Below are positions 1 to 64,000 of a stretch of 64,000 bases of DNA, piece after piece. Source of the DNA: an uncultured Allomuricauda sp. (GTDB lineage Bacteria > Bacteroidota > Bacteroidia > Flavobacteriales > Flavobacteriaceae); contig NZ_CAMYIC010000003.1 in the NCBI RefSeq assembly GCF_947258355.1, forward strand, positions 1-64,000, written 5' to 3'. Below the pieces are notes generated by a model. That model made no database searches and was not told the DNA's origin. It saw only the letters and a list, made by a program, of their open reading frames with translations. Position 1 is the stretch's first letter, and every line of letters begins with the position of its first letter. The translations under genes were made by a program, and so were the position numbers.

Positions 1-26
1 GTCAAATAATAAATTAATAATGAATT

Positions 27-57
27 TTGATTCAGCGAAAATTTAAACATATATTTG
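27..57 (+). promoter_or_regulatory. Promoter of the tRNA-Met gene
   Basis: A TTG at 27-29 is followed after 20 nt by TATATTTG at 50-57. This fits the Bacteroidota primary-sigma consensus (TTG, 17-23 nt, TAnnTTTG) exactly. Transcription would start at about 63-65, roughly 15 nt before the mature tRNA. The stretch TTTGCACCC just after the -7 box occurs again at the mnmE start region. Confidence 0.7.
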
Positions 58-77
58 CACCCGCTTAGCAAAATCAT

Positions 78-151
78 GGCGAGGTAGCTCAGCTGGTTAG
101 AGCGTCGGATTCATAACCCGGAGGCCGGGGGTTCAAGTCCCCCTCTCGCTA
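78..151 (+). tRNA. tRNA-Met (anticodon CAT), elongator type
   Basis: The sequence folds as a full cloverleaf of 74 nt: acceptor stem 78-84 with 144-150 (two G-U pairs), D arm starting GCTC at 87, anticodon loop TTCATAA, T stem of five G-C pairs around TTCAAGT, and discriminator A at 151. CCA is not encoded, as usual in this phylum. The first pair is G-U, not the unpaired C1-A72 of initiator tRNA, so I call it elongator-like; a tRNA-Ile(CAT) with lysidine is less likely but cannot be excluded by eye. Confidence 0.92.
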
Positions 152-159
152 CTAAAATC

Positions 160-197
160 AAAGTCATTTAGCTGTATTTCAGTTGAATGACTTTTTT
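160..197 (+). terminator. Rho-independent terminator after tRNA-Met
   Basis: A 14-bp stem (161-174 with 180-193, including two G-U pairs) with a 5-nt loop runs straight into a T tract at 192-197. It ends the tRNA transcript 9 nt past the tRNA. Confidence 0.8.
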
Positions 198-251
198 AGT
201 TTTCATAGTATTCTTTTTTTCCTAACTTAAAGGTTTTAAACCAACCTTCGA

Positions 252-440
252 ATGAATTACTTTAAAAAGTTAGGAACTGCCAATTTGCTCATGCTCATCC
301 TATGTGCACTGATTATTTTAGTCGCAGAATACCTATTTCTTAATGGCAACACCGAACACGGTCTTTTTATAGGCCTTTGGGCTCCTACCCTCTTAGGTGT
401 AATGATTTACCTAAAACTTGTGGACAATGACAGCAAATGA
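252..440 (+). CDS. Small membrane protein, 62 aa, unknown function
   Basis: No family is recognised. The protein has a short basic N-terminus (MNYFKKLG), then two predicted membrane spans at about residues 10-30 and 38-56, split by a short polar turn (NGNTEHG) and closed by a polar tail. The ATG start is not preceded by a Shine-Dalgarno sequence, which is normal here. Its 3' end overlaps the next small gene by 14 nt, so the two are probably translated together. It sits upstream of the DUF294/exonuclease pair of the acetate module and may be a small membrane partner; that role is only inferred from position. Confidence 0.6.
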   Translation: MNYFKKLGTANLLMLILCALIILVAEYLFLNGNTEHGLFIGLWAPTLLGVMIYLKLVDNDSK

Positions 441-537
441 TATCGTTTTATGGTTCTCTGTTATTGTTATTGTAGTGGTTGCTATATGGGCCATTTTAAT
501 GATACGCGAATACAACAAAGCAAGTAATAGGAAGTAG
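427..537 (+). CDS. Tiny single-span membrane protein, 36 aa
   Basis: An ATG at 427 opens 36 codons ending in TAG at 535-537. The product is one hydrophobic helix (about residues 6-27, rich in V, I and L) followed by a basic tail ending in NKASNRK, the layout of a single-pass protein with a cytoplasmic positive C-terminus. It overlaps the end of the preceding 62-aa gene by 14 nt in the +1 frame. No family is recognised. The overlap and clear topology favour a real gene over chance, but it could be noise. Confidence 0.45.
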   Translation: MTANDIVLWFSVIVIVVVAIWAILMIREYNKASNRK

Positions 538-538
538 G

Positions 539-546
539 TAGCTTTG
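539..546 (+). promoter_or_regulatory. Possible -7 box upstream of the DUF294 gene
   Basis: TAGCTTTG matches TAnnTTTG, but no TTG lies 17-23 nt upstream. If used, it would give the cNMP/CBS/DUF294 gene its own promoter with a leader of about 70 nt. Confidence 0.25.
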
Positions 547-621
547 CAGTTTAGCCATTACAAGTGTTCTTTTCTATTTTATGCTGTGAAGAAATCGGAT
601 TTACCCTTAATTTAGGTTACC

Positions 622-2541
622 ATGAAAAACACTATATCCGAACGCATTGCCGACTTTTTAAAAAACTACCCGCCGTTCAATACGATGGAGGCGAAACAGT
701 TGGAGCAGTTGTCGCTCGAAGTGGTAATCATACACAAAGAGACCAATACCATTGTTTTTTCCCAAAATGAAAATCCACATGAACATTTCTATGTAGTCAA
801 TAAAGGTGCTATAGCCTTATCAAAAGAAGGTTCTAGCCAAATACTGGATATTTGCGATGAAGGTGATGTTTTTGGGCTAAGGCCCTTATTGGCGCACGAA
901 AACTACAAATTAGAAGCAAAAGCATATGAAGAGACCATACTATATGCCATTCCTATCAAGGAATTTAAGCCTTTGGCCCTTGAAAATAAAAGGATAGGGA
1001 ATTTTTTAATAGAAAGTTTTGCCTCCAATACGGGAAACCCCTACTCCATTAAACATCGTGGTAAATTATATGGTTCAAACCAAGAAGTAGATCAGTATTC
1101 CACCAACAAAATACTGGACCTTCAGCCCATAAAGTATTCCACGGACCTTATTACATGCAAGAAAGGAACCAAAATCAAGACCATAGCCAACAAAATGACC
1201 CAACATAATGTGAGTTGTATTTTAGTGGAAAAAGACAATTTACCGGTGGGCATTATAACTGATAAAGACCTGAGGAAAAAAGTTGCCACAGGGCTTTTTC
1301 CTATTTCAGGAGCCGCCAAAACCATAATGTCATCCCCAATTATCACCTACCCCAAGGAGCTCACCCTGGCCCAGTCGCAAATGGCTATGATGAAAAGCAA
1401 TATCAGTCACCTGGTTCTCACAGAAGATGGCACAACCGACACAAGGGCCGTAGGAATTCTTTCCAAACACGATATCATGGTAGCTGTAGGAAACAACCCA
1501 GCAGTGCTTTTAAGAGCCATTAAAAGAGCTGCCGATGCCAAAAGATTACGGGGAATACGGCATGGGATCATGAATCTATTGCAAGGCTATTTGGACCAAA
1601 ACATTCCATTGGGGCTAGTATCCAAAATTATTTCAGAACTCAATGATGCATCCACCAAACAGGTCATTGAAATTGCATTGACAAAAATGGAGGAAGAACC
1701 TCCTGTAAAATTTACTTGGCTCAGCATGGGCAGTCAAGGTCGTGGCGAGCAATTATTGAACACCGATCAGGACAATGCCATTATTTTTGAAGATGTACCC
1801 GATGAAAAATTAGAGGAAACCAGAGGCTATTTTAAAAAGTTGGGTGAACGAATTTCCAAAATGCTCAATACCATTGGTTTTGAATATTGCCCAGCGGATA
1901 TGATGGCATCCAATCGTTCGTGGTGCCAAAGTTTAAGCGAATGGAAAAAGGTTACATCCCATTGGATTCATAATCCTGGCCCCGAAGAAATTCTATTATC
2001 ATCCATCTTTTTTGATTATAATGTGGTTTATGGGGAAAAAGCATTGGCCGATGAGCTTTCCCATAGTATTTTTGATCAAGCCAATCACTACCCTCAGTTT
2101 TTTACCCATTTGGCCAGTGGTGCGTTACAAAACCCCTCTCCATCGGGGTTCTTCAGGGATTTTTTAGTAGAACAGGATGGGGAGCATAAGGACTTTTTCG
2201 ATTTAAAGTTACGTGCCTTAATGCCCATTATCGATGCTGCACGGGTACTTATACTTTCGAATTCCATCAAATCCATAAACAATACGGCCGAGCGATATGA
2301 AAAGCTTGCTGAATTAGAACCAAACAATAAAGAACTTTATCTGGCATGCTCTTATGCCAGCAAAGCATTGCTCAAATTCAGAACCAGACAAGGTCTTTTG
2401 CACAACGATTCCGGAAGGTACATTGCCTTGGACAAATTGAACAAAGAGGAGAAAATAAAATTAAAGAGAACCTTTAAAACAATTAAGGAAATACAATCTT
2501 TGATCGAAGTAAGGTTCCAAGTGAAAAACATGTTGCGCTAA
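622..2541 (+). CDS. cNMP-binding/CBS/DUF294 putative nucleotidyltransferase
   Basis: A 639-aa cytoplasmic signalling protein. Domains in order: cyclic-nucleotide-binding domain (about 15-130), a CBS pair (about 165-290, with the GIITDKDLR signature), DUF294 nucleotidyltransferase-like domain (about 300-450) and the DUF294 C-terminal substrate-binding domain (about 480-625). The nucleotidyltransferase core GS...D.D is visible: G370-S371 and D382/D384 in NTDQDNA, like GlnD-type uridylyltransferases. Such proteins commonly sit beside acetate symporters and a DnaQ-like exonuclease, as here, and probably sense adenylates or cAMP and modify a partner. The target is unknown. The TAA overlaps the ATG of the next gene by one base (TAATG), so the two are translationally coupled. 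Confidence 0.9.
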   Translation: MKNTISERIADFLKNYPPFNTMEAKQLEQLSLEVVIIHKETNTIVFSQNENPHEHFYVVNKGAIALSKEGSSQILDICDEGDVFGLRPLLAHENYKLEAKAYEETILYAIPIKEFKPLALENKRIGNFLIESFASNTGNPYSIKHRGKLYGSNQEVDQYSTNKILDLQPIKYSTDLITCKKGTKIKTIANKMTQHNVSCILVEKDNLPVGIITDKDLRKKVATGLFPISGAAKTIMSSPIITYPKELTLAQSQMAMMKSNISHLVLTEDGTTDTRAVGILSKHDIMVAVGNNPAVLLRAIKRAADAKRLRGIRHGIMNLLQGYLDQNIPLGLVSKIISELNDASTKQVIEIALTKMEEEPPVKFTWLSMGSQGRGEQLLNTDQDNAIIFEDVPDEKLEETRGYFKKLGERISKMLNTIGFEYCPADMMASNRSWCQSLSEWKKVTSHWIHNPGPEEILLSSIFFDYNVVYGEKALADELSHSIFDQANHYPQFFTHLASGALQNPSPSGFFRDFLVEQDGEHKDFFDLKLRALMPIIDAARVLILSNSIKSINNTAERYEKLAELEPNNKELYLACSYASKALLKFRTRQGLLHNDSGRYIALDKLNKEEKIKLKRTFKTIKEIQSLIEVRFQVKNMLR

Positions 2542-3191
2542 TGTGGCCGTTCTCCAAAAAGAAACAGCTGGAACTTCCTGATTTTTGGTGGGATTACGAG
2601 GAGCATTTCAAAGAAAAGCTACCAGAAAACATCCATGAGAACACCTTTGTTGTTTTGGATACCGAAACCACGGGTTTCAGCATGACCAAAGACCGGATGC
2701 TTTGCATCGGTGCACTTAAGCTAGTGGACAACAATATTGTGGTAAAGGACAGCTTCGAAGTTTATATTAAACAGGAACATTACAATAGGGATAGCGCCGA
2801 AATTCATGGAATACTGAAAAAAAGCAAGAAGGACAGTTTAACGGAGCTCGATGCCTTGAAACTATTTTTGAAGTATGCCAAAAACCATATTTTAGTGGGG
2901 CACCATGTGATTTTCGACATCAACATGATCAACGCAGCCTTAAAAAGGAATGGGTTGCCTAAGCTGAAAAATAAGACCTTGGATACGGAAACCCTTTATA
3001 TAAGGACCTTGTTGATATCCACTGTAGTACAAAGAAAAGAACGGTACACCTTAGACGATTTGGCCAAAAAATTTAGTATCTCCAGAAAGGACAGGCATAC
3101 AGCTTTGGGTGACGCCTTTATCACCGCAATTGCTTTCTTACGAACAATTGAAAAGCTGAAACCACAAAAAATAAAGGACCTCCTTAGATAA
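2541..3191 (+). CDS. DnaQ-like DEDDh 3'-5' exonuclease
   Basis: A 216-aa protein of the DNA polymerase III epsilon-type exonuclease family. The catalytic set is complete: D40 and E42 in VLDTETTG, D126 in HHVIFDIN, and H186 with D191 in DRHTALGDA, the DEDDh arrangement. It lacks extra domains, so it is a stand-alone nuclease and not the replicative proofreading subunit itself. The substrate, DNA or RNA, cannot be read from sequence. It is coupled to the preceding DUF294 gene through a TAATG overlap; this pair recurs near acetate symporters in many proteobacteria and Bacteroidota, pointing to a shared but undefined regulatory task. It converges on acs, with 34 nt between stops. Confidence 0.9.
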   Translation: MWPFSKKKQLELPDFWWDYEEHFKEKLPENIHENTFVVLDTETTGFSMTKDRMLCIGALKLVDNNIVVKDSFEVYIKQEHYNRDSAEIHGILKKSKKDSLTELDALKLFLKYAKNHILVGHHVIFDINMINAALKRNGLPKLKNKTLDTETLYIRTLLISTVVQRKERYTLDDLAKKFSISRKDRHTALGDAFITAIAFLRTIEKLKPQKIKDLLR

Positions 3192-3225
3192 AGAGGCCCT
3201 TCATTATTTATCAATTAAGTCTTGT

Positions 3226-5133
3226 TTAAAGACTTTCTTTCATAATGTTCTCCACTACTTCCGGGTTCAACAAAGTAGAAGTATCCCCTAAGTTACCGGT
3301 ATCTTTGGATGCAATCTTTCTAAGAATTCTCCTCATGATCTTACCACTTCGCGTTTTTGGCAAACCTTCCGTAAACTGAATCTTATCCAGTTTTGCTATA
3401 GGACCAATGTGCTCGGTGATCAATTGATTGATTTCCTTTTTCAGGTTATCACGATTACGATCCTCACCGGTTTCTTTTAAAATTATGTAACCGTACAAGG
3501 CATTCCCTTTGATGTCGTGAGGGAAACCGACAATTGCGGATTCAGCTACAGCTGGATGTTCGTTGATAGCATCTTCGATAGGAGCAGTTCCCAAATTATG
3601 GCCAGAAACAATGATCACATCATCTACCCTACCGGTAATTCGGTAATATCCAACTTCATCCCTAAGAGCTCCATCTCCAGTAAAATATTTACCTTCAAAA
3701 GCTGAGAAATAGGTGTCCTTGTAGCGTTGATGATTGCCCCAAATGGTTCTAGCAATCGATGGCCATGGATATTTGATGCACAACCTTCCATCTACTTGAT
3801 TTCCTTTGATTTCCTTACCATCTTCATCCATTAATGCAGGCTGAATACCTGGCATTGGCAATGTGGCGTAGGTTGGTTTTGTGGGTGTAGAGAATGGGAT
3901 GGGTGAAATTAAGATTCCTCCCGTTTCCGTTTGCCACCATGTGTCCACAATAGGGCACTTCTTTTCTCCAACGTGGTCGTTATACCAGTGCCACGCTTCT
4001 TCGTTTATGGGCTCTCCTACTGTTCCCAATACTTTTAAGCTGGAAAGATCATATTCGGTCACATAGTCTAAGTTTTCCTTGGCCAAGGCCCTTATTGCTG
4101 TTGGAGCGGTATAAAACTGGTTTACCTTATGCTTTTGCACCACATCCCAGAACCTTCCAAAATCTGGATAAGACGGAACACCCTCAAACATAACGGTGGT
4201 TGCCCCGTTGGCCAACGGTCCATAAACTATATAGGAGTGTCCTGTGATCCAACCAATATCGGCAGTACACCAATACACATCTTCCTCACGATATTGGAAT
4301 ACATTTTTAAATGTATATGCGGTATAAACCATGTATCCCCCTGTAGTATGCACCATTCCTTTGGGACGACCGGTTGAACCCGAAGTATACAAAATGAACA
4401 AGGGGTCTTCAGCATCCATGATCTCGGGTACACAGTCCGAATAGGCTTTATCCAATAGCGGTTGAATCCAAACATCACGACCTTCTTTCATGGTCACTTC
4501 TCCTCCCGTTCGTTTGGTTACCAAAACTGTTTCCACACCTGGACAGCTTTCCAACGCTTCGTCCACAATTCCTTTTAGGTCTATTACTTTCTTGCCTCGG
4601 TAAGATCCATCGGAAGTCAATACCATTTTGGCGCCACAATCGTTTATTCTGGTTGCCAAAGCTGTAGAGGAAAACCCAGCAAAAACAACAGAGTGTATGG
4701 CTCCAATACGTGCACAAGCCAACAATGCAATGGCCAAATCAGGAATCATCGGTAAATAGATGACTACCCTGTCGCCTTTTTCAACACCTTTGTCCTTAAG
4801 AACGTTGGCATATTTACAAACACGCTCGTGAAGCTGATTATAAGTAATGTGTTCTGCTTCTTCTTGTGGATCGTTAGGTTCAAAAAGAATTGCTGTTTTA
4901 TCACCTCTAATGCGAAGATGGCGATCGATACAGTTTTCGGTAATGTTCAGCTTGGCACCTTTAAACCAGCTTATCTCCGGTTTTGTGAAATCCCATTCCA
5001 GCACGGAATCCCATTTTTTACGCCAATGAAAGTGCTCTTCTGCGACTTCTTCCCAAAATCCTTCGGGGTTTCTAACGGATTTTCGATACACTTGAAAATA
5101 TTCCTCCAAGTGCTTGATATGATAATTACTCAT
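3226..5133 (-). CDS. acs: Acetyl-CoA synthetase (AMP-forming)
   Basis: A 635-aa enzyme making acetyl-CoA from acetate, ATP and CoA through acetyl-AMP. The adenylate-forming signature YTSGSTGRPKG lies at 249-259, and the A10 motif PKTRSGKIMRR carries the catalytic lysine K598, the residue that Pat-type acetyltransferases acetylate to switch the enzyme off. Length and motifs match full-length Acs. It is the last gene of a - strand run: porin, symporter, kinase and regulator, then acs, so acetate import and activation are physically linked. It lies 58 nt after the response regulator gene and is probably cotranscribed with it. The start MSNYHIKHLEEYF is typical of the family. Confidence 0.97.
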   Translation of the reverse strand: MSNYHIKHLEEYFQVYRKSVRNPEGFWEEVAEEHFHWRKKWDSVLEWDFTKPEISWFKGAKLNITENCIDRHLRIRGDKTAILFEPNDPQEEAEHITYNQLHERVCKYANVLKDKGVEKGDRVVIYLPMIPDLAIALLACARIGAIHSVVFAGFSSTALATRINDCGAKMVLTSDGSYRGKKVIDLKGIVDEALESCPGVETVLVTKRTGGEVTMKEGRDVWIQPLLDKAYSDCVPEIMDAEDPLFILYTSGSTGRPKGMVHTTGGYMVYTAYTFKNVFQYREEDVYWCTADIGWITGHSYIVYGPLANGATTVMFEGVPSYPDFGRFWDVVQKHKVNQFYTAPTAIRALAKENLDYVTEYDLSSLKVLGTVGEPINEEAWHWYNDHVGEKKCPIVDTWWQTETGGILISPIPFSTPTKPTYATLPMPGIQPALMDEDGKEIKGNQVDGRLCIKYPWPSIARTIWGNHQRYKDTYFSAFEGKYFTGDGALRDEVGYYRITGRVDDVIIVSGHNLGTAPIEDAINEHPAVAESAIVGFPHDIKGNALYGYIILKETGEDRNRDNLKKEINQLITEHIGPIAKLDKIQFTEGLPKTRSGKIMRRILRKIASKDTGNLGDTSTLLNPEVVENIMKESL

Positions 5134-5191
5134 ATAACGGTACGTTTAGTTAATATGTAAAAATTAGTTCAGTTTCATTGCTTTTATGGTC

Positions 5192-5560
5192 TCAACCCAA
5201 TAAATCCTCAATATCAGAAATTACCTTTTTTATGGAGAACGGTTTTGTCATGTAACTGTCCGCCCCCATCTTTAATCCTTTTTCCACATCCTTCTCCTTA
5301 CTTTTTGCGGATAGAAACACCACTTTGGTATGTGTGAGGTCTTTATTTTCCCTTACTCTTTTCAGGGTTTCGTACCCATCCATTTCTGGCATCATAATAT
5401 CCAGAAGAATAAGGTCTGGTTTCTCCCTCTCCGATATGTCCAGCGCCTCGGTACCATCTCGGGCGATAAATACTTCAAAATCCTTCTTTTTAAAGGCATA
5501 TTCCAACGACATTACAATGTTGGGCTCATCATCCACTATCAGTATTTTTTTCTGCTTCAT
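5192..5560 (-). CDS. Single-domain response regulator (CheY-like)
   Basis: A 122-aa receiver domain with no output domain. The acidic pocket is D10/D11, the phosphoacceptor D54 in LILLDIMMPEMDG, and the conserved lysine lies in the YMTKPF motif near the C-terminus. Its start overlaps the end of the kinase gene by 4 nt (ATGA), so kinase and regulator are a cognate pair. With no DNA-binding part, it must act by protein contact or as a phosphorelay step; its position between the symporter-kinase and acs suggests control of acetate or carboxylate metabolism, which is inference. Confidence 0.92.
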   Translation of the reverse strand: MKQKKILIVDDEPNIVMSLEYAFKKKDFEVFIARDGTEALDISEREKPDLILLDIMMPEMDGYETLKRVRENKDLTHTKVVFLSAKSKEKDVEKGLKMGADSYMTKPFSIKKVISDIEDLLG

Positions 5561-8244
5561 TGTTCCTTGGGTATTGAAAATATCATTCGGGTTCCTTTCT
5601 TAAATTCCTTATCCACCGCTATGGAACCTTTATGGCTTTCCACTATTTTTTTACAAATAGCCAAACCAAGGCCACTACCCTGCGGTTTCTTTATATTTTG
5701 ATTTTTTGATTGATAGAATTTGTCAAAGATGTAATCCTTATCCTCTTCGGGTATTCCCCTGCCATTATCTTTAATGGTGACCAAAACCTGGTTGTCGAGG
5801 TCTTCCAAAAGAATTTTGATTCTTCCGTTGTCGGGTTCCGTAAATTTAAGGGAATTCGAGAGCAAATTCGTCAATACTTGCAAAATTCGGTCCTCATCAT
5901 AGGCTGCAAACACCTTTTCCTTTTTCGAAAATTTAATTTCTATGTTCTTTTTGGATGCAATCTGTTCAACCCCCTTTATGCCCTTCTGAATGGTTTTCGA
6001 CATATTATGCTGGTCAATGTCCAATTCCGATCTGTTCCCCGATAGTTTTTCAAGGTCCAGAATATTGTGAATAAGGGTGTCCAAACGATCACTGTCCCTA
6101 TTGATATTTTCAAGAAATCTATTCCTAAGCTCAGGGGGCATACCTTCGTCCTCCAAAACTTCCGAAGCGGCTTTAATAGAGGTTATCGGTGTTTTGAGTT
6201 CATGCGCCACGGTATCCAAAAACTCATCTTTTAGCTTATCCTGAATGCGAAGTTCCTCGTTGGCCGCTTTTAATTGCTGTGCCATGGTGGCAAGCTCTTC
6301 CGACTTTTCCCTGAGCAATTTATTGCTTGCTTTGGTCTCCTTGCTCTCTTCCAGAATATTGAGAACTTCCACCAAGCTTATAGGGGTTTCCTTGGAAACC
6401 GAGGCCAATAATATTTTTGCCGAGGCACTTCCGATACTCCCTGTTAAGAGTTTTTCCGAGAAGTTGATCAATCTGGCGTCTGCCCGCTCTTCGGTTTCGG
6501 ATATATTGTATTTTTTATTAAAAAGGCGTAAGGCCCTATTAGTCCTAGGTTCTCCCAAAAATCGGCTCAATAAACGCTTAATATCGGCTACATAGGCCTC
6601 ACCTTTCCAGATAAAGCCTCCTTCCTGTAGATTACCATAATTCTCGTGGTTTACGAACATCTCCGCATAATTACGTTCTCTGTAATTGCCTTTGGTACGA
6701 AGAGAAAAACCAACGAAAGTCAGTGTATTAAAAGACATACTCCATAAGAAGGCATTACTTTCAGGAGTTAAATAGTCCAACCCGAACAAATGTGCCGGTT
6801 GCAACCAGGCATAGCCAAAAAGACCTTCTTCGACGAATTTTACATTGGGCATGGCCGCTTGACTTATTATAGGAAGAAACAAAGTGAAAAAAACAACGGC
6901 CAAACCAACCAGAATGCCGATTTCGGCACCTCTTGCAGTTCCCCTTCGCCAAGTTAAACCCAAAAAGAACGATGGCGCCAGTTGGGCAATGATCACAAAA
7001 GAAATCAGTCCAATGGAATACAAAGAGAGTTGGGCAGAAAATCTAATGTAAAAGAAATAGGCAATGATTATCAAAAGAAAAATGGCTACCCTTCTAATGT
7101 TTTTGATACGTTTGGTATTTTCTTCGGGGTTACCCTCAACTAAGGTTTTAATAAATCCGTACGGAATTACAATATTGTTACTTACCATAGTGGACAACGC
7201 CAAGGTGGATACAACTATCATGGAAATCACAGTGGTAAATCCACCTATAAAAACCAGGAGTGCCAACCCATAATTGTTTTCTTGTAAAGGCAATAATAGG
7301 GAGTAGTAATCATGATTTACGGTATCTGGTAAACTTATATTACCTGCCCAGGCGATAAAAATCACAAACACGTTGAACAGCAACAGATATAACGGAAACA
7401 ACCAAATAGCCTTGCGTAAATCGCTTTCGTTATCGTTTTCCACTACGGCTACATGAAATTGTCTAGGCAGCAAAAAAATGGCAAAAAAGGAAAGACAAAT
7501 GGTAAAAAGCCAATTAAACCCATTTTCCAAACCTCCAAAGGAAGAAAGTTGTTTAAAATTTTCCTGGAGACTTGCTTGATTGTATAAGTCGGTGGTGCCA
7601 TCAAATAAATAAAAGGTGATATAAATTCCTATTGCCAAGAAAAAGGCCAACTTTAAAATTGATTCCAGGGCCACTGTAGTGATAATACCCTTTTTATGTT
7701 TTGACGTGTCCGTGGACAATGTACCATAAAAGGCAACAAATACGGCGATGAGCAATGCAATGTAGAAGGTGGAATCATCTAAAAAACCTGTAGACTCATA
7801 GCTTCCCTTAGCGGAAATCAAAGAAAATGTCTCTGATACAGCCTTCAATTGCAAAGAGATATACGGAATAATGGCGAACAAACAGGTCAACGTGACCAAT
7901 GCTCCCAATAGCCGATTATTGCCATATCGCATCGAAATAAAATCTGCAATACTGGAGATTTTATGCTGCTTGGAGATTCGAATCACTTTTCGCATCACAA
8001 CAATCCAAAGTGGCAAAGCGATCACAGGTCCCAGATAAATAGCCAAAAAACTAATTCCCGAACTGGATGCTATACCCACACTACCATAATAGGTCCAAGC
8101 AGTGCAGTACACGGCAAGTGACAAGGTATAAACATACGGGTTATTGATCCATTTGCTGCGTTGGTTTTTCTCGGCAACATAAGCCAATACAAAAAGCATG
8201 GCCAAATAAAATACAATCACCAATCCTACAGCATAATTACTCAT
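5557..8244 (-). CDS. Sensor histidine kinase fused to a sodium/solute symporter domain
   Basis: An 895-aa inner-membrane protein. Residues 1 to about 500 form a multi-span sodium:solute symporter (SSS, PutP-like) domain; after a linker and a coiled coil at about 645-675 comes the kinase core with H681 in VAHELKTP, an N box (NLLSNSLKF), and G boxes DNGRGIP and GSGLGLAICKKI. This is the CbrA-like architecture, where a transporter-like module is thought to sense substrate flux or occupancy. The partner is the overlapping receiver gene downstream. Its start overlaps the stop of the small DUF3311-like gene by 8 nt, so the three genes are one unit. The sensed ligand is unknown; context suggests a carboxylate such as acetate. 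Confidence 0.93.
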   Translation of the reverse strand: MSNYAVGLVIVFYLAMLFVLAYVAEKNQRSKWINNPYVYTLSLAVYCTAWTYYGSVGIASSSGISFLAIYLGPVIALPLWIVVMRKVIRISKQHKISSIADFISMRYGNNRLLGALVTLTCLFAIIPYISLQLKAVSETFSLISAKGSYESTGFLDDSTFYIALLIAVFVAFYGTLSTDTSKHKKGIITTVALESILKLAFFLAIGIYITFYLFDGTTDLYNQASLQENFKQLSSFGGLENGFNWLFTICLSFFAIFLLPRQFHVAVVENDNESDLRKAIWLFPLYLLLFNVFVIFIAWAGNISLPDTVNHDYYSLLLPLQENNYGLALLVFIGGFTTVISMIVVSTLALSTMVSNNIVIPYGFIKTLVEGNPEENTKRIKNIRRVAIFLLIIIAYFFYIRFSAQLSLYSIGLISFVIIAQLAPSFFLGLTWRRGTARGAEIGILVGLAVVFFTLFLPIISQAAMPNVKFVEEGLFGYAWLQPAHLFGLDYLTPESNAFLWSMSFNTLTFVGFSLRTKGNYRERNYAEMFVNHENYGNLQEGGFIWKGEAYVADIKRLLSRFLGEPRTNRALRLFNKKYNISETEERADARLINFSEKLLTGSIGSASAKILLASVSKETPISLVEVLNILEESKETKASNKLLREKSEELATMAQQLKAANEELRIQDKLKDEFLDTVAHELKTPITSIKAASEVLEDEGMPPELRNRFLENINRDSDRLDTLIHNILDLEKLSGNRSELDIDQHNMSKTIQKGIKGVEQIASKKNIEIKFSKKEKVFAAYDEDRILQVLTNLLSNSLKFTEPDNGRIKILLEDLDNQVLVTIKDNGRGIPEEDKDYIFDKFYQSKNQNIKKPQGSGLGLAICKKIVESHKGSIAVDKEFKKGTRMIFSIPKEQ

Positions 8245-8431
8245 GGAACCGCTTTAGAATAATATAGGACAGTACAATAGAAACCAACCAGCTGAGAAAG
8301 ATGAAAATATAGAATATGGGAAAGCCAAACAGCTGTGTTTCTCCATCAAAAATGGTAACAAATGGTACGTTCAATAAAAAGAACAGTACTATTGAAATTA
8401 GTATCAATTTCTGCTGATGCCTTTTCTTCAT
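8237..8431 (-). CDS. DUF3311-like small membrane protein, 64 aa
   Basis: Two membrane spans (about residues 8-26 and 34-58) separated by a short loop holding DGETQLFGFP, a pattern like DUF3311 proteins that accompany SSS transporters. I place the start at the ATG at 8431 (MKKRHQQK), because a longer GTG-initiated frame from 8494 would begin inside the terminator hairpin at 8471-8496. The stop overlaps the start of the symporter-kinase gene by 8 nt, so it is probably a small subunit of, or is cotranslated with, that kinase's transporter domain. Family assignment is by eye and moderate. Confidence 0.65.
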   Translation of the reverse strand: MKKRHQQKLILISIVLFFLLNVPFVTIFDGETQLFGFPIFYIFIFLSWLVSIVLSYIILKRFHE

Positions 8432-8463
8432 TCTTATCTGCACGGTAGGTAAATTTAAAATTA

Positions 8464-8503
8464 CAAAAAACGGTGCGGTAAATCCATACCGCACCGCTTT
8501 TTC
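8464..8503 (-). terminator. Strong terminator between the symporter and kinase genes
   Basis: A perfect 10-bp stem (8471-8480 with 8487-8496) and a 6-nt loop. On the - strand it is followed by a run of six T, ending the porin/DUF4212/symporter transcript. A shorter T run on the other side could let it work in both directions. It separates the transport operon from the kinase-regulator-acs operon. Confidence 0.85.
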
Positions 8504-8515
8504 ACAACCAACTAA

Positions 8516-10231
8516 TTAATGAGACGATGCTTCACCCGCACCGCTGGGTATTCGGATATGCTCTACAATTTCCTGTACTTCTTCCGGCGGTTCAGGGGTA
8601 AATTTATTCACCACTATGGCCACAATAAAATTGACAATCATGGCTATGGTGCCAAACCCTTCGGGCGATATTCCAAACCACCAACTATCTTGTAGTCCAG
8701 CCACGGCATCCTTTCCTCCATCAAAAATTCCAAATTTGAATTTCAGCATGTAGAAAAGCATCAAACAGAGACCGACGATCATTCCAGATACGGCTCCCTT
8801 GCTATTCATTTTCTTATAGAAAATACCCAAAATGATAGCTGGGAAGAAGGATGCTGCTGCAAGACCAAAGGCCAGAGCAACCACCGCAGCCACAAAGCCG
8901 GGCGGATTGATACCAAAATATCCGGCAATTACAACAGCTACAGCAGCTGAAAGTCTAGCAGCCCAAAGCTCTCCTTTTTCTGAAAGGTCTGGTTTAATAA
9001 CGTTCTTGATCAAATCATGGGAAACAGAGGATGAGATCACAAGTAGCAACCCAGCGGCAGTAGACAAAGCAGCAGCAAGCCCACCGGCGGCTATCAATCC
9101 AATTACCCATGCGGGCAAATCTGCTACCTCGGGATTGGCCAATACCATGATATCCCTGTCAACTGATAATTCATTTACTTCTGGGTTGGCCACATATTGA
9201 ATTACACCATCTCCATTTTTGTCCTCATGCCCTATTAACCCAGTAGCTTCCCAACGACTGAACCATTCAGGCATATTATCATATTCCTTGCCACTAACAG
9301 TTTCAATCAAGTTAGTTCTTGCAAAAACAGCCACCGCCGGTGCTGTGGTATATAAAATTGCAATGAACAACAATGCCAGGCCTGCCGATTTTCTTGCATC
9401 CCGCACCCGTTTTACAGTGAAGAAGCGAACAATTACATGTGGTAATCCCGCTGTACCCACCATAAGGGCAAGTGTAATAGCAAACACGTCTACCAAACTT
9501 TTTGATCCATCGGTATATTCCGCAAAACCAAGTTCGGTGGAAAGTCCATCCAACTTATCCAAGAGATACGTTCCAGAACCATCGGATAGAGTGCTTCCAA
9601 AACCAAGTTGAGGAACCGGGTTACCTGTCATCTGAATGGAAATAAAAATGGCAGGAACCATAAAGGCGAAAATCAATACGCAATACTGTGCTACTTGGGT
9701 ATAGGTAATCCCTTTCATTCCACCCAAAACGGCATAGAATAAAACAATTACCATCCCAATGACAACCCCGGTATTGATATCAACTTCCAAATACCTCGAA
9801 AACACGATACCTACACCACGCATTTGACCTGCCACATAGGTAAAGGAAACAATTAAGGCACAGATTACAGCTACAATTCTAGCAGTTTTGGAGTAGTATC
9901 TTTCTCCGATAAAATCAGGTACCGTAAATTTTCCGAATTTTCTAAGGTATGGGGCCAAAAGCAGTGCCAAGAGCACATAACCCCCTGTCCATCCCATTAA
10001 ATACACAGCACCATCATACCCTGCGAACGATATGATACCGGCCATGGAAATAAAAGAAGCTGCGGACATCCAATCCGCTGCCGTGGCCATACCATTGGCG
10101 AGTGGGGAAACTCCTCCCCCAGCCACATAATACTCTTTAGTGGAGCCCGCTCGGGACCAAATTGCAATTCCTATATAAAGACCAAATGATAATGCCACCA
10201 AGACATAGGTCCAAATTTGTACATCACTCAT
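8516..10231 (-). CDS. Sodium/solute symporter, acetate type (ActP/VC_2705 family)
   Basis: A 571-aa inner-membrane symporter with about 13 spans. The N-terminal YYVAGGGVSPLANGMATAAD and the helix with SFTYVAGQMRG are hallmarks of acetate/monocarboxylate symporters, and partnership with a DUF4212 gene upstream by 22 nt marks the VC_2705 subfamily. It likely takes up acetate with sodium, feeding acs in the same locus. An inserted loop at about 305-370 carries DKNGDGVIQY (337-346), which looks like an EF-hand calcium loop (D337, N339, D341) but lacks the usual acidic residue at position 12. A strong terminator follows directly. Confidence 0.92.
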   Translation of the reverse strand: MSDVQIWTYVLVALSFGLYIGIAIWSRAGSTKEYYVAGGGVSPLANGMATAADWMSAASFISMAGIISFAGYDGAVYLMGWTGGYVLLALLLAPYLRKFGKFTVPDFIGERYYSKTARIVAVICALIVSFTYVAGQMRGVGIVFSRYLEVDINTGVVIGMVIVLFYAVLGGMKGITYTQVAQYCVLIFAFMVPAIFISIQMTGNPVPQLGFGSTLSDGSGTYLLDKLDGLSTELGFAEYTDGSKSLVDVFAITLALMVGTAGLPHVIVRFFTVKRVRDARKSAGLALLFIAILYTTAPAVAVFARTNLIETVSGKEYDNMPEWFSRWEATGLIGHEDKNGDGVIQYVANPEVNELSVDRDIMVLANPEVADLPAWVIGLIAAGGLAAALSTAAGLLLVISSSVSHDLIKNVIKPDLSEKGELWAARLSAAVAVVIAGYFGINPPGFVAAVVALAFGLAAASFFPAIILGIFYKKMNSKGAVSGMIVGLCLMLFYMLKFKFGIFDGGKDAVAGLQDSWWFGISPEGFGTIAMIVNFIVAIVVNKFTPEPPEEVQEIVEHIRIPSGAGEASSH

Positions 10232-10253
10232 AATTCAATTTTTTGTTGGTTAA

Positions 10254-10517
10254 TTAATCTTCGTCGTAGCCGTATTTTTTGTCCAATTTGTTCATTAGGC
10301 GTACGTAGACAAAAATGAGAATGACAAATACATAGATGGAACCTTGTTGTGCGAACCAAAAACCTAATTTGAATCCGCCAATACGAATATTGTTCAATGC
10401 ATCTTTAAAAATGATGCCCGCTCCATAAGAGACCAAGAACCATATGGCCAATAAAATGACCAAGTATCTCAGGTTCTCTTTCCAATAGGCCGTGGCCTTT
10501 TTTTGTTTTTCTGACAT
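10254..10517 (-). CDS. DUF4212 small subunit of the acetate symporter
   Basis: An 87-aa membrane protein with two spans (about 18-38 and 53-75). The segment FKLGFWFAQQGSIYVFV is the family signature of DUF4212, proteins annotated as solute:sodium symporter small subunits that are encoded beside VC_2705-type symporters. It lies 22 nt upstream of the symporter and 18 nt downstream of the porin gene on the same strand, so the three form an operon. Whether it is a true subunit or an assembly factor is not established. Confidence 0.92.
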   Translation of the reverse strand: MSEKQKKATAYWKENLRYLVILLAIWFLVSYGAGIIFKDALNNIRIGGFKLGFWFAQQGSIYVFVILIFVYVRLMNKLDKKYGYDED

Positions 10518-10535
10518 AATTTGTTGGTTGTTTAG

Positions 10536-11762
10536 TTATAAATAAATCTGTGCTTGCAATGTTACCACGCCGTTGCTATCGCCAGTTCCCACTTTGGAAT
10601 TGGCATACTCCAACGTTAATTTGGAATGATGACCCGTCATGAACAGGTTAATTCCGAGTCCAAGTCTTGTAGCGTTGTCATCTATTGCATCTATTGTTCT
10701 TGTTTGGTAGGATACATATGGTTGCACCCTTGATTTATCCTCCGGTCCTGAAATCAAATACCCAAGGTGTCCATATATCATATTACCAGTACCATAAGAC
10801 CCCAGGCTGAAGTTACGACCATAATCGTTATTTTGAAACACGGCGTAGGCAGTTATTGCGGAACCATCTTCGCCTAGAGGTGCATCATAAAAAGCATCCA
10901 CGGCCAAAATATTAACATTTTCGCCTTCCAAGTTACCTGTTCCATCCATTACCACCACTCCATTAGCATGAGTTAGAAAACCTGCTCCAACATTGAAAAT
11001 CCTTTTGCTTCCTAGATAAGTTCCCACTTTGTAGGGAAGAAAATTAGATTCTTCATCCAGAAACTGGTAATCAAAATAGCCTTGAATTACCTTTCCTGCA
11101 TCGGCAGACCCCAATAACTCCCTGCCACGGTAGACCGCCCTGCCATTTGGTGTGGGATCATTGGCGGTATCCAAAGTATTGGTAATCGCCTCGTTAAAGG
11201 AAACTCGGTACTGTAAGCGACCTACCCTTCCTTTTACATAAACGCCCAAATGACGTGCAAACTGATCACTTAGACCAAGGACTGCCCAAGATTGGCGATT
11301 ATTGTCCAACGTCATAAAATTCAACGTACTGCTATTGTTTAAACGAGAGATTCCATTCCAATAATGCAATCCAGTTCCAACCGCATGGTTTTTTGTCACC
11401 TGCCATTCTCCCCAAAAATCATGAAAGAAAAGTTGGGAGGAGTCTTCTTTGCCAACGGCACTTAAATTAGTGCCATTTAAACTATTAAGTCCAAAATGGG
11501 TTAGAATAAGGAATTTCTTGTTCAGCTGGGTAAACGTAAGAAACCTAGCTCGTCTTACACTTAGGTTGGTAGTACTTACATCATCTGGAACATTATCATT
11601 GTATTGGGCCCAAAATTGACCCCATGCTATCATTCGAAGATATTTAGAGCCATCTTCGTTAAACTTGACCTTGAAACCGCCTGTATATTCAGTATTTCCC
11701 TGTGAAAATGATTTAGGAACGAACAGGAGTGTAAATGCCATTCCTATGAGTAATTTTTTCAT
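10536..11762 (-). CDS. Outer-membrane porin, phosphate-selective O/P-like
   Basis: A 408-aa exported beta-barrel. A signal peptide (about 1-20, cleavage after SFSQ or nearby) precedes alternating amphipathic strands rich in aromatic residues, with GGFKVKFNEDG near the N-terminus and the last strand ending in a hydrophobic residue after VTLQAQIYL, as needed for barrel insertion. The fold resembles OprO/OprP-type porins. Standing first in the DUF4212/symporter operon, it is likely the outer-membrane entry for acetate or a related small acid; substrate is inferred from context only. Confidence 0.85.
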   Translation of the reverse strand: MKKLLIGMAFTLLFVPKSFSQGNTEYTGGFKVKFNEDGSKYLRMIAWGQFWAQYNDNVPDDVSTTNLSVRRARFLTFTQLNKKFLILTHFGLNSLNGTNLSAVGKEDSSQLFFHDFWGEWQVTKNHAVGTGLHYWNGISRLNNSSTLNFMTLDNNRQSWAVLGLSDQFARHLGVYVKGRVGRLQYRVSFNEAITNTLDTANDPTPNGRAVYRGRELLGSADAGKVIQGYFDYQFLDEESNFLPYKVGTYLGSKRIFNVGAGFLTHANGVVVMDGTGNLEGENVNILAVDAFYDAPLGEDGSAITAYAVFQNNDYGRNFSLGSYGTGNMIYGHLGYLISGPEDKSRVQPYVSYQTRTIDAIDDNATRLGLGINLFMTGHHSKLTLEYANSKVGTGDSNGVVTLQAQIYL

Positions 11763-11858
11763 TTCAGTTTGGATGTTAGATTGTTAAGTGCCCTACGAAC
11801 ATCCTAAAAAAAAGGTCTGAATTAAAAAATAGTATATATTTCCGCTAAATAATTATAC

Positions 11859-12272
11859 TTAATCTTTGAAACGGTCCCATTTTATGAGCATAAATTTGTC
11901 TCCCAACTCGGTAACCAATTGACCGGCACCTTTCAGGTTTTCAGGGTTTTGGAAGTATTTTTGAAGCTCATTATGGTTTAAAATCCTATAGGTTGGATGG
12001 TATTTGGAATTGTAGGGCCGTTTAATGTTATATTTTCGAACCCAATTCATTACTGAAACGTGGGAAACGCCCAAAATACGCTCTATTTCCCGATAGGTCA
12101 ACCCCTCCAAATACAACTGTAGTGCCTTGTTCACGAAATAATCGTCAATCTGCTTACCCATTTTGGGCACGGTAAAATAGTATCCACAAGACTTGCATTT
12201 ATAGCGCTGCCGCTCTTTGATTATTCCTGCTTTGGTAAACTCTGTAGATGAGCAATTTGGACAACTTTCCAT
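11859..12272 (-). CDS. Zinc-ribbon/HTH regulator resembling the N-terminus of IS1-type transposases
   Basis: A 137-aa protein. A zinc ribbon with two Cys pairs (CPNC at 4-7 and CKSC at 26-29) is followed by a helix-turn-helix at about 47-75 (LTYREIERILGVSHVSVMNWV). This pairing is that of InsA of IS1, but no transposase catalytic domain, inverted repeats or second frame follow. The C-terminal 55 residues are unrelated to transposase. It lies just upstream of the porin/symporter operon on the same strand, separated by 96 nt, so a role as its local regulator is plausible. I read it as a domesticated DNA-binding protein; DNA binding itself is inferred. Confidence 0.75.
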   Translation of the reverse strand: MESCPNCSSTEFTKAGIIKERQRYKCKSCGYYFTVPKMGKQIDDYFVNKALQLYLEGLTYREIERILGVSHVSVMNWVRKYNIKRPYNSKYHPTYRILNHNELQKYFQNPENLKGAGQLVTELGDKFMLIKWDRFKD

Positions 12273-12336
12273 AGTTGATATACTTAATTAGCATAAATAT
12301 ATCAATTTAGCTTTAAATATTTATCATTGTTAATGC

Positions 12337-12368
12337 AATAAAAAAAGGGAATCGTTAAAATTCCCTTT
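12337..12368 (-). terminator. Terminator of the phoH-purC transcript
   Basis: A 9-bp stem (12344-12352 with 12360-12368) and a 7-nt loop, followed on the - strand by a run of T. It lies 32 nt past the purC stop. Confidence 0.8.
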
Positions 12369-12399
12369 AGTTTATTGGTCAAATCACAATATTGTCTAA

Positions 12400-13353
12400 T
12401 TATTTTGCTAAATATGCCGTAACGTTTTCCAAAATACGATTCTGTAAGTCAGAAATATCACTTTTCACGAATTGCTCTCCGGTAATATTCTCATAAAGTT
12501 CGATATACCTATTGGAAACCGATTCGATATACTCGTCAGACATTTCAGGGACCGATTGCCCCTCCAATCCTTGGAATCCATTGGAAATCAACCATTGCCT
12601 TACAAATTCTTTGGACAATTGCTTTTGGGCTTCACCTTTTTCCTGCCGCTCTTGGTATCCATCGGCATAAAAATAACGTGAGGAATCAGGGGTGTGAATC
12701 TCATCGATCAATACAATCTCACCATCTTTGGTTTTACCGAATTCGTATTTGGTGTCCACCAAAATAAGGTCTCTTTTTGCAGCAATTTCGGTTCCTCTTT
12801 GGAATAGGGCTCGTGTGTATTTTTCCAAAACTTCGTAATCTTCCTTGGAGACAATACCACGCTTTAAAATATCCTCTTTGGAAATGTCCTCATCGTGATC
12901 TCCCTTTTCTGCCTTTGTTGCCGGCGTAATGATGGGTTCTGGAAATTTATCGTTCTCTTGCATCCCTTCGGGCATCGGAACCCCACAAAGCATTCTTTTG
13001 CCTGCTTTGTACTCACGTGCTGCATGGCCGGAAATATAGCCTCGAATCACCATTTCCACCTTGAAAGGCTCACAGGCCTTGCCCACCGCTACATTGGGAT
13101 CGGGAGTGGCCATCAACCAATTGGGAACAATATCTTCGGTATCCTTCATCATTTTGGTTGCGATTTGATTTAAAATCTGCCCTTTGTATGGAATTCCTTT
13201 GGGCATCACTACATCAAACGCAGATAAGCGGTCCGTGGCTACCATTACCAAAACATCGTTCTCCAAGGTATAGACTTCCCTTACTTTTCCTTTATAAACA
13301 GATTTTTGCCCAGGAAAATTAAAATCCGTGGACATCAGCGTATTCATTCCCAT
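12400..13353 (-). CDS. purC: Phosphoribosylaminoimidazole-succinocarboxamide synthase
   Basis: A 317-aa SAICAR synthetase for step eight of IMP synthesis, joining CAIR and aspartate with ATP hydrolysis. Family motifs: GKVREVYTL near the N-terminus, [20 protein letters not shown], and LVDTKYEFG with [12 protein letters not shown] further on. The length is that of the longer purC type. The ATG at 13353 gives MGMNTLMS; a second ATG two codons in (13347) is equally likely. It lies 7 nt after phoH, a pairing common in flavobacteria, and ends at a clear terminator. Confidence 0.97.
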
Positions 13354-13360
13354 AATTTTT

Positions 13361-14320
13361 CTAGAATTGATTCTGATGCTCTATGTTCTGATAGGCATCA
13401 ATCACCTTTTTCACCAATTTGTGACGGATCACATCCTTATCATCCAAATAAATGATGCTGATGCCATCTACATTCTTCAAAATAAGCAAAGCTTCTTTTA
13501 GTCCTGAAATTACCCTACGCGGCAAATCAATCTGGCCGGGGTCGCCAGTCAACAAAAACTTGGCGTTCTTTCCCATACGGGTCAGGAACATTTTCATTTG
13601 GGCGTGCGTGGTATTCTGGGCCTCATCCAAAATCACAAAGGCATTGTCCAAGGTTCGCCCTCGCATAAAGGCCATCGGTGCAATTTGGATGGTACCGTCC
13701 TCAATATACTTTTCCAGCTTCTCTGAAGGAATCATATCCCGAAGGGCATCGTACAAAGGTTGCATGTAAGGGTCAAGCTTTTCCTTAAGGTCACCTGGCA
13801 AAAAACCAAGGTTCTCCCCTGCCTCTACCGCGGGACGCGTAAGGATAATACGCCTCACTTGTTTTTCCTTTAAGGCTTTTACGGCCAGAGCAACACCTGT
13901 ATAGGTTTTTCCGGTTCCAGCTGGGCCTATGGCAAAAACCATGTCGTTCGTCTTACAAGCATCCACCATACGTCTTTGGTTGGCGGTCTGGGCTTTTATC
14001 AACCTACCGCTGACACCATGCACCAAAACATCTCCGCTACTGGAGGAGGACGTGTAATCCTCTTTGCTATTGCTGGTAAGCACCCGCTCGATCATGTTTT
14101 CATCAAGTTTATTGTACTTGGCAAACTGCCCTGTGAGTTCATCAAAGCGTTTATCGAACTCTTCTAAAAGTTCTTCATCGCCAAATACCTTGATCTTGTT
14201 GCCCCTCGCCACAATCTTAAGTTTAGGGAAGTATTTCTTAAGCAACTCAATGTTAGCATTTTGTTGCCCAAAAAATTCCTGGGGGCTGATTTCCGTAAGT
14301 TCAATTATTAGTTCGTTCAA
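13361..14320 (-). CDS. PhoH-family ATPase
   Basis: A 319-aa ATPase of the PhoH/PhoL type, likely an RNA-processing or ribosome-associated nucleoside-triphosphatase. Walker A is GPAGTGKT and Walker [11 protein letters not shown]; a KH-like N-terminal segment precedes the ATPase part. I place the start at a TTG at 14320 (product beginning [18 protein letters not shown], read as Met), since homologues begin just there. The reading frame stays open for 23 more codons to another TTG at 14389, but that Lys/Phe-rich stretch looks like untranslated leader. It is followed at 7 nt by purC and faces the SAM hydroxide adenosyltransferase gene divergently. Confidence 0.93.
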
Positions 14321-14439
14321 AAATAGTGAGGTGTTACAGTTGTTTTTGAAGAATTTTATTCTTTCTTTTTTGACTAATTTTACAAACAAACTTAACTAAA
14401 AATCAATTTGAACGCGGAAAAACATATCAACAGTATTGT

Positions 14440-15270
14440 ATGCCAATAATTACCCTGACTACCGATTTTGGATACAAGGACCACTTTGTGGGTGCTGTTA
14501 AAGGGGCCATTTTGAGCAATCTCCCCGATAGTAACATTGTTGATATTTCACACGCCATCAGTCCGTTCAATATTCAGGAATGTGCTTATATCCTAAGGAA
14601 TGCCTACCGTTCGTTCCCAAAGGGAACGGTCCATATTGTAGGTGTGGATTCTGAAATTTCACCCGAAAACGAGCACATCGTAGTGCAGGTGGATGGGCAC
14701 TATTTTGTGAGTGCCAACAGCGGTGTCATTTCCTTGATAACTTCTGAAGTACAGCCCGAAAAAGTGGTAGAGATCAATCTGCCCAATGCAGAGGCCGGTG
14801 CCTTTCCCGTACTCAATATATTTGTTCAGGTGGCCTGTCATATCGCACGTGGTGGAAAATTGGAAGTCATAGGCAGACCATTGCAAAGTTTAAAGGAACT
14901 GCGCGATTTTGAACCGCGGATAACCAACGAGGGCAAAACCATTACGGGCAATGTAATTTATATAGACAACTACGGTAACGTGGTCACCAATATCCAAAAA
15001 AGTTTGTTCGAAGCCTATCGGAGCGGTCGCAATTTTGAAATCAACGCACGGACGACCAAAATACGACAAGTACATCAGAGCTATAATGGCTTCATCAATT
15101 ATGATTTGGAACGGAACCAGCGAAAAGGACCGGGAGATGCCTTGGCCCTGTTCAATTCTGCAGGCTATATAGAACTTGCCATTTATAAAAGTGACCTAAA
15201 TTCGGTTGGAGGCGCATCCACCCTTCTAGGACTGAATTATAGGGACACCGTAACCATAAATTTCCTGTAA
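14440..15270 (+). CDS. SAM hydroxide adenosyltransferase (DUF62 family)
   Basis: A 276-aa enzyme of the DUF62 family, which uses a water-derived hydroxide to split S-adenosylmethionine into adenosine and methionine. The N-terminal ITLTTDFGYKDHFVGAVKG with the catalytic aspartate in TDFG, and the IDNYGNVVTNI motif in the C-terminal barrel, identify it; it is related to SAM-dependent fluorinases but lacks any reason to call halogenase activity. The physiological role is obscure. Its stop abuts the ATG of the next gene, so the two are coupled. Start ATG at 14440 gives the standard MPIITLTTDFG. Confidence 0.93.
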   Translation: MPIITLTTDFGYKDHFVGAVKGAILSNLPDSNIVDISHAISPFNIQECAYILRNAYRSFPKGTVHIVGVDSEISPENEHIVVQVDGHYFVSANSGVISLITSEVQPEKVVEINLPNAEAGAFPVLNIFVQVACHIARGGKLEVIGRPLQSLKELRDFEPRITNEGKTITGNVIYIDNYGNVVTNIQKSLFEAYRSGRNFEINARTTKIRQVHQSYNGFINYDLERNQRKGPGDALALFNSAGYIELAIYKSDLNSVGGASTLLGLNYRDTVTINFL

Positions 15271-15573
15271 ATGTTGATACGCATTGTAAAACTGACTTTT
15301 AAACCCGAAAATATTGCTAGTTTTGAGCGAATCTTTGAAGAATCTAAAAATGGAATCTTGGCTTTTGAAGGTTGTAATATGGTAGAATTGTATCAAGACA
15401 TTACGAATTCCAACATATTTTTCACCTATAGTTTTTGGGATACCGAATCGCACCTGAACAATTACAGGGATTCTGATTTCTTTAAAGGGGTTTGGGGCAA
15501 TACGAAAAAACTGTTTGCCGACAAGCCCGAAGCATGGAGTGTTCATAAAATTCAATCAACAAACCCATCTTAA
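15271..15573 (+). CDS. Antibiotic-biosynthesis-monooxygenase-fold protein (ABM domain)
   Basis: A 100-aa protein with the dimeric alpha/beta barrel (ABM) pattern: a first strand LIRIVKLTFKPE, a helix with FERIFEESK, a core GCNMVELYQD, then the motif FFTYSFWDTESHLNNYRDS. It is annotated in flavobacteria as putative quinol monooxygenase, though no cofactor is needed by the fold and the substrate is unknown. The ATG follows the preceding stop directly, and its own stop overlaps gldF (TAATG), so four genes from 14440 on form one operon. Confidence 0.85.
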   Translation: MLIRIVKLTFKPENIASFERIFEESKNGILAFEGCNMVELYQDITNSNIFFTYSFWDTESHLNNYRDSDFFKGVWGNTKKLFADKPEAWSVHKIQSTNPS

Positions 15574-16304
15574 TGTTCGCAATTTTTAAGAGAGAGGTAC
15601 GGTCCTTTTTTACATCGCCCATCGGTTACTTAATCGTAGGTTCGTTTTTACTGCTCAACGGGCTTTTTCTTTGGGTCTTTAAAGGAGAATACAACATTTT
15701 TGATTACGGCTTTGCCGATTTGAGCAACTTCTTTTTGCTGGCCCCTTGGATTTTTATCTTTTTGGTGCCCGCCATCACCATGAAGAGCTTTTCCGAGGAA
15801 CGAAAAATGGGAACGCTCGAATTACTATTGATTAAACCCATTTCCGTTTGGAAGTTGGTCCTTGGTAAATTCTGGGGCGCATTTCTATTGTGTGTCATTG
15901 CTGTAATTCCCACAATCGTCTATGTTTTCGCCATCTCGGGATTGGGCATGGTAGAGGGTAATTATGACCTTGGTGTTGTATTGGGTTCCTACTTTGGATT
16001 ATTGTTTTTGATGGCCTGTTATACCTCCATCGGGATATTTGCGTCTACCCTTTCCGATAATCAAATCATAGCATTTTTAGTAGGTATTTTGGTCTGCTTT
16101 CTGATATTTAATGGGTTTGATGCCACATCTTCGCTGTTTTCGAACGGAGAAACACAACAAACCATACAATCACTCGGAGCAAAAGCACATTTTGATAGCA
16201 TTGCAAGAGGTGTGATAGACACAAGGGATTTAATCTACTTTATCTCGTTGACCCTCTTATTTCTATACCTCACTTTTCAACGTTTAAAACAATTGCCAAG
16301 ATAA
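15573..16304 (+). CDS. gldF: Gliding-motility ABC transporter permease GldF
   Basis: A 243-aa inner-membrane protein with six spans, the permease of the GldAFG ABC transporter required for gliding in Flavobacterium. The N-terminal FKREVRSFFTSPIGYL and the KSFSEERKMGTLELLL segment are those of ABC-2 permeases and of GldF. Single-base stop/start overlaps tie it to the genes before and after. The ATPase GldA is not in the window, as usual since gldA is encoded apart. Presence of gldF and gldG does not by itself prove that the cells glide. Confidence 0.95.
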   Translation: MFAIFKREVRSFFTSPIGYLIVGSFLLLNGLFLWVFKGEYNIFDYGFADLSNFFLLAPWIFIFLVPAITMKSFSEERKMGTLELLLIKPISVWKLVLGKFWGAFLLCVIAVIPTIVYVFAISGLGMVEGNYDLGVVLGSYFGLLFLMACYTSIGIFASTLSDNQIIAFLVGILVCFLIFNGFDATSSLFSNGETQQTIQSLGAKAHFDSIARGVIDTRDLIYFISLTLLFLYLTFQRLKQLPR

Positions 16305-17968
16305 TGGGAAAGTTTTTTGTATCCATTTTAAAAGTGATTGTGGCCGTAGTGGCCATCAACCTATTGGCCAGTTTTGTGTATACCCGGTTTGATCTTACCG
16401 AGGATAAAAGATATACCCTTTCGGAACCTGCCGTAGCGGTAGCTCAAAAATTTGAAACTCCTGTGATTGTTGATGTATTATTGGATGGCAACATTCCGGC
16501 CGAGTTTGCCAAATTAAAAACAGAGACCATTCAATTGTTGGAATCCTTTGGGTCCAAGAACAGTAACATCAAGTATAATTTGGTGGACCCCATGGAGGAT
16601 AGCCAAAATCCACAGGAAACAGTCGCCCAATTACAAAGCTTGGGGTTACAGCCCGCCAATGTTACCGTTGAGGAAAATGGAAAAGTTTCCAACGAATTAG
16701 TCTTTCCCTGGGCTATGGTCAATTACAACGACCAAACGGTAAAAGTGCCGCTGCTCAAAAATAAATTGGGCTCAACGGCCGAAGAACGTATCAATAACTC
16801 GGTACAGCAATTGGAATACGCCTTTGCCGATGCTTTTACCAAGTTGGGCATTGAAGAAAAAAAGAGCATCGCCGTAATCAAGGGAAATGGCGAACTGGAT
16901 GATATTTATATCGCCGATTATCTCACCACCATTCGGGATTATTACAACATTGGCGCCATCACATTGGATTCCGTAGCTTCCAATCCGCAAAACGTTTTGG
17001 ATCAGTTAAAAAACTTTGACTTGGCCTTGATTGCTAAGCCTACGGAGGCGTTTACCGATCAAGAAAAATATGTAATGGACCAATATATGGTTCAAGGAGG
17101 CAAATCCATTTGGATGATAGATCAAGTAAATATGGAAATGGACAGCATTTATGCCGGTGGCGGAGAGGCCATCGCCATTCCCAGAGACCTGAATTTGAAA
17201 GATTTGTTCTTCAAATATGGGGTGCGCATCAATCCAGTTTTGGTAAATGACCTCTATTTTACCCAAATTGTTTTGGCCACTGGAGAAGGAAATGATTCAC
17301 AGTACAATCCCCTACCCTGGTTTTATTACCCGATGGTGTTTTCACAAAACAATCATCCCATCAATACCAACATTGAAGCGGTACGATTCCAGTTCACCAG
17401 TCCAATGGACGTATTGGAAAACGAATACAACAAAACTATCCTGTTGCAGAGTTCGCCGCTTTCCAAGACCGACGGGATTCCGCGAGTGGTCAGTTTGGAT
17501 ATGATCAATCAACAACCCGATCAAGCAACGTACAACAACGGCAATTTGCCTTTGGCGGTATTGATAGAAGGAAATTTCACCTCAATGTACAAGAACAGGG
17601 TAAAACCTTTAAAACTTCAAAATACCAAAGAAGAAGGTCCCGAGAACAAGATGATCGTCATCTCGGACGGGGACGTTATCAAAAATCAACTGCGCAATGG
17701 CAGACCTTTGGAGTTGGGGTACGACAAATGGACCAGTAACTTCTACGGCAACAAGGAATTTTTGGTGAACAGCACAAATTACCTGTTGGACAACACGGGG
17801 CTTATTAACATTCGAAATAAGAAAGTGGCCATCCCGCTCTTGGATGTCAAAAAGATAGCTGAACAAAAAACGAAGTGGCAGCTTGTAAACATTGGATTTC
17901 CAGTGGTTTTAACATTGTTGTTCGGGTTGTTTTTTGGCTATTACAGAAAACGCAAGTTTACTGCTTAG
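16304..17968 (+). CDS. gldG: Gliding-motility-associated protein GldG
   Basis: A 554-aa protein with an N-terminal membrane anchor (about 9-27), a large periplasmic ABC-type auxiliary domain starting DLTEDKRYTLSEPAV, and a C-terminal span (about 525-545) before a basic tail. It partners with GldF in the GldAFG transporter. The TAATG overlap with gldF couples their translation. Length and topology match GldG of flavobacteria. It is followed by 120 nt and then dnaN, a neighbourhood often seen in Flavobacteriaceae. Confidence 0.95.
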   Translation: MGKFFVSILKVIVAVVAINLLASFVYTRFDLTEDKRYTLSEPAVAVAQKFETPVIVDVLLDGNIPAEFAKLKTETIQLLESFGSKNSNIKYNLVDPMEDSQNPQETVAQLQSLGLQPANVTVEENGKVSNELVFPWAMVNYNDQTVKVPLLKNKLGSTAEERINNSVQQLEYAFADAFTKLGIEEKKSIAVIKGNGELDDIYIADYLTTIRDYYNIGAITLDSVASNPQNVLDQLKNFDLALIAKPTEAFTDQEKYVMDQYMVQGGKSIWMIDQVNMEMDSIYAGGGEAIAIPRDLNLKDLFFKYGVRINPVLVNDLYFTQIVLATGEGNDSQYNPLPWFYYPMVFSQNNHPINTNIEAVRFQFTSPMDVLENEYNKTILLQSSPLSKTDGIPRVVSLDMINQQPDQATYNNGNLPLAVLIEGNFTSMYKNRVKPLKLQNTKEEGPENKMIVISDGDVIKNQLRNGRPLELGYDKWTSNFYGNKEFLVNSTNYLLDNTGLINIRNKKVAIPLLDVKKIAEQKTKWQLVNIGFPVVLTLLFGLFFGYYRKRKFTA

Positions 17969-17979
17969 CTGTTGATAAA

Positions 17980-18015
17980 TTTGTTTCTCTGCTAATTCCA
18001 TTTGGGATATATTTG
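17980..18015 (+). promoter_or_regulatory. Probable dnaN promoter
   Basis: TTTG at 17980-17983 and TATATTTG at 18008-18015 fit the Bacteroidota primary promoter, with a spacing of 24 nt, one more than the usual upper limit. Transcription would start near 18022, giving a leader of about 65 nt. Confidence 0.5.
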
Positions 18016-18088
18016 TTTTTATTGATTTTATAGGCCCTTTTACAGGGAGAAATTGCCAAAAAGGCAACCATACTAAAGTATTTCGTTG

Positions 18089-19207
18089 ATGAAGTTTATC
18101 GTATCCAGTACATATTTATTGAAACAGCTTCAGGTTTTGGGGGGAGTTATCAACAATAGCAACACCTTGCCCATCCTGGATAATTTTTTGTTCGACCTTA
18201 AGGAAAGTAAACTAACGGTTTCCGCATCCGATTTGGAAACTACGATGAGTACGGTTTTGGAAGTGGATTCCGATTCCGAGGGAACCATTGCCGTTCCTGC
18301 CCGTTTGTTGTTGGATACTTTGAAAACATTTCCAGAACAACCCTTGACTTTTGTGGTTGAGGACAACAACACGGTGGAAATCAGTTCCAACCACGGTAAA
18401 TATGCCTTGGCATATGCCGATGGCGCAGAATTCCCCAAAGCGGTGGAGGTCTCCAACCCGAGCTCCACTACCCTATTGGGCGATATTTTGGCCACTGCCA
18501 TCAACAAAACCATTTTCGCCGCAGGAAACGATGACCTTCGCCCCGTAATGAGCGGTGTGTTTTTCCAGTTCTCCCCAGAGAATTTAACTTTTGTGGCCAC
18601 AGATGCCCATAAACTGGTCAAATATCAACGGCAAGATGTTTCAGCTTCCGAAGTGGCGGAATTCATTATGCCGAAAAAACCATTGACCTTGTTGAAAGGT
18701 ATTTTGGCAGGTTCAGAATCCGAAGTTACCATCGAATACAATGATAGCAACGCAAAATTCTATTTTGACAATACGGAATTGGTTTGTCGCCTAATTGATG
18801 GAAAGTACCCGAACTACGAAGCGGTAATTCCAAAAGAAAACCCAAACAAATTGACAATTGCCAGAAATCAATTTTTGAGCTCTGTTAGAAGGGTTTCCAT
18901 TTTCTCGAACAAGACCACACACCAGATACGCTTAAAAGTTGCGGGCGCAGAATTGAATATTTCCGCAGAAGATGTGGATTACAGCAATAAAGCGGAAGAA
19001 AGATTGTCCTGCTCTTACCAAGGAGACGATATGCAAATTGGTTTCAACTCCAGATTTCTTTTGGAAATGTTGAACAATTTGTCTTCTGATGAAGTTTCTT
19101 TGGAAATGAGTTTGCCGAACAGAGCAGGAATCCTTACCCCTATCGATGGATTGGACGAAGGCGAGCATGTGACCATGTTGGTAATGCCCGTTATGCTGAA
19201 TAACTAA
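18089..19207 (+). CDS. dnaN: DNA polymerase III sliding clamp, beta subunit
   Basis: A 372-aa ring-forming processivity clamp with three repeated clamp folds. The start MKFIVSSTYLLKQLQVLGGVI and the end VTMLVMPVML are family-typical. I use the ATG at 18089; a TTG one codon upstream is unlikely. It is alone in its transcript, preceded by its own promoter and not next to dnaA, which is normal in this family. Confidence 0.97.
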   Translation: MKFIVSSTYLLKQLQVLGGVINNSNTLPILDNFLFDLKESKLTVSASDLETTMSTVLEVDSDSEGTIAVPARLLLDTLKTFPEQPLTFVVEDNNTVEISSNHGKYALAYADGAEFPKAVEVSNPSSTTLLGDILATAINKTIFAAGNDDLRPVMSGVFFQFSPENLTFVATDAHKLVKYQRQDVSASEVAEFIMPKKPLTLLKGILAGSESEVTIEYNDSNAKFYFDNTELVCRLIDGKYPNYEAVIPKENPNKLTIARNQFLSSVRRVSIFSNKTTHQIRLKVAGAELNISAEDVDYSNKAEERLSCSYQGDDMQIGFNSRFLLEMLNNLSSDEVSLEMSLPNRAGILTPIDGLDEGEHVTMLVMPVMLNN

Positions 19208-19359
19208 AGTAAATTCCTACGCAACTTGCTGATTCACAAGGGTTAATTTCAAATTCATGTGGTTTGTCGATGAATTCTATCGTTCATCGCCTAAATGGTT
19301 TAAGTGTTAAGATTTTAGATAATTTTAACAAGATTAAACAAAACCTTAAACTATTGATC

Positions 19360-20436
19360 ATGAGAAAATTAACACTAGCTACGCTTGCAATTTTAACGCT
19401 TAGCTTCTTTGCTTGTCAGGTAGAACCTGTAGGTGAAGATTTGGAAGCAGTTGCAGGAAAAGGAAAAGTTAAGGCTGAAAAAATCAAGGACGATAAAGAA
19501 GAAGATTGTGTTGTTGATTTATTTCCATCATTGCCTGAAATGATAAATGCATGTACAACCGCCAAAGGGGAAGGTACTTTGTTGGGAGCATATTTCGATT
19601 TGACAATTAACGACACAGAACTTGCTGGCGATTATGCTGCTTGGTGTGTTGATGTGGATTTATCACTTGGACCAAATGAATGTTTTGACTATATAGTATA
19701 TTCAAGTTATTCAGACCTCCCAGTCGGTGCTTTTGAAAACCCAGACAACTTTGATTTAGTAAATTGGATTATAAACCAAGATTTTATTAGCCAGGGTTAT
19801 ACATTTGGTGATATCCAATGGGCCATTTGGGAGCTCTTGGACGACCAAAACTGTATAGCTTGCGCCTTTTTAGGTGATGACTGGAGTGTTGAAAAAGGAC
19901 AGCAAATAGTTGATGCTGCAATTGCCAATGGCGAGGGATACGAACCAATTGGCGGAGAGCTTATGGCCATAGTTTTACTTCCAACAGGAAGAACACAAAG
20001 TATTATTGTTACAATCCCCGTAGGTTGTGAACCAGAGCCATCTTGCGAAACTGCATTTGCCAGAGGTAATGATGGCAACACATGTTTTATTGGAGAAGGA
20101 TTCAATCGTTGGGGATGGACTATTGGCCCATTGGTCGACGGAACTGAGGAATCTTACGAGATTTATGCAGGTGCTGGTCAATGTGATATAAGCAAAGGAG
20201 AATTGGTAGGTACAGTTGATGTTAGTTATGTTGGTGGGGAAGTTTCCGTAACATACAATATCGATGATGCTTATGAAGTCACAGAAACCCATACGTATGC
20301 TGGTAGCACAATGTTCCCACAAGATAACGGAGAATCAACAGTTGCTCCAGGTCAATATTACATTGAAGATGACCTTTCCGGAGAAATATATGTAATAGCC
20401 CATGCCGTGGTTTGTTCAGAAGGCGAGGATGATTAA
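19360..20436 (+). CDS. Secreted lipoprotein with a thioester-domain-like motif pair
   Basis: A 358-aa exported protein. The start is the ATG at 19360 (MRKLTLATLAILTLSFFAC); a longer in-frame extension lacks signal-peptide features. The lipobox cysteine is C19. An acidic/lysine linker (about 30-48) precedes an all-beta region. WCVDVD (C96) and DIQWAIW (Q153) recall the Cys and Gln that form the internal thioester in TED/TQXA domains of Gram-positive adhesins; many further cysteines (50, 65, 108, 165, 168) suggest disulfides. The C-terminal part (about 235-350) is a second beta domain. Function unknown; surface adhesion is a possibility. A strong terminator follows. Confidence 0.75.
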   Translation: MRKLTLATLAILTLSFFACQVEPVGEDLEAVAGKGKVKAEKIKDDKEEDCVVDLFPSLPEMINACTTAKGEGTLLGAYFDLTINDTELAGDYAAWCVDVDLSLGPNECFDYIVYSSYSDLPVGAFENPDNFDLVNWIINQDFISQGYTFGDIQWAIWELLDDQNCIACAFLGDDWSVEKGQQIVDAAIANGEGYEPIGGELMAIVLLPTGRTQSIIVTIPVGCEPEPSCETAFARGNDGNTCFIGEGFNRWGWTIGPLVDGTEESYEIYAGAGQCDISKGELVGTVDVSYVGGEVSVTYNIDDAYEVTETHTYAGSTMFPQDNGESTVAPGQYYIEDDLSGEIYVIAHAVVCSEGEDD

Positions 20437-20465
20437 TATATCTTCAAAATAAAATTCCATTGAAT

Positions 20466-20499
20466 AAAAAAAAGCTAGAGCAATGCTCTAGCTTTTTTT
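20466..20499. terminator. Bidirectional terminator between the lipoprotein and capK-like genes
   Basis: GCTAGAG (20474-20480) pairs with CTCTAGC (20486-20492) around a 5-nt loop, flanked by seven A on one side and seven T on the other, so it works for both converging genes. The - strand gene's TAG stop lies inside the hairpin. Confidence 0.9.
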
Positions 20500-21795
20500 A
20501 TATTCATTCACTATTTTTTTTCGCTTTCCAGAAGACAATAAAGGAATCCCTTCCACGTATTCAAATTGGAATATTGCACTATCACCTAAAACCTTTTTAA
20601 AGTAGCTAACGATCTTCGTTTCATCAACAGTTTGCTTCTTTGCATTTAGTTTAAACAAATAAGACTTATTGTCAACTTGAATAAACTGGTATTGCCTTAT
20701 GTCTCCAAAATCAAGCACCATATAGAAAACATGCGGGGAAACAACATTTCCTTCAGTATCAAAAATAGTATCCATGCGTCTACCGAACACAGAAGATATA
20801 TAGGGATAATCCAAATTTTCATCCTCTTCATAAACCACCATATCTCCAGTATCATAACGAATCATTGGCATGGCATAATTATAAATGTCCGTAACAACCA
20901 ATCTTCCAACTTCTCCCGCTTTTACATGCTCATTGGAGCCTACTTTTAAAACTTCAAAATAATAGCTGGCCCAGTTAAGACGTAATCTATCGGGGTTGCC
21001 AAGTGTTTCCTGAGCCAATATTCCGTTTTCTTGATTGGAATAACGTTCAAACACCCTACAGTGAAAATATTTTTCCAATAATGCTTTCTCTTTATCCTTT
21101 AAGCTCTCTGCAATGGAAATAATGGTATTAATGTTTGCAAATTCCAGTCCTTTAGCCAAACTTGATAAGTAACTAGCAAGTTCTTCAAAAAATGATGGAT
21201 AACCAATTATGATTTTACCCGATTTATAGTTCTCCAGCGCTTTAACCAATATCTCCATATCTTCTTTGCTGGAATCCATTACATTGTGGGCATAAATATT
21301 TTGAAATCTATTGGTCAACCAGCTTTTTTGATTTTTATAATCCCATAACTTCAAATAAAAAAGCTTATCTCCCAGATTGCCTCCCGCCAGTTCTAAAAAG
21401 TAAATGGCATCTGCTGTATTTCGGTCCCGTTTGGTGGAATCCTGTAAAATTGTAAATGGAGTTCCAGTAGACCCGCTGCTGGAAGCCTTGTGTAGCTCGG
21501 ATTTCCTAAACTTGGATGACTTAAATTCATTATAATTTTCTAGAATAACATTTTTATTGATCACTGGAAATTCCTGTAAAGAATCATAATTGCCATAAGC
21601 TTTGTAAAAAGTTGTAGTATTCACTGCATGATATAACAATTTGGATAGGTTTTGCTCTCGTATTGCAATGGCTTCTCTACCTGAAGAGTTGTTCCACAAA
21701 TATTGTATTTCCAAGTAATGCTGCCTTATTGGACTACCTTTTAGCCGGTCAATAATCCAAAATATATCTTTCCTAAGCCTATTTAATGACAGCAT
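20488..21795 (-). CDS. CapK/PaaK-like adenylate-forming enzyme
   Basis: A 435-aa protein of the phenylacetate-CoA ligase/CapK family. The nucleotide-binding motif SSSGSTGTPF (about 105-114) and the MIRYDTGD motif further on identify the adenylating core. Members near polysaccharide loci are thought to activate acids for attachment to sugars, but the substrate is unknown. It stands alone here, about 12 kb from the polysaccharide locus at 34 kb, with no neighbouring transferase. The start ATG at 21795 leaves a normal N-terminus; 110 nt separate it from the DUF4870 gene upstream. Confidence 0.85.
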   Translation of the reverse strand: MLSLNRLRKDIFWIIDRLKGSPIRQHYLEIQYLWNNSSGREAIAIREQNLSKLLYHAVNTTTFYKAYGNYDSLQEFPVINKNVILENYNEFKSSKFRKSELHKASSSGSTGTPFTILQDSTKRDRNTADAIYFLELAGGNLGDKLFYLKLWDYKNQKSWLTNRFQNIYAHNVMDSSKEDMEILVKALENYKSGKIIIGYPSFFEELASYLSSLAKGLEFANINTIISIAESLKDKEKALLEKYFHCRVFERYSNQENGILAQETLGNPDRLRLNWASYYFEVLKVGSNEHVKAGEVGRLVVTDIYNYAMPMIRYDTGDMVVYEEDENLDYPYISSVFGRRMDTIFDTEGNVVSPHVFYMVLDFGDIRQYQFIQVDNKSYLFKLNAKKQTVDETKIVSYFKKVLGDSAIFQFEYVEGIPLLSSGKRKKIVNEYKKS

Positions 21796-21905
21796 AAAGA
21801 CTCTTTTTCATCCAATGATACAATTTTATCCATATAGATGAACAAAAATCCAAGGTTAGTAATAACAAACCAAAATATTATATGCTTTTTTTTGAAAGAT
21901 ACCGC

Positions 21906-22292
21906 TTAAGACAAAAACCGAATCGTCATAAAATACGACGGAGATTCACCATTTGAGGCCTTGACTGCATTAACGATAGGCAATATAAACCCAATGATTG
22001 CTACCCCTATCAAGCCCAATATACCCAAGCCCAAAAGTAAAATGGCCGGAATACTGATGATGATATAAAGAATAAGGCTGATCTGAAAATTGATGATGGC
22101 CTTTCCGTGTTCGTTCATTCCCTCTACCCTATCTTTGGATGACAACCAAATGATCAAGGGAACGATAAGGCTCCCGAAGCCAATGGCGTAGCCCAATAAT
22201 TGAGTCAGGTGTGTTACAGCCAACAAAGTGTTGTCCGTTCTAACTGCTTTTTGATTTATAACTTCCATTTTTGATTGATTTTGATGATTCAT
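21906..22292 (-). CDS. DUF4870 membrane protein
   Basis: A 128-aa protein of the DUF4870 (Tic20-like) family with a polar N-terminal tail of about 25 residues and three to four membrane spans. The motif NEHGKAIINFQIS after the first span and FILPIVNAVKASNG near the end are family marks. I use the ATG at 22292 (MNHQNQSK); the frame stays open upstream but that part runs into the mnmE promoter region. It is divergent from mnmE. Function is not known. Confidence 0.88.
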   Translation of the reverse strand: MNHQNQSKMEVINQKAVRTDNTLLAVTHLTQLLGYAIGFGSLIVPLIIWLSSKDRVEGMNEHGKAIINFQISLILYIIISIPAILLLGLGILGLIGVAIIGFILPIVNAVKASNGESPSYFMTIRFLS

Positions 22293-22341
22293 CTTATTAG
22301 TATACAAATCACTAAAAATGTTACAAACACCAGCTAATTTG

Positions 22342-22349
22342 TACTTTTG
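22342..22349 (+). promoter_or_regulatory. Probable -7 box of mnmE, very near the start codon
   Basis: TACTTTTG matches TAnnTTTG and ends 5 nt before the mnmE ATG. No good TTG is seen 17-23 nt upstream. Transcription would start about at the ATG, giving a leaderless message. Confidence 0.5.
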
Positions 22350-22354
22350 CACCC

Positions 22355-23725
22355 ATGTCGTACACAGATAACATCGTAGCCTTGGCGACCCCTTCTGGAA
22401 CAGGGGCCATTGCCGTAATCCGCGTTTCAGGACCGGATGCCATCACCTTGGTGGACAAATTGTTCAAGTCTATCAAAAGTAAAAAATTGGTGGAACAGAA
22501 AAGCCATACCATCCATTTGGGAAATATTGTTGATGGTGATAAAATTCTGGATGAGGCATTGGTGTCCATTTTTAAAGGGCCACATTCCTACACAGGTGAA
22601 AATGTGGTGGAGATTTCGTGTCACGGCTCCCCTTTTATCCAACAACAGATTATTCAGTTGTTGTTGCGCAATGGCTGCCGTTCGGCATCAGCAGGGGAGT
22701 TTACGCTACGAGCCTTTCTTAACGGTAAAATGGATCTCAGTCAAGCGGAAGCTGTGGCCGATTTGATTGCCAGCGATAGTGAAGCTGCCCACGACATTGC
22801 CATGCAACAGATGCGCGGTGGATTCAGTAACGAAATTCAAGAACTAAGACAAGAACTGCTGAATTTCGCTTCGCTTATTGAACTGGAACTCGATTTTTCC
22901 CAAGAAGATGTTGAATTCGCCGACAGAACCCAGTTCAACGAACTGCTTACCAGAATCAGTAGCGTCCTTAAAAAATTAATTGATTCCTTCGCCTTGGGCA
23001 ACGTAATCAAAAATGGAATTCCAGTGGCCATTGTAGGGCAACCCAATGTGGGAAAATCAACCCTGCTCAATGTTTTGTTGAACGAGGAAAGAGCCATCGT
23101 TAGTGAAATCGCGGGTACCACAAGAGATACGGTCGAAGACCATATCAGCATAAAAGGCATCGGTTTTAGGTTTATTGACACGGCCGGAATCCGTGAAACC
23201 GAAGATGTTGTTGAAAAAATTGGTATTGAACGTACTTTCGAGAAAATTGAAAAGGCACGGCTCATTATTTATCTTTTCGAAGGAATGAATTTTGACAAAT
23301 CTGAATTGGAACAAATACAGCAACGTTATCCCAACAAACAATTGTTGCCCATCTGCAACAAAATGGACCTCTTAAATCCAAATCAAAAAGAAAAAATCCA
23401 ATCAGAAATACCCGATGTGCTATTCCTTTCCGCAAAACACAAAGAAGGTATTTCCGAACTGGAAAGCAGGCTTCTTTCTTTAGTGGATTCAGGTGCATTG
23501 AGCGGCGACACCACCATTGTGACCAATAGTAGACATTATGATGCCTTGCTCAAAGCCTTGGAGGAAATCCAAAAAGTAAAAGAAGGTCTGGATATGGAGC
23601 TTTCCAGCGACTTAATGGCCATCGATATCCGTCAAGCATTATATCATTTGGGAGAAATCACAGGAAGTGTGACCACAGATGATCTATTGGGCAATATTTT
23701 TTCCAATTTCTGCATCGGAAAGTAA
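22355..23725 (+). CDS. mnmE: tRNA modification GTPase MnmE
   Basis: A 456-aa GTPase that works with MnmG to make the cmnm5 group on wobble uridine 34 of certain tRNAs. It has the N-terminal folate-binding domain (about 1-118, with TPSGTGAIAVIRVSG), a helical domain, the inserted G domain (P-loop VGQPNVGKST at about 228-237, DTAG switch II) and the C-terminal FCIGK whose cysteine is essential for catalysis. Complete by length and both ends. It begins almost at its promoter box and is followed by a 361-nt stretch without genes. Confidence 0.97.
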   Translation: MSYTDNIVALATPSGTGAIAVIRVSGPDAITLVDKLFKSIKSKKLVEQKSHTIHLGNIVDGDKILDEALVSIFKGPHSYTGENVVEISCHGSPFIQQQIIQLLLRNGCRSASAGEFTLRAFLNGKMDLSQAEAVADLIASDSEAAHDIAMQQMRGGFSNEIQELRQELLNFASLIELELDFSQEDVEFADRTQFNELLTRISSVLKKLIDSFALGNVIKNGIPVAIVGQPNVGKSTLLNVLLNEERAIVSEIAGTTRDTVEDHISIKGIGFRFIDTAGIRETEDVVEKIGIERTFEKIEKARLIIYLFEGMNFDKSELEQIQQRYPNKQLLPICNKMDLLNPNQKEKIQSEIPDVLFLSAKHKEGISELESRLLSLVDSGALSGDTTIVTNSRHYDALLKALEEIQKVKEGLDMELSSDLMAIDIRQALYHLGEITGSVTTDDLLGNIFSNFCIGK

Positions 23726-24086
23726 TCAAACAACGAGCACCAATCGGTTTATTTTCAACAATAAATGGAAGATGTCCCTTCAAAATAAATGGAATAAACA
23801 GGTTTACTCTCAATTTAAATCCTTTCCTTTACATTCCATTATGTATTAAGGACAACGATTGCTCAATCCTTAAATAAAAGATAGCTCTCCATTACTTTTC
23901 AGAATTATCCAGAGTCGCATCTTACTATTTTTTGCTTGTAACAATATCCCCTCAAAAAAGGCCAATGGGGCCAAAGTCTAAAATTATTTTGGTCAAGGAA
24001 TCAAACGGATTTCCTTGAAAAGGAACAGTATGCCCTAAAAAGTATGTTCGATGGCCGTATTCAAAATAATAGCTTAAAAATTAAAT
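23726..24086. other. 361-nt gene-free stretch before the S21 operon
   Basis: No open frame of useful size and no RNA gene was recognised. It holds two small hairpin candidates on the way to the S21 gene: GGCC arms around 23961-23972 and a perfect 8-bp inverted repeat (TCAAGGAA 23993-24000, TTCCTTGA 24011-24018, 10-nt loop). A 10-nt direct repeat ATAAATGGAA occurs at 23761 and 23785. The part nearest the gene may be a structured leader. No clear TAnnTTTG promoter is present; TATGTTCG at 24043-24050 is one mismatch away. Confidence 0.4.
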
Positions 24087-24281
24087 ATGCTTAAAATTAA
24101 ATTGGTTCCTGGTGAGAACATTGAAAGAGCTTTAAAAAGATATAGAAATAAAGTTCGAAACACTAAACAATTGAAAAACATTAGGAGCAATCAAGAGTTT
24201 ACCAAAAAATCCAAAGAAAAAAGGGAGCTTCTTGCAAAGGCTGTCTATAAAAATGAGTACATGAAAAGGAACGAGGAGTAA
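24087..24281 (+). CDS. Ribosomal protein bS21, divergent copy
   Basis: A 64-aa basic protein of the S21 family: PGENIERALKRYRNKV near the N-terminus is the family signature, followed by a lysine-rich helix. The usual flavobacterial S21 (from memory) shares this signature but differs through the middle, so I read this as a second, specialised copy; the main one is not in the window. A tyrosine at position 54 is kept; in Flavobacterium johnsoniae a tyrosine of bS21 helps to hide the 16S anti-Shine-Dalgarno. It leads an operon with a NYN/LOTUS protein (4 nt later) and an RpoD-like sigma factor. No Shine-Dalgarno sequence precedes it. Confidence 0.88.
   Translation: MLKIKLVPGENIERALKRYRNKVRNTKQLKNIRSNQEFTKKSKEKRELLAKAVYKNEYMKRNEE
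24273..24278 (+). promoter_or_regulatory. Strong Shine-Dalgarno sequence before the NYN/LOTUS gene
   Basis: GAGGAG lies 7 nt before the ATG at 24286, spanning the last two Glu codons of the S21 gene. Bacteroidota genes rarely carry such sites because bS21, bS18 and bS6 mask the 16S anti-Shine-Dalgarno; about ten other starts inspected in this window lack one. It may make translation of this gene respond to S21 supply. It could also be chance, as it encodes Glu-Glu. Confidence 0.5.
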
Positions 24282-24285
24282 TTTT

Positions 24286-25020
24286 ATGGATAAAGATTTA
24301 AACCTTGCCGTCTTAATCGATGGCGATAATATTCCCTCCAAATATGTCAAAGAGATGTTGGAGGAGATTGCAAAGTATGGTAACCCCAGTATTAAAAGAA
24401 TCTACGGGGATTGGACCAAACCAAGTTTGGTGAAATGGAAAGATGTTCTTCTTAAAAATGCCATTACCCCAGTTCAACAATATGGGTACACCACAGGCAA
24501 AAACTCCACGGATAGTGCCATGATCATAGATGCTATGGACATCCTCTATTCTGGAAAGGTAAATGGTTTTGCCTTGGTATCCAGTGATAGTGACTTTACA
24601 AGACTGGCCATTCGCCTAAGGGAAGCTGGAATGACAGTATTTGGTATTGGGGAAAGAAAGACACCTGACCCTTTTATTGTTTCCTGCGATAAATTTATTT
24701 ATCTAGAAATACTGCATAAACCGCAATTAGGAGAATCCAACACTCCCCAAAAGAACGATAAGAATAAGATCGACAAAATAACCCCTAAGGTAATTGACCT
24801 GATTCTTACCACCATTGCCGACGTGGAAGATGAAGAAGGCTGGGCATTCTTGGGCGAAGTTGGTACGCTGCTCCAAAAAAAGCACCCCAATTTTGATTCA
24901 AGGAATTATGGGTTCCGAAAATTAACACCTATGGTCAAGTCCTTAGATCAAATAGAGATAGGTTCCAGAAAAAATCCCAAGGGTAATGGAAACCTCATAT
25001 ATGTAAGGACAAAGACCTAA
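24286..25020 (+). CDS. NYN-domain ribonuclease-like protein with a C-terminal LOTUS/OST-HTH domain
   Basis: A 244-aa cytoplasmic protein. The NYN (PIN-like) nuclease fold covers about 5-145 with conserved acidic residues D12 (LIDGDN), D76 (STDSAM) and D101/D103 (SSDSDF), enough for a metal site. A charged linker (about 145-165) leads to an OST-HTH/LOTUS domain (about 165-242, with FLGEVGTLLQKKHPNF), a fold that binds RNA, often G-rich or structured. It is thus a likely RNA-cutting or RNA-binding protein. It follows a divergent S21 gene by 4 nt with a rare strong Shine-Dalgarno, and precedes a divergent sigma factor by 15 nt, suggesting a role in a specialised expression programme. Confidence 0.9.
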   Translation: MDKDLNLAVLIDGDNIPSKYVKEMLEEIAKYGNPSIKRIYGDWTKPSLVKWKDVLLKNAITPVQQYGYTTGKNSTDSAMIIDAMDILYSGKVNGFALVSSDSDFTRLAIRLREAGMTVFGIGERKTPDPFIVSCDKFIYLEILHKPQLGESNTPQKNDKNKIDKITPKVIDLILTTIADVEDEEGWAFLGEVGTLLQKKHPNFDSRNYGFRKLTPMVKSLDQIEIGSRKNPKGNGNLIYVRTKT

Positions 25021-25035
25021 TGAAAAAGAAATACT

Positions 25036-25902
25036 ATGAGACCTCTATCCATATCAAAACAGATTACCAAAAGGGATACCCCTTCCCTTACCATATATCT
25101 TAGCGATATAAGCCGTATACCAATGATTACGGAACAAGAAGAGGTCGAATTAGCGATTCGAATCAGAGATGGAGATATTCCTGCACTGGAGAAATTAGTA
25201 TCCGCCAATTTGAGGTTTGTGGTCTCGGTAGCCAAACAATACCAGTCAAGAGGGATGAATCTTCACGACCTTATCAATGAGGGGAACCTTGGATTGGTCA
25301 AAGCTGCCACAAAATTTGATGAAACCCGCGGTTTTAAATTTATTTCCTATGCCGTTTGGTGGATTCGTCAAGGCATTATACAGGCGCTATCCGAAAAATC
25401 AAGAATGGTTCGGTTACCACTGAACAAAATAAACGTCATCAATAAAATCAACCAAGCTTCTTCCCATTTCGAACAAGTCAACCAAAGAACTCCCACAGCA
25501 GAAGAAATATCCGAATTAATAGATTCATCACTATCAGAGATTCGACTTTGTTTAAAACATTCTTCTTGGCCCATTTCCATGGATGAATCGTTAAAAGTTG
25601 GGGAGGAAGGTTTCAACTTGCACGATATCATGCACTCTGATGATACCATTGGTCCTGAGCAGAACTTACTCAAAGGTTCATTAAAATTGGAGCTAAATGA
25701 TATTTTGGAAATACTGAATTATCGTGAGGCGTATATCATTAAAATGTACTTTGGCATTGGCACCAACGATACTATGGGATTGGAACAAATTGCCCTTAAT
25801 TTGGACTTGACAACCGAAAGGGTAAGACAAATAAAGGTAAAAGCTTTGGCCCGATTGAGGAACTCGTCCAAAATTGAATGCCTCAAAGAGTATTTGGAAT
25901 GA
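25036..25902 (+). CDS. RpoD/SigA-family sigma factor, divergent copy
   Basis: A 288-aa sigma-70 factor with region 1.2 (about 15-45), region 2 with the -10-reading segment TRGFKFISYAVWWIRQ (98-112), region 3 (about 135-210) and region 4 (about 225-285, HTH with TTERVRQIKVKALARLR). The size equals the housekeeping sigma of flavobacteria, but many region 3 and 4 residues that are near-invariant there (from memory TRERVRQIKEKAIRRL) differ, so it is probably an accessory primary-like sigma with altered -33 contacts. No anti-sigma gene is adjacent. It closes the operon with divergent S21 and the NYN/LOTUS protein. Confidence 0.9.
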   Translation: MRPLSISKQITKRDTPSLTIYLSDISRIPMITEQEEVELAIRIRDGDIPALEKLVSANLRFVVSVAKQYQSRGMNLHDLINEGNLGLVKAATKFDETRGFKFISYAVWWIRQGIIQALSEKSRMVRLPLNKINVINKINQASSHFEQVNQRTPTAEEISELIDSSLSEIRLCLKHSSWPISMDESLKVGEEGFNLHDIMHSDDTIGPEQNLLKGSLKLELNDILEILNYREAYIIKMYFGIGTNDTMGLEQIALNLDLTTERVRQIKVKALARLRNSSKIECLKEYLE

Positions 25903-26054
25903 ACACCACTTTATAACGAGTCAATGTAAAACGTATTCTCTTTAGGATTCCATTCTCAAGACAACTCTTGTCTCAAAACGAATGAGTCAGATGTATATTT
26001 TTTTATAGTTTGAAATAACTATCACCATTTGGGATTTTTACCTTTAGCTTCCTA

Positions 26055-26070
26055 TGTGACAAATATCACA
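26055..26070. promoter_or_regulatory. CRP/FNR-type palindrome
   Basis: TGTGA-N6-TCACA is a perfect match to the CRP-type consensus. It lies about 75 nt upstream of the redox-disulfide gene and 17 nt before a second palindrome. A CRP/FNR-family regulator of the host may bind here; none is encoded nearby. Confidence 0.5.
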
Positions 26071-26087
26071 GTATTCCTTTTTGTATC

Positions 26088-26103
26088 ATCGTAAATTTAC
26101 GAT
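26088..26103. promoter_or_regulatory. Perfect 16-bp palindrome, ArsR-type operator
   Basis: ATCGTAAATTTACGAT is fully symmetric. Operators of this shape precede ArsR/SmtB-controlled thioredoxin/permease operons in Bacteroidota (recalled pattern). It lies 38 nt before the ATG of the redox-disulfide gene. No ArsR gene is present in this operon, so the regulator must be encoded elsewhere. Confidence 0.6.
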
Positions 26104-26141
26104 TGAATCTGATAATTACTATCAAATTGAACCAAAAAACG

Positions 26142-26378
26142 ATGAAGCATTCCATTCAAATCTTGGGAACTGGTTGTCCCAAATGTCAAAAGCTTACCAA
26201 TGTTGTTAAAGATGTTGTAGATCAAAACCAAATTGATGCCACAATAGAGAAAGTGGAGGATATAGCGGAAATCATGAAATTTAATGTTATGATGACCCCA
26301 GCTTTGGTTGTAGACGGAAATGTTGTACTAAAAGGGCGTGTTCCATCTAATGAAGAAGTCCTTGCTACTTTGCAATAA
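26142..26378 (+). CDS. Thioredoxin-like redox-active disulfide protein
   Basis: A 78-aa single-domain protein of the small thioredoxin-like (redox-active disulfide protein 2) family. The active motif GCPKC gives C12 and C15, followed by a helix and the cis-proline region MMTPALVVDG. I use the ATG at 26142 (MKHSIQILG); the frame opens earlier at a TTG at 26103 but that would begin within the operator palindrome. It lies 17 nt before a DUF318 permease gene; this pair is common and is thought to act in export of toxic or redox-active species, for example arsenicals or thiols. Confidence 0.92.
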   Translation: MKHSIQILGTGCPKCQKLTNVVKDVVDQNQIDATIEKVEDIAEIMKFNVMMTPALVVDGNVVLKGRVPSNEEVLATLQ

Positions 26379-26395
26379 ATTCCAAAACAACTTGA

Positions 26396-27373
26396 ATGTT
26401 TGATTGGCTCGAACATATGGCCCAATGGTTGGTATATCATGTCTTTGGAATGAACCCCGAAGACCATTTAGCCAAGGCCTTGGACTTCTTTATCTATGAC
26501 AGTATCAAAATATTGTTGTTACTGTTTACCGTAGTGTTCTTAATGGGAATCATCAACAGCTATTTCCCCATAGACCGGGTAAAAAATTATCTTTCCAGGA
26601 ATAAATTGTATGGGACTGAATATTTTATGGCCAGCCTGTTTGGAGTGGTCACTCCATTTTGTTCCTGTTCTTCCGTACCCCTATTTATTGGTTTTGTGAG
26701 AGGAGGAATTCCATTGGGAGTCACTTTTGCTTTTTTGGTTACATCACCTTTGGTGAACGAAGTGGCCATTGGTCTTTTTGTAGGACTTTTTGGAGTGAAA
26801 ACAACAATTTTATATGTTTTGAGCGGCGTATTATTGGGAACCATATCTGGATTGATTCTTCAAAGGCTGAAGTTGGAAAAGTTTCTTACGCCATGGGTAA
26901 AAGAGGTTCTGGCCAATGCACAAAGAGACCAAGAAAGGTTTGAAGAGGAAAAGCAGTCATTTAAACAACGATTGCCCATTATTTGGGACGAAGCCTTGAA
27001 GATATTAAAAGGAGTTCTTCCATATGTGATTATCGGTATAGCCATAGGTGGACTTATGCACGGCTATATTCCAGAAGGCTTTTTTGAAAAATATATGGCC
27101 AAGGACAATCTTTTTGCGGTTCCCATCGCTACTATTTTAGCGGTACCGATGTATTCCAATGCTTCCGGGATATTGCCTATTGTTCAGGTTTTGGTAGATA
27201 AGGGGATTCCCTTGGGAACAGCAATTGCATTTATGATGGGGGTTGTGGGCCTATCGCTTCCAGAGGCCATGCTCCTTAAAAAAGTAATGACCATTAAATT
27301 AATCGGGATATTCTTTGGAGTGGTGATGCTCTGTATCATTGTTTCGGGCTATCTTTTCAACATAATTTTTTAA
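26396..27373 (+). CDS. DUF318/ArsP-type permease
   Basis: A 325-aa inner-membrane protein with about eight spans split into two halves by a charged cytoplasmic loop (about 165-200). The motif CSCSSVPLFIGF with C89 and C91 is the hallmark of the PF03773 permease family; the second half repeats the fold with VPMYSNASGILP. Some members export organoarsenicals, others have unknown substrates. It is sandwiched between the redox-disulfide gene and an exported acetolactate-decarboxylase-like gene (13 nt later), forming a three-gene operon behind an ArsR-type operator. Confidence 0.9.
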   Translation: MFDWLEHMAQWLVYHVFGMNPEDHLAKALDFFIYDSIKILLLLFTVVFLMGIINSYFPIDRVKNYLSRNKLYGTEYFMASLFGVVTPFCSCSSVPLFIGFVRGGIPLGVTFAFLVTSPLVNEVAIGLFVGLFGVKTTILYVLSGVLLGTISGLILQRLKLEKFLTPWVKEVLANAQRDQERFEEEKQSFKQRLPIIWDEALKILKGVLPYVIIGIAIGGLMHGYIPEGFFEKYMAKDNLFAVPIATILAVPMYSNASGILPIVQVLVDKGIPLGTAIAFMMGVVGLSLPEAMLLKKVMTIKLIGIFFGVVMLCIIVSGYLFNIIF

Positions 27374-27386
27374 CCAAGAAAAACAC

Positions 27387-28094
27387 ATGACCATCCAGAA
27401 TTTCTATCTAACCCTAGCCATTATTTTAGTTTCGGTACCGTTGCATGCACAAACACCAAAAGTAAATACCGTCGGTGCTATGAAGGCTATGGGAAATACG
27501 TATGACCTTAACATCTCACTGGACACGATTTCATCCAAAGACCATTTGTACGGCATGGGGCCTTACGATAAAATGAAAGGGGAAATTACCGTGGTGGATG
27601 GTAAACCCTATTATGCCTCGGCCTTTGAGGAAGGGCTATATGAAATCGGTGAGAATTGGAACATAAAATCACCGTTTTTCGTGTATTCCAATGTTCGCAA
27701 ATGGAATGCTTTTAAAATTGAAGGAGACTTTAACAGCGTTCATGACATTCAGAAAAAGGTAGCGTCCATTGCCAAAGAAAATGGGTATGATATGGACCTT
27801 CCTTTTGCATTTAAGATCAAAGGTGAATTTGATGCTTTAACGGCACATATCGTAACTCCTCGTTTGCCTGATGTAGAGGGCTATCGGGAAGGTATAAAAT
27901 CACAAAAGTTTTCATTTAAAAATACCAAGGGAGAAATCGTTGGTTTCTACTCACAACATCACCAAGGGGTATTTACCGGGTCAAAAAGTTTTGTTCATGT
28001 TCATATTATAACAAAGGATAAGAAATTTATGGGGCACTTGGATAAAATCAATACAAAGAGCAATACCTATAAACTGTATTTACCTGAAAAGTAG
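27387..28094 (+). CDS. Exported acetolactate-decarboxylase-like protein
   Basis: A 235-aa protein with a signal peptide (about 1-21, ending LHAQ) and an acetolactate decarboxylase (BudA) fold. The conserved GMGPYDKMKGEITVVDG block (with E66) and the zinc-ligand pattern H204-x-H206-x10-H217 match the family, whose members turn 2-acetolactate into acetoin. Oddities: it is exported, its usual partner acetolactate synthase is absent, and the C-terminal tail that supplies a glutamate in the Brevibacillus enzyme seems missing. It follows a permease gene by 13 nt and ends 2 nt from a converging gene. The true substrate may be different. Confidence 0.8.
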   Translation: MTIQNFYLTLAIILVSVPLHAQTPKVNTVGAMKAMGNTYDLNISLDTISSKDHLYGMGPYDKMKGEITVVDGKPYYASAFEEGLYEIGENWNIKSPFFVYSNVRKWNAFKIEGDFNSVHDIQKKVASIAKENGYDMDLPFAFKIKGEFDALTAHIVTPRLPDVEGYREGIKSQKFSFKNTKGEIVGFYSQHHQGVFTGSKSFVHVHIITKDKKFMGHLDKINTKSNTYKLYLPEK

Positions 28095-28096
28095 GA

Positions 28097-30652
28097 CTAC
28101 AACAATCGGTTAAACCGATAGAGATCATCCGTGGCTTGAAGTAATTTTCCTTTTAAGGAAGAATTAACGTTTGGATGTTCTTTGAGGTACTTTTCCACAT
28201 ACTCCAAAGCTTCTTGGGATTGATATTGTCCCACGGTGGAAGAAAGCCATCTTTTTGGAAAGAAAATATCTCCTGTTTTCTGTATTTCCTCAAGTAAATC
28301 CAAAGCCAAAGGTACTTGTTTAATTGCCGTTTTTTGGCGCAAAGGATGATGAATATATCCACAAGCTGTGGTTACCCAAGATTCCTTTTCACGGTTTTTG
28401 GCATCTTTAAAGGACTCAAAAAAGGTATCCCTCACAGCAACATCGGAAGATAGCGCAGGCCTTAAAAACTCGAAACGCTCAATTTTGTCCGGATTATTCA
28501 ACTGGGCTTTGGCCGTTTCCAAAACCTTTTCCGCTTGGCTGTGCTCATATAATGCCAAGGACATGGCCATATTGGTATAATCATCTTGATTTAGCTTTAA
28601 ATCCGGGATTTGGATACTCTTATTCCAGATACTGTACATTTTTTCCCTGGCACTATCGGTGTATGCTAAACCTTTCCAAAGTCCAAATATGTTTTTTTTG
28701 ATGTTGGAGCCATACTTGGTGTCCAAAAGTCCTTTCCATAGTACTTCTTCCATCAAAGTTTGTTTCTCCGCACGTTGTGCTTCATTTAAAAAGTTCCAGA
28801 ACAGACCACTTGCCTGCCCACACATCATCCCATGAACAAATTCGTTCTGCTCATGGAAAATACCCTCCATATACAGGTCCAAAGCCTTTGATGGGGCAAT
28901 ATTTCCCGTTAATACATTTTCGTAAGTGTTGAGATAGGCATAACCGCGAGCTACTTCGTCTTTCAATGTTGGAATAATCTGTAAGTCTGATTCGTTTAAC
29001 GGAAAGACTCCATACCCAAAGGCATTGGAGTTATAGATTATAGCCTCTGGCTTTGGCAAGCCTACAGCTAAATTGACCTCTACATTACTTTCAGAAATTG
29101 TTACCGGAATGGTTCGTGAACTGTCTGGAAATATCAATGTTATCTCGAAGGATTGAGCCCATAGTTTATCGCTTCCATCTTCAGCATGCTGGGAAATCGT
29201 AAAATCTGTGATTTTTCCATCTGAATAATCAATGTTTTGCTCCAAAATGGGTCTTCCTGATTGGTTCACCCATACATCGCTCCATGTTTTTAAATCTTTG
29301 GGCGTACGCTTATCCAAAATATTGACCAAATCGGTCCACGTGGCGTTTTCGTAAGCGTATGTCGAAATATATTCCCTTATCCCATCTCGGAATGCCTTCT
29401 CCCCAATAGCCGCTTCCAGTTGGCGCATCATAATAGGTGCCTTATTGTATATAATACCACCATACAGACTCCCAGCATTCTTCAAATTATCCAAGTCCTG
29501 TCGGATTGGATTGGTACCCCTGGTCCTATCCTCTCCATAAGCCCCTCGATAATGGGAAATCATAAACTGTAAACTATGGTTAATATCCTGAAAGGTTGGG
29601 TTGATGATCTTATCTGCCATAAAATTGGCAAAGACCTCTTTCATCCAAACATCGTTGAACCAGTCCATGGTCACCAAATCACCAAACCACATATGGGAGG
29701 TTTCATGGGCAATCAATTTTGCACTTCCCATGCGCCGGCGTTCCGTAGCACTCTCATCCAGAAAAATAGAGGATTGTCGGTATTGAATTGCCCCTACATG
29801 CTCCATCCCTCCATACTGAAAACCTGGTATGGCAGCATAATCCAATTTTTGAAAGGGAAATTCGTACCGAGTATAATCCTTCAAAAAATCTATGGACCTT
29901 TGGTGCAGATCAAAAATGGTGGGAACACTATAGTCTATTTTTGCCGTATCCGTTTCACGGTACAGCAATGTCATGTCAAATATTCCAGGGTTCTCGGTAA
30001 CAGATTCAAACTTACCAGCAACCATCGAGAATAAATAGGTACTCATCAAATCACTTTGATCAAAAATATACTGGACCTTACCTTCCTTTTTAATACTCTC
30101 CTTCAAGGGTGCTCCGCACAAAACCTTCCAATTTTCAGGAACAGTCACATCCAAATTATAACGTGCTTTGATGTTGGGTTGATCAAAACAAGGGAAAAGC
30201 GTACTGGCCCTGTCCGGAACCAAAAGGGTATATAAATATTCTTCATTTCGGTTTAAGGATAGCTCTCCTGCATCAAAAGTTATTTCGATGGTATTGGTGC
30301 CTTTTTCAAGATTATCCGCAACAATGATATGCTCCTTCTGATGATTGATCTGCTGCTCTTCACCATTCACATGAATAGTTTTCAGTAAAGAAGGCTCTGC
30401 ATTAAAATCAAGGTACAGTGGTTGCGAAAGGTCATTGATATCCGCATTCAACTGTAGCTGGGAAGATATGGGCGTCGCTTTTTCTTCAGGGATATCAAAA
30501 GATAGGGTATACACTACATTTGAAATCTGCTCTTTGCGAAATTCCGCCATCTTTAGGGGGATTCCTTCCTCCAGTAAATCAATTTTGGGTTTCGGATTAC
30601 AAGCTGAACCTAGTATCAACAGAAACAGGCAGAACACAATGCTATTTTTCAT
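28097..30652 (-). CDS. M1-family aminopeptidase, lipoprotein
   Basis: An 851-aa exported metallopeptidase. The lipobox LGSAC puts the lipid on C18. The M1 signature is complete: the exopeptidase motif GGMEH (281-285) and the zinc site H316-E317-x-x-H320 with E339. The remaining C-terminal half is the helical ERAP-like domain (about 540-851). It likely trims peptides at the cell surface or in the periplasm for uptake. It is monocistronic, converging on the acetolactate-decarboxylase-like gene with only 2 nt between the stop codons. Confidence 0.95.
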   Translation of the reverse strand: MKNSIVFCLFLLILGSACNPKPKIDLLEEGIPLKMAEFRKEQISNVVYTLSFDIPEEKATPISSQLQLNADINDLSQPLYLDFNAEPSLLKTIHVNGEEQQINHQKEHIIVADNLEKGTNTIEITFDAGELSLNRNEEYLYTLLVPDRASTLFPCFDQPNIKARYNLDVTVPENWKVLCGAPLKESIKKEGKVQYIFDQSDLMSTYLFSMVAGKFESVTENPGIFDMTLLYRETDTAKIDYSVPTIFDLHQRSIDFLKDYTRYEFPFQKLDYAAIPGFQYGGMEHVGAIQYRQSSIFLDESATERRRMGSAKLIAHETSHMWFGDLVTMDWFNDVWMKEVFANFMADKIINPTFQDINHSLQFMISHYRGAYGEDRTRGTNPIRQDLDNLKNAGSLYGGIIYNKAPIMMRQLEAAIGEKAFRDGIREYISTYAYENATWTDLVNILDKRTPKDLKTWSDVWVNQSGRPILEQNIDYSDGKITDFTISQHAEDGSDKLWAQSFEITLIFPDSSRTIPVTISESNVEVNLAVGLPKPEAIIYNSNAFGYGVFPLNESDLQIIPTLKDEVARGYAYLNTYENVLTGNIAPSKALDLYMEGIFHEQNEFVHGMMCGQASGLFWNFLNEAQRAEKQTLMEEVLWKGLLDTKYGSNIKKNIFGLWKGLAYTDSAREKMYSIWNKSIQIPDLKLNQDDYTNMAMSLALYEHSQAEKVLETAKAQLNNPDKIERFEFLRPALSSDVAVRDTFFESFKDAKNREKESWVTTACGYIHHPLRQKTAIKQVPLALDLLEEIQKTGDIFFPKRWLSSTVGQYQSQEALEYVEKYLKEHPNVNSSLKGKLLQATDDLYRFNRLL

Positions 30653-30740
30653 AACAAGCTGGTTGGTATTTTACATGTAAAAGGTACCGATTTTCACCTA
30701 CCCAATCAATATTGCTTTAAAAACCCAGACAAAGTAGATT

Positions 30741-31505
30741 TTATTCCCTTATTATATAATTGATTTTTTCAACTCCGGTATTACCTGTTTTGGAATTATA
30801 GGCATACACTGTTATTTGATAGTAACCTGCTTCTTTAATTTCCAAATTACCTTTAAAGGTATTCTGTTCAGGATTGTTCAACGTTACTTCCTTATATGCT
30901 TCGCCATCTTTTTTCGCCATGGCTTTTACTTCCATAAGATTGGAGTCCCAGAGACCGTCTTTTTGAATAGGGCACCCGCACATCATTACGATATTGGCTT
31001 CGATGGGCAAACCTGATTCGGGAACAGCGTCCAGTGGAATATATTGATGCGTATTGGGTTTTAAGATATCAATAACGAAACCGGGTATTTCAACCACTAT
31101 CCCATCACCCAAAATATCCTTGCCCGGGATAAGCCATATTTGAGTACTAGCGTGTATTTGAGCATTTCTTTTGTTTATGGGAGATCTTACTTCTATTTGC
31201 ACAAAAGTTGGTTCATCAATATCCACAACCGCTAAAAAACCAGCTGTCTTATCATCGGACAGTTGGGTATAACGTTCATGGGGGCTTCTCATAATAAGGT
31301 CGGTATTTCCAGTGCTACCGGTGGTTTCCCCTTCTGCCAAGATATGCCCGTTTAAAGTGTTTCTAACGATAATATGTGCCCCTCCAATGGAGCTACCTAT
31401 AAACTTGGCATCTTTTGCCTTTGCCCGGACAATAATTTTGGTGTCGGTGGCAAATGCATTAATACAAATTGAAAACAGGGCTAGAATAAGGATTGATTTT
31501 TTCAT
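30741..31505 (-). CDS. Exported hypothetical protein, 254 aa
   Basis: No family is recognised. A signal peptide (1-19, ending NAFA) is followed by a beta-rich protein with several strands typical of immunoglobulin-like folds. A CGCP motif (about residue 176), preceded by two methionines, could bind metal or form a disulfide. It is likely periplasmic or surface-exposed. It lies in the same direction as, but 88 nt upstream of, the M1 peptidase and is probably transcribed alone. Confidence 0.7.
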   Translation of the reverse strand: MKKSILILALFSICINAFATDTKIIVRAKAKDAKFIGSSIGGAHIIVRNTLNGHILAEGETTGSTGNTDLIMRSPHERYTQLSDDKTAGFLAVVDIDEPTFVQIEVRSPINKRNAQIHASTQIWLIPGKDILGDGIVVEIPGFVIDILKPNTHQYIPLDAVPESGLPIEANIVMMCGCPIQKDGLWDSNLMEVKAMAKKDGEAYKEVTLNNPEQNTFKGNLEIKEAGYYQITVYAYNSKTGNTGVEKINYIIRE

Positions 31506-31598
31506 TGAGTCTAATTTTCAACCTTAAAGTTACTGCTTTTTGAGGCGTTTTTATAAAATAGGAATCACGTTTTTCCAAACACGCAAACAACCAACCTC

Positions 31599-31841
31599 TT
31601 AGGATATCCTTTTAGAATTTAATCTTTTAATTTCCTTATTGGCGGCATCGATAAGACACTTAAAATGGTTATAATCCTTTTTAGGGCAAGATTGTTGGAG
31701 CTGGAATTCCGATCTTTCAATAAGTCGTTGACAATAGGAAATTTGTTCTTGTAATGGGCATTTGCAAATGGTGTGCCCGTATAAATGGTCCAACTGGTGG
31801 AGCGATGGCCTTGAAGAGGGATATTTAAAAAATTTGAACAT
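31599..31841 (-). CDS. Hypothetical protein, 80 aa
   Basis: An 80-aa basic protein with CKCP near residue 27 and two further cysteines (37 and 52, 62 region), and two predicted helices at about 30-48 and 55-75. No family is recognised. A second open frame covers most of the same DNA (31619-31918) but overlaps the response regulator's end and has a less protein-like composition, so I prefer this one. Cysteines spaced along short helices could mean metal binding, but this is weak. Confidence 0.45.
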   Translation of the reverse strand: MFKFFKYPSSRPSLHQLDHLYGHTICKCPLQEQISYCQRLIERSEFQLQQSCPKKDYNHFKCLIDAANKEIKRLNSKRIS

Positions 31842-31901
31842 ATGACAAATGAGTAACCTAATTTTCTATTATCAGCACAAAAATCACGCCACAACAATCC
31901 A

Positions 31902-32603
31902 TCAATCTTCTTCAACACGTAGCATAAAACCTCTTCGGCTAACGTTGACGATACTCAATTTAGGGTCTTGAGCTAGATGTTTTCTTAAATGAGAAATAAA
32001 AACATTAAGGCTTTTTTTGTTGAAATAATCGTTCTTGTCCCAAACGGTTGTCAAGATTTCTTTATGGGTACACAATTGGTTTTTGTTTTTGGCCAAAAGG
32101 GCCAAAAGATCGAACTCCTTCCCTGTCAGTTTAATGGGCTGCCCTTTAAAGCTAAGTTCAAAATTATCCATATTCAGTACATACTCCCCTATTTCGTATT
32201 GGGAGACATGGGCTTCTTGCTCTTCATCGGCAACCAATCTGGATAAGAGTGCATTAATACGTACCACCAGTTCTTCCTCATCAATTGGTTTTTTAAGATA
32301 GTCAACGGCTCCCAATGAAAATCCCTTTAAAACATCTATTTTGAGTGAACGGGCGGTTAAAAAGATAAAAGGCAGTTCTGGATTGATGCTTTTTATTTTC
32401 TGTGATAATTCAAATCCGTCCATATCCGGCAGCATTACATCCAAAATGGCGAGGTCGAAGACATTGGTTTTTGTTTTTACCAAGGCTTCCGTAGCATCTT
32501 TGGCCCACGTAATGGAAAATCCTTTCATTCCCAAATATTCCGAGAGCAAGTACCCTAGGGCATTATCGTCCTCTACCAAAAGTAATTTATATGTTTTATC
32601 CAT
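31902..32603 (-). CDS. OmpR-family response regulator
   Basis: A 233-aa transcription regulator. Receiver domain at about 5-118, with D12/D13 and the phosphoacceptor D55 in LAILDVMLPDMDG, and a winged-helix output domain at about 130-230 with TGKEFDLLALL and the recognition part NVFISHLRKHL. Its start overlaps the kinase stop by 8 nt, so both are one operon with the kinase first. Five TTAA-type repeats lie upstream of the kinase gene at the distance expected for autoregulation. The regulon is unknown. Confidence 0.95.
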   Translation of the reverse strand: MDKTYKLLLVEDDNALGYLLSEYLGMKGFSITWAKDATEALVKTKTNVFDLAILDVMLPDMDGFELSQKIKSINPELPFIFLTARSLKIDVLKGFSLGAVDYLKKPIDEEELVVRINALLSRLVADEEQEAHVSQYEIGEYVLNMDNFELSFKGQPIKLTGKEFDLLALLAKNKNQLCTHKEILTTVWDKNDYFNKKSLNVFISHLRKHLAQDPKLSIVNVSRRGFMLRVEED

Positions 32604-33873
32604 TTTTGGTCAATTTTAGGGATAGTAAAAATGTTGTTCCTTTTCCCAATTCGCTTTCCACCGAGATTTTACCGCGGTGCATTTTAATGATCTTTTGTAC
32701 GTAATATAGGCCCAGTCCATATCCCTTTACCTTGTGTACATCTCCATTTTTCACCCTGTAGTATTTACTGAAAATTTTTTTAATGTCCTCTTGGGATATA
32801 CCAGGGCCATTGTCGCAGATTTTTATCAACAGTCTTCCCTTGCTTGTATAGGAAGTTAATTTAACCTTGGGGTCGTCTGAATATTTTCGTGCATTTTCCA
32901 AAAGGTTTCCAATTACATTTTCCAAATGGAACTTTTCGGCACGGATGTGATAAGGCCTCTCCTCCAATTCATAACCAAAATCAATGGCATTGTTATGCTC
33001 GGCAAGAATGGCGAAACTCTCACATATCCTTTTTAAATCAGGCCTAAAGTCGATTTCTTGAAACTGCAATAACTTTTTACCCGACTCCATACTGGCCAAT
33101 TCCAATACCTTGTCGATATGTGTTTTCAATCTATCCGATTCCTTGCGAATGAGCTCTACAACAGCTTTTTTGTTTTCTGGAACATCCTCTTCCAAAATTT
33201 TGCTCGCCAATCCGATGGAAAAAACCGGGGTTTTGAGTTCGTGCGTAAGGTTATTGATGAAATCATTTGTGGTTGTAATCATACTTCTTTGCAAGTAAAA
33301 TGATTTAAGCACCCAAACTACCACTATAATTATCAGCAGTAGAAACAAGAGACCGGGAATGATCAACCCTCTTAATTGGCCTAAAAAGTATTTGTTCAAA
33401 TCTTCAAACCCTATTTCAAGAATGATTTCCTTTTGAAGCAACTCTGGCAGATATCCTTCAATTTTCATGGGATAGGTTAAATTATCCTGCGCTTTGAGAT
33501 GCGGCCGTATGGAGCTCAAATAGGTTATGGAATCACGGGAATACAGAGTGTAGGAAAAAGGTGCGTCTATTCCTGAAACATTTAATTGATAGGAGATATA
33601 ATCATTCAAATAGTATTGGGATGCTTTCTCGAGACTGTCCAAGCCTATTTTTACCTCGGATGTATCCTTTCGAATAGTATTTCCAAGGGTATAGGTTAAA
33701 GAGTTTACTTCGGATAGTTCACTGTTGATGTTTTCCCTTGCCTTATCGATTTTATCTGAAAATTGGGCTTTTGCCAATCCCAGACCTACCCGTAAATATT
33801 GGTACTGTACCACCAAAAGACCTATTACAGCAATCACAAAAACAAAGACATACAGGTTTCTCTTGGTCAACAT
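32596..33873 (-). CDS. Two-span sensor histidine kinase
   Basis: A 425-aa inner-membrane kinase. Spans at about 8-26 and 170-190 enclose a 145-residue periplasmic sensor part without recognisable domain; no HAMP domain follows. The kinase core has H211 in NLTHELKTP, an N box (NLLENARKY), and G boxes DNGPGIS and GYGLGLYYVQKI. It is paired with the overlapping OmpR-type regulator. The signal cannot be read from the sequence. It is divergent from the polysaccharide gene cpsB. Confidence 0.95.
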   Translation of the reverse strand: MLTKRNLYVFVFVIAVIGLLVVQYQYLRVGLGLAKAQFSDKIDKARENINSELSEVNSLTYTLGNTIRKDTSEVKIGLDSLEKASQYYLNDYISYQLNVSGIDAPFSYTLYSRDSITYLSSIRPHLKAQDNLTYPMKIEGYLPELLQKEIILEIGFEDLNKYFLGQLRGLIIPGLLFLLLIIIVVVWVLKSFYLQRSMITTTNDFINNLTHELKTPVFSIGLASKILEEDVPENKKAVVELIRKESDRLKTHIDKVLELASMESGKKLLQFQEIDFRPDLKRICESFAILAEHNNAIDFGYELEERPYHIRAEKFHLENVIGNLLENARKYSDDPKVKLTSYTSKGRLLIKICDNGPGISQEDIKKIFSKYYRVKNGDVHKVKGYGLGLYYVQKIIKMHRGKISVESELGKGTTFLLSLKLTKNG

Positions 33874-33915
33874 ACCGCTAAATAAACAAAAATTTGCCAG
33901 CTATTTACCTCTTGG

Positions 33916-33961
33916 TTAACCCTATTAATCTTTCATTAACCTTTTTGATCTTTTGTTAATC
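33916..33961. repeat. Five TTAA-type repeats at 9/11-bp spacing, probable regulator sites
   Basis: TTAACC 33916, TTAATC 33925, TTAACC 33936, TTGATC 33945 and TTAATC 33956: five near-identical hexamers with spacings 9, 11, 9 and 11 bp. The 20-bp pair period equals two helical turns, as for OmpR-family dimers bound head to tail. They lie 43-88 bp upstream of the kinase start codon. Confidence 0.6.
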
Positions 33962-34036
33962 TTACTGGATTCAATTAAGCCTTATCTTAGTTCCTGAGTT
34001 TAGTTAAAAAATACATTGAGTAGTGAATCTATCGAG

Positions 34037-34062
34037 CCGGCCTAATTATAGGCCGGTTTTTT
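34037..34062 (+). terminator. Strong terminator with no gene upstream of it
   Basis: A perfect 8-bp GC-rich stem (34037-34044 with 34049-34056), a 4-nt loop and six T at 34057-34062: a textbook + strand terminator. The only upstream gene is divergent, so it must end a short + strand RNA or act as an attenuator ahead of cpsB. Confidence 0.8.
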
Positions 34063-34064
34063 AT

Positions 34065-34092
34065 TTTGGTGTATTATGCAGGATTATATTTG
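34065..34092 (+). promoter_or_regulatory. Possible cpsB promoter
   Basis: TTTG at 34065-34068 and TATATTTG at 34085-34092, 16 nt apart (one short of the norm). A second -7-like box, TATCTTTG, sits at 34127-34134. Both lie after the orphan terminator and before cpsB. Confidence 0.45.
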
Positions 34093-34151
34093 ACCATTAT
34101 CATATTAAATGAGGTTATAGATCCATTATCTTTGCAGTCCAAATTTTATGC

Positions 34152-34895
34152 ATGTTCAGTTTTTTTGAAAGAAAGAGATATTTGGCCGATTATTTACACG
34201 GCTTGGTGGATATACATAACCACATACTTCCAGGTATTGATGATGGGGCAAAAACAGTGGACGAATCCATAGCTTTGCTGGATGGTTTTGCAGAGTTTGG
34301 TGCTACCAATTTTATATGCACCCCCCATATTATGCACAACCATTATGACAATACCCCAAAAAGCATTGAAGATGCATATAAGCAACTGACTTTTGAACTG
34401 AAAAGAAAAGGGTTGTCCGACTTTAATATTGATTGTGCAGCGGAGCACATGATCGATGATAACTTTGAAAATGTTTTGGAGTATCAAAAAGTAATGCCGT
34501 TAAGAACCGAGTATCTACTTATTGAAATGTCCTATCTACAGCCTTCTTTTAATTTTGATGCCGCTGTTGAGCAAATCGCTAAACACAAATATTTTCCAAT
34601 TTTAGCCCATCCAGAAAGATACATGTACTACCATGGAAAGTATGGCAAGTACCCTTCCATGAAGTCAAACGGTATTTTATTCCAACTTAACTTGCTTTCC
34701 CTAAGTTCAGAATCCTATGGTTCAGAAGTACATAAGATTGCCGAAAAATTATTAAAAGACGATTTAATAGATTTTGTTGGAACCGATGTCCATAACATAA
34801 GACAGCTAGGGTTGTTAAAAGAAATAAAGGTTTCAAAAAAAACCTTGAATCGATTACTACCTATTATTGAAAATACGATTCAAACTTTTTATTGA
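34152..34895 (+). CDS. CpsB/YwqE-type PHP-domain tyrosine-protein phosphatase
   Basis: A 247-aa metal-dependent phosphatase of the PHP fold. The N-terminal metal motif DIHNHILPGIDDGA (H22, H24) and later FVGTDVHN and LAHPERY motifs supply the ligands. Such enzymes remove phosphates from the tyrosine tail of the Wzc-type kinase and so control chain length and export of capsular polysaccharide. The gene converges on the kinase gene: its TGA stop directly touches the stop of wzc, with no bases between. Confidence 0.93.
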   Translation: MFSFFERKRYLADYLHGLVDIHNHILPGIDDGAKTVDESIALLDGFAEFGATNFICTPHIMHNHYDNTPKSIEDAYKQLTFELKRKGLSDFNIDCAAEHMIDDNFENVLEYQKVMPLRTEYLLIEMSYLQPSFNFDAAVEQIAKHKYFPILAHPERYMYYHGKYGKYPSMKSNGILFQLNLLSLSSESYGSEVHKIAEKLLKDDLIDFVGTDVHNIRQLGLLKEIKVSKKTLNRLLPIIENTIQTFY

Positions 34896-37262
34896 TTAAG
34901 TAAATTTCCACCATTTTTTAACGGTTTTTCCATAACCATAACCGTACTTACCACCATAACCAAGGTTTGCCTGTTTTACATTGTTGACCACAAAGGACAA
35001 ACCTTTGAGTTTACCTTCAGCCTTGAGCTTTACAGGGAAGTTCAATACTTTTTTCTCTGTACCTCCAGCCTTTACAACATAAAGAATTTGACTTGCATAT
35101 TCGCTGATCAACAAGGTATCGGTTACAACCATCAACGGTGCTGTATCCACAATCACATAATCATAAAGTTCGGATACTTTTTTAAACAGTTCCGCCATTC
35201 TATCCTTCATTAATAACTCTGTAGGATTGGGCGGTATTTTTCCAGAGAAGATAATATCAATGGAATTTTCATTCACTTGGGAGGGAATGGTAATATCTTT
35301 CACATCCAAATTTGTATTGACAAGGTATTCTGTTAAACCATCCTTGGTACTGCGTCGGGGCTTCGCTTTGTTCCCGGGAACAACATCATCACTTGAGAAG
35401 AAATCATAAAGTTTTGGATTCCTGATATCCGCTCCTATTAGCAGAACTTTTTTTCCAGTATTGGCGTATATGGCTGCTAGGTTGGAAGATATAAAGGTTT
35501 TTCCTTCCCCAGGCACACTGGAAGTGATAAATATAATGTTGTTGGGAATGGCCTTATTAGATCTTTGAATATAGTTAAGGTTGGTCCTCAATATTCGGAG
35601 GGATTCTGCCAACACAGACCTATCTTCTTTTTTGACCAATTTGTCATCCTTTTTGCCCAATTTTGGAACTTCGACAATTACCGGGATTCCCTCAGCAATC
35701 TTTTCCAAGTCCAATTTGTTATGGACTTTGTCGTCCAGCAGTTCCTTAGCATAAATAATGGAAAAAGGCAATAACAATCCAAGGATAAAAGCGGTAAGAT
35801 AAATAGCATTTGTTTTGGGTGATACGGGTCTATTGGAACCATATGCTGCATCCACAATTTTAGATTTTGGCGATGCAGATGCGAATGTTATTTGAGACTC
35901 TTCCCTTTTTTGCAATAAATACAGATATAATGATTCCGTGGTCTGTTGTTTTCTAGATATGTCCCTTAGTGCTCGTTCATTTCCAGGAGCGGCATATATC
36001 CTGGAATTTATCTGAGAAAGTTGCTTGCTCAAACTGTTCACCTGCAAATTAAGGTTGTTGGTCACATTATTCAAACTGGACTGCATACCTTTTCTTAAGG
36101 ATTCCAACTGTTGGTCCAATTTAACTATGACCGGGTTTTTTTCGTTGGAACTTTCCAAAAGACGATTCCTTTGAGCAACAAGCTCATTGTATCGCTGAGC
36201 CGTATTGGATATACTGGGATCATTTAATCCCACATTAGTAGGAATGATGTCATAGCCTTCTTGATCACTTATCAAATCTTTCATAGAGCTGGCTATATTC
36301 AACTGAATATTTGCCTCCTGTAATTGCTGTTCACCAGCCGCACTCATATCAAAATTCACACTGGATTGTGAACCTAAGTCTGCTATTCCCCTACTTGTTT
36401 TATAGTTTTCGGCAGTTTCATCAACACTTGAAAGATTCGTGTATATTTCAGCTATCCTATCATTAATGAATTTTGTTGTCCTGTCCGCAATCTCTTTTTT
36501 GTCCCTTACTGCATTGGAATTGTTTATGTTTATCAAAGAGTTAATGATATCTATTGCCCTTTGTTGAATAGGATCATTCAAGGTTAAATTTATAATATTG
36601 GAAAATTTAGTGTCGTTGGCTCGAACACTTGTTTTTTTACGGTAATAATCAGCAACGGCATCGACAGGGCTAACAGTCACCCTAATGTTCCGATTTTTAT
36701 AATTTTCAAGATTTGTATTTGGTGTAAGAATGATATCGCCAATTTCAGTTTTAAATTTTTCACCAAATTCAATTTTCCTTTCAGGATTGTCCTCTTTTTC
36801 TCTTATTCCAAATGATGTATCCGAATAAACCTTTACAAAAAATATAGCCTTGGAATTACTTATAATGGAATCGTTTGCCAAAAAGTTTACTGAAAATGGT
36901 TTTGACTTTTGACTGTATAATTCAGCGTCCTTAATATTTCCTTGTAAAAAAAACCTAACATTCAAATCCAGATTTTTGACAATCCGTATAAAGTTGTCCC
37001 TAGCATTGATCAACTCTATTTCATCCTCCATTTTTGTTTTGCCAGAGGAAAACAAATTCAAGTCTTCCAAAACACTCAATTCCGAACCACCATTGGATTC
37101 TTCGAGTATTTGAATCTTCGCTGTTGCGCTGTATTCCGGTATCGCATACCTTAGGTATAGTATGGCCAAAGCAATACATACAAAAACACTTAGAGCAAAC
37201 CATTTCCAATGTTTTGTGTAAGATTTTACGATACCTTTTAAATCCAAATCCGAGTTGTTCAT
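34896..37262 (-). CDS. Wzc-type polysaccharide copolymerase and tyrosine autokinase
   Basis: A 788-aa inner-membrane protein. A Wzz domain with spans at about 20-40 and 495-515 flanks a long periplasmic coiled-coil region; the cytoplasmic C-terminal BY-kinase has Walker A VPGEGKT (583-589), Walker A' LLIGADIR and a tyrosine cluster at the tail (Y769, Y773, Y775, Y777) for autophosphorylation. It works with the Wza-like exporter upstream and the CpsB phosphatase, whose gene abuts its stop on the other strand. It is the last gene of an operon starting at the aminotransferase at 41168. Confidence 0.95.
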   Translation of the reverse strand: MNNSDLDLKGIVKSYTKHWKWFALSVFVCIALAILYLRYAIPEYSATAKIQILEESNGGSELSVLEDLNLFSSGKTKMEDEIELINARDNFIRIVKNLDLNVRFFLQGNIKDAELYSQKSKPFSVNFLANDSIISNSKAIFFVKVYSDTSFGIREKEDNPERKIEFGEKFKTEIGDIILTPNTNLENYKNRNIRVTVSPVDAVADYYRKKTSVRANDTKFSNIINLTLNDPIQQRAIDIINSLININNSNAVRDKKEIADRTTKFINDRIAEIYTNLSSVDETAENYKTSRGIADLGSQSSVNFDMSAAGEQQLQEANIQLNIASSMKDLISDQEGYDIIPTNVGLNDPSISNTAQRYNELVAQRNRLLESSNEKNPVIVKLDQQLESLRKGMQSSLNNVTNNLNLQVNSLSKQLSQINSRIYAAPGNERALRDISRKQQTTESLYLYLLQKREESQITFASASPKSKIVDAAYGSNRPVSPKTNAIYLTAFILGLLLPFSIIYAKELLDDKVHNKLDLEKIAEGIPVIVEVPKLGKKDDKLVKKEDRSVLAESLRILRTNLNYIQRSNKAIPNNIIFITSSVPGEGKTFISSNLAAIYANTGKKVLLIGADIRNPKLYDFFSSDDVVPGNKAKPRRSTKDGLTEYLVNTNLDVKDITIPSQVNENSIDIIFSGKIPPNPTELLMKDRMAELFKKVSELYDYVIVDTAPLMVVTDTLLISEYASQILYVVKAGGTEKKVLNFPVKLKAEGKLKGLSFVVNNVKQANLGYGGKYGYGYGKTVKKWWKFT

Positions 37263-37311
37263 TTTATTTGGGGAATATTTATTGAAATATTTATCAAATA
37301 GTAGGTTAGAA

Positions 37312-38088
37312 TTAATTTCTTGTCAATAGAATTACCGTGGAAGTAATCAAGGTTGAAATTATAGAAATAGCAATCGTTGCTCTCTGGTCCAAACTGGATT
37401 GGGTTTTCCCGGATTTGTTGGGCTCCACATAGACAACATCATTTTGGGTAAGGTAATAAACCGGGGATTTAAGTGCATCCTTGCTATTAAGGTTTATTCT
37501 GTTGTACACTTTGGTACCATCGAAGTCCCTAATAACCATTACATTGTCTCGCCTACCCTTTATATTTATATCGCCAGCATATCCCAAAGCTTCCATTATA
37601 GTAATTTGCTCGCCATTGATCGGGTAAGTCCCTGGTCTGTTGACTGATCCCAGAACCGTTACCGTAAAATTCCTAATTCTTATGTTGATTATAGGGTCTT
37701 TTAAATAATCCTTGAGTTTCTCCCTTAATAATTCTCTAGTTTCACTTGGGGAAAGTCCTTCAATCTTAACCTTTCCTATTACCGGAAAATCAATCTCACC
37801 GTTCTTGTCCACCAAGTAATTTACTTGTTCCGGACGAATTCCTCCTTCTTCCGCTCCCCTAAAGAGGTTAAAAGGTGCACTGGCCTCGGGATCCAAAGTG
37901 GACACATTTATACTGACCAAATCATCCACTTTGAACTTTGTTGTGAAGGTATTATCGTCCACTAAAGTTTCAAACTGACTGGCATCTTGAAAATAGACTA
38001 CATCTTTGGAAGGTGTGCAAGAAAAAATTAGGCATGAAATTACTAAATAACATACCAATCTGGTTTTTTGGCGCATGGAAATATACAT
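37312..38088 (-). CDS. Wza-like polysaccharide export lipoprotein
   Basis: A 258-aa outer-membrane export protein with a lipobox at IFSC (C24), a poly-export domain (about 50-135, with the NVSTLDPEASAPFN segment) and SLBB domains after it (TVLGSVNRPGTYP), and a C-terminal hydrophobic stretch (about 235-255). It forms the outer channel for surface polysaccharide together with Wzc encoded 49 nt later. Two ATG codons are possible, 38088 and 38076 (MRQKTRL); the second gives a cleaner signal peptide. It lies 3 nt after the dehydratase gene. Confidence 0.92.
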   Translation of the reverse strand: MYISMRQKTRLVCYLVISCLIFSCTPSKDVVYFQDASQFETLVDDNTFTTKFKVDDLVSINVSTLDPEASAPFNLFRGAEEGGIRPEQVNYLVDKNGEIDFPVIGKVKIEGLSPSETRELLREKLKDYLKDPIINIRIRNFTVTVLGSVNRPGTYPINGEQITIMEALGYAGDINIKGRRDNVMVIRDFDGTKVYNRINLNSKDALKSPVYYLTQNDVVYVEPNKSGKTQSSLDQRATIAISIISTLITSTVILLTRN

Positions 38089-38091
38089 TTT

Positions 38092-40038
38092 TTAGTTGTT
38101 GAGTTGAGGATATTCAATCTCTGAAGATTTTTTAATCTCCTTATTTGAATTCTTTTTGTCCAATTTACAAAAATCAGAATTGTTGGAAATATATTCTGGA
38201 ACAATACTTTTCATTAGTTGAACCACATTATCCTTAAAGAAAAGATTGGATATACAAAGTTCATCAATCATGTTGCGCACCTTATTGTAATCAATGTCTC
38301 GAACCTTACTTATCATTATTTTGTCATGGTAAGTAGGAAGCGTATTTTCACCATTGGCCAAAAGCTCCTCATATAATTTTTCACCTGGTCTTAATCCAGT
38401 TATTTTTATGTCAATATCATCCGGATAATGTAATCCCGAAAGACGAATCATATTCTTGGCCAAATCCATAATCTTCACCGATTCGCCCATATCAAATATA
38501 AAGATTTCTCCACCTTTACCCATTGCTCCTGCTTCCAGTACCAATTGGGAAGCCTCGGGAATGGTCATAAAATATCTGGTAATATCCTTATGGGTAACCG
38601 TAAGTGGGCCGCCTTTTTCAATTTGTTTTCTAAACAATGGTATTACCGAACCATTAGAACCAAGTACATTACCAAATCGAGTAGTGATAAATTTGGTTTT
38701 GCCCTCTTGCTGTCTACAGCTGATATACATTTCGGCAATACGTTTGGAAGCCCCCATAATATTGGTTGGGTTAACCGCCTTATCTGTAGAAACAAAAACA
38801 AACTTTTCCACTTCATATTCCGACGCTAGATCGACAATTGTCTTAGTACCTGCCACATTGATCTTAACAGCCTCATAAGGATTCTGCTCCATTAGAGGCA
38901 CATGCTTATAAGCAGCTGCATGGAATATTCTATTGGGTTGGTATTGTTCGAACAGAACACGCATTTTATTCTTATCCCGAATATCGCTTACAATAGGAAC
39001 AAAATTGAAAAAACCTGCTTGTTTTAACTCCTGCTGCAAATCGTAAAGAGCGGACTCGGCTTGATCAATTATTATCAACGATCGGTAATTGTATTTGCAA
39101 ATCTGCCGTACCAGTTCACTACCAATAGATCCTGCCCCACCGGTGACCATAATCACCTTGTCATCAAAATCTTTTTCAATTTTGCTGTTCTTGATTTCAA
39201 TCGGAGGCCTATCCAGAAGATCTTCAATCTGTACTCTTTTGATCTGAGACACCTTTAGCTCCCCATTTATCCAATCCTCAACTGGAGGTACAATTTTAAC
39301 TTTAACGGGCAGGTCAACAATTTCATTGACCAATGTCCTGAGCTGTTTTGGATTGATGGTCTGAATAGAAAAAATTACTTCGGATATGTTATTGAACTTT
39401 ACAAAGTCTTCGGTAAGAATAGATTTATCGAATACTTTCACCCCGTTTATCTGTTTACCTACCTTCTGAAGGTTATTGTCTACAAAACCAATGACCTTAA
39501 CTCCCATTTTGGAATGATTGGTCAGCGTATTATATGTAATAATCCCAGATTCCCCCGCACCATAGATAATGAGGTTTTTTGATGGGGTCCTTCCTCTGTT
39601 CATTAAGCTTTCAAAAGCAATTTTAAAAACATATCTGGACGCAGAAAGGGCAATAAAGGTCAACAAGCTGTTAATGATGATAATGGAAAGTGGAATTGTA
39701 AATCCATCTACCAATTGCATATATCGATTCGCCAACACTACGGCAATAGCACCTATACTGGCCAAACAAACTGCGTTGAAAATGGCATAAACATCTTTAA
39801 TCCCTGTATGCCTAACAACCCCCTTGTAACTCCCAGAGATTAAAAAAGCAATCAAAAACAATAGAACAACAATAGGAAGCTGAGTCCATAAACGTTGTAC
39901 ATCGAAATTAAAACTCAGGTTGAATCTTATAAAATAAGCCAGTATAAACGAAAACGAAACAATGCCAAGGTCTATTAAAAGTACCGTCCATTTTGAGGCA
40001 TAGCGCTTACCGGTTCTAAAAAAGAATTCCTTGATCAT
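38092..40038 (-). CDS. Membrane-bound UDP-sugar 4,6-dehydratase (CapD/PglF type)
   Basis: A 648-aa enzyme. Four to five N-terminal spans (about 20-150), a CoA-binding-like Rossmann domain (about 160-270) and a C-terminal dehydratase Rossmann domain with TGGAGSIGSELVRQI (about 296-310) and the active motif NIMGASKRIAEM, with methionine in place of the usual tyrosine, as in PglF. It likely converts UDP-GlcNAc to the 4-keto-6-deoxy sugar. The aminotransferase gene upstream overlaps by 4 nt (ATGA), giving the first two steps of a 4-amino-4,6-dideoxy sugar. Confidence 0.94.
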   Translation of the reverse strand: MIKEFFFRTGKRYASKWTVLLIDLGIVSFSFILAYFIRFNLSFNFDVQRLWTQLPIVVLLFLIAFLISGSYKGVVRHTGIKDVYAIFNAVCLASIGAIAVVLANRYMQLVDGFTIPLSIIIINSLLTFIALSASRYVFKIAFESLMNRGRTPSKNLIIYGAGESGIITYNTLTNHSKMGVKVIGFVDNNLQKVGKQINGVKVFDKSILTEDFVKFNNISEVIFSIQTINPKQLRTLVNEIVDLPVKVKIVPPVEDWINGELKVSQIKRVQIEDLLDRPPIEIKNSKIEKDFDDKVIMVTGGAGSIGSELVRQICKYNYRSLIIIDQAESALYDLQQELKQAGFFNFVPIVSDIRDKNKMRVLFEQYQPNRIFHAAAYKHVPLMEQNPYEAVKINVAGTKTIVDLASEYEVEKFVFVSTDKAVNPTNIMGASKRIAEMYISCRQQEGKTKFITTRFGNVLGSNGSVIPLFRKQIEKGGPLTVTHKDITRYFMTIPEASQLVLEAGAMGKGGEIFIFDMGESVKIMDLAKNMIRLSGLHYPDDIDIKITGLRPGEKLYEELLANGENTLPTYHDKIMISKVRDIDYNKVRNMIDELCISNLFFKDNVVQLMKSIVPEYISNNSDFCKLDKKNSNKEIKKSSEIEYPQLNN

Positions 40039-41168
40039 TTGAATAGGTTTTTAATGATTCCACAAACTCTTTCCAAATCTTCAATCTCTAGACTGGAACC
40101 ACTGGGCAAGCATAGACCTCTTTCAAAAAGAGCTTTACTTACTCCGTTCTCAAACGAAACATTATCACTGAAAACCGGCTGTAAGTGCATGGGCTTCCAT
40201 AATGGTCTTGATTCGATATTCTCACTTTCAAGAGCCATTCTTATTTTTTCCCGCACATCATAAGAAGGGGTCAGTATACAGGTTAACCATCGATTGGAGT
40301 AACTACCTGCTGGTTCGTTGACGAATTCAATTTCTGGTAATGCTGATAGATTTTCTTTGTAAAACTCAAAATTTTGGCGTCTTGCCTTCACCCTGTTTTC
40401 AAGAACTTCCATTTGTCCGCGACCAATGCCAGCCAGGACGTTACTCATCCTATAATTATATCCAATATGTGAATGCTGATAATGAGGTGCATTATCTCTG
40501 GCCTGAGTTGCCAAAAAAATTGCTTTCTCTTTCATTTTTAAATCTTTGCAAAGGAGAGCTCCACCACCCGAAGTAGTAATGATCTTGTTTCCATTAAAAG
40601 ATAAAATCCCTATTTCACCAAAACTGCCACAATTAAATCCTCTGTAAGAACTACCTAAAGCCTCTGCACTATCCTCTATTACTGGAATTTCATATTTTCT
40701 TGCTATGGCATGGACCTTATCTACCTTGTATGGCATTCCATATAAATGTACTGCAACAATGGCTTTTGGTTTTTTTCCTTTGTCCATTCTATCTTTGATG
40801 GCCTCTTCCAAGAGAACCGGTGATATGTTCCACGTTTCTTCTTCACTATCCACAAATATGGGTGATGCTCCCAAATAGGTGATTGGGTTTGCCGATGCTG
40901 CAAAAGTGAAGCTCTGACAAATTACTTCATCCCCTTGACCAACTCCGAGAATCTCCAAGCCCAAATGTATGGCACCTGTACCCGAGCTCAGACAAGCTGC
41001 ATGAACATCATTTTTCACAAAGTCTTCTATGGATTTTTCAAATTGCTGGACATTCGGTCCCAAGGGGGCGATCCAGTTGGTATCAAAAGCTTCCTTTACA
41101 TAGGTTTCCTCATTTCCACCCATGTGTGGTGGCGATAACCAAATTTTCTTCAATACAGCAGTTTTCAT
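40035..41168 (-). CDS. DegT/DnrJ/EryC1-type PLP-dependent sugar aminotransferase
   Basis: A 377-aa transaminase of nucleotide-sugar metabolism, of the PglE kind by its opening LSPPHMGGNEETYVKEAFD. The PLP lysine is K195 in SFNGNKIITTSGGG. It would put an amino group on C4 of the keto sugar made by the overlapping CapD gene. No acetyltransferase of PglD type sits beside it, so a later step must come from elsewhere, perhaps the hexapeptide acetyltransferase at 55844. It heads the operon running down to wzc. Confidence 0.93.
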   Translation of the reverse strand: MKTAVLKKIWLSPPHMGGNEETYVKEAFDTNWIAPLGPNVQQFEKSIEDFVKNDVHAACLSSGTGAIHLGLEILGVGQGDEVICQSFTFAASANPITYLGASPIFVDSEEETWNISPVLLEEAIKDRMDKGKKPKAIVAVHLYGMPYKVDKVHAIARKYEIPVIEDSAEALGSSYRGFNCGSFGEIGILSFNGNKIITTSGGGALLCKDLKMKEKAIFLATQARDNAPHYQHSHIGYNYRMSNVLAGIGRGQMEVLENRVKARRQNFEFYKENLSALPEIEFVNEPAGSYSNRWLTCILTPSYDVREKIRMALESENIESRPLWKPMHLQPVFSDNVSFENGVSKALFERGLCLPSGSSLEIEDLERVCGIIKNLFK

Positions 41169-41559
41169 TTCGGTTTTGGGTTGATATAAGTAGGGTGAGA
41201 ATTTTATTTCTCAATAGTAAAAGTAAGAGGAAAATTATGCTGTCGGATTATTTTTGGCTACTATTCGCCAAAGGCAAAAAATAATCGATTAAGTGCTTGT
41301 TAATGATGATTTTTCAAACAGATTTAGGACAATAAAAATATGTGGCATTTTAAGTAGCGGACAATGAAAACCGAGAAATATATAAAATGATGTTGTTCTT
41401 TCAGAAATTAAAAAAATATCCTTAAACAACAAATAATCAAACAGTTATGTTTTTTATTGTTTATGTTCGAAGCAAGTGACTTCGTGCATAAACATCCTTG
41501 GCGAAATATCCTTCGCACGGGAATCAATAATTCTTTAGATTTGAAATATAATAAGTAGT
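41169..41559. other. 391-nt divergent promoter region between two polysaccharide operons
   Basis: No gene is recognised. It holds promoters for the aminotransferase operon (-) and the epimerase gene (+). On the + side TAGATTTG (41536-41543) matches the -7 box but no TTG is in place. An AT-rich inverted repeat (41247-41255 with 41277-41285) encloses a second one (TTTGGC 41253-41258, GCCAAA 41267-41272), and GCGAA/TTCGC at 41501-41516 makes a small hairpin. These may be protein sites or leader structure. Confidence 0.4.
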
Positions 41560-42585
41560 ATGAAAATTCTGGTAACAGGTGCTGCAGGCTTTATTGGTTT
41601 TCATGTTTCAAAGAAATTGTTGGAACATGGACATACTGTATTCGGGCTCGACAATTTGAATGATTACTATGATGTTGATCTAAAGCTTGGTCGATTAAAT
41701 CAATTGGGAATAAATTCAGATAGTGCAAAAAAATTCAAAGAGATAACCCGTAGCGAATCTTTTGATAATTTTCGTTTTGTTCGCATGGATGTTCAGGATA
41801 AAGAACATCTAGGTCAACTTTTCAAAAAGGAAAAGTTTGATGTTGTATGCCATCTTGCCGCCCAAGCAGGTGTCCGCTACAGTATAGAAAACCCAACCGC
41901 TTACATAGAAAGCAACATCGTAGGCTTTTTCAATATTTTGGAGTGTTGTCGGCATTATGATGTGGAGCATTTGGTATATGCGAGTAGTTCCAGTGTTTAT
42001 GGTTTAAACAAAAAAGTGCCTTTTGCAATCTCAGATTCAGTAGATCACCCTGTTAGTCTATACGCTGCTTCAAAAAAGAGCAACGAATTGATGGCGCACA
42101 CTTATAGCCACTTATATGGCTTAAGAACAACAGGTTTGCGATTCTTCACGGTATATGGCCCTTGGGGCAGGCCCGATATGGCCATGTTCTTGTTCACCAA
42201 GGCAATTATTAATGATCAGCCTATCAAGGTTTTTAATAATGGGGATTTAGAAAGAGATTTTACTTACATCGATGATATTGTGGAAGGTGTGATTCATATT
42301 TTAGAGGACCATTACAGCAATGCGTACAGTGCTAGTGAGCCCTATCATCTCTACAATATCGGAAACAGTAAATCTGTGAGATTATTGGATTTTATTGAGA
42401 CCATTGAAGTCTCTCTTGATAAAAAAGCAACCAAAGAAATGATGCCTATGCAAGCCGGAGATGTTAAACGGACCTGGGCAGATGTAACGGGATTGAAAAA
42501 AGATTACAATTATGAACCATCTACGCCTGTAAAAGTTGGGGTGGATGAATTCATCCAATGGTATAAAGGCTATTATGGTCGATAA
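41560..42585 (+). CDS. UDP-glucuronate 4-epimerase-type NAD-dependent epimerase
   Basis: A 341-aa short-chain epimerase. NAD motif GAAGFIG (7-13), catalytic pair Y168 and K172 in YAASKKSNE, and a long insertion after LDNLNDYYDV that is typical of the CapI/LpsL group, which turns UDP-GlcA into UDP-GalA. The supply of UDP-GlcA would come from the Ugd gene 158 nt downstream. It stands at the start of a two-gene + strand unit within the polysaccharide locus. Confidence 0.9.
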   Translation: MKILVTGAAGFIGFHVSKKLLEHGHTVFGLDNLNDYYDVDLKLGRLNQLGINSDSAKKFKEITRSESFDNFRFVRMDVQDKEHLGQLFKKEKFDVVCHLAAQAGVRYSIENPTAYIESNIVGFFNILECCRHYDVEHLVYASSSSVYGLNKKVPFAISDSVDHPVSLYAASKKSNELMAHTYSHLYGLRTTGLRFFTVYGPWGRPDMAMFLFTKAIINDQPIKVFNNGDLERDFTYIDDIVEGVIHILEDHYSNAYSASEPYHLYNIGNSKSVRLLDFIETIEVSLDKKATKEMMPMQAGDVKRTWADVTGLKKDYNYEPSTPVKVGVDEFIQWYKGYYGR

Positions 42586-42743
42586 TATCAAAGACAAACA
42601 CACCATTTTATTTTGGGAACTTACACTTTATCTGTTTTATGAAAAGTTTATCTAGAAGCCTAAAACCCTTTTATAGGTTTGTCGCATATTTGTAAATCTA
42701 TTTATAGAAGAAAGTATTCCACTAAAAAAACATGTAAAAAAGC

Positions 42744-44075
42744 ATGAAATTAACAATAGTAGGCACTGGATATGTTGGTCTTGTAACCGGAACTTGTTTT
42801 GCAGAAATGGGAAATACGGTTACATGTGTCGATATAGACAAGGATAAAATCGAAAACTTAAAAAAAGGTATTATTCCCATTTACGAACCTGGCCTTGAAT
42901 CCATGGTCGCACGCAATGTTGCCAATAAAACGCTACATTTTCACACGCAATTAAAGGAATGTCTCCACGATTGTGACATGGTTTTTATAGCGGTGGGCAC
43001 ACCAATGGGAGAAGATGGGTCTGCGGACTTGCAATATGTTCTTCAAGTGGCCAAAGAAATTGGCCAACATATGACTACACCATTGATTGTTGTGGATAAA
43101 TCCACAGTTCCTGTTGGAACTGCTGATAAAGTTAAATCTGCGATTGCTAAAGAACTTGCCAATAGAGGCGAAAACATAGAATTCCACGTTGTTTCCAATC
43201 CTGAGTTCCTTAAAGAAGGGGATGCCATCAGTGACTTCATGAAACCAGATCGCGTTGTTGTTGGTACTGAAGACAAAAAAACAGCCGAAACCATGCGCAG
43301 ATTGTATGCTCCTTTCTTTAGAAGTAGCATGGACCGTATGTTGGTAATGGATGTACGCTCTGCGGAAATGACAAAATACGTCGCAAATGCCATGCTCGCC
43401 ACCAAAATATCTTTTATGAACGAAGTGGCCAACATTTGTGAATTGGTCGGGGCCGATGTAAATAAGGTGCGAATCGGCATCGGTTCGGATAGCCGTATTG
43501 GATACAGCTTTATTTACCCAGGAAGCGGATACGGTGGATCTTGTTTTCCAAAAGATGTAAAAGCCCTTAAAAAAACCGCCGAACAAAATGGCTATGAAGC
43601 TCAGTTGCTCAATGCTGTAGAAGATGTAAATGATAGACAAAAATTTGTTATAGCGGATAAAGTGATCAATCATTTTGGCAAGGATCTTTCTGGAAAAACC
43701 TTTGCTATTTGGGGTCTTTCATTCAAGCCTGGAACGGACGATATGAGAGAAGCACCATCCATTTATATCATTAAAAAATTAACGGCTCTTGGAGCAAAAA
43801 TACAGGCTTACGATCCTAAGGCCATACATGAAGCTAAATCCTTCTATTTAAAAGATGCTGAAGGGTTAACCTATGCCGATTCCAAATATGAAGCGTTGAA
43901 AGAAGCTGACGCATTATTGTTGCTGACAGAATGGAAAGAATTTCGCTCCCCTGATTTTGGAGAAATTAAGTCCACATTAAAGGAACCTGTTATTTTTGAT
44001 GGAAGAAATCAATTTGACGCCGAAAGGCTTGATAATTTAGGTTTTAGTTATTATCAAATTGGTAAGAGACTATAG
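42744..44075 (+). CDS. UDP-glucose 6-dehydrogenase
   Basis: A 443-aa enzyme oxidising UDP-glucose to UDP-glucuronate with two NAD. The N-terminal Rossmann motif [11 protein letters not shown], catalytic lysine near K211 ([10 protein letters not shown]), and the thioester-forming C267 in YGGSCFPKD are in place. Length is that of the bacterial Ugd. It provides UDP-GlcA for the epimerase encoded just before and perhaps for the polysaccharide itself. A strong terminator closes the unit. Confidence 0.96.
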
Positions 44076-44100
44076 CCTTATAAAGCTTAGATCGATACTA

Positions 44101-44134
44101 AAAATGCCCGCTCATACAAGCGGGCATTTTTATT
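44101..44134. terminator. Bidirectional terminator after ugd
   Basis: A perfect 12-bp stem (44101-44112 with 44119-44130) and a 6-nt loop, with A on one side and T on the other. It ends ugd (+) and the long - strand polysaccharide operon whose last stop is at 44162. Confidence 0.92.
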
Positions 44135-44161
44135 TTTGTTGATACAGGTTTTTCCCTCCAA

Positions 44162-45355
44162 TCAAATATTCTCCATTATGGTCCTATAAGCCTTTTCAGG
44201 AGTTAACCGGGATTTCATGTGATCATATCCATTTTGTCCCATTTCAATAGCTTTTTCCCTATTGTTGTAAAACCATAACAAATTCTCCTTAAAAGCATCA
44301 ATATTACCAGCTTCGGACCATAGTCCAGACTCTGTTTCGTCCAACATTTGTCCAAAGTCGGTACTTAAATCGAGCGATGCCAACACCGGTTTTTTAAGAC
44401 CAAAATAGGTAAGCACCTTTGACGGGAAATTAGGTATGGTAAATTCTTCATGTAAAGAAATGAGTCCCACATCTGCCGCAGCCAAGATCTGCACATATTC
44501 TTTCTTGGGAACCCGATCCACTAGCTTAATATTGGTGAGATTATTTTTCGAAATCAATTGTCGTACGCGCTCACTCTCCGTGCCACTTCCCAAAATCAAA
44601 AAGAAAATATCCTCGATATCTTCACAGCTTTTTGCCAGCTGAACAATATTCTCCAACTGTTGTGGTTTCCCTAAATTTCCGCCAAATATGGCCATGAATT
44701 TGTCCGAAACACCCAATTTGGAACTGACCTCTTCAATTCCATCTTTAGAAACGGGAGCTGGTATTTTTTCCCAGTTTGGCAATAAATGTAATTTTGAACG
44801 ATCAAGAGTTGGGTTATGTTCTTCAACATATGCAACATTTGCTTTTGACATACACCCAATCGTATCAGCAAGTTGATATAACTTTAGCTCTTGTTTTCTA
44901 AAATACCTGTGGAGCAAGCCATCTTCCTTTATCATTTTTAAGTCCACGGCATTTTGGGGAAAAATATCCCTTAAAATCAGGTAAGTCTTTGCCTTTGTTT
45001 TTGCTTTTAACCAAGAAGCTACGGAAAACAGAGTAATAGGTGGTGTAGGTAAAATAACCAAATCAAAGTCCAGGTCACCGTTTTTCTGTATGGCTCGCTT
45101 ATATTGATAAGGAAGTAAGAGGTTTGCAATACCTTTTTTAATGGCTCCGACTTTAAACAATGGTAGCGTTTTTACCCTCAATACTTTTACCTTGCCCTCT
45201 ACCCTACAACCATAATTACCTTTTTCGTAAGCAGGCGCTACAACCAAAACATCATGACCCTGCTCTCCAAACTCCTGCATTAAGTCTGTATATAGAATTG
45301 TGGACTTTGCCACATCCGGATACCCAAGTGCCAAAAAAAGGACTTTCTTCTTCAT
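44162..45355 (-). CDS. WbuB-like glycosyltransferase family 4
   Basis: A 397-aa GT-B glycosyltransferase. The N-terminal LFLALGYPDVAKSTILYTDLM and the donor-binding part FLILGSGTESERVRQ with the later VPKKEYVQILAAADVGLISL fit the WbuB group, whose members transfer L-FucNAc from UDP. This agrees with the three UDP-L-FucNAc genes directly upstream. It is the last gene of the long operon starting at gmd. Substrate choice is inferred from the neighbours. Confidence 0.88.
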   Translation of the reverse strand: MKKKVLFLALGYPDVAKSTILYTDLMQEFGEQGHDVLVVAPAYEKGNYGCRVEGKVKVLRVKTLPLFKVGAIKKGIANLLLPYQYKRAIQKNGDLDFDLVILPTPPITLFSVASWLKAKTKAKTYLILRDIFPQNAVDLKMIKEDGLLHRYFRKQELKLYQLADTIGCMSKANVAYVEEHNPTLDRSKLHLLPNWEKIPAPVSKDGIEEVSSKLGVSDKFMAIFGGNLGKPQQLENIVQLAKSCEDIEDIFFLILGSGTESERVRQLISKNNLTNIKLVDRVPKKEYVQILAAADVGLISLHEEFTIPNFPSKVLTYFGLKKPVLASLDLSTDFGQMLDETESGLWSEAGNIDAFKENLLWFYNNREKAIEMGQNGYDHMKSRLTPEKAYRTIMENI

Positions 45356-45361
45356 AGAAAA

Positions 45362-46495
45362 TTATTTCGACCAAACAACACGGTTGATGTAGTCCACATA
45401 AGAGATTATAATTCGTACTACCTTCTCACTTACATTGGGCATTGAATAATCGCCGACCTCCCTGAAATTTCTTTCCGGATTTCTTTTTTGTACCTCCAAT
45501 GCCATCAATCCTTGTAAAATTCTTTCTGGATTCAGTCCGACCATCATCACTGATGCCTCCTCCATAGCTTCGGGACGCTCATGTGCTTCCCTTATATTCA
45601 ACGCTCTAAAGTTTAATATGGATGACTCTTCGGAAATAGTACCGCTATCGGACAATACAGCAAAAGAATTAAATTGAAGTGCATTATAATCTGAAAAGCC
45701 CAAAGGTTTTAAAAACTGGATGTTCTTATGTGTCTTTACATTTTTGGAATCGAGCATATTCCGGGTCCTTGGATGGGTCGATACGATTACTGGATAATCA
45801 TATTTTTCGGCAATTTGATTCAAAGACGCTATCAATCCCTCGAAATTTTTCGGATTGCTGATATTTTCTTCTCTGTGAGAGGAAACCACAAAATACTTTT
45901 CCTTTTCAAGTCCAAGATCTTTCAATACGGTAGAGGCCTCGATTTTACTTTTGAACTGATGTAACACTTCATACATTGGGCTACCAGTTTTAATTACCCT
46001 GTCCGGTGATAGCCCCTCACGCAGCAAATATTCCCTCGCAATATCGCTATAGGTAAGATTGATGTCCGCTACATGGTCCACAATCTTTCTGTTTGTTTCT
46101 TCTGGAACCCTTTGATCAAAACAACGATTCCCCGCTTCCATGTGGAAAACAGGGATTTTTCGTTTTTTAGCAGGTATAGCGCACAAGCAAGAGTTGGTAT
46201 CACCTAGTACCAAAAATGCATCCGGAGCAATCTTCTCCAATAACGGATCTATTTTGATTAGAATATTTCCCACGGTTTCGGTAGCATTTTTTCCTGCGGC
46301 ACCCAAAAAATGATCGGGCTTTCGGATACCAAAATCCTCAAAGAATATTTCATTGAGTTCGTAATCGTAGTTCTGTCCCGTATGTACCAATGTATGCTCT
46401 ATGGCCTCATTCGCGTCCAACGCATTTAAAACACAAGCCAGACGAATGATTTCGGGCCTTGTTCCGACAACGGTTAATACTTTAAGCTTTTTCAA
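45362..46495 (-). CDS. UDP-HexNAc 2-epimerase, FnlC/CapG type
   Basis: A 377-aa non-hydrolysing 2-epimerase acting last in UDP-L-FucNAc synthesis. TVVGTRPEIIRL at the N-terminus and the catalytic-region motifs HTGQNYDYELN and GDTNSCL mark the WbjD/CapG group and set it apart from the WecB copy at 51412. The start codon is TTG (46495), the only start that gives the standard N-terminus; no ATG is near. Directly downstream of the CapF gene (20 nt) and 6 nt before the WbuB-like gene. Confidence 0.92.
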   Translation of the reverse strand: MKKLKVLTVVGTRPEIIRLACVLNALDANEAIEHTLVHTGQNYDYELNEIFFEDFGIRKPDHFLGAAGKNATETVGNILIKIDPLLEKIAPDAFLVLGDTNSCLCAIPAKKRKIPVFHMEAGNRCFDQRVPEETNRKIVDHVADINLTYSDIAREYLLREGLSPDRVIKTGSPMYEVLHQFKSKIEASTVLKDLGLEKEKYFVVSSHREENISNPKNFEGLIASLNQIAEKYDYPVIVSTHPRTRNMLDSKNVKTHKNIQFLKPLGFSDYNALQFNSFAVLSDSGTISEESSILNFRALNIREAHERPEAMEEASVMMVGLNPERILQGLMALEVQKRNPERNFREVGDYSMPNVSEKVVRIIISYVDYINRVVWSK

Positions 46496-46515
46496 ATTGA
46501 ATGTTTTATGGTTTG

Positions 46516-47658
46516 TTATTCAACATTTTCAAAATAGGTATCGGCATCCTCTGGATCATAGGGTTCATTGATCCAGAACAATGTGATCAATTCTTCTTCT
46601 CCTGTATTGGTTATATTATGGGTATACCAGATGGGCATATCCACATATGCAGGTTCCTTACCATCCAAATCATAGTTGATGACTTCATCCGTTCCAATTT
46701 TACGCAATTGAATCCGGGCCTTTCCACTTATCACCGCAAAACGTTCTGCTTTTCTGGTATGAAAATGATTTCCCCTTGTAATACCAGGAACAGTGGTGGA
46801 AAATGAAAACTGTCCAGAAGTCTGGGTTCTGGCAATCTCTACAAAACTACCTCTTGGATCGGTATGTTTGGTATATTTTACTGGATAATGCGATTCTGGG
46901 ATATAGCACCTGAAGGTGTTGAACAGCGACTTTTCGAAATGGTCTTCCAAATCTGGGAAAATTCCTTTTTCCATATAGTTGGATTTAAAACCGTTCAACA
47001 ATTCCAATATCCGAGAGACCTTAACGTAATGGTTGGGCTCAATTTCAACTTCAAAACTATTGTTGTTCAGGGGTTTGGATTGCTGGTCGCCAAAAATAGT
47101 GTCAATAAAAATTTGAATCAGATCATTGATATATATAAGTCCAACTTCACCATCATTAAGAATAGTCGGTTTTTCATTGTTTGCCACTTTATGGCAAAAA
47201 GTCGCCACTACAGAATTATAATTTGGTCTCCCGAATGGCCCAAATACATTTGGAATGGTCAAAGAAGAAAACTTTCCTCCTGTTTCCGCTGCCCATGCCA
47301 TAAACTTCTCTTTGCCCTCCTTTTTGGATTGCCCATAAAGGTTATCCTTTAATTCTTGCGAGGATGATGAAAAGATAATATGTGGTGTAACCTTGGATTT
47401 TTCGCAAGCAGCGATTAAATCTTCTACCAATTTAAGATTGGTATCATAGATCACTTTTTGATCTTCGTGCCTGTTCATGGCTGCTAAATGGACTATGCTA
47501 TCACATTCAGAAACGAATTTGGACAACCTATCCAGGTCCTTAAAAAAGGAACGCTCAAAATTGACCAATTCCACATCCTCCCTTAAGGATAATGTGGTGT
47601 ATAGGTGATTACCGATAAAACCTGCTTGACCTGTAATTCCAATTTTATGTTTTTCCAT
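46516..47658 (-). CDS. Bifunctional reductase/cupin CapF (FnlB)
   Basis: A 380-aa enzyme of UDP-L-FucNAc synthesis. The N-terminal reductase has the Rossmann motif GITGQAGFIG; the C-terminal cupin (about 255-375) carries the metal-binding GNHFHTRKAERF. In Staphylococcus aureus CapF the cupin epimerises C3 and the N-terminal part reduces C4. Both parts are complete. It lies 9 nt after the small cupin gene and 20 nt before the 2-epimerase, in the order CapE, cupin, CapF, CapG. Confidence 0.94.
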   Translation of the reverse strand: MEKHKIGITGQAGFIGNHLYTTLSLREDVELVNFERSFFKDLDRLSKFVSECDSIVHLAAMNRHEDQKVIYDTNLKLVEDLIAACEKSKVTPHIIFSSSSQELKDNLYGQSKKEGKEKFMAWAAETGGKFSSLTIPNVFGPFGRPNYNSVVATFCHKVANNEKPTILNDGEVGLIYINDLIQIFIDTIFGDQQSKPLNNNSFEVEIEPNHYVKVSRILELLNGFKSNYMEKGIFPDLEDHFEKSLFNTFRCYIPESHYPVKYTKHTDPRGSFVEIARTQTSGQFSFSTTVPGITRGNHFHTRKAERFAVISGKARIQLRKIGTDEVINYDLDGKEPAYVDMPIWYTHNITNTGEEELITLFWINEPYDPEDADTYFENVE

Positions 47659-47667
47659 CTTATTAAT

Positions 47668-48096
47668 TTACCATTTGGCCGACCATTGATCCAATGGGAA
47701 CCTGAAATCATCATTTTTTGATTCGTTGAGAGCAGCGTTCGAAAACACCTGTAATCTAGCATTATTGGATTTTGCCTTTATGCCTGTTACAAAACCTCCA
47801 GGAACCGCAAGGATTTTGGGGTTTGATGCATCCAGTTCAATTCTTGTTGGAGTCAAGTCGTCCGAAGGGTTGTTTAAATCATTGATTTCAATAATATTGA
47901 TTACAAAACTGCCGGATAAGCAATAGAACCATTTTTTCTCATGCTGATGACCCTGCCATCCTCTAATTATATCTTGATTTGCTGGGGAAATTTCATAAAA
48001 ACGCACTATTTCACTCATATTGAGCGTGTTGAAAAAACGCATTTCTCCCCTTTCATCTCGAAAGGTTTCCCCCGAAATCACAAGATTATTCAGCAT
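47668..48096 (-). CDS. WxcM/FdtA-like small cupin
   Basis: A 142-aa single-domain cupin of the sugar epimerase/ketoisomerase (WxcM-like) group. RGEMRFFNTLNMSEIVRFYEIS and GWQGHQHEKKWFYCLSGS show the cupin core with histidines for substrate or metal. It overlaps the end of the CapE gene by 11 nt and lies 9 nt before CapF. The standard UDP-L-FucNAc route needs only CapE, CapF and CapG, so this extra cupin is either a helper for the C3/C5 epimerisation or makes a variant sugar. Confidence 0.82.
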   Translation of the reverse strand: MLNNLVISGETFRDERGEMRFFNTLNMSEIVRFYEISPANQDIIRGWQGHQHEKKWFYCLSGSFVINIIEINDLNNPSDDLTPTRIELDASNPKILAVPGGFVTGIKAKSNNARLQVFSNAALNESKNDDFRFPLDQWSAKW

Positions 48097-49099
48097 TCAA
48101 CTGTTCTTTGATAAAATCAAGATTCAGCAATGTTCTTTTTAACTCATCGTTGTTTAGGTGCTTGGTATTGTGCGAATGATAATCTTCAATGCTGCTGATA
48201 TCCTTTTCCCCTTCAGAAAAATACCTGCTATAATTCAAGTCCCTGTTATCTGCTGGAATCCTATAGAACTCTCCCATATCCTCAGCTTTCTGCATTTCCT
48301 CGCGCGTACAAAGGGTTTCGTACAATTTTTCACCATGTCTGGTTCCTATAACCTTTACTTCATTGTCAGCATTAAATATCCCTTTTATGGCATCTGCCAA
48401 ATCACCGATGGTACTTGCGGGGGCCTTGTTCACAAATAAATCCCCTTGGTTACCATGTTCAAAAGCAAAGAGAACCAAATCGACCGCATCTTCCAAAGAC
48501 ATCAAAAAACGTGTCATATGGGGGTCTGTTACCGTAATTGGATTACCCTCCTTAATTTGATTTACGAACAATGGAATCACAGAGCCTCTTGAGGCCATAA
48601 CATTTCCATAGCGTGTTAAACATACCTTGGTGGCATCGCCAGGGATGTTACGTGAAGCGGCAACGGCTACTTTTTCCATCAATGCTTTACTTATACCCAT
48701 GGCATTTATAGGATATGCGGCCTTGTCAGTACTCAAACAAATAATTCGTTTTACTCCATTAGCAACGGCAGCATCTATGGTATTCTGTGTGCCAAAAACG
48801 TTGGTTTTGGCTGCTTCTATGGGGAAGAACTCACAAGAAGGGACTTGTTTTAATGCAGCTGCATGGAAAACATAGTCCACACCCTTCATGGCGTGATTGA
48901 TACTGTTAAAATCCCTTACATCACCAATATAGAACTTGATTTTTGGGTTTTTGAGCCGATTACGCATGTCATCTTGCTTTTTTTCATCGCGACTGAATAT
49001 GCGTATTTCACCGATATCTGTCTGTAAAAAACGGTCTAGTACCGCATTTCCAAAAGATCCGGTTCCCCCTGTGATCATTAATGTTTTGTTTTTGAACAT
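48086..49099 (-). CDS. UDP-GlcNAc 4,6-dehydratase/5-epimerase CapE (FnlA)
   Basis: A 337-aa soluble inverting dehydratase that starts UDP-L-FucNAc synthesis. NADP motif TGGTGSFG near the N-terminus, HAAALKQVP, and the active site STDKAAYPINAMGISKALMEK with methionine replacing tyrosine before the catalytic lysine, as in CapE. Its length is half that of membrane-bound CapD at 38092. Its end overlaps the next gene by 11 nt. Confidence 0.94.
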   Translation of the reverse strand: MFKNKTLMITGGTGSFGNAVLDRFLQTDIGEIRIFSRDEKKQDDMRNRLKNPKIKFYIGDVRDFNSINHAMKGVDYVFHAAALKQVPSCEFFPIEAAKTNVFGTQNTIDAAVANGVKRIICLSTDKAAYPINAMGISKALMEKVAVAASRNIPGDATKVCLTRYGNVMASRGSVIPLFVNQIKEGNPITVTDPHMTRFLMSLEDAVDLVLFAFEHGNQGDLFVNKAPASTIGDLADAIKGIFNADNEVKVIGTRHGEKLYETLCTREEMQKAEDMGEFYRIPADNRDLNYSRYFSEGEKDISSIEDYHSHNTKHLNNDELKRTLLNLDFIKEQLNAE

Positions 49100-49114
49100 C
49101 TTTTGATTATTTAA

Positions 49115-50176
49115 CTATGCTACAAAATATTGTTTATCCAATGTCTTTATATTTTCATGGCAATCCATTAATTCTGACATGGTTATTGTATTCAAAAAAT
49201 CGGAAATCGATTCTTTATCTGTATCTATGGTCCATCCCATTTTGTTTTCCAACACCCTTTCTCCGACATAGGTGCCATTTGCACAAACAATGGGGATATT
49301 AAAAAAACCCGATTCATAATATTTGTTCGGCATTGCCACTTTTTCATTTTCCAAGGTATTGTTGTAGACAACAAAATTCAAGTTGTTTTCACCATAAATC
49401 CTTTCAAGATCGTCCGGGTTTTTAAAAGGCCCATGGTAATGAATATTCGAATTTTCGTTCACCGCTTTTTCAATGCCTTGAATAATGGTACCACCATGAG
49501 TAGCTCCATAAAAATTCAAAATGATATTTTTATTGGCCGCCACTACCTCCGTTAAACCCTTAATTATTTCCGCATACCTAAAAGCTCCGATGTAAGCAAT
49601 ACGCAGCTTGTCTGTTTGCATCTTTTCAACAGGATTTACCCGGCTGTAGGTTTCCAGTTTATTTTCCTTAACCACCACTTGAGACTCTGAAACGTTTTTT
49701 TTATAATATCCTTCGTAGAAACTCCTGGTCGTAAATACGACCTTTCGTGATCTGCCGGCAAGAAATCTATCCAAAAAGCTCATCAACTTTCTTTTGGTTT
49801 TGCCTGAGTACAACCAAACTATGTCACTGATTTCATAATCCACATCTGCGTTCATTATAAAAAAACTTAATGCTCTTAGGTCCAATCCGAAAACATAAAT
49901 AGACTTTTTACCAAAACCGTATTTTGCATAAATAAGCCACAATAGCCTAATAAAAACGAAAGCTCTTTGAAAATATTGGTTGTTCTTTAACTGACCAACC
50001 ACAGTGATCGTAACATTATCGTTCTCCTCTAAGACTTTGTGATTTTGAACAGAGTGAACATTTCTAGTAAAACCATATACATGAACTTTTTTATATTCCT
50101 TGGCTTTCTGGTTTATCCTTTTAACTATCCTAGGCTGCTCCAGTGATTGTGCCAAAACAATTAAAACATTGTTCAT
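49115..50176 (-). CDS. GT-B glycosyltransferase, unassigned
   Basis: A 353-aa probable glycosyltransferase of the GT-B fold. The first domain opens with VLIVLAQSLEQPRIVKRI; the second has IAYIGAFRYAEIIKGL and HYHGPFKNPDDL, then a donor-site-like KVAMPNKYYESG with a glutamate in the usual place. Sequence is too divergent to name donor or acceptor. It lies 15 nt upstream of capE and 18 nt after wecC, in the long polysaccharide operon. Confidence 0.78.
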   Translation of the reverse strand: MNNVLIVLAQSLEQPRIVKRINQKAKEYKKVHVYGFTRNVHSVQNHKVLEENDNVTITVVGQLKNNQYFQRAFVFIRLLWLIYAKYGFGKKSIYVFGLDLRALSFFIMNADVDYEISDIVWLYSGKTKRKLMSFLDRFLAGRSRKVVFTTRSFYEGYYKKNVSESQVVVKENKLETYSRVNPVEKMQTDKLRIAYIGAFRYAEIIKGLTEVVAANKNIILNFYGATHGGTIIQGIEKAVNENSNIHYHGPFKNPDDLERIYGENNLNFVVYNNTLENEKVAMPNKYYESGFFNIPIVCANGTYVGERVLENKMGWTIDTDKESISDFLNTITMSELMDCHENIKTLDKQYFVA

Positions 50177-50194
50177 GATTGTAGTTTATAATGT

Positions 50195-51412
50195 CTATTT
50201 CGCTTCTAAAACCCCGCAAAAATCCAATATACGCTTCTTTGTGTTTTTGGGCAGCTCATTAAACTCATTATGAGCCACCAAATACACAATAATATCAGCC
50301 TCTTCGAAAGCGGTTTTGTAATCCGTTAACTTAAAAACGTTATGGGAATCTATATTGGGCTCAACAATGAAGTATTCTTCATTATTGACGTTTTGCAATA
50401 CTTTTTGTACGATATACTTTGCCGGGGACTCCCGTAAATCATCAATATTCGGCTTAAATGCCAGCCCCATTAAGGCCACTTTAGGTTTATAGCCGTTTTC
50501 CAGTTCAAATTTCAGTTTTTCACTCTGCACTTTTTCCGCGCACCAAAAAGACTTATAGTTGTTGATTTCCCTTGCGGTACCAATAATTTTGGATTCCATA
50601 GGATAATCGGAAACAATAAAATAAGGGTCTACAGCAATGCAATGTCCGCCTACTCCACAGCCTGGTTGTAGTATATTCACCCTAGGGTGCTTATTGGCCA
50701 ATTTTATCAGCTCCCAAACATTGATATCTGCCTTGTCGCATATTAGCGAAAGTTCGTTCGCGAAAGCAATCTGCACATCTCGTGATGAATTTTCAACCAG
50801 TTTGCACATTTCTGCAGTACGTGCATTGGTCTTGTGCAACTCGCCTTTCACGTATGCCGAATAAAACGCAACTGCCTTTTCAGTTGATTCTGCATCTATA
50901 CCCCCAATCACCCGATCATTGTGCACAAGTTCGTACATAACATTTCCGGGCAATACGCGCTCTGGACAATAGGCCATATGAATCTTATCCGTAAGTTCTG
51001 GACGTTGATCAAAAATTAGGTCCCTCATTTTTTCAGTCGTGCCAATTGGAGAAGTAGATTCTATGATATACAAATCACCTTCCTTTAATAGGGGCAATAT
51101 AGCTTTGGTCGCAGCTTCAACATAAGAAATATCGGGTTCATTCTTTTCTTTAAACGGTGTTGGTACCACAATAAGGTAAGTATCCGCTTGTTTAGGTTCA
51201 AGACTGGCTTTTAGAAAACCTTCCGATACAGCTTTTGAAACGGCTACGTCCAAATCTGGCTCCACAATATGTACCTCACCCCTATTAATGGTATCCACCA
51301 CCCTTGGATTAACATCCACTCCGTTTACCTTGGTCCCATTACCTGCAATCAAAGCAGCAGTGGGCAGGCCAATATAGCCCAACCCCATCATGGTTACTTT
51401 ATTTTCTGACAC
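50195..51412 (-). CDS. wecC: UDP-ManNAc dehydrogenase
   Basis: A 405-aa dehydrogenase turning UDP-ManNAc into UDP-ManNAcA with two NAD. Rossmann motif MGLGYIGLPTA, catalytic lysine region ENSSRDVQIAFANELS, and the thioester cysteine in GCGVGGHCIAVDP. The start is GTG at 51412; that base is shared with the TAG stop of wecB (one-base overlap), so the two are coupled. The pair gives UDP-ManNAcA, a common uronic acid of surface polysaccharides. Confidence 0.94.
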   Translation of the reverse strand: MSENKVTMMGLGYIGLPTAALIAGNGTKVNGVDVNPRVVDTINRGEVHIVEPDLDVAVSKAVSEGFLKASLEPKQADTYLIVVPTPFKEKNEPDISYVEAATKAILPLLKEGDLYIIESTSPIGTTEKMRDLIFDQRPELTDKIHMAYCPERVLPGNVMYELVHNDRVIGGIDAESTEKAVAFYSAYVKGELHKTNARTAEMCKLVENSSRDVQIAFANELSLICDKADINVWELIKLANKHPRVNILQPGCGVGGHCIAVDPYFIVSDYPMESKIIGTAREINNYKSFWCAEKVQSEKLKFELENGYKPKVALMGLAFKPNIDDLRESPAKYIVQKVLQNVNNEEYFIVEPNIDSHNVFKLTDYKTAFEEADIIVYLVAHNEFNELPKNTKKRILDFCGVLEAK

Positions 51413-52533
51413 TATTCTTGATTTTTCATGAATTCAACAATACGCTCACAAGCTTTACCATCACCATAAGGGTTGTGCAACTTGCTCATTTTTTTATATT
51501 GATCATCATCTGTTAATAAAGTAACAGCATGTGATACAATTTTCTGCTTGTCGGTACCTACCAAAATTACCGTACCCGCCTCTACGGCTTCAGGTCTTTC
51601 AGTAGTATCCCTCATTACCAAAACTGGTTTTCCCAAACTGGGAGCTTCTTCCTGAACACCCCCACTATCTGTAATAACCATATGGCTTTTATCCATTAAC
51701 CAAACAAATTCAGGATAGGCCAAAGGATCGATCAATTTTATATTGTCCATATCGCCCAGTAATTCGTAGACCGGTTTTTGAACCTTTGGATTTAGGTGTA
51801 CTGGGTAAACTATTTCAACATCGTCAAATTTTTCTGCAATTTCCTTCAATGCTTGACAAATATTGATAAAGCCCTGGCCATGATTTTCACGTCTATGGCC
51901 TGTGACCAAAATGATTTTTTTATCATCGGAAACCTTTGTCTTAAGTTCACTAAGTTCTTTGGTGTCCAATGTTTTTACCCGCTTCACACTTTCGTGCAAT
52001 GCATCGATTACCGTATTTCCGGTAATCGAAATTGATTTTTTATCAACGCCCTCATTCAGTAAGTTTTGACTTGAGGTCGTAGTCGGAGCAAAATGGAAAT
52101 CGGCCACATGACCCGTTACCCTTCTATTGATTTCTTCTGGGAAGGGTGCCCATTTGTTAAAAGTTCGTAACCCCGCTTCCACATGACAAACCTTTGCCCC
52201 TGAATAAAAACCTGCGATACTCGACCCCATAGTGGTGGTGGTATCTCCATGTACATAGACAAAATCCGGTTTATAGGATTCCAAAACCGACTGCATGTTG
52301 GTTATAATGGCGGCGGTCAAACCATATAGGTTTTGTCCCGGTTTCATTAAATCAAGATCAAAATCGGGAGTTATCTCAAAAAAGTCCAAAACCTGGTCCA
52401 ACATTTCACGGTGTTGTGCCGTTACACATACCTTGGTTTCAAATTCATCTGAATTTTGGAATGCTTTGACCAAGGGTGCCATTTTGATGGCTTCCGGTCT
52501 AGTTCCAAAAACAATGAGGTTCTTTTTCCGCAT
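51412..52533 (-). CDS. wecB: UDP-GlcNAc 2-epimerase (non-hydrolysing)
   Basis: A 373-aa epimerase making UDP-ManNAc from UDP-GlcNAc. FGTRPEAIKMAPLVKAF, VTAQHREMLDQVLDFF, VHGDTTTTMG and VEAGLRT are the WecB signature blocks. It feeds the WecC gene that overlaps it by one base. It is a different branch from the CapG-type epimerase at 45362, so this locus needs both enzymes for two sugars. Confidence 0.95.
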   Translation of the reverse strand: MRKKNLIVFGTRPEAIKMAPLVKAFQNSDEFETKVCVTAQHREMLDQVLDFFEITPDFDLDLMKPGQNLYGLTAAIITNMQSVLESYKPDFVYVHGDTTTTMGSSIAGFYSGAKVCHVEAGLRTFNKWAPFPEEINRRVTGHVADFHFAPTTTSSQNLLNEGVDKKSISITGNTVIDALHESVKRVKTLDTKELSELKTKVSDDKKIILVTGHRRENHGQGFINICQALKEIAEKFDDVEIVYPVHLNPKVQKPVYELLGDMDNIKLIDPLAYPEFVWLMDKSHMVITDSGGVQEEAPSLGKPVLVMRDTTERPEAVEAGTVILVGTDKQKIVSHAVTLLTDDDQYKKMSKLHNPYGDGKACERIVEFMKNQE

Positions 52534-52534
52534 A

Positions 52535-53413
52535 TCAGTTTTTTCTGTTTTTATATAAGAGTTGATAATATAATTTTGGGCAAAATACTTTAAAATATCC
52601 CGTTAAAAGAAATATTGGTAGTCTTATCGGAAAATGCTTTTTCATGTGATGGGTCTGAGAAACAAAATCAAACCCAATTGGATTATGGAGCATTTTATAT
52701 CTGTCCTTTAGCGATAGTTTCATAAATTTCAAATATGGATCGCTATGATCATTGATACATTCTCCTACGGTCCCGGGCATAATAAGAACCGGAAGCTCAT
52801 TTTTTGTAGCCCTGAGGGTATAATCATAATCTGCCATACCATGAACGTAACCGTCTGCAAGCATGCCTATTTTGTCCACCACATTTTTACTTACCCATAA
52901 AATATTGGCATTTCCCAACTCACATGGAATAGGTTCGCTCTTTGGCTTTAATCGCTTCATTTTTGCCAAAAATCGGTTTTTAAAAATACTGCCCCCGTAG
53001 CTTATTTTCTTTGTTTCAGCATCAACGGTTGAACCAACATATACTCCCCCCATTCCATATTTGGAATTACTGAACTCATGTGTTTTTAGTACAGCATCAA
53101 AAAGATGGGGATAGACATAGGTATCGTCATTCAATAAAAGAAAAGCATCGTATTCCCCTTTCAAGGCTTCGCTCCAAGAATTGCGCATGCCCCCTGCCCA
53201 AAACAGATTTCCATCTCCCTTTAAAATTTTTACATGCGGGAAACTTTTGGATACGGCCTCGGAGGTTCCATCAGTTGAACCATCATCAGTAAGGTAAATG
53301 GACATTTCCCAGCCATCCGAGAATTCATTATACGCTTTGTGTAAAGCTGTTAAGGATGCTATGGTTTTATCTTTTCTATTAAAACAAGTGAGAAGAACAG
53401 CCAGTTTGTTCAT
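52535..53413 (-). CDS. GT2-family glycosyltransferase
   Basis: A 292-aa GT-A transferase: N-terminal LLTCFNRKDKTIASL, nucleotide-binding YLTDDGSTDGT, and a metal-binding LLLNDDTYV (DxD variant NDD). The GMADYDYTLR motif further on supplies the catalytic acid, a pattern seen in rhamnosyl/GT2 transferases of O-antigen loci. It lies one base before wecB on the same strand. Acceptor and donor are unknown. Confidence 0.88.
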   Translation of the reverse strand: MNKLAVLLTCFNRKDKTIASLTALHKAYNEFSDGWEMSIYLTDDGSTDGTSEAVSKSFPHVKILKGDGNLFWAGGMRNSWSEALKGEYDAFLLLNDDTYVYPHLFDAVLKTHEFSNSKYGMGGVYVGSTVDAETKKISYGGSIFKNRFLAKMKRLKPKSEPIPCELGNANILWVSKNVVDKIGMLADGYVHGMADYDYTLRATKNELPVLIMPGTVGECINDHSDPYLKFMKLSLKDRYKMLHNPIGFDFVSQTHHMKKHFPIRLPIFLLTGYFKVFCPKLYYQLLYKNRKN

Positions 53414-53504
53414 TTTTGGGGTAATGGTCAGGTTGCTAAATTCAGGTTAAAAACGGTATAAAAGTACGCTAAAGTATCACGTGCAAAAGATTTATTGGAC
53501 AACC

Positions 53505-54680
53505 TTACTCAATTACTGGATTATCGGTACTGTATTTTTTAACCACTCCAATGAAAAAACAGAAAAAGGCAAAAAAATCAAACATTCCCTCTAGTATGGG
53601 TTCCACCATAAAAACCAATGAAAAACCAAGGGTGAAAACGATAATTTGATTGTTAAAGGCATATGCTTCCTTTTTCTTTTTAATTGCCTTAAACACAGTT
53701 AAATAGGATTTAGTGGTAAAAAACAGTAGAAAGAAGAAAGACAAAAATCCACCTATGCGCAGCACATCAAACCAAAGATTATGTGCATGCCCAAATTCAT
53801 GTTCGCTCCATCCCAACGGTTTTGTAAATAAATATTCCATGGACTTGATCCATCTATCGGTACGTCCACCACCCGATGCCAAATCTTGACTATCTTCCAT
53901 TCTATTGGCAAAAGCCGATAACCAGTCCTGATCCAAATCAAAACTTACGGTGTTCATTATATAAAAGATACCCAAGAAAAATAACAAAAACATGAACAGG
54001 TTCCGTCTAAATGATTGTCTTGGCATCACGTATATTAGGGAAACCAATAATGCAATTAGGCTAATACTTATCTGGGTTCGGCTACCAATCCTAAGAATAC
54101 AGGCCATGGCAATCGCATAATACACCAACAGTAATATCCTAGCTACAAAGGGGAGCTTTTTAATGTGTGGGACCAATAAAGCGGGCAAGGTCATTATTAA
54201 GGTAAAATATGACCCCATAATAGTCGCAGGAACAATATTACCTGTCCAATAATTAGGTAGATTCCTTTCTACTACATTATACCCATTTTGTAAAATATCG
54301 GTAAAAACAGATAGCACTGCTGTGATTGAAAATATTATCGCAGAAATCAAAAGTAGAAGTACCAAGTTAGTCTGATTGGACTTTAACTTTTCCGCAAAAA
54401 ACTTTCCCAATAGATAAAATGCTCCCGGTACAATAGCATATATTACTATGTATTGATTTCCCGCCTTAGGGTCGAAAGAGAAAAAGGCCGCATAGATAAC
54501 AGAAAAAACGAATAATAGCCAAAAACCAGCATCCACATTTTTGATAAGAAAGCTCTTTTGAAGTAGAATCAAAGCTGCAATGAGATATCCAATATAAATA
54601 TTCAACCCATACGGATTTAAAAGGTAGATAAAGAACAATGCCACAAAAGGCACTCCTATTTTTCGTATCGCTTTGAGCAC
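53505..54680 (-). CDS. O-antigen/capsule polymerase (Wzy-like)
   Basis: A 391-aa protein with about ten spans and one large periplasmic loop (about 245-295) holding GGGRTDRW and GHAHNLWFDVLRIGG, the pattern of O-antigen ligase/polymerase (Wzy_C) proteins. It would join repeat units after flipping by the Wzx protein at 58577. The start codon is GTG (54680). Being the only such protein in the locus, it is the candidate polymerase; a ligase role is the alternative. Confidence 0.85.
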   Translation of the reverse strand: MLKAIRKIGVPFVALFFIYLLNPYGLNIYIGYLIAALILLQKSFLIKNVDAGFWLLFVFSVIYAAFFSFDPKAGNQYIVIYAIVPGAFYLLGKFFAEKLKSNQTNLVLLLLISAIIFSITAVLSVFTDILQNGYNVVERNLPNYWTGNIVPATIMGSYFTLIMTLPALLVPHIKKLPFVARILLLVYYAIAMACILRIGSRTQISISLIALLVSLIYVMPRQSFRRNLFMFLLFFLGIFYIMNTVSFDLDQDWLSAFANRMEDSQDLASGGGRTDRWIKSMEYLFTKPLGWSEHEFGHAHNLWFDVLRIGGFLSFFFLLFFTTKSYLTVFKAIKKKKEAYAFNNQIIVFTLGFSLVFMVEPILEGMFDFFAFFCFFIGVVKKYSTDNPVIE

Positions 54681-54681
54681 T

Positions 54682-55851
54682 TTATCGCTTTTTGGTTATT
54701 CTAGTTAATAGGTTATTAAACTTTTGGCGGGATTGCACCAAAAACAACTTTCTGGTCCATTTGAATGGTATTTGCTTATAATTATAGGCAATCTTTCTTT
54801 CAAAGTCGGGTATATTCGGGTTTTTCGCTTCTATGGTCGTATCATATAAAAAAAGCTCCTTCCCCTCTATGGACTGAAGAACGTTGTCCTCATGTGGTTT
54901 CAAAGATCTACCGAAAGACCGTATTGTCTTAAAATCCAATACTTTGGATGAGAGTAAATACTTTTGACCATGTAAAGGTTTATATCCAAATAGATCCACG
55001 CACAATTCATCATTTTCCAATCCAAGTATTTGAGGCAAGTTTTTATTCTCATAATAGGCATCGTACACCGCATTTGAGTCTTGCACTATGGAAAAATTAT
55101 ATTCCCTTTCTTTGCCAAAATCGAGCTGAACTTGGTATATGGTACTATCATTGCCCACATGTGTGCCGGCATCGCTAAAATTTGTGGTCAAGGATATCTT
55201 TGGATACAGGAAGTACCTATCTTTTTCCACCAAATAAGCAATGTTATATTTTAACCATGATTTAGGGGACCAACTCCTCACATATGCGGGTACCTGTTCG
55301 TTACTATCAATATCAGGTTCTTTTTCGTACCAGTCCATAAACCCCGTCCACTGATCTTTTGTCCATGCCTGGCCCCAAGAAGAAGCAAATTGAAAATACC
55401 AGTTATCAAAACCATCTTGATGTGGTGAAAAATTTTGGCGGGTATGTACATTGAGTTGGTGATTGTACAGTGACACTCCCCCAATGCTTGATTCTTTTGT
55501 AGAGAATGTAAGTGCCTGTTCAGCAAACAGGTAAAAATTAGGTGACACATAAAGGTCATCCTCCAGAACGATTACCGCTCCGTATTCCAAACTATAATTC
55601 CCACATTTTAAAATGTGTTGTCTTAACCCCAGATTTATTTCTTGATAAATAACCTTTTTAGTACCATGCTCCCATTGAAAGTCATTGGCTAAATCCAAAA
55701 CATGCTGGTTGTTATCGGCTTTATCAATACTAATGATCAAATCAATATCCTTATGAGTGTATTTTGCCGTTTGCAAGGAACTCAATAATCTGGTCAGTGA
55801 CCTTGGTCTGTTGTATGCGACCACCACAATGGGAATTCTCATTTCAAGCAT
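54682..55851 (-). CDS. GT-A glycosyltransferase, GNT-I-like
   Basis: A 389-aa glycosyltransferase. The N-terminal PIVVVAYNRPRSLTRLLSSL, LIISIDKADN and VIVLEDDLYVSP (metal site EDD) give the GT-A fold, with WGQAWTKDQW further on as in bacterial relatives of eukaryotic GlcNAc-transferase I. Start at 55851 (MLEM) or at the fourth codon (MRIPIVV, 55842); the first overlaps the acetyltransferase gene by 8 nt. It precedes the polymerase gene by one base. Confidence 0.83.
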   Translation of the reverse strand: MLEMRIPIVVVAYNRPRSLTRLLSSLQTAKYTHKDIDLIISIDKADNNQHVLDLANDFQWEHGTKKVIYQEINLGLRQHILKCGNYSLEYGAVIVLEDDLYVSPNFYLFAEQALTFSTKESSIGGVSLYNHQLNVHTRQNFSPHQDGFDNWYFQFASSWGQAWTKDQWTGFMDWYEKEPDIDSNEQVPAYVRSWSPKSWLKYNIAYLVEKDRYFLYPKISLTTNFSDAGTHVGNDSTIYQVQLDFGKEREYNFSIVQDSNAVYDAYYENKNLPQILGLENDELCVDLFGYKPLHGQKYLLSSKVLDFKTIRSFGRSLKPHEDNVLQSIEGKELFLYDTTIEAKNPNIPDFERKIAYNYKQIPFKWTRKLFLVQSRQKFNNLLTRITKKR

Positions 55852-56551
55852 TTTTATGATGTTCCATAAAACCTTCTATATTTCTAAAATGCGAAGCGTT
55901 ATCCTCTATCCATTTCCTACTTTTTTCCCACCACTTAAATTCCACTAAAAATGCTATTTCATCATCATTGAAACGTTTCTTTATCAGTTTTGCAGGAACA
56001 CCACCGACAATAGAATAAGGCTCTACATCCTTTGTTACCAAAGCATTGGCAGCAACTATAGCGCCATCCCCTATTTTTACACCATCCATTAATGCCACAT
56101 TGGCACCTAACCAAACATCATTGCCTATGGTAATACTGAAGCCTCCTTTATGTGGTTCGGCGAATTCTTTAAAATGTTGTTCATCTGCATATGTAAACCC
56201 CACTGGGGTCTTTAATGCAAAAAAAGATGGGTGGGTCGAAACAAATGTGGTGGATGGATGTTTGCCAAAGATGCAATTCACATTGGGGCCAATGGAACAA
56301 TATCTTCCTATACTTGTTTTAGCCAATTTAGCTCCTTCAGCCAAATAGGAGCCATACCCGATTTTTGATGAAACAATGGCACTATTTTTACCAAAAGCAT
56401 TTTTACCCTCGCACTCTACCGAAAAACCAATAAAGGCTCCTTTTTTATAGGTTATCCCTTTTGTTCTTTTGAGATGGATACGTCTATAAAAATTGGCCAT
56501 CTTGGTTAAGAGCGAACTTGAAAGCACCAATTTTTTTAACTTATTGACCAT
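55844..56551 (-). CDS. Hexapeptide-repeat O-acetyltransferase (CatB-like)
   Basis: A 235-aa left-handed beta-helix acyltransferase. Hexapeptide repeats run through about 60-180 (IGYGSYLAEGAKLAKTSIG, IGNDVWLGANVALMDGVKIG), with a catalytic-type histidine in the CIFGKHPSTTFVSTHPSF loop as in CatB-like xenobiotic/sugar acetyltransferases. It likely acetylates a sugar of the repeat unit. The end overlaps the next glycosyltransferase gene by 8 nt. Confidence 0.9.
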   Translation of the reverse strand: MVNKLKKLVLSSSLLTKMANFYRRIHLKRTKGITYKKGAFIGFSVECEGKNAFGKNSAIVSSKIGYGSYLAEGAKLAKTSIGRYCSIGPNVNCIFGKHPSTTFVSTHPSFFALKTPVGFTYADEQHFKEFAEPHKGGFSITIGNDVWLGANVALMDGVKIGDGAIVAANALVTKDVEPYSIVGGVPAKLIKKRFNDDEIAFLVEFKWWEKSRKWIEDNASHFRNIEGFMEHHKNA

Positions 56552-56593
56552 ACCTCTGGTAGTTTTTAGCTAGGAAATTTTCTCAAGGATTCC

Positions 56594-58447
56594 CTATACC
56601 GACACAGCGTTATTTTTTAAGATAGCATTGCCCCAAATGTAAGGAGATAATTCTGTCCAACATTTTTGTGCTTCGGTAAAATTATGATTTTCCTTATTCA
56701 CAATGGATGTTATCCTATCTCTTAATTGGCTTGGGTTGGATACCAGATCCGATTGTAAAAATGAATTTGAGCTGGTGGTATCCATAAACCATTCGGACAG
56801 ATCGTTCTGCATCCAGTCCACAATTGGAGAGCTAAATCCTATTTTTGATTTTCTCCACGTTACTTCCTTGGGCAAATATGGGTCCAGAGCGTCCCTCACA
56901 ATCCGTTTGGTGTACCCATTTCCAATCTTACTTGAATAAGGCAACGAATTCACAAAACTTACGATTCGATGATCCATAAATGGCATCCGAATTTCCACAC
57001 TATTGATCATAGCGTACCTATCGTAATTGCGCAATAAAGTTGGTAAAATATTCTCATGGAACATGGCATAGAGATACTGGGACAGGTTGTCCAGTTTTTT
57101 AAAATTGGGATGGTTATTATCCACGGACGGCATTTTTTTGCCCAAAACCTTTTTACCAGTCTTTCTGATCATGTAATCGCGATACAGTTTCCAGTTACCT
57201 ACCCTGTCATACTGTACCTTATCCTCATTTATGGAACCTTGGTAAATATTCAGGATATCTTTTGTATTCTTTACATTGAACCTTGCATCCCAAAGGCTCT
57301 CCAAAGTACCTTGTTGATAACCGCTCAACAGCTCATCCGCTCCATGACCATCCAATGTTACCGTGGTTCCATTTTCCTTAACAGCCCCGTACAGCATGAT
57401 CATTGGTAATGGGGATGTGATATACAAGTCTTCGAACAAATAGAAATAATGTTCAAGCTTATCCCAATGTTTCAAAGGATCAATATCCACGAATGTGGCT
57501 CCTATACCCAAATGATCCGTAACCATTTTTGCATAGTGGGATTCATCCAAAGGGGTTCCTGGAAAAGATGCCACAAATGCATGTTGCCAATCGTCCGAGT
57601 AGCTATTGTTGTTTTTTGCCAAGTTCGCCATGGCAGCAATAGTAGCGCTACTGTCCAAGCCCCCACTCAACGCAGTACCAATGGTTACATCGGAACGCAT
57701 GCGAAGTTTACAGGAATCCATGAAAAGCTCCCTGAATTGCTCCACCTGCTCCTCATACGTTTTGGGGACATCGACCAAATGGTCCAAAGTGTTCCAATAA
57801 CGATATATTTTTAACTCCCCGCCTTCATAATGTCCACTATGTCCTGCTGGAAAACGCTTGATTCCTTTTACAAGACATTTTTCGGTAGCCTCGTAAAAGA
57901 ATATGTTCTTCTTCATCCAGTGAAAGTGATCGGAAACCTCCAATCGGTCCATAAATGGGAAAATGGCCTTCATTTCAGAAGCAAAAACAAACTTGCCGTT
58001 TATGTTTGCATAAAACAAAGGTTTCTTTCCATACCTATCACGCGACATAAAGAGCTTCTTTTCTTCCGCGTCCCAAATTCCAAAGGCCCACATGCCATTG
58101 AATTTTAAGACGCAGTCTTCTCCCCACTGAATATATGATTTCAACAAAACCTCGGTATCCGAAGAAGACTTGAACGTATGCCCCAACTGCTCCAGCTCCT
58201 TTTTTATTTCCAAGAAATTGTAGATCTCCCCATTAAAAATAATGGCATACCGTTTACTTTCATGAATCATGGGTTGGCTACCATTTTCAGATATATCCAA
58301 AATAGAAAGTCTTCTATGCCCTAAAGAGACATCCTCCGAAATATGTTCAATACCATAACTATCCGGACCACGATGTGTTAGCGTATCCAGAGCTTGTTTA
58401 AATAAACCCTGATCTGAAAAAGGCACCGTTCCTAATATTCCGCACAT
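56594..58447 (-). CDS. Asparagine-synthase-like glutamine-dependent amidotransferase
   Basis: A 617-aa AsnB-family enzyme. The N-terminal glutaminase begins at catalytic C2 (MCGILG), and the synthase domain has the ATP-binding SGGLDSS motif (about 258-264). In polysaccharide loci such proteins (for example WbpS of Pseudomonas) are linked to amidation of uronic acids; here the uronates from WecC or Ugd are candidate targets. It may instead be a true asparagine synthetase that happens to lie here. It is embedded in the operon with 42 nt to the acetyltransferase gene. Confidence 0.9.
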   Translation of the reverse strand: MCGILGTVPFSDQGLFKQALDTLTHRGPDSYGIEHISEDVSLGHRRLSILDISENGSQPMIHESKRYAIIFNGEIYNFLEIKKELEQLGHTFKSSSDTEVLLKSYIQWGEDCVLKFNGMWAFGIWDAEEKKLFMSRDRYGKKPLFYANINGKFVFASEMKAIFPFMDRLEVSDHFHWMKKNIFFYEATEKCLVKGIKRFPAGHSGHYEGGELKIYRYWNTLDHLVDVPKTYEEQVEQFRELFMDSCKLRMRSDVTIGTALSGGLDSSATIAAMANLAKNNNSYSDDWQHAFVASFPGTPLDESHYAKMVTDHLGIGATFVDIDPLKHWDKLEHYFYLFEDLYITSPLPMIMLYGAVKENGTTVTLDGHGADELLSGYQQGTLESLWDARFNVKNTKDILNIYQGSINEDKVQYDRVGNWKLYRDYMIRKTGKKVLGKKMPSVDNNHPNFKKLDNLSQYLYAMFHENILPTLLRNYDRYAMINSVEIRMPFMDHRIVSFVNSLPYSSKIGNGYTKRIVRDALDPYLPKEVTWRKSKIGFSSPIVDWMQNDLSEWFMDTTSSNSFLQSDLVSNPSQLRDRITSIVNKENHNFTEAQKCWTELSPYIWGNAILKNNAVSV

Positions 58448-58576
58448 TATATTCTAGTTTTGTTGATTGGTTGCTACATTATGTTGTCGTCTCCGAACAT
58501 TTTATACCATGGAGATAATAAAAAAACTCAAATTATGGACAAAAATTGCCCTTTATGATTCTATCCCAATGTGCTG

Positions 58577-59902
58577 TTAGACAATTTTTCCATCCTTAAA
58601 AACCTGAACGAAAAACAATGCTCTGAGCATCATAAAGAATGAATTTCTTGTTTTATTGAAAAATACCGGTGCCAAAACCGATGCCACAAACTGGGAAATC
58701 AAAGTCGCATAAGCTGCACCCATTATCCCCATTCTGGGTATCATTATCACATTTAAAACGATATTGGCTACCATGCCCATACCAAGGCATATAATATTAT
58801 ATGCTTGATAATTTTCACTGATGAACCATTTTTGGTTGGCCACACCCAAAAATACAAACACACTACCTAAAATATGTATGTTCAAAACTCCTGCAGAACG
58901 TTGAAAAGCCTCGCCATACAAAAGGTTAATCATCCAATCGCTCAATGTTAGTACAGGTAATATGATGACCACACCCAGAACCACCATTAAATTATACAAT
59001 CGCTGCAAACGATCTTTGTATAGGGTATCGTCTTTTAACTTTGCATTGATGATTGCCGGAAACAGCGAACTACAAATTATTGTTGGGATAAAGTACCATG
59101 CCTCACTAAGCCTAACCGCTGCCGAATATTGTCCTACTTCACCGTTCCCCAGATATTCCTTTATCATCACCTGATCTATCTTCATATAAATGGAAACAAT
59201 GATACCACTCAAGATTAAAGGCCAAGCATCTTTTAGAAGGTCCTTTGCCATCTTCCAGGAAAATTTCCATTTCAGCAAGGACTCCCCAGACTTTTTATAG
59301 AACCAAATCAGCCCAGTCACCAAAAAAATGACATCGAAGGCAAGTACATAAACAAAATAGATCAACGAATAGTTGCCCAATATCAAATAAACCTTCAGCA
59401 GCGCAGAGATGATTACACCGACCAATCCCGCAATGGCATAGAATTTACTCTTTACCTGACTATGAAAATAAGATGCGATGACATTAAAACTATTAATGAA
59501 AGTGAGCAGTCCCAGAATAATAATGATCTTATTTGTTAGGGGTTCATTATCATTGTAATAAATGCTGATGATCAATATCAACATGATAATTGTAGAACCT
59601 AAGGTCTGTAAACCAAAAGATGAACCTAAGATGAGATTTCTATTATCTTGATTTTTTACCAGTTCCCTTATAATTATATCATTGAGTCCCAAAGAGGAAA
59701 GTGCTGCAAAAATACCCACAAAACTTTGGGCATAGCTCAATATTCCGAACTGCTCCGGTCCGAGATAGCGGGTGACCCAAACTCCAACGCTCAGAGCTAT
59801 CAATAGACGTAGTACCTTCTCGCCCATTAACCAAGAGGTGTTTTTGAGGTACCTGGCAAATCCCGAGTTTTTGCTTAATAATGTTTTGAGCTTGGCTATC
59901 AA
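58577..59902 (-). CDS. Wzx-type flippase
   Basis: A 441-aa polysaccharide transporter of the MATE/MOP fold, with about 12-14 spans and the family opening YLGPEQFGILSYAQS after the first helix. It would flip the undecaprenyl-linked repeat unit across the inner membrane, ahead of the Wzy-like polymerase at 53505. The start appears to be TTG at 59902 (MIAKLKTLL); no ATG exists upstream in frame, and the next ATG would cut off part of the first helix region. Confidence 0.92.
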   Translation of the reverse strand: MIAKLKTLLSKNSGFARYLKNTSWLMGEKVLRLLIALSVGVWVTRYLGPEQFGILSYAQSFVGIFAALSSLGLNDIIIRELVKNQDNRNLILGSSFGLQTLGSTIIMLILIISIYYNDNEPLTNKIIIILGLLTFINSFNVIASYFHSQVKSKFYAIAGLVGVIISALLKVYLILGNYSLIYFVYVLAFDVIFLVTGLIWFYKKSGESLLKWKFSWKMAKDLLKDAWPLILSGIIVSIYMKIDQVMIKEYLGNGEVGQYSAAVRLSEAWYFIPTIICSSLFPAIINAKLKDDTLYKDRLQRLYNLMVVLGVVIILPVLTLSDWMINLLYGEAFQRSAGVLNIHILGSVFVFLGVANQKWFISENYQAYNIICLGMGMVANIVLNVIMIPRMGIMGAAYATLISQFVASVLAPVFFNKTRNSFFMMLRALFFVQVFKDGKIV

Positions 59903-59946
59903 GTCGATGTAATGAGGTTAATTATTTAGGTTTACCAATCTACTCC

Positions 59947-61032
59947 CTACTGAAGATAATAATCATACATAAGGGATAGTCCTTTATTAATTTCAACCTT
60001 ATGTGTCCAGCCCAATTGATTAAGTTTAGTGACATCGGTCCGCTTTTCCATGGTGCCATCCGGTTTATCCGTATTGAAAACAAATTCTCCTTTGAAACCA
60101 ATAAGTTCCTTAATCAAATTTGCCAACTCGGCAATGGAAACGTCCAATCCCGTACCAATATTGATGTGGGTGTTTCTAATTTCGGGTTGATCGTTTTTGT
60201 AGGTGTCGGTAAAATTCCTGTTCTCCATTAAAAAGACACAGGCATCTGCCATATCCTCAGACCAAAGGAACTCTCTACGAGGTTTACCACTACCCCAAAT
60301 CTCCACGGTTACCTTTTCTTCACTTACTTTATCAACACCGTATTTTTTAAGGACGGCCAGCTTGGATTCTTTTGAAGATGAACCTGAATTGTTCTCAATG
60401 GGCAATCGGTTCAAATCTTCATCAATCAACTTCCAATTGTTCTCTTCCAAAGCTTTTCCCAAATGTATTTTACGGATCAATGCAGGTAGTACATGGGATT
60501 TTTCCAGGTCAAAATTGTCATTGGGACCATATAGATTCGTGGGCATTACGGAAATGAAATTTGTTCCGTACTGTAAATTATAGCTTTCGCAAAGTTTTAT
60601 CCCTGCAATTTTAGCTATTGCGTATGGTTCATTGGTATATTCCAAAACATCGGTCAGCAAGTACTCTTCCTTCATGGGCTGCGGACATTTTTTTGGATAG
60701 ATGCAAGTACTGCCCAAAAACATCAATTTTTTTACACCATGAAGATAACTTTGGTGAACCACATTGTTCTGTATCATTAGATTATCGTAGATAAATTCCG
60801 CCCGATAGGTATTATTTGCAACGATACCACCAACTTTGGCTGCTGCCAAGAACACATACTCCGGCTTTTCCTCTTCAAAAAAATTTGCGACAGCTATAGC
60901 ATCCGTCAAATCCAATTGAGCGTGTGCTCTAACAATTATATTGCCATATCCTTTTGATTGCAAGTTTTTTACTAGAGCACTACCCACCAATCCTCTATGA
61001 CCAGCCACATAAATTTTTGCGTCTAACTTCAT
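59947..61032 (-). CDS. fcl: GDP-L-fucose synthase
   Basis: A 361-aa bifunctional 3,5-epimerase/4-reductase producing GDP-L-fucose. The NADP motif GHRGLVGSAL, catalytic Y..K in EPYAIAKIAG, and FLGSTCIYPKKCPQPMKE mark Fcl/WcaG. A charged insertion at about 205-240 (rich in Ser, Glu and Lys) makes it longer than the E. coli enzyme, as in other Bacteroidota. It follows gmd by one base, so both steps from GDP-mannose are together. Confidence 0.95.
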   Translation of the reverse strand: MKLDAKIYVAGHRGLVGSALVKNLQSKGYGNIIVRAHAQLDLTDAIAVANFFEEEKPEYVFLAAAKVGGIVANNTYRAEFIYDNLMIQNNVVHQSYLHGVKKLMFLGSTCIYPKKCPQPMKEEYLLTDVLEYTNEPYAIAKIAGIKLCESYNLQYGTNFISVMPTNLYGPNDNFDLEKSHVLPALIRKIHLGKALEENNWKLIDEDLNRLPIENNSGSSSKESKLAVLKKYGVDKVSEEKVTVEIWGSGKPRREFLWSEDMADACVFLMENRNFTDTYKNDQPEIRNTHINIGTGLDVSIAELANLIKELIGFKGEFVFNTDKPDGTMEKRTDVTKLNQLGWTHKVEINKGLSLMYDYYLQ

Positions 61033-61033
61033 G

Positions 61034-62158
61034 TTATTCGAAATAGTTGAGGATGCGATAGCCTCCGTCCTTAAGGTACTGTTCCTTTTGCATCAACTTT
61101 AGATCGCTTTGCATCATATCCTTTATAAGGCCCTGTAGATCATATTCGGGTTTCCATCCCAGCTTTGTATTGGCCTTGGTAGGATCACCTATCAAAAGGT
61201 CTACCTCTGTTGGTCTAAAGTATTGAGGATCGACTGCCAGTACTTCCTTACCTATTTCCAATTGAAATTCCGGATTATGACAAGCTTTTACATAAGCCTT
61301 TTCATCCACGCCTTCTCCCTTGAACTCCAATTCGATACCTACCTCATTGAAACTCATTCGGACGAATTCGCGTACGGGAGTAGTTTTTCCTGTGGCAATT
61401 ACCCAATCTTCAGGTTCGTCTGCCTGTAAAATCATCCACATCATTCGAACGTAATCCTTTGCATGTCCCCAGTCTCTTTGTGCATCCAAATTCCCGAGAT
61501 AGAATTTATCCTGTAACCCAAGCGCTATACGAGCAGTGGCTCTGGTAATTTTACGTGTTACAAAAGTCTCCCCACGTATCGGAGATTCGTGGTTAAAAAG
61601 GATACCGTTGCAGGCGTACATATTATATGCTTCCCGATAGTTCACTGTAATCCAATACGCATACATTTTTGCTACAGCATAAGGACTACGAGGATAAAAA
61701 GGTGTTGTTTCGCTTTGGGGCACTTCTTGGACTTTTCCATAAAGTTCTGAAGTAGATGCCTGATAAATTCTTGTTTTATCTCCAAGACCCAACATACGCA
61801 CGGCATCCAACACCCTAAGAGTTCCTAGTCCATCTGCATTCCCAGTGTATTCCGGAGTTTCAAAACTAACATGAACGTGGCTCATGGCAGCTAGGTTGTA
61901 TATTTCGTCGGGTTGGATTTCCTGTATCAAACGGATTAGATTGGTACTATCCGTCATATCTCCATAATGGAGGATAAATTTGCGATTTTCTACATGTGGA
62001 TCTTGATATAAGTGATCTATGCGATCAGTGTTGAAAAGGGAAGAACGTCTTTTTAACCCATGTACTTCGTATCCTTTTTTTAAAAGAAATTCACTAAGAT
62101 AGGCGCCATCTTGTCCGGTCACCCCAGTAATCAATGCTTTTTTTGCCACGGTTTTCAT
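61034..62158 (-). CDS. gmd: GDP-mannose 4,6-dehydratase
   Basis: A 374-aa enzyme converting GDP-mannose to the 4-keto-6-deoxy sugar. [12 protein letters not shown], the Y..K pair in [12 protein letters not shown], and the [15 protein letters not shown] block are Gmd hallmarks. It is the first gene of the long operon running to 44162. No promoter could be assigned with confidence in the 167-nt gap before it. Confidence 0.96.
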
Positions 62159-62277
62159 ATTTTATTACAAAGATGTGTATTAAACCACAGTTTGCAAGTA
62201 ATATTATATGAAATGCGTTTTTTTATGGATAGGGGGTTTTATTGGGCAAGAAATTAACCCCAAAAATAGGTTAAAAT

Positions 62278-62310
62278 GAAAAGGGGGCTGTACAGCCCCC
62301 TTGAATATCA
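62278..62310 (-). terminator. Terminator of the beta-helix gene
   Basis: A perfect 22-bp palindrome (62281-62302, nine or ten base pairs when folded) of mostly G and C, followed on the - strand by TTCATTTT. It lies between the beta-helix gene and gmd, so the polysaccharide operon needs its own promoter. Confidence 0.8.
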
Positions 62311-62325
62311 TTTTCAAAATATTTA

Positions 62326-64000
62326 TTACTCTACAGTAATTGGATTACCACTGGCATCCGTACTATTAACTACTTGTACAGATTGAGACCCTCCCAATAC
62401 TGTTATTGCGTTAGTGCCATTTGCTCCTACCAAACTACTGTTACTTATCGAGTTTGAACTGTCAAAACTTCCTCTTAAATACCCGAATGGCCTAGATGAT
62501 GAACCATTGGAGTAAGCTACATCTACATTATTTATGGTAACTCCAACGACGCTTACACCGTTACTTGCGATAACTCCGTTGATACCATTTGGAGAGCCCA
62601 TATCCACATTAATGGAATTGTTGGTAAAGTTAACATACCCTTGTGTTCCACTATTTTGCGAGAACCTCAAAGCACCAACATCAATACCCTGTGAAGCAGT
62701 GAAATTGAACAAGTTTCCATCAACATCGATTGGTTGATTGTTAACCGGACGATATTGGTACATGGCATTTACATAACAGTTGTTGAATGTGTTGTTTGTA
62801 ACCTGAATATTCTGCAAGGCTCCATTGTATGAGCTCGTATTAGATCCTAATCTAACTCCACCATAGTTACCCGTACTCTCCATTGTGAATGTATTGTTGG
62901 TAATTATAGCATCGTTGACCTCGGTCATAGAAAGTAGATAATAATGGGCATCATTTCCGGGAACTGTACGGATTACGTTGTCGTGTACTCGAATGTTCTG
63001 AATCAAATTACTGCTCTGGGTGCTAAAAAAGTCAATCATAGTACCCATTTGTTGAGCTGAATTGAACAAAGATTCAGGTATCTCCTCAAAATAACTGTTT
63101 TTAATTTCCACGTTGGAAACACAAGCCTTAATAGCCCTTCTTGTACAATACCTGTAATCCTCATTGTCAAAAGTAAAGGAACTATTATGATCTAGGCTAC
63201 CTCCACCTTGAATTGCATAGAAAGCTTCTGCATCGTCACCAATAATGTTGGTTACTACATTGTTTTTGTGTACCACTTGAAAAGGATCTCCGTAGTTAAT
63301 TCCAGAAACGGAGTACCACCATGCTTTGGATATACCTGCAGGGGCATTGTTGTAGTTGCCATCCCCCTGTGCTACAATTCTATCAATTACACAGTTTGAG
63401 AACTCTCCATACTTAAAGCCAGAGGAAGATGCATTGATAGAGAACCTAAAAGCAACCGCTCTATATGTTGAAGATGCATAAAAGTCATGCACATAAAGAT
63501 TATGGAATACAAAGTGATTTTGTCCATGAAGATAGAAAAGTCTACCATAAGTATCCGTACCATCGAATTCACCGTTATAAATAGTAGGAGATAAATTGGT
63601 GATATCAAAAACAGCATCTACGGAAACTTGACCCGTATTAAAATTAGCAGCACTGGTAACTTTAACCACAGAACCAAACATGTTCCAATCCAAGGTACCA
63701 GACCTTCTATAATTTGTAGGTCTATTTTTAATGTAAGAACCATTTTCCGCACCTACAGCCAACTGAACGTTATTGATCATGGCATCTATCGCAGCAGTAT
63801 CATCCTGACCATCATTCGAAATTGCTCCAAATGTTTCCGCACTTACCCTTGAGGCAGTATATACCTCGCTAAAGGTTACAGAAGGCGCGAAAGCCTGTTT
63901 GTAGGTGTTTTCTATATAAGCACCATTCAGGTCTATGTTTGACCCTGAAATCACACCACCAGCTGGCTCAATGGTTTGTTCCGCTGCAAATGTACATCCA
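62326..64000 (-). CDS. Secreted right-handed beta-helix protein (pectate-lyase-like), 5' end outside the window
   Basis: The frame stays open to the window edge, so at least 558 codons are seen and the true start is beyond 64000. TFGAISNDGQDDTAAIDAMI near the beginning is the opening of a pectate-lyase-type (PF12708) beta-helix; after it come many short N- and V/I-rich strands with asparagine ladders (for example NVIRTVPGND and ITNNTFTMES). It carries no catalytic motif that I can name. It might cut or bind a polysaccharide, perhaps the one made next door. The C-terminal end at 62326 is complete. Confidence 0.8.
   Translation of the reverse strand, partial: GCTFAAEQTIEPAGGVISGSNIDLNGAYIENTYKQAFAPSVTFSEVYTASRVSAETFGAISNDGQDDTAAIDAMINNVQLAVGAENGSYIKNRPTNYRRSGTLDWNMFGSVVKVTSAANFNTGQVSVDAVFDITNLSPTIYNGEFDGTDTYGRLFYLHGQNHFVFHNLYVHDFYASSTYRAVAFRFSINASSSGFKYGEFSNCVIDRIVAQGDGNYNNAPAGISKAWWYSVSGINYGDPFQVVHKNNVVTNIIGDDAEAFYAIQGGGSLDHNSSFTFDNEDYRYCTRRAIKACVSNVEIKNSYFEEIPESLFNSAQQMGTMIDFFSTQSSNLIQNIRVHDNVIRTVPGNDAHYYLLSMTEVNDAIITNNTFTMESTGNYGGVRLGSNTSSYNGALQNIQVTNNTFNNCYVNAMYQYRPVNNQPIDVDGNLFNFTASQGIDVGALRFSQNSGTQGYVNFTNNSINVDMGSPNGINGVIASNGVSVVGVTINNVDVAYSNGSSSRPFGYLRGSFDSSNSISNSSLVGANGTNAITVLGGSQSVQVVNSTDASGNPITVE

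Follow-up and report, generated by a model that had tools for sequence, protein, structure and literature searches.

A GAGGAG motif before an NYN/LOTUS gene in Allomuricauda looks to be explained mostly by the glutamate codons of a tightly packed bS21 paralog gene

Gene organization at the locus

The window, a stretch of 64,000 nucleotides from an uncultured Allomuricauda sp., contains three consecutive genes on the forward strand that form the cassette considered here. The first (24087..24281) encodes a bS21 paralog of 64 amino acids that ends in RNEE, is terminated by TAA and has no Shine-Dalgarno (SD)-like site before its own start. The protein was matched by PF01165 with 39.3 bits (cut-off 27) and scored below the cut-off of the NCBIfam S21p model (23.4 against 28.95); the genome holds three bS21 matches. 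The second gene (24286..25020) encodes a protein of 244 amino acids with an NYN domain (PF01936, 133.4 bits) and an OST-HTH/LOTUS domain (PF12872, 64.3 bits). Residues D12, D14, D76, D101 and D103, which are taken here to have a catalytic role, are invariant in eight aligned proteins, and the family to which the protein belongs marks it as a putative RNase. The third gene (25036..25902) encodes a sigma-70 family paralog of 288 amino acids, 57% and 56% identical to the products of the two other matching sigma genes in the genome. A reading of the cassette as a defence system was rejected: PADLOC matched neither the bS21 paralog nor the NYN protein, and its single match for the sigma factor was MzaA, a model of the sigma-70 family.

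The GAGGAG motif and codon usage

The final two sense codons of the bS21 paralog gene, both for Glu, form the SD-like motif GAGGAG (24273..24278, forward strand), which is followed by the stop codon TAA (24279-24281), by TTTT and by the ATG of the NYN/LOTUS gene at 24286. The spacing of 7 nt between the motif and this ATG had been given correctly in the initial annotation. The overlap with the S21 stop region that it also described is not there; the motif abuts the stop codon. The double GAG had been regarded as unusual in a genome that mostly uses GAA, and this was ruled out as a codon anomaly because GAG makes up 30.4% of the Glu codons (1486/4884) and GAGGAG encodes 39 of 413 Glu-Glu pairs (9.4%), which is the expectation from independent codon choice. 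An RNA hairpin at 24236-24345 was likewise rejected, the fold being not unusual (z -0.77). The NYN start fits poorly to the A-rich pattern of 390 sampled starts (16th percentile) and stands at the 4th percentile for this fit among 112 tight pairs, both values being partly circular in that the motif displaces A.

Pairing strength against the 16S tail

A search of the organism's own assembly for the 16S tail gave no match, and pairing was evaluated with the tail GGAACACCTCCTTTCT, which is present in two genomes of the same genus. Among the patterns used in the tail search, GGATCACCTCCTTT and GGATCACCTCCTTTCT were without a match and GGNNCACCTCCTTTCT was matched. The genus tail starts with AACACC; site energies were the same with a tail starting with AUCACC, and the number of starts in the organism's own genome at or below -6 kcal/mol was 6/197 with the former and 7/197 with the latter. 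Against GGAACACCTCCTTTCT, GAGGAG forms a helix of six pairs, including one G.U, with an energy of -6.5 kcal/mol (contiguous-helix nearest-neighbour sum). Duplex energies that allow internal loops run larger (-9.2 for GAGGAG) and were left out of the counts.

When the 52 ATG-start ORFs of the window with 100 amino acids or more are ranked by the anti-SD match before their starts, the motif comes first, so the earlier statement that none of about ten other starts has such a core holds. Across 244 kb of the organism's own genome, 5 of 197 starts have a site of -6.5 kcal/mol or better. At the threshold of -6 kcal/mol, sites were found before 6/197 starts and in 13/197 mock windows further upstream, which makes sites this strong less frequent before starts than at the more distant position; the counts were 5/193 and 9/193 in 220 kb of a relative (G005). 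The background genes in both genomes were longest ATG ORFs with a minimum length of 100 amino acids, so some of these starts are wrong. Sites of the strength of GAGGAG are uncommon and depleted before starts, yet not unique. Of the description as a rare, strong SD, the rarity is therefore sustained and the strength was overstated, at six pairs and -6.5 kcal/mol. Published reporters placed on the same energy scale bracket this value, with AGGA at -2.7 and AGGAGGU at -10.3 kcal/mol.

In Flavobacteriales, rpsU is to our knowledge the only SD gene that has been tested. The main rpsU of the genome (contig C19) has an extended site, AGAAAGGAGGU, which forms an 11-bp helix of -16.6 kcal/mol. An extended rpsU site is reported for many Flavobacteriales in the part of McNutt et al. 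(2023, PMC9976891) used here, with a helix below -13 kcal/mol. GAGGAG was rejected as a strong SD of this type: in place of a helix of 9-13 bp below -13 kcal/mol it offers six pairs and -6.5; it precedes the NYN/LOTUS gene and not the main bS21 gene, which has its own site; and in place of wide conservation in Flavobacteriales it has the distribution described below. The locus resembles the rpsU autoregulation of that account (PMC9976891) in having SD-type complementarity before a start in an SD-poor phylum, with a bS21 gene involved. It differs in that the complementarity precedes a nuclease gene, lies within the last codons of a bS21 paralog and is patchy among relatives. An SD in front of the bS21 paralog was rejected too, since among 42 paralogs L044 is the only one whose start has a site of at least this threshold of -6 kcal/mol.

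Conservation of the motif and of the gene pair

The genus sample consisted of 71 Flagellimonas/Muricauda genomes; judged by its named relatives, the genome of the window falls within this genus or close to it. An NYN match was present in 37 of them, with an S21 paralog directly before it in 33; G071 has the NYN gene without an adjoining S21 gene, and in G004, G034 and G086 the match covers the NYN C-terminal end only. Two genomes of the genus hold two copies of the S21-NYN pair. From 51 loci with the pair, nine with identical S21 and NYN were dropped and four pairs from outside the genus were added, repeats being left out, which gave a compared set of 46 pairs: 36 non-redundant genus operons and 10 from outside the genus (L126, L130, L132, L133, L134, L139, L204, L206, L207 and L210). 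L044, from a Croceivirga sp. MAG, was counted with the genus because its NYN protein is 90% identical.

A helix of -6 kcal/mol or better precedes the NYN start in 26 of the 36 genus operons. In some of them, where the C-terminus of S21 differs, the core is built from other codons: GAGGTG in L035, GGAGG in L018 and L039, AGGAGG in L021 and L044 (both -8.5 kcal/mol) and AAAGGAGG in L046 (-10.35 kcal/mol). No site of this strength was found in the near-identical sister L005, which has GAAGAG and an NYN protein 99-100% identical, in L013, L015 and L026, which have GAAGAA, in L017, L032 and L036, which have weaker cores, or in L019, L040 and L041, where the two genes overlap. Judged by eye, the losses are scattered over about seven places on the genus tree. 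Outside the genus, two of the ten pairs reach the threshold of -6 kcal/mol (L130, where the motif ends 3 nt before the ATG, and L207); both belong to the five whose S21 ends in Glu-Glu, and none of the five with other endings has one.

The initial annotation had expected the site to be kept even where the S21 C-terminus varies. This describes the 26 genus operons, some of which reach the threshold through other codons, and not the other 10 or the 8 of 10 outside pairs without a site. Relatives that lack the site, or that encode Glu-Glu with GAA, had been named as the sign of a coding coincidence, and they occur in part of the genus (L005 with GAAGAG; L013, L015 and L026 with GAAGAA; L019, L040 and L041 with overlapping genes and no site).

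The 4-nt gap between the stop codon and the NYN start (24282..24285) has equal length in 30 of the 36 genus operons, and the stop-to-start distance lies between -8 and +8 nt in all 46 pairs (four of the outside gaps were read by eye). Relatives thus keep the tight gene packing more faithfully than the motif.

Codon choice at the motif

Codon choice was compared over 19 Glu columns of the two genes in 33 genus loci. The penultimate Glu of the bS21 paralog is encoded by GAG in 29/33 loci, the highest share of the 19 columns, with four changes on the tree; the last Glu is GAG in 19/33 loci, tenth of the 19. A two-state codon model applied to one column at a time gave 2dlnL values, uncorrected for the number of columns, of 5.70 for the penultimate and 0.02 for the last Glu, and another of the 19 columns gave 5.61 in the opposite direction. 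Neutral codon drift was simulated along the tree with codon 62, the stop codon and the gap held as observed. Unconditioned simulations reached at least 26 loci with such a site at P 0.0007-0.038, and none of 2000 runs did so with the genome-wide GAG share. Because the window was chosen for carrying the motif, the simulation was also conditioned on its own site; P was then 0.02 with rates pooled over the two genes and 0.14-0.15 with rates from S21 only.

Probable coupling between the bS21 paralog and NYN/LOTUS genes

The two genes lie on the same strand with stop and start +4 nt apart, within the distance of about 10 nt that characterizes coupled pairs. In the parts of the published work used here, reinitiation measured in E. 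coli and Haloferax falls off sharply as the distance grows (PMC10666635), and a survey of 720 genomes reports that Bacteroidetes seem not to rely on SD sequences, either to initiate de novo or to reinitiate where genes overlap (PMC6728339). On these grounds the proposed coupling is attributed to distance. The locus is like the termination-reinitiation pairs of these accounts in that stop and start lie a few nucleotides apart on one strand, with an SD-like motif in the 3' end of the upstream gene; it is unlike them in that Bacteroidetes pairs are described there as largely without a motif and that overlaps of -4 or -1 nt are commonest, where the distance here is usually +4.

The best explanation, given that the distance is kept in 46/46 pairs, is that the motif is the Glu-Glu C-terminus of the bS21 paralog and that reinitiation at the NYN/LOTUS gene is coupled by the short distance; this reading is considered probable. 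The bS21 paralog gene is probably translationally coupled to the gene directly after it: ribosomes finishing the paralog at 24279-24281 would reinitiate at the ATG 4 nt on, with the short distance doing the coupling. GAGGAG would then arise from Glu codon choice and would act at most as a modest anchor for the post-termination 30S subunit. Consistent with this, the gene pair is kept in the 10/36 genus and 8/10 outside pairs without a site of -6 kcal/mol, the last Glu shows neither a high rank for GAG nor a model signal, and the RNA fold is unremarkable. Set against it are the frequency of sites in the genus (26/36 loci, against 6/197 sampled starts), the unconditioned P values, the 0/2000 runs with the genome-wide GAG share and the conditioned pooled P of 0.02, the purine cores made from differing codons in some lineages and the poor, partly circular fit of the NYN start to the A-rich pattern.

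An alternative is that the motif is a real, selected SD: by pairing with the 16S tail of ribosomes at termination, it would raise NYN reinitiation in the genus, with no special dependence on bS21. The 26/36 loci, the pooled conditioned P value and the cores built through other codons in L016, L018, L021, L035, L038, L039, L044 and L046 speak for such selection, while the scattered losses, which include that in L005, the P of 0.14-0.15 obtained with S21-only rates and the presence of the site in only 2/10 pairs outside the genus speak against it, and this alternative is considered unlikely. On balance GAGGAG is real, rare and well placed, of middling strength and patchy among relatives; it looks to owe most to the Glu codons of a tight and conserved gene pair, and to be at most a weak helper of translation.

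In the ribosomes of Bacteroidia, bS21 contributes to a pocket that conceals the anti-SD. The initial annotation had proposed that translation of the nuclease may depend on bS21, and in such a switch the anti-SD would be free on ribosomes that have little bS21 or that contain the paralog, and these would preferentially translate the nuclease gene. The position of a bS21 paralog gene directly 5' of the NYN gene fits this proposal, as does the report, in the part of PMC9976891 used here, that loss of bS21 in F. johnsoniae raises translation of strong-SD reporters; AGGAGGU responds in that system and AGGA does not. The sites of L021, L044 and L046 are in the range of the responsive reporter. GAGGAG itself, at -6.5 kcal/mol, is far weaker than the site of rpsU, at less than -13, and in the same part of that paper neither the AGGA reporter nor the weak-SD mRNA m291 differed in behaviour from those without an SD. 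The site is also not kept in L005, L013, L015 and L026 or in 8/10 outside pairs. Gating of nuclease translation by bS21 is accordingly possible but very improbable, and not the likeliest reading. Mutation of Tyr54 of F. johnsoniae bS21 is reported to have raised strong-SD reporters (PMC9976891, in the part used here); this residue is retained in the bS21 paralog of the window, and position 54 of the genus S21 paralogs is Tyr in 22/36 and His in 14/36. The paralogs with His54 are those of L007-L010, L012, L028-L035 and L176.

A second SD-gated gene beside a spare bS21 gene would, if real, offer a direct test of 'specialized ribosomes'; GAGGAG has neither the strength nor the consistency among relatives to be taken for such a case. 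Repeatedly, a spare bS21 gene has a sigma-70 paralog, an NYN/LOTUS gene or a cold-shock gene as its neighbour, and this is a better lead to the roles of bS21 paralogs. The cassette merits more attention than the motif.

Spread and origin of the cassette

No published description of a bS21-paralog/NYN/sigma cassette was found in the one open-access library searched. In the genus, a sigma homolog follows the pair in 35/36 loci (L021 ends at a contig edge). Outside the genus it follows in 6/10 (L126, L132, L134, L139, L207 and L210, the match in L210 being in two pieces), and it was not found within the about 0.75 to 5 kb searched downstream of the other four pairs. Sigma trees place the cassette sigmas of the genus together with those of the S21-sigma loci L199 and L200, and in a second tree also with L139; this group stands apart from the two other sigmas of the genome (support 0.98-0.99). 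The sigmas of the outside pairs L126, L207, L208 (=L132) and L209 (=L134) fall outside it. A single ancestral three-gene cassette was rejected, as the sigma tree does not unite the outside-genus cassette sigmas with those of the genus. Because these four do not join the genus group, the S21-NYN pair may have become associated with different sigma genes on more than one occasion. The L210 locus at least may have been inherited in place, since an mnmE homolog lies upstream both there, in another genus, and in the window.

The order of the genes recalls the macromolecular synthesis operon, rpsU-dnaG-rpoD, in which a bS21 gene is also first and an RpoD-type sigma gene last; the present genes differ in being paralogs, with the NYN/LOTUS gene in the place of the primase gene. 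Francisella tularensis has three bS21 paralogs with differing roles, as recounted in the part of PMC9976891 used here. The likeness is in the several bS21 genes per genome, and the difference is that the paralog in the window lies in an operon-like cluster with an NYN/LOTUS gene and a sigma-70 paralog. A broader and quite unlikely proposal is that the cassette is a switch, in which the bS21 paralog, the NYN/LOTUS RNase and the sigma-70 paralog would be made together (with a cold-shock gene upstream in some relatives) and would at once shift the choice of promoters, the make-up of ribosomes and the decay of mRNA. The GAGGAG-type site of Flagellimonas would then set the amount of nuclease relative to the bS21 paralog and would favour ribosomes with a free anti-SD, for example during bS21 exchange.

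bS21 paralogs across the family

The family sample comprised 397 genomes. Among the matches listed there were 30 S21 loci, three of them from the genus and some with flanks of only 1.5 kb. Of these 30 loci, 14 have a same-strand sigma homolog no more than 3 kb away, and 9 (L126, L184, L185, L186, L188, L189, L190, L208 and L213) have a cold-shock gene that precedes the bS21 paralog on its strand by about 0.3-0.4 kb; Pfam confirmed the cold-shock domain in six of the six such genes scanned. AGGAGG was absent from the S21 leaders of all 30 listed loci, the leaders being counted from the BLAST match and some therefore being a few codons off. NYN/LOTUS homologs were present in 181/397 family genomes, and by coordinates an S21 gene stands directly before one in at least 9/397.

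Other arrangements were also seen. A bS21 paralog gene and a sigma-70 homolog are direct neighbours, with no nuclease gene between them, in L199 (S21 then sigma) and in L201, L202 and L143 (sigma then S21), and L200 has the NYN gene upstream, followed by S21 and sigma. A partial nuclease match stands just before the sigma homolog in L178 and L213, which have both S21 and sigma genes, and in L025 and L179, where a sigma gene and no S21 was found; from the position of these partial matches, the nuclease seems to have been lost in the four loci while the sigma gene stayed. Another bS21 paralog gene of the organism's own genome (contig C62, L152:8616-9034) is followed by a gene for a 63-residue protein that starts with MRLSRIKRETRYEKRY and has no Pfam match, and small proteins like it also come after related paralogs in L143, L191 and L193.
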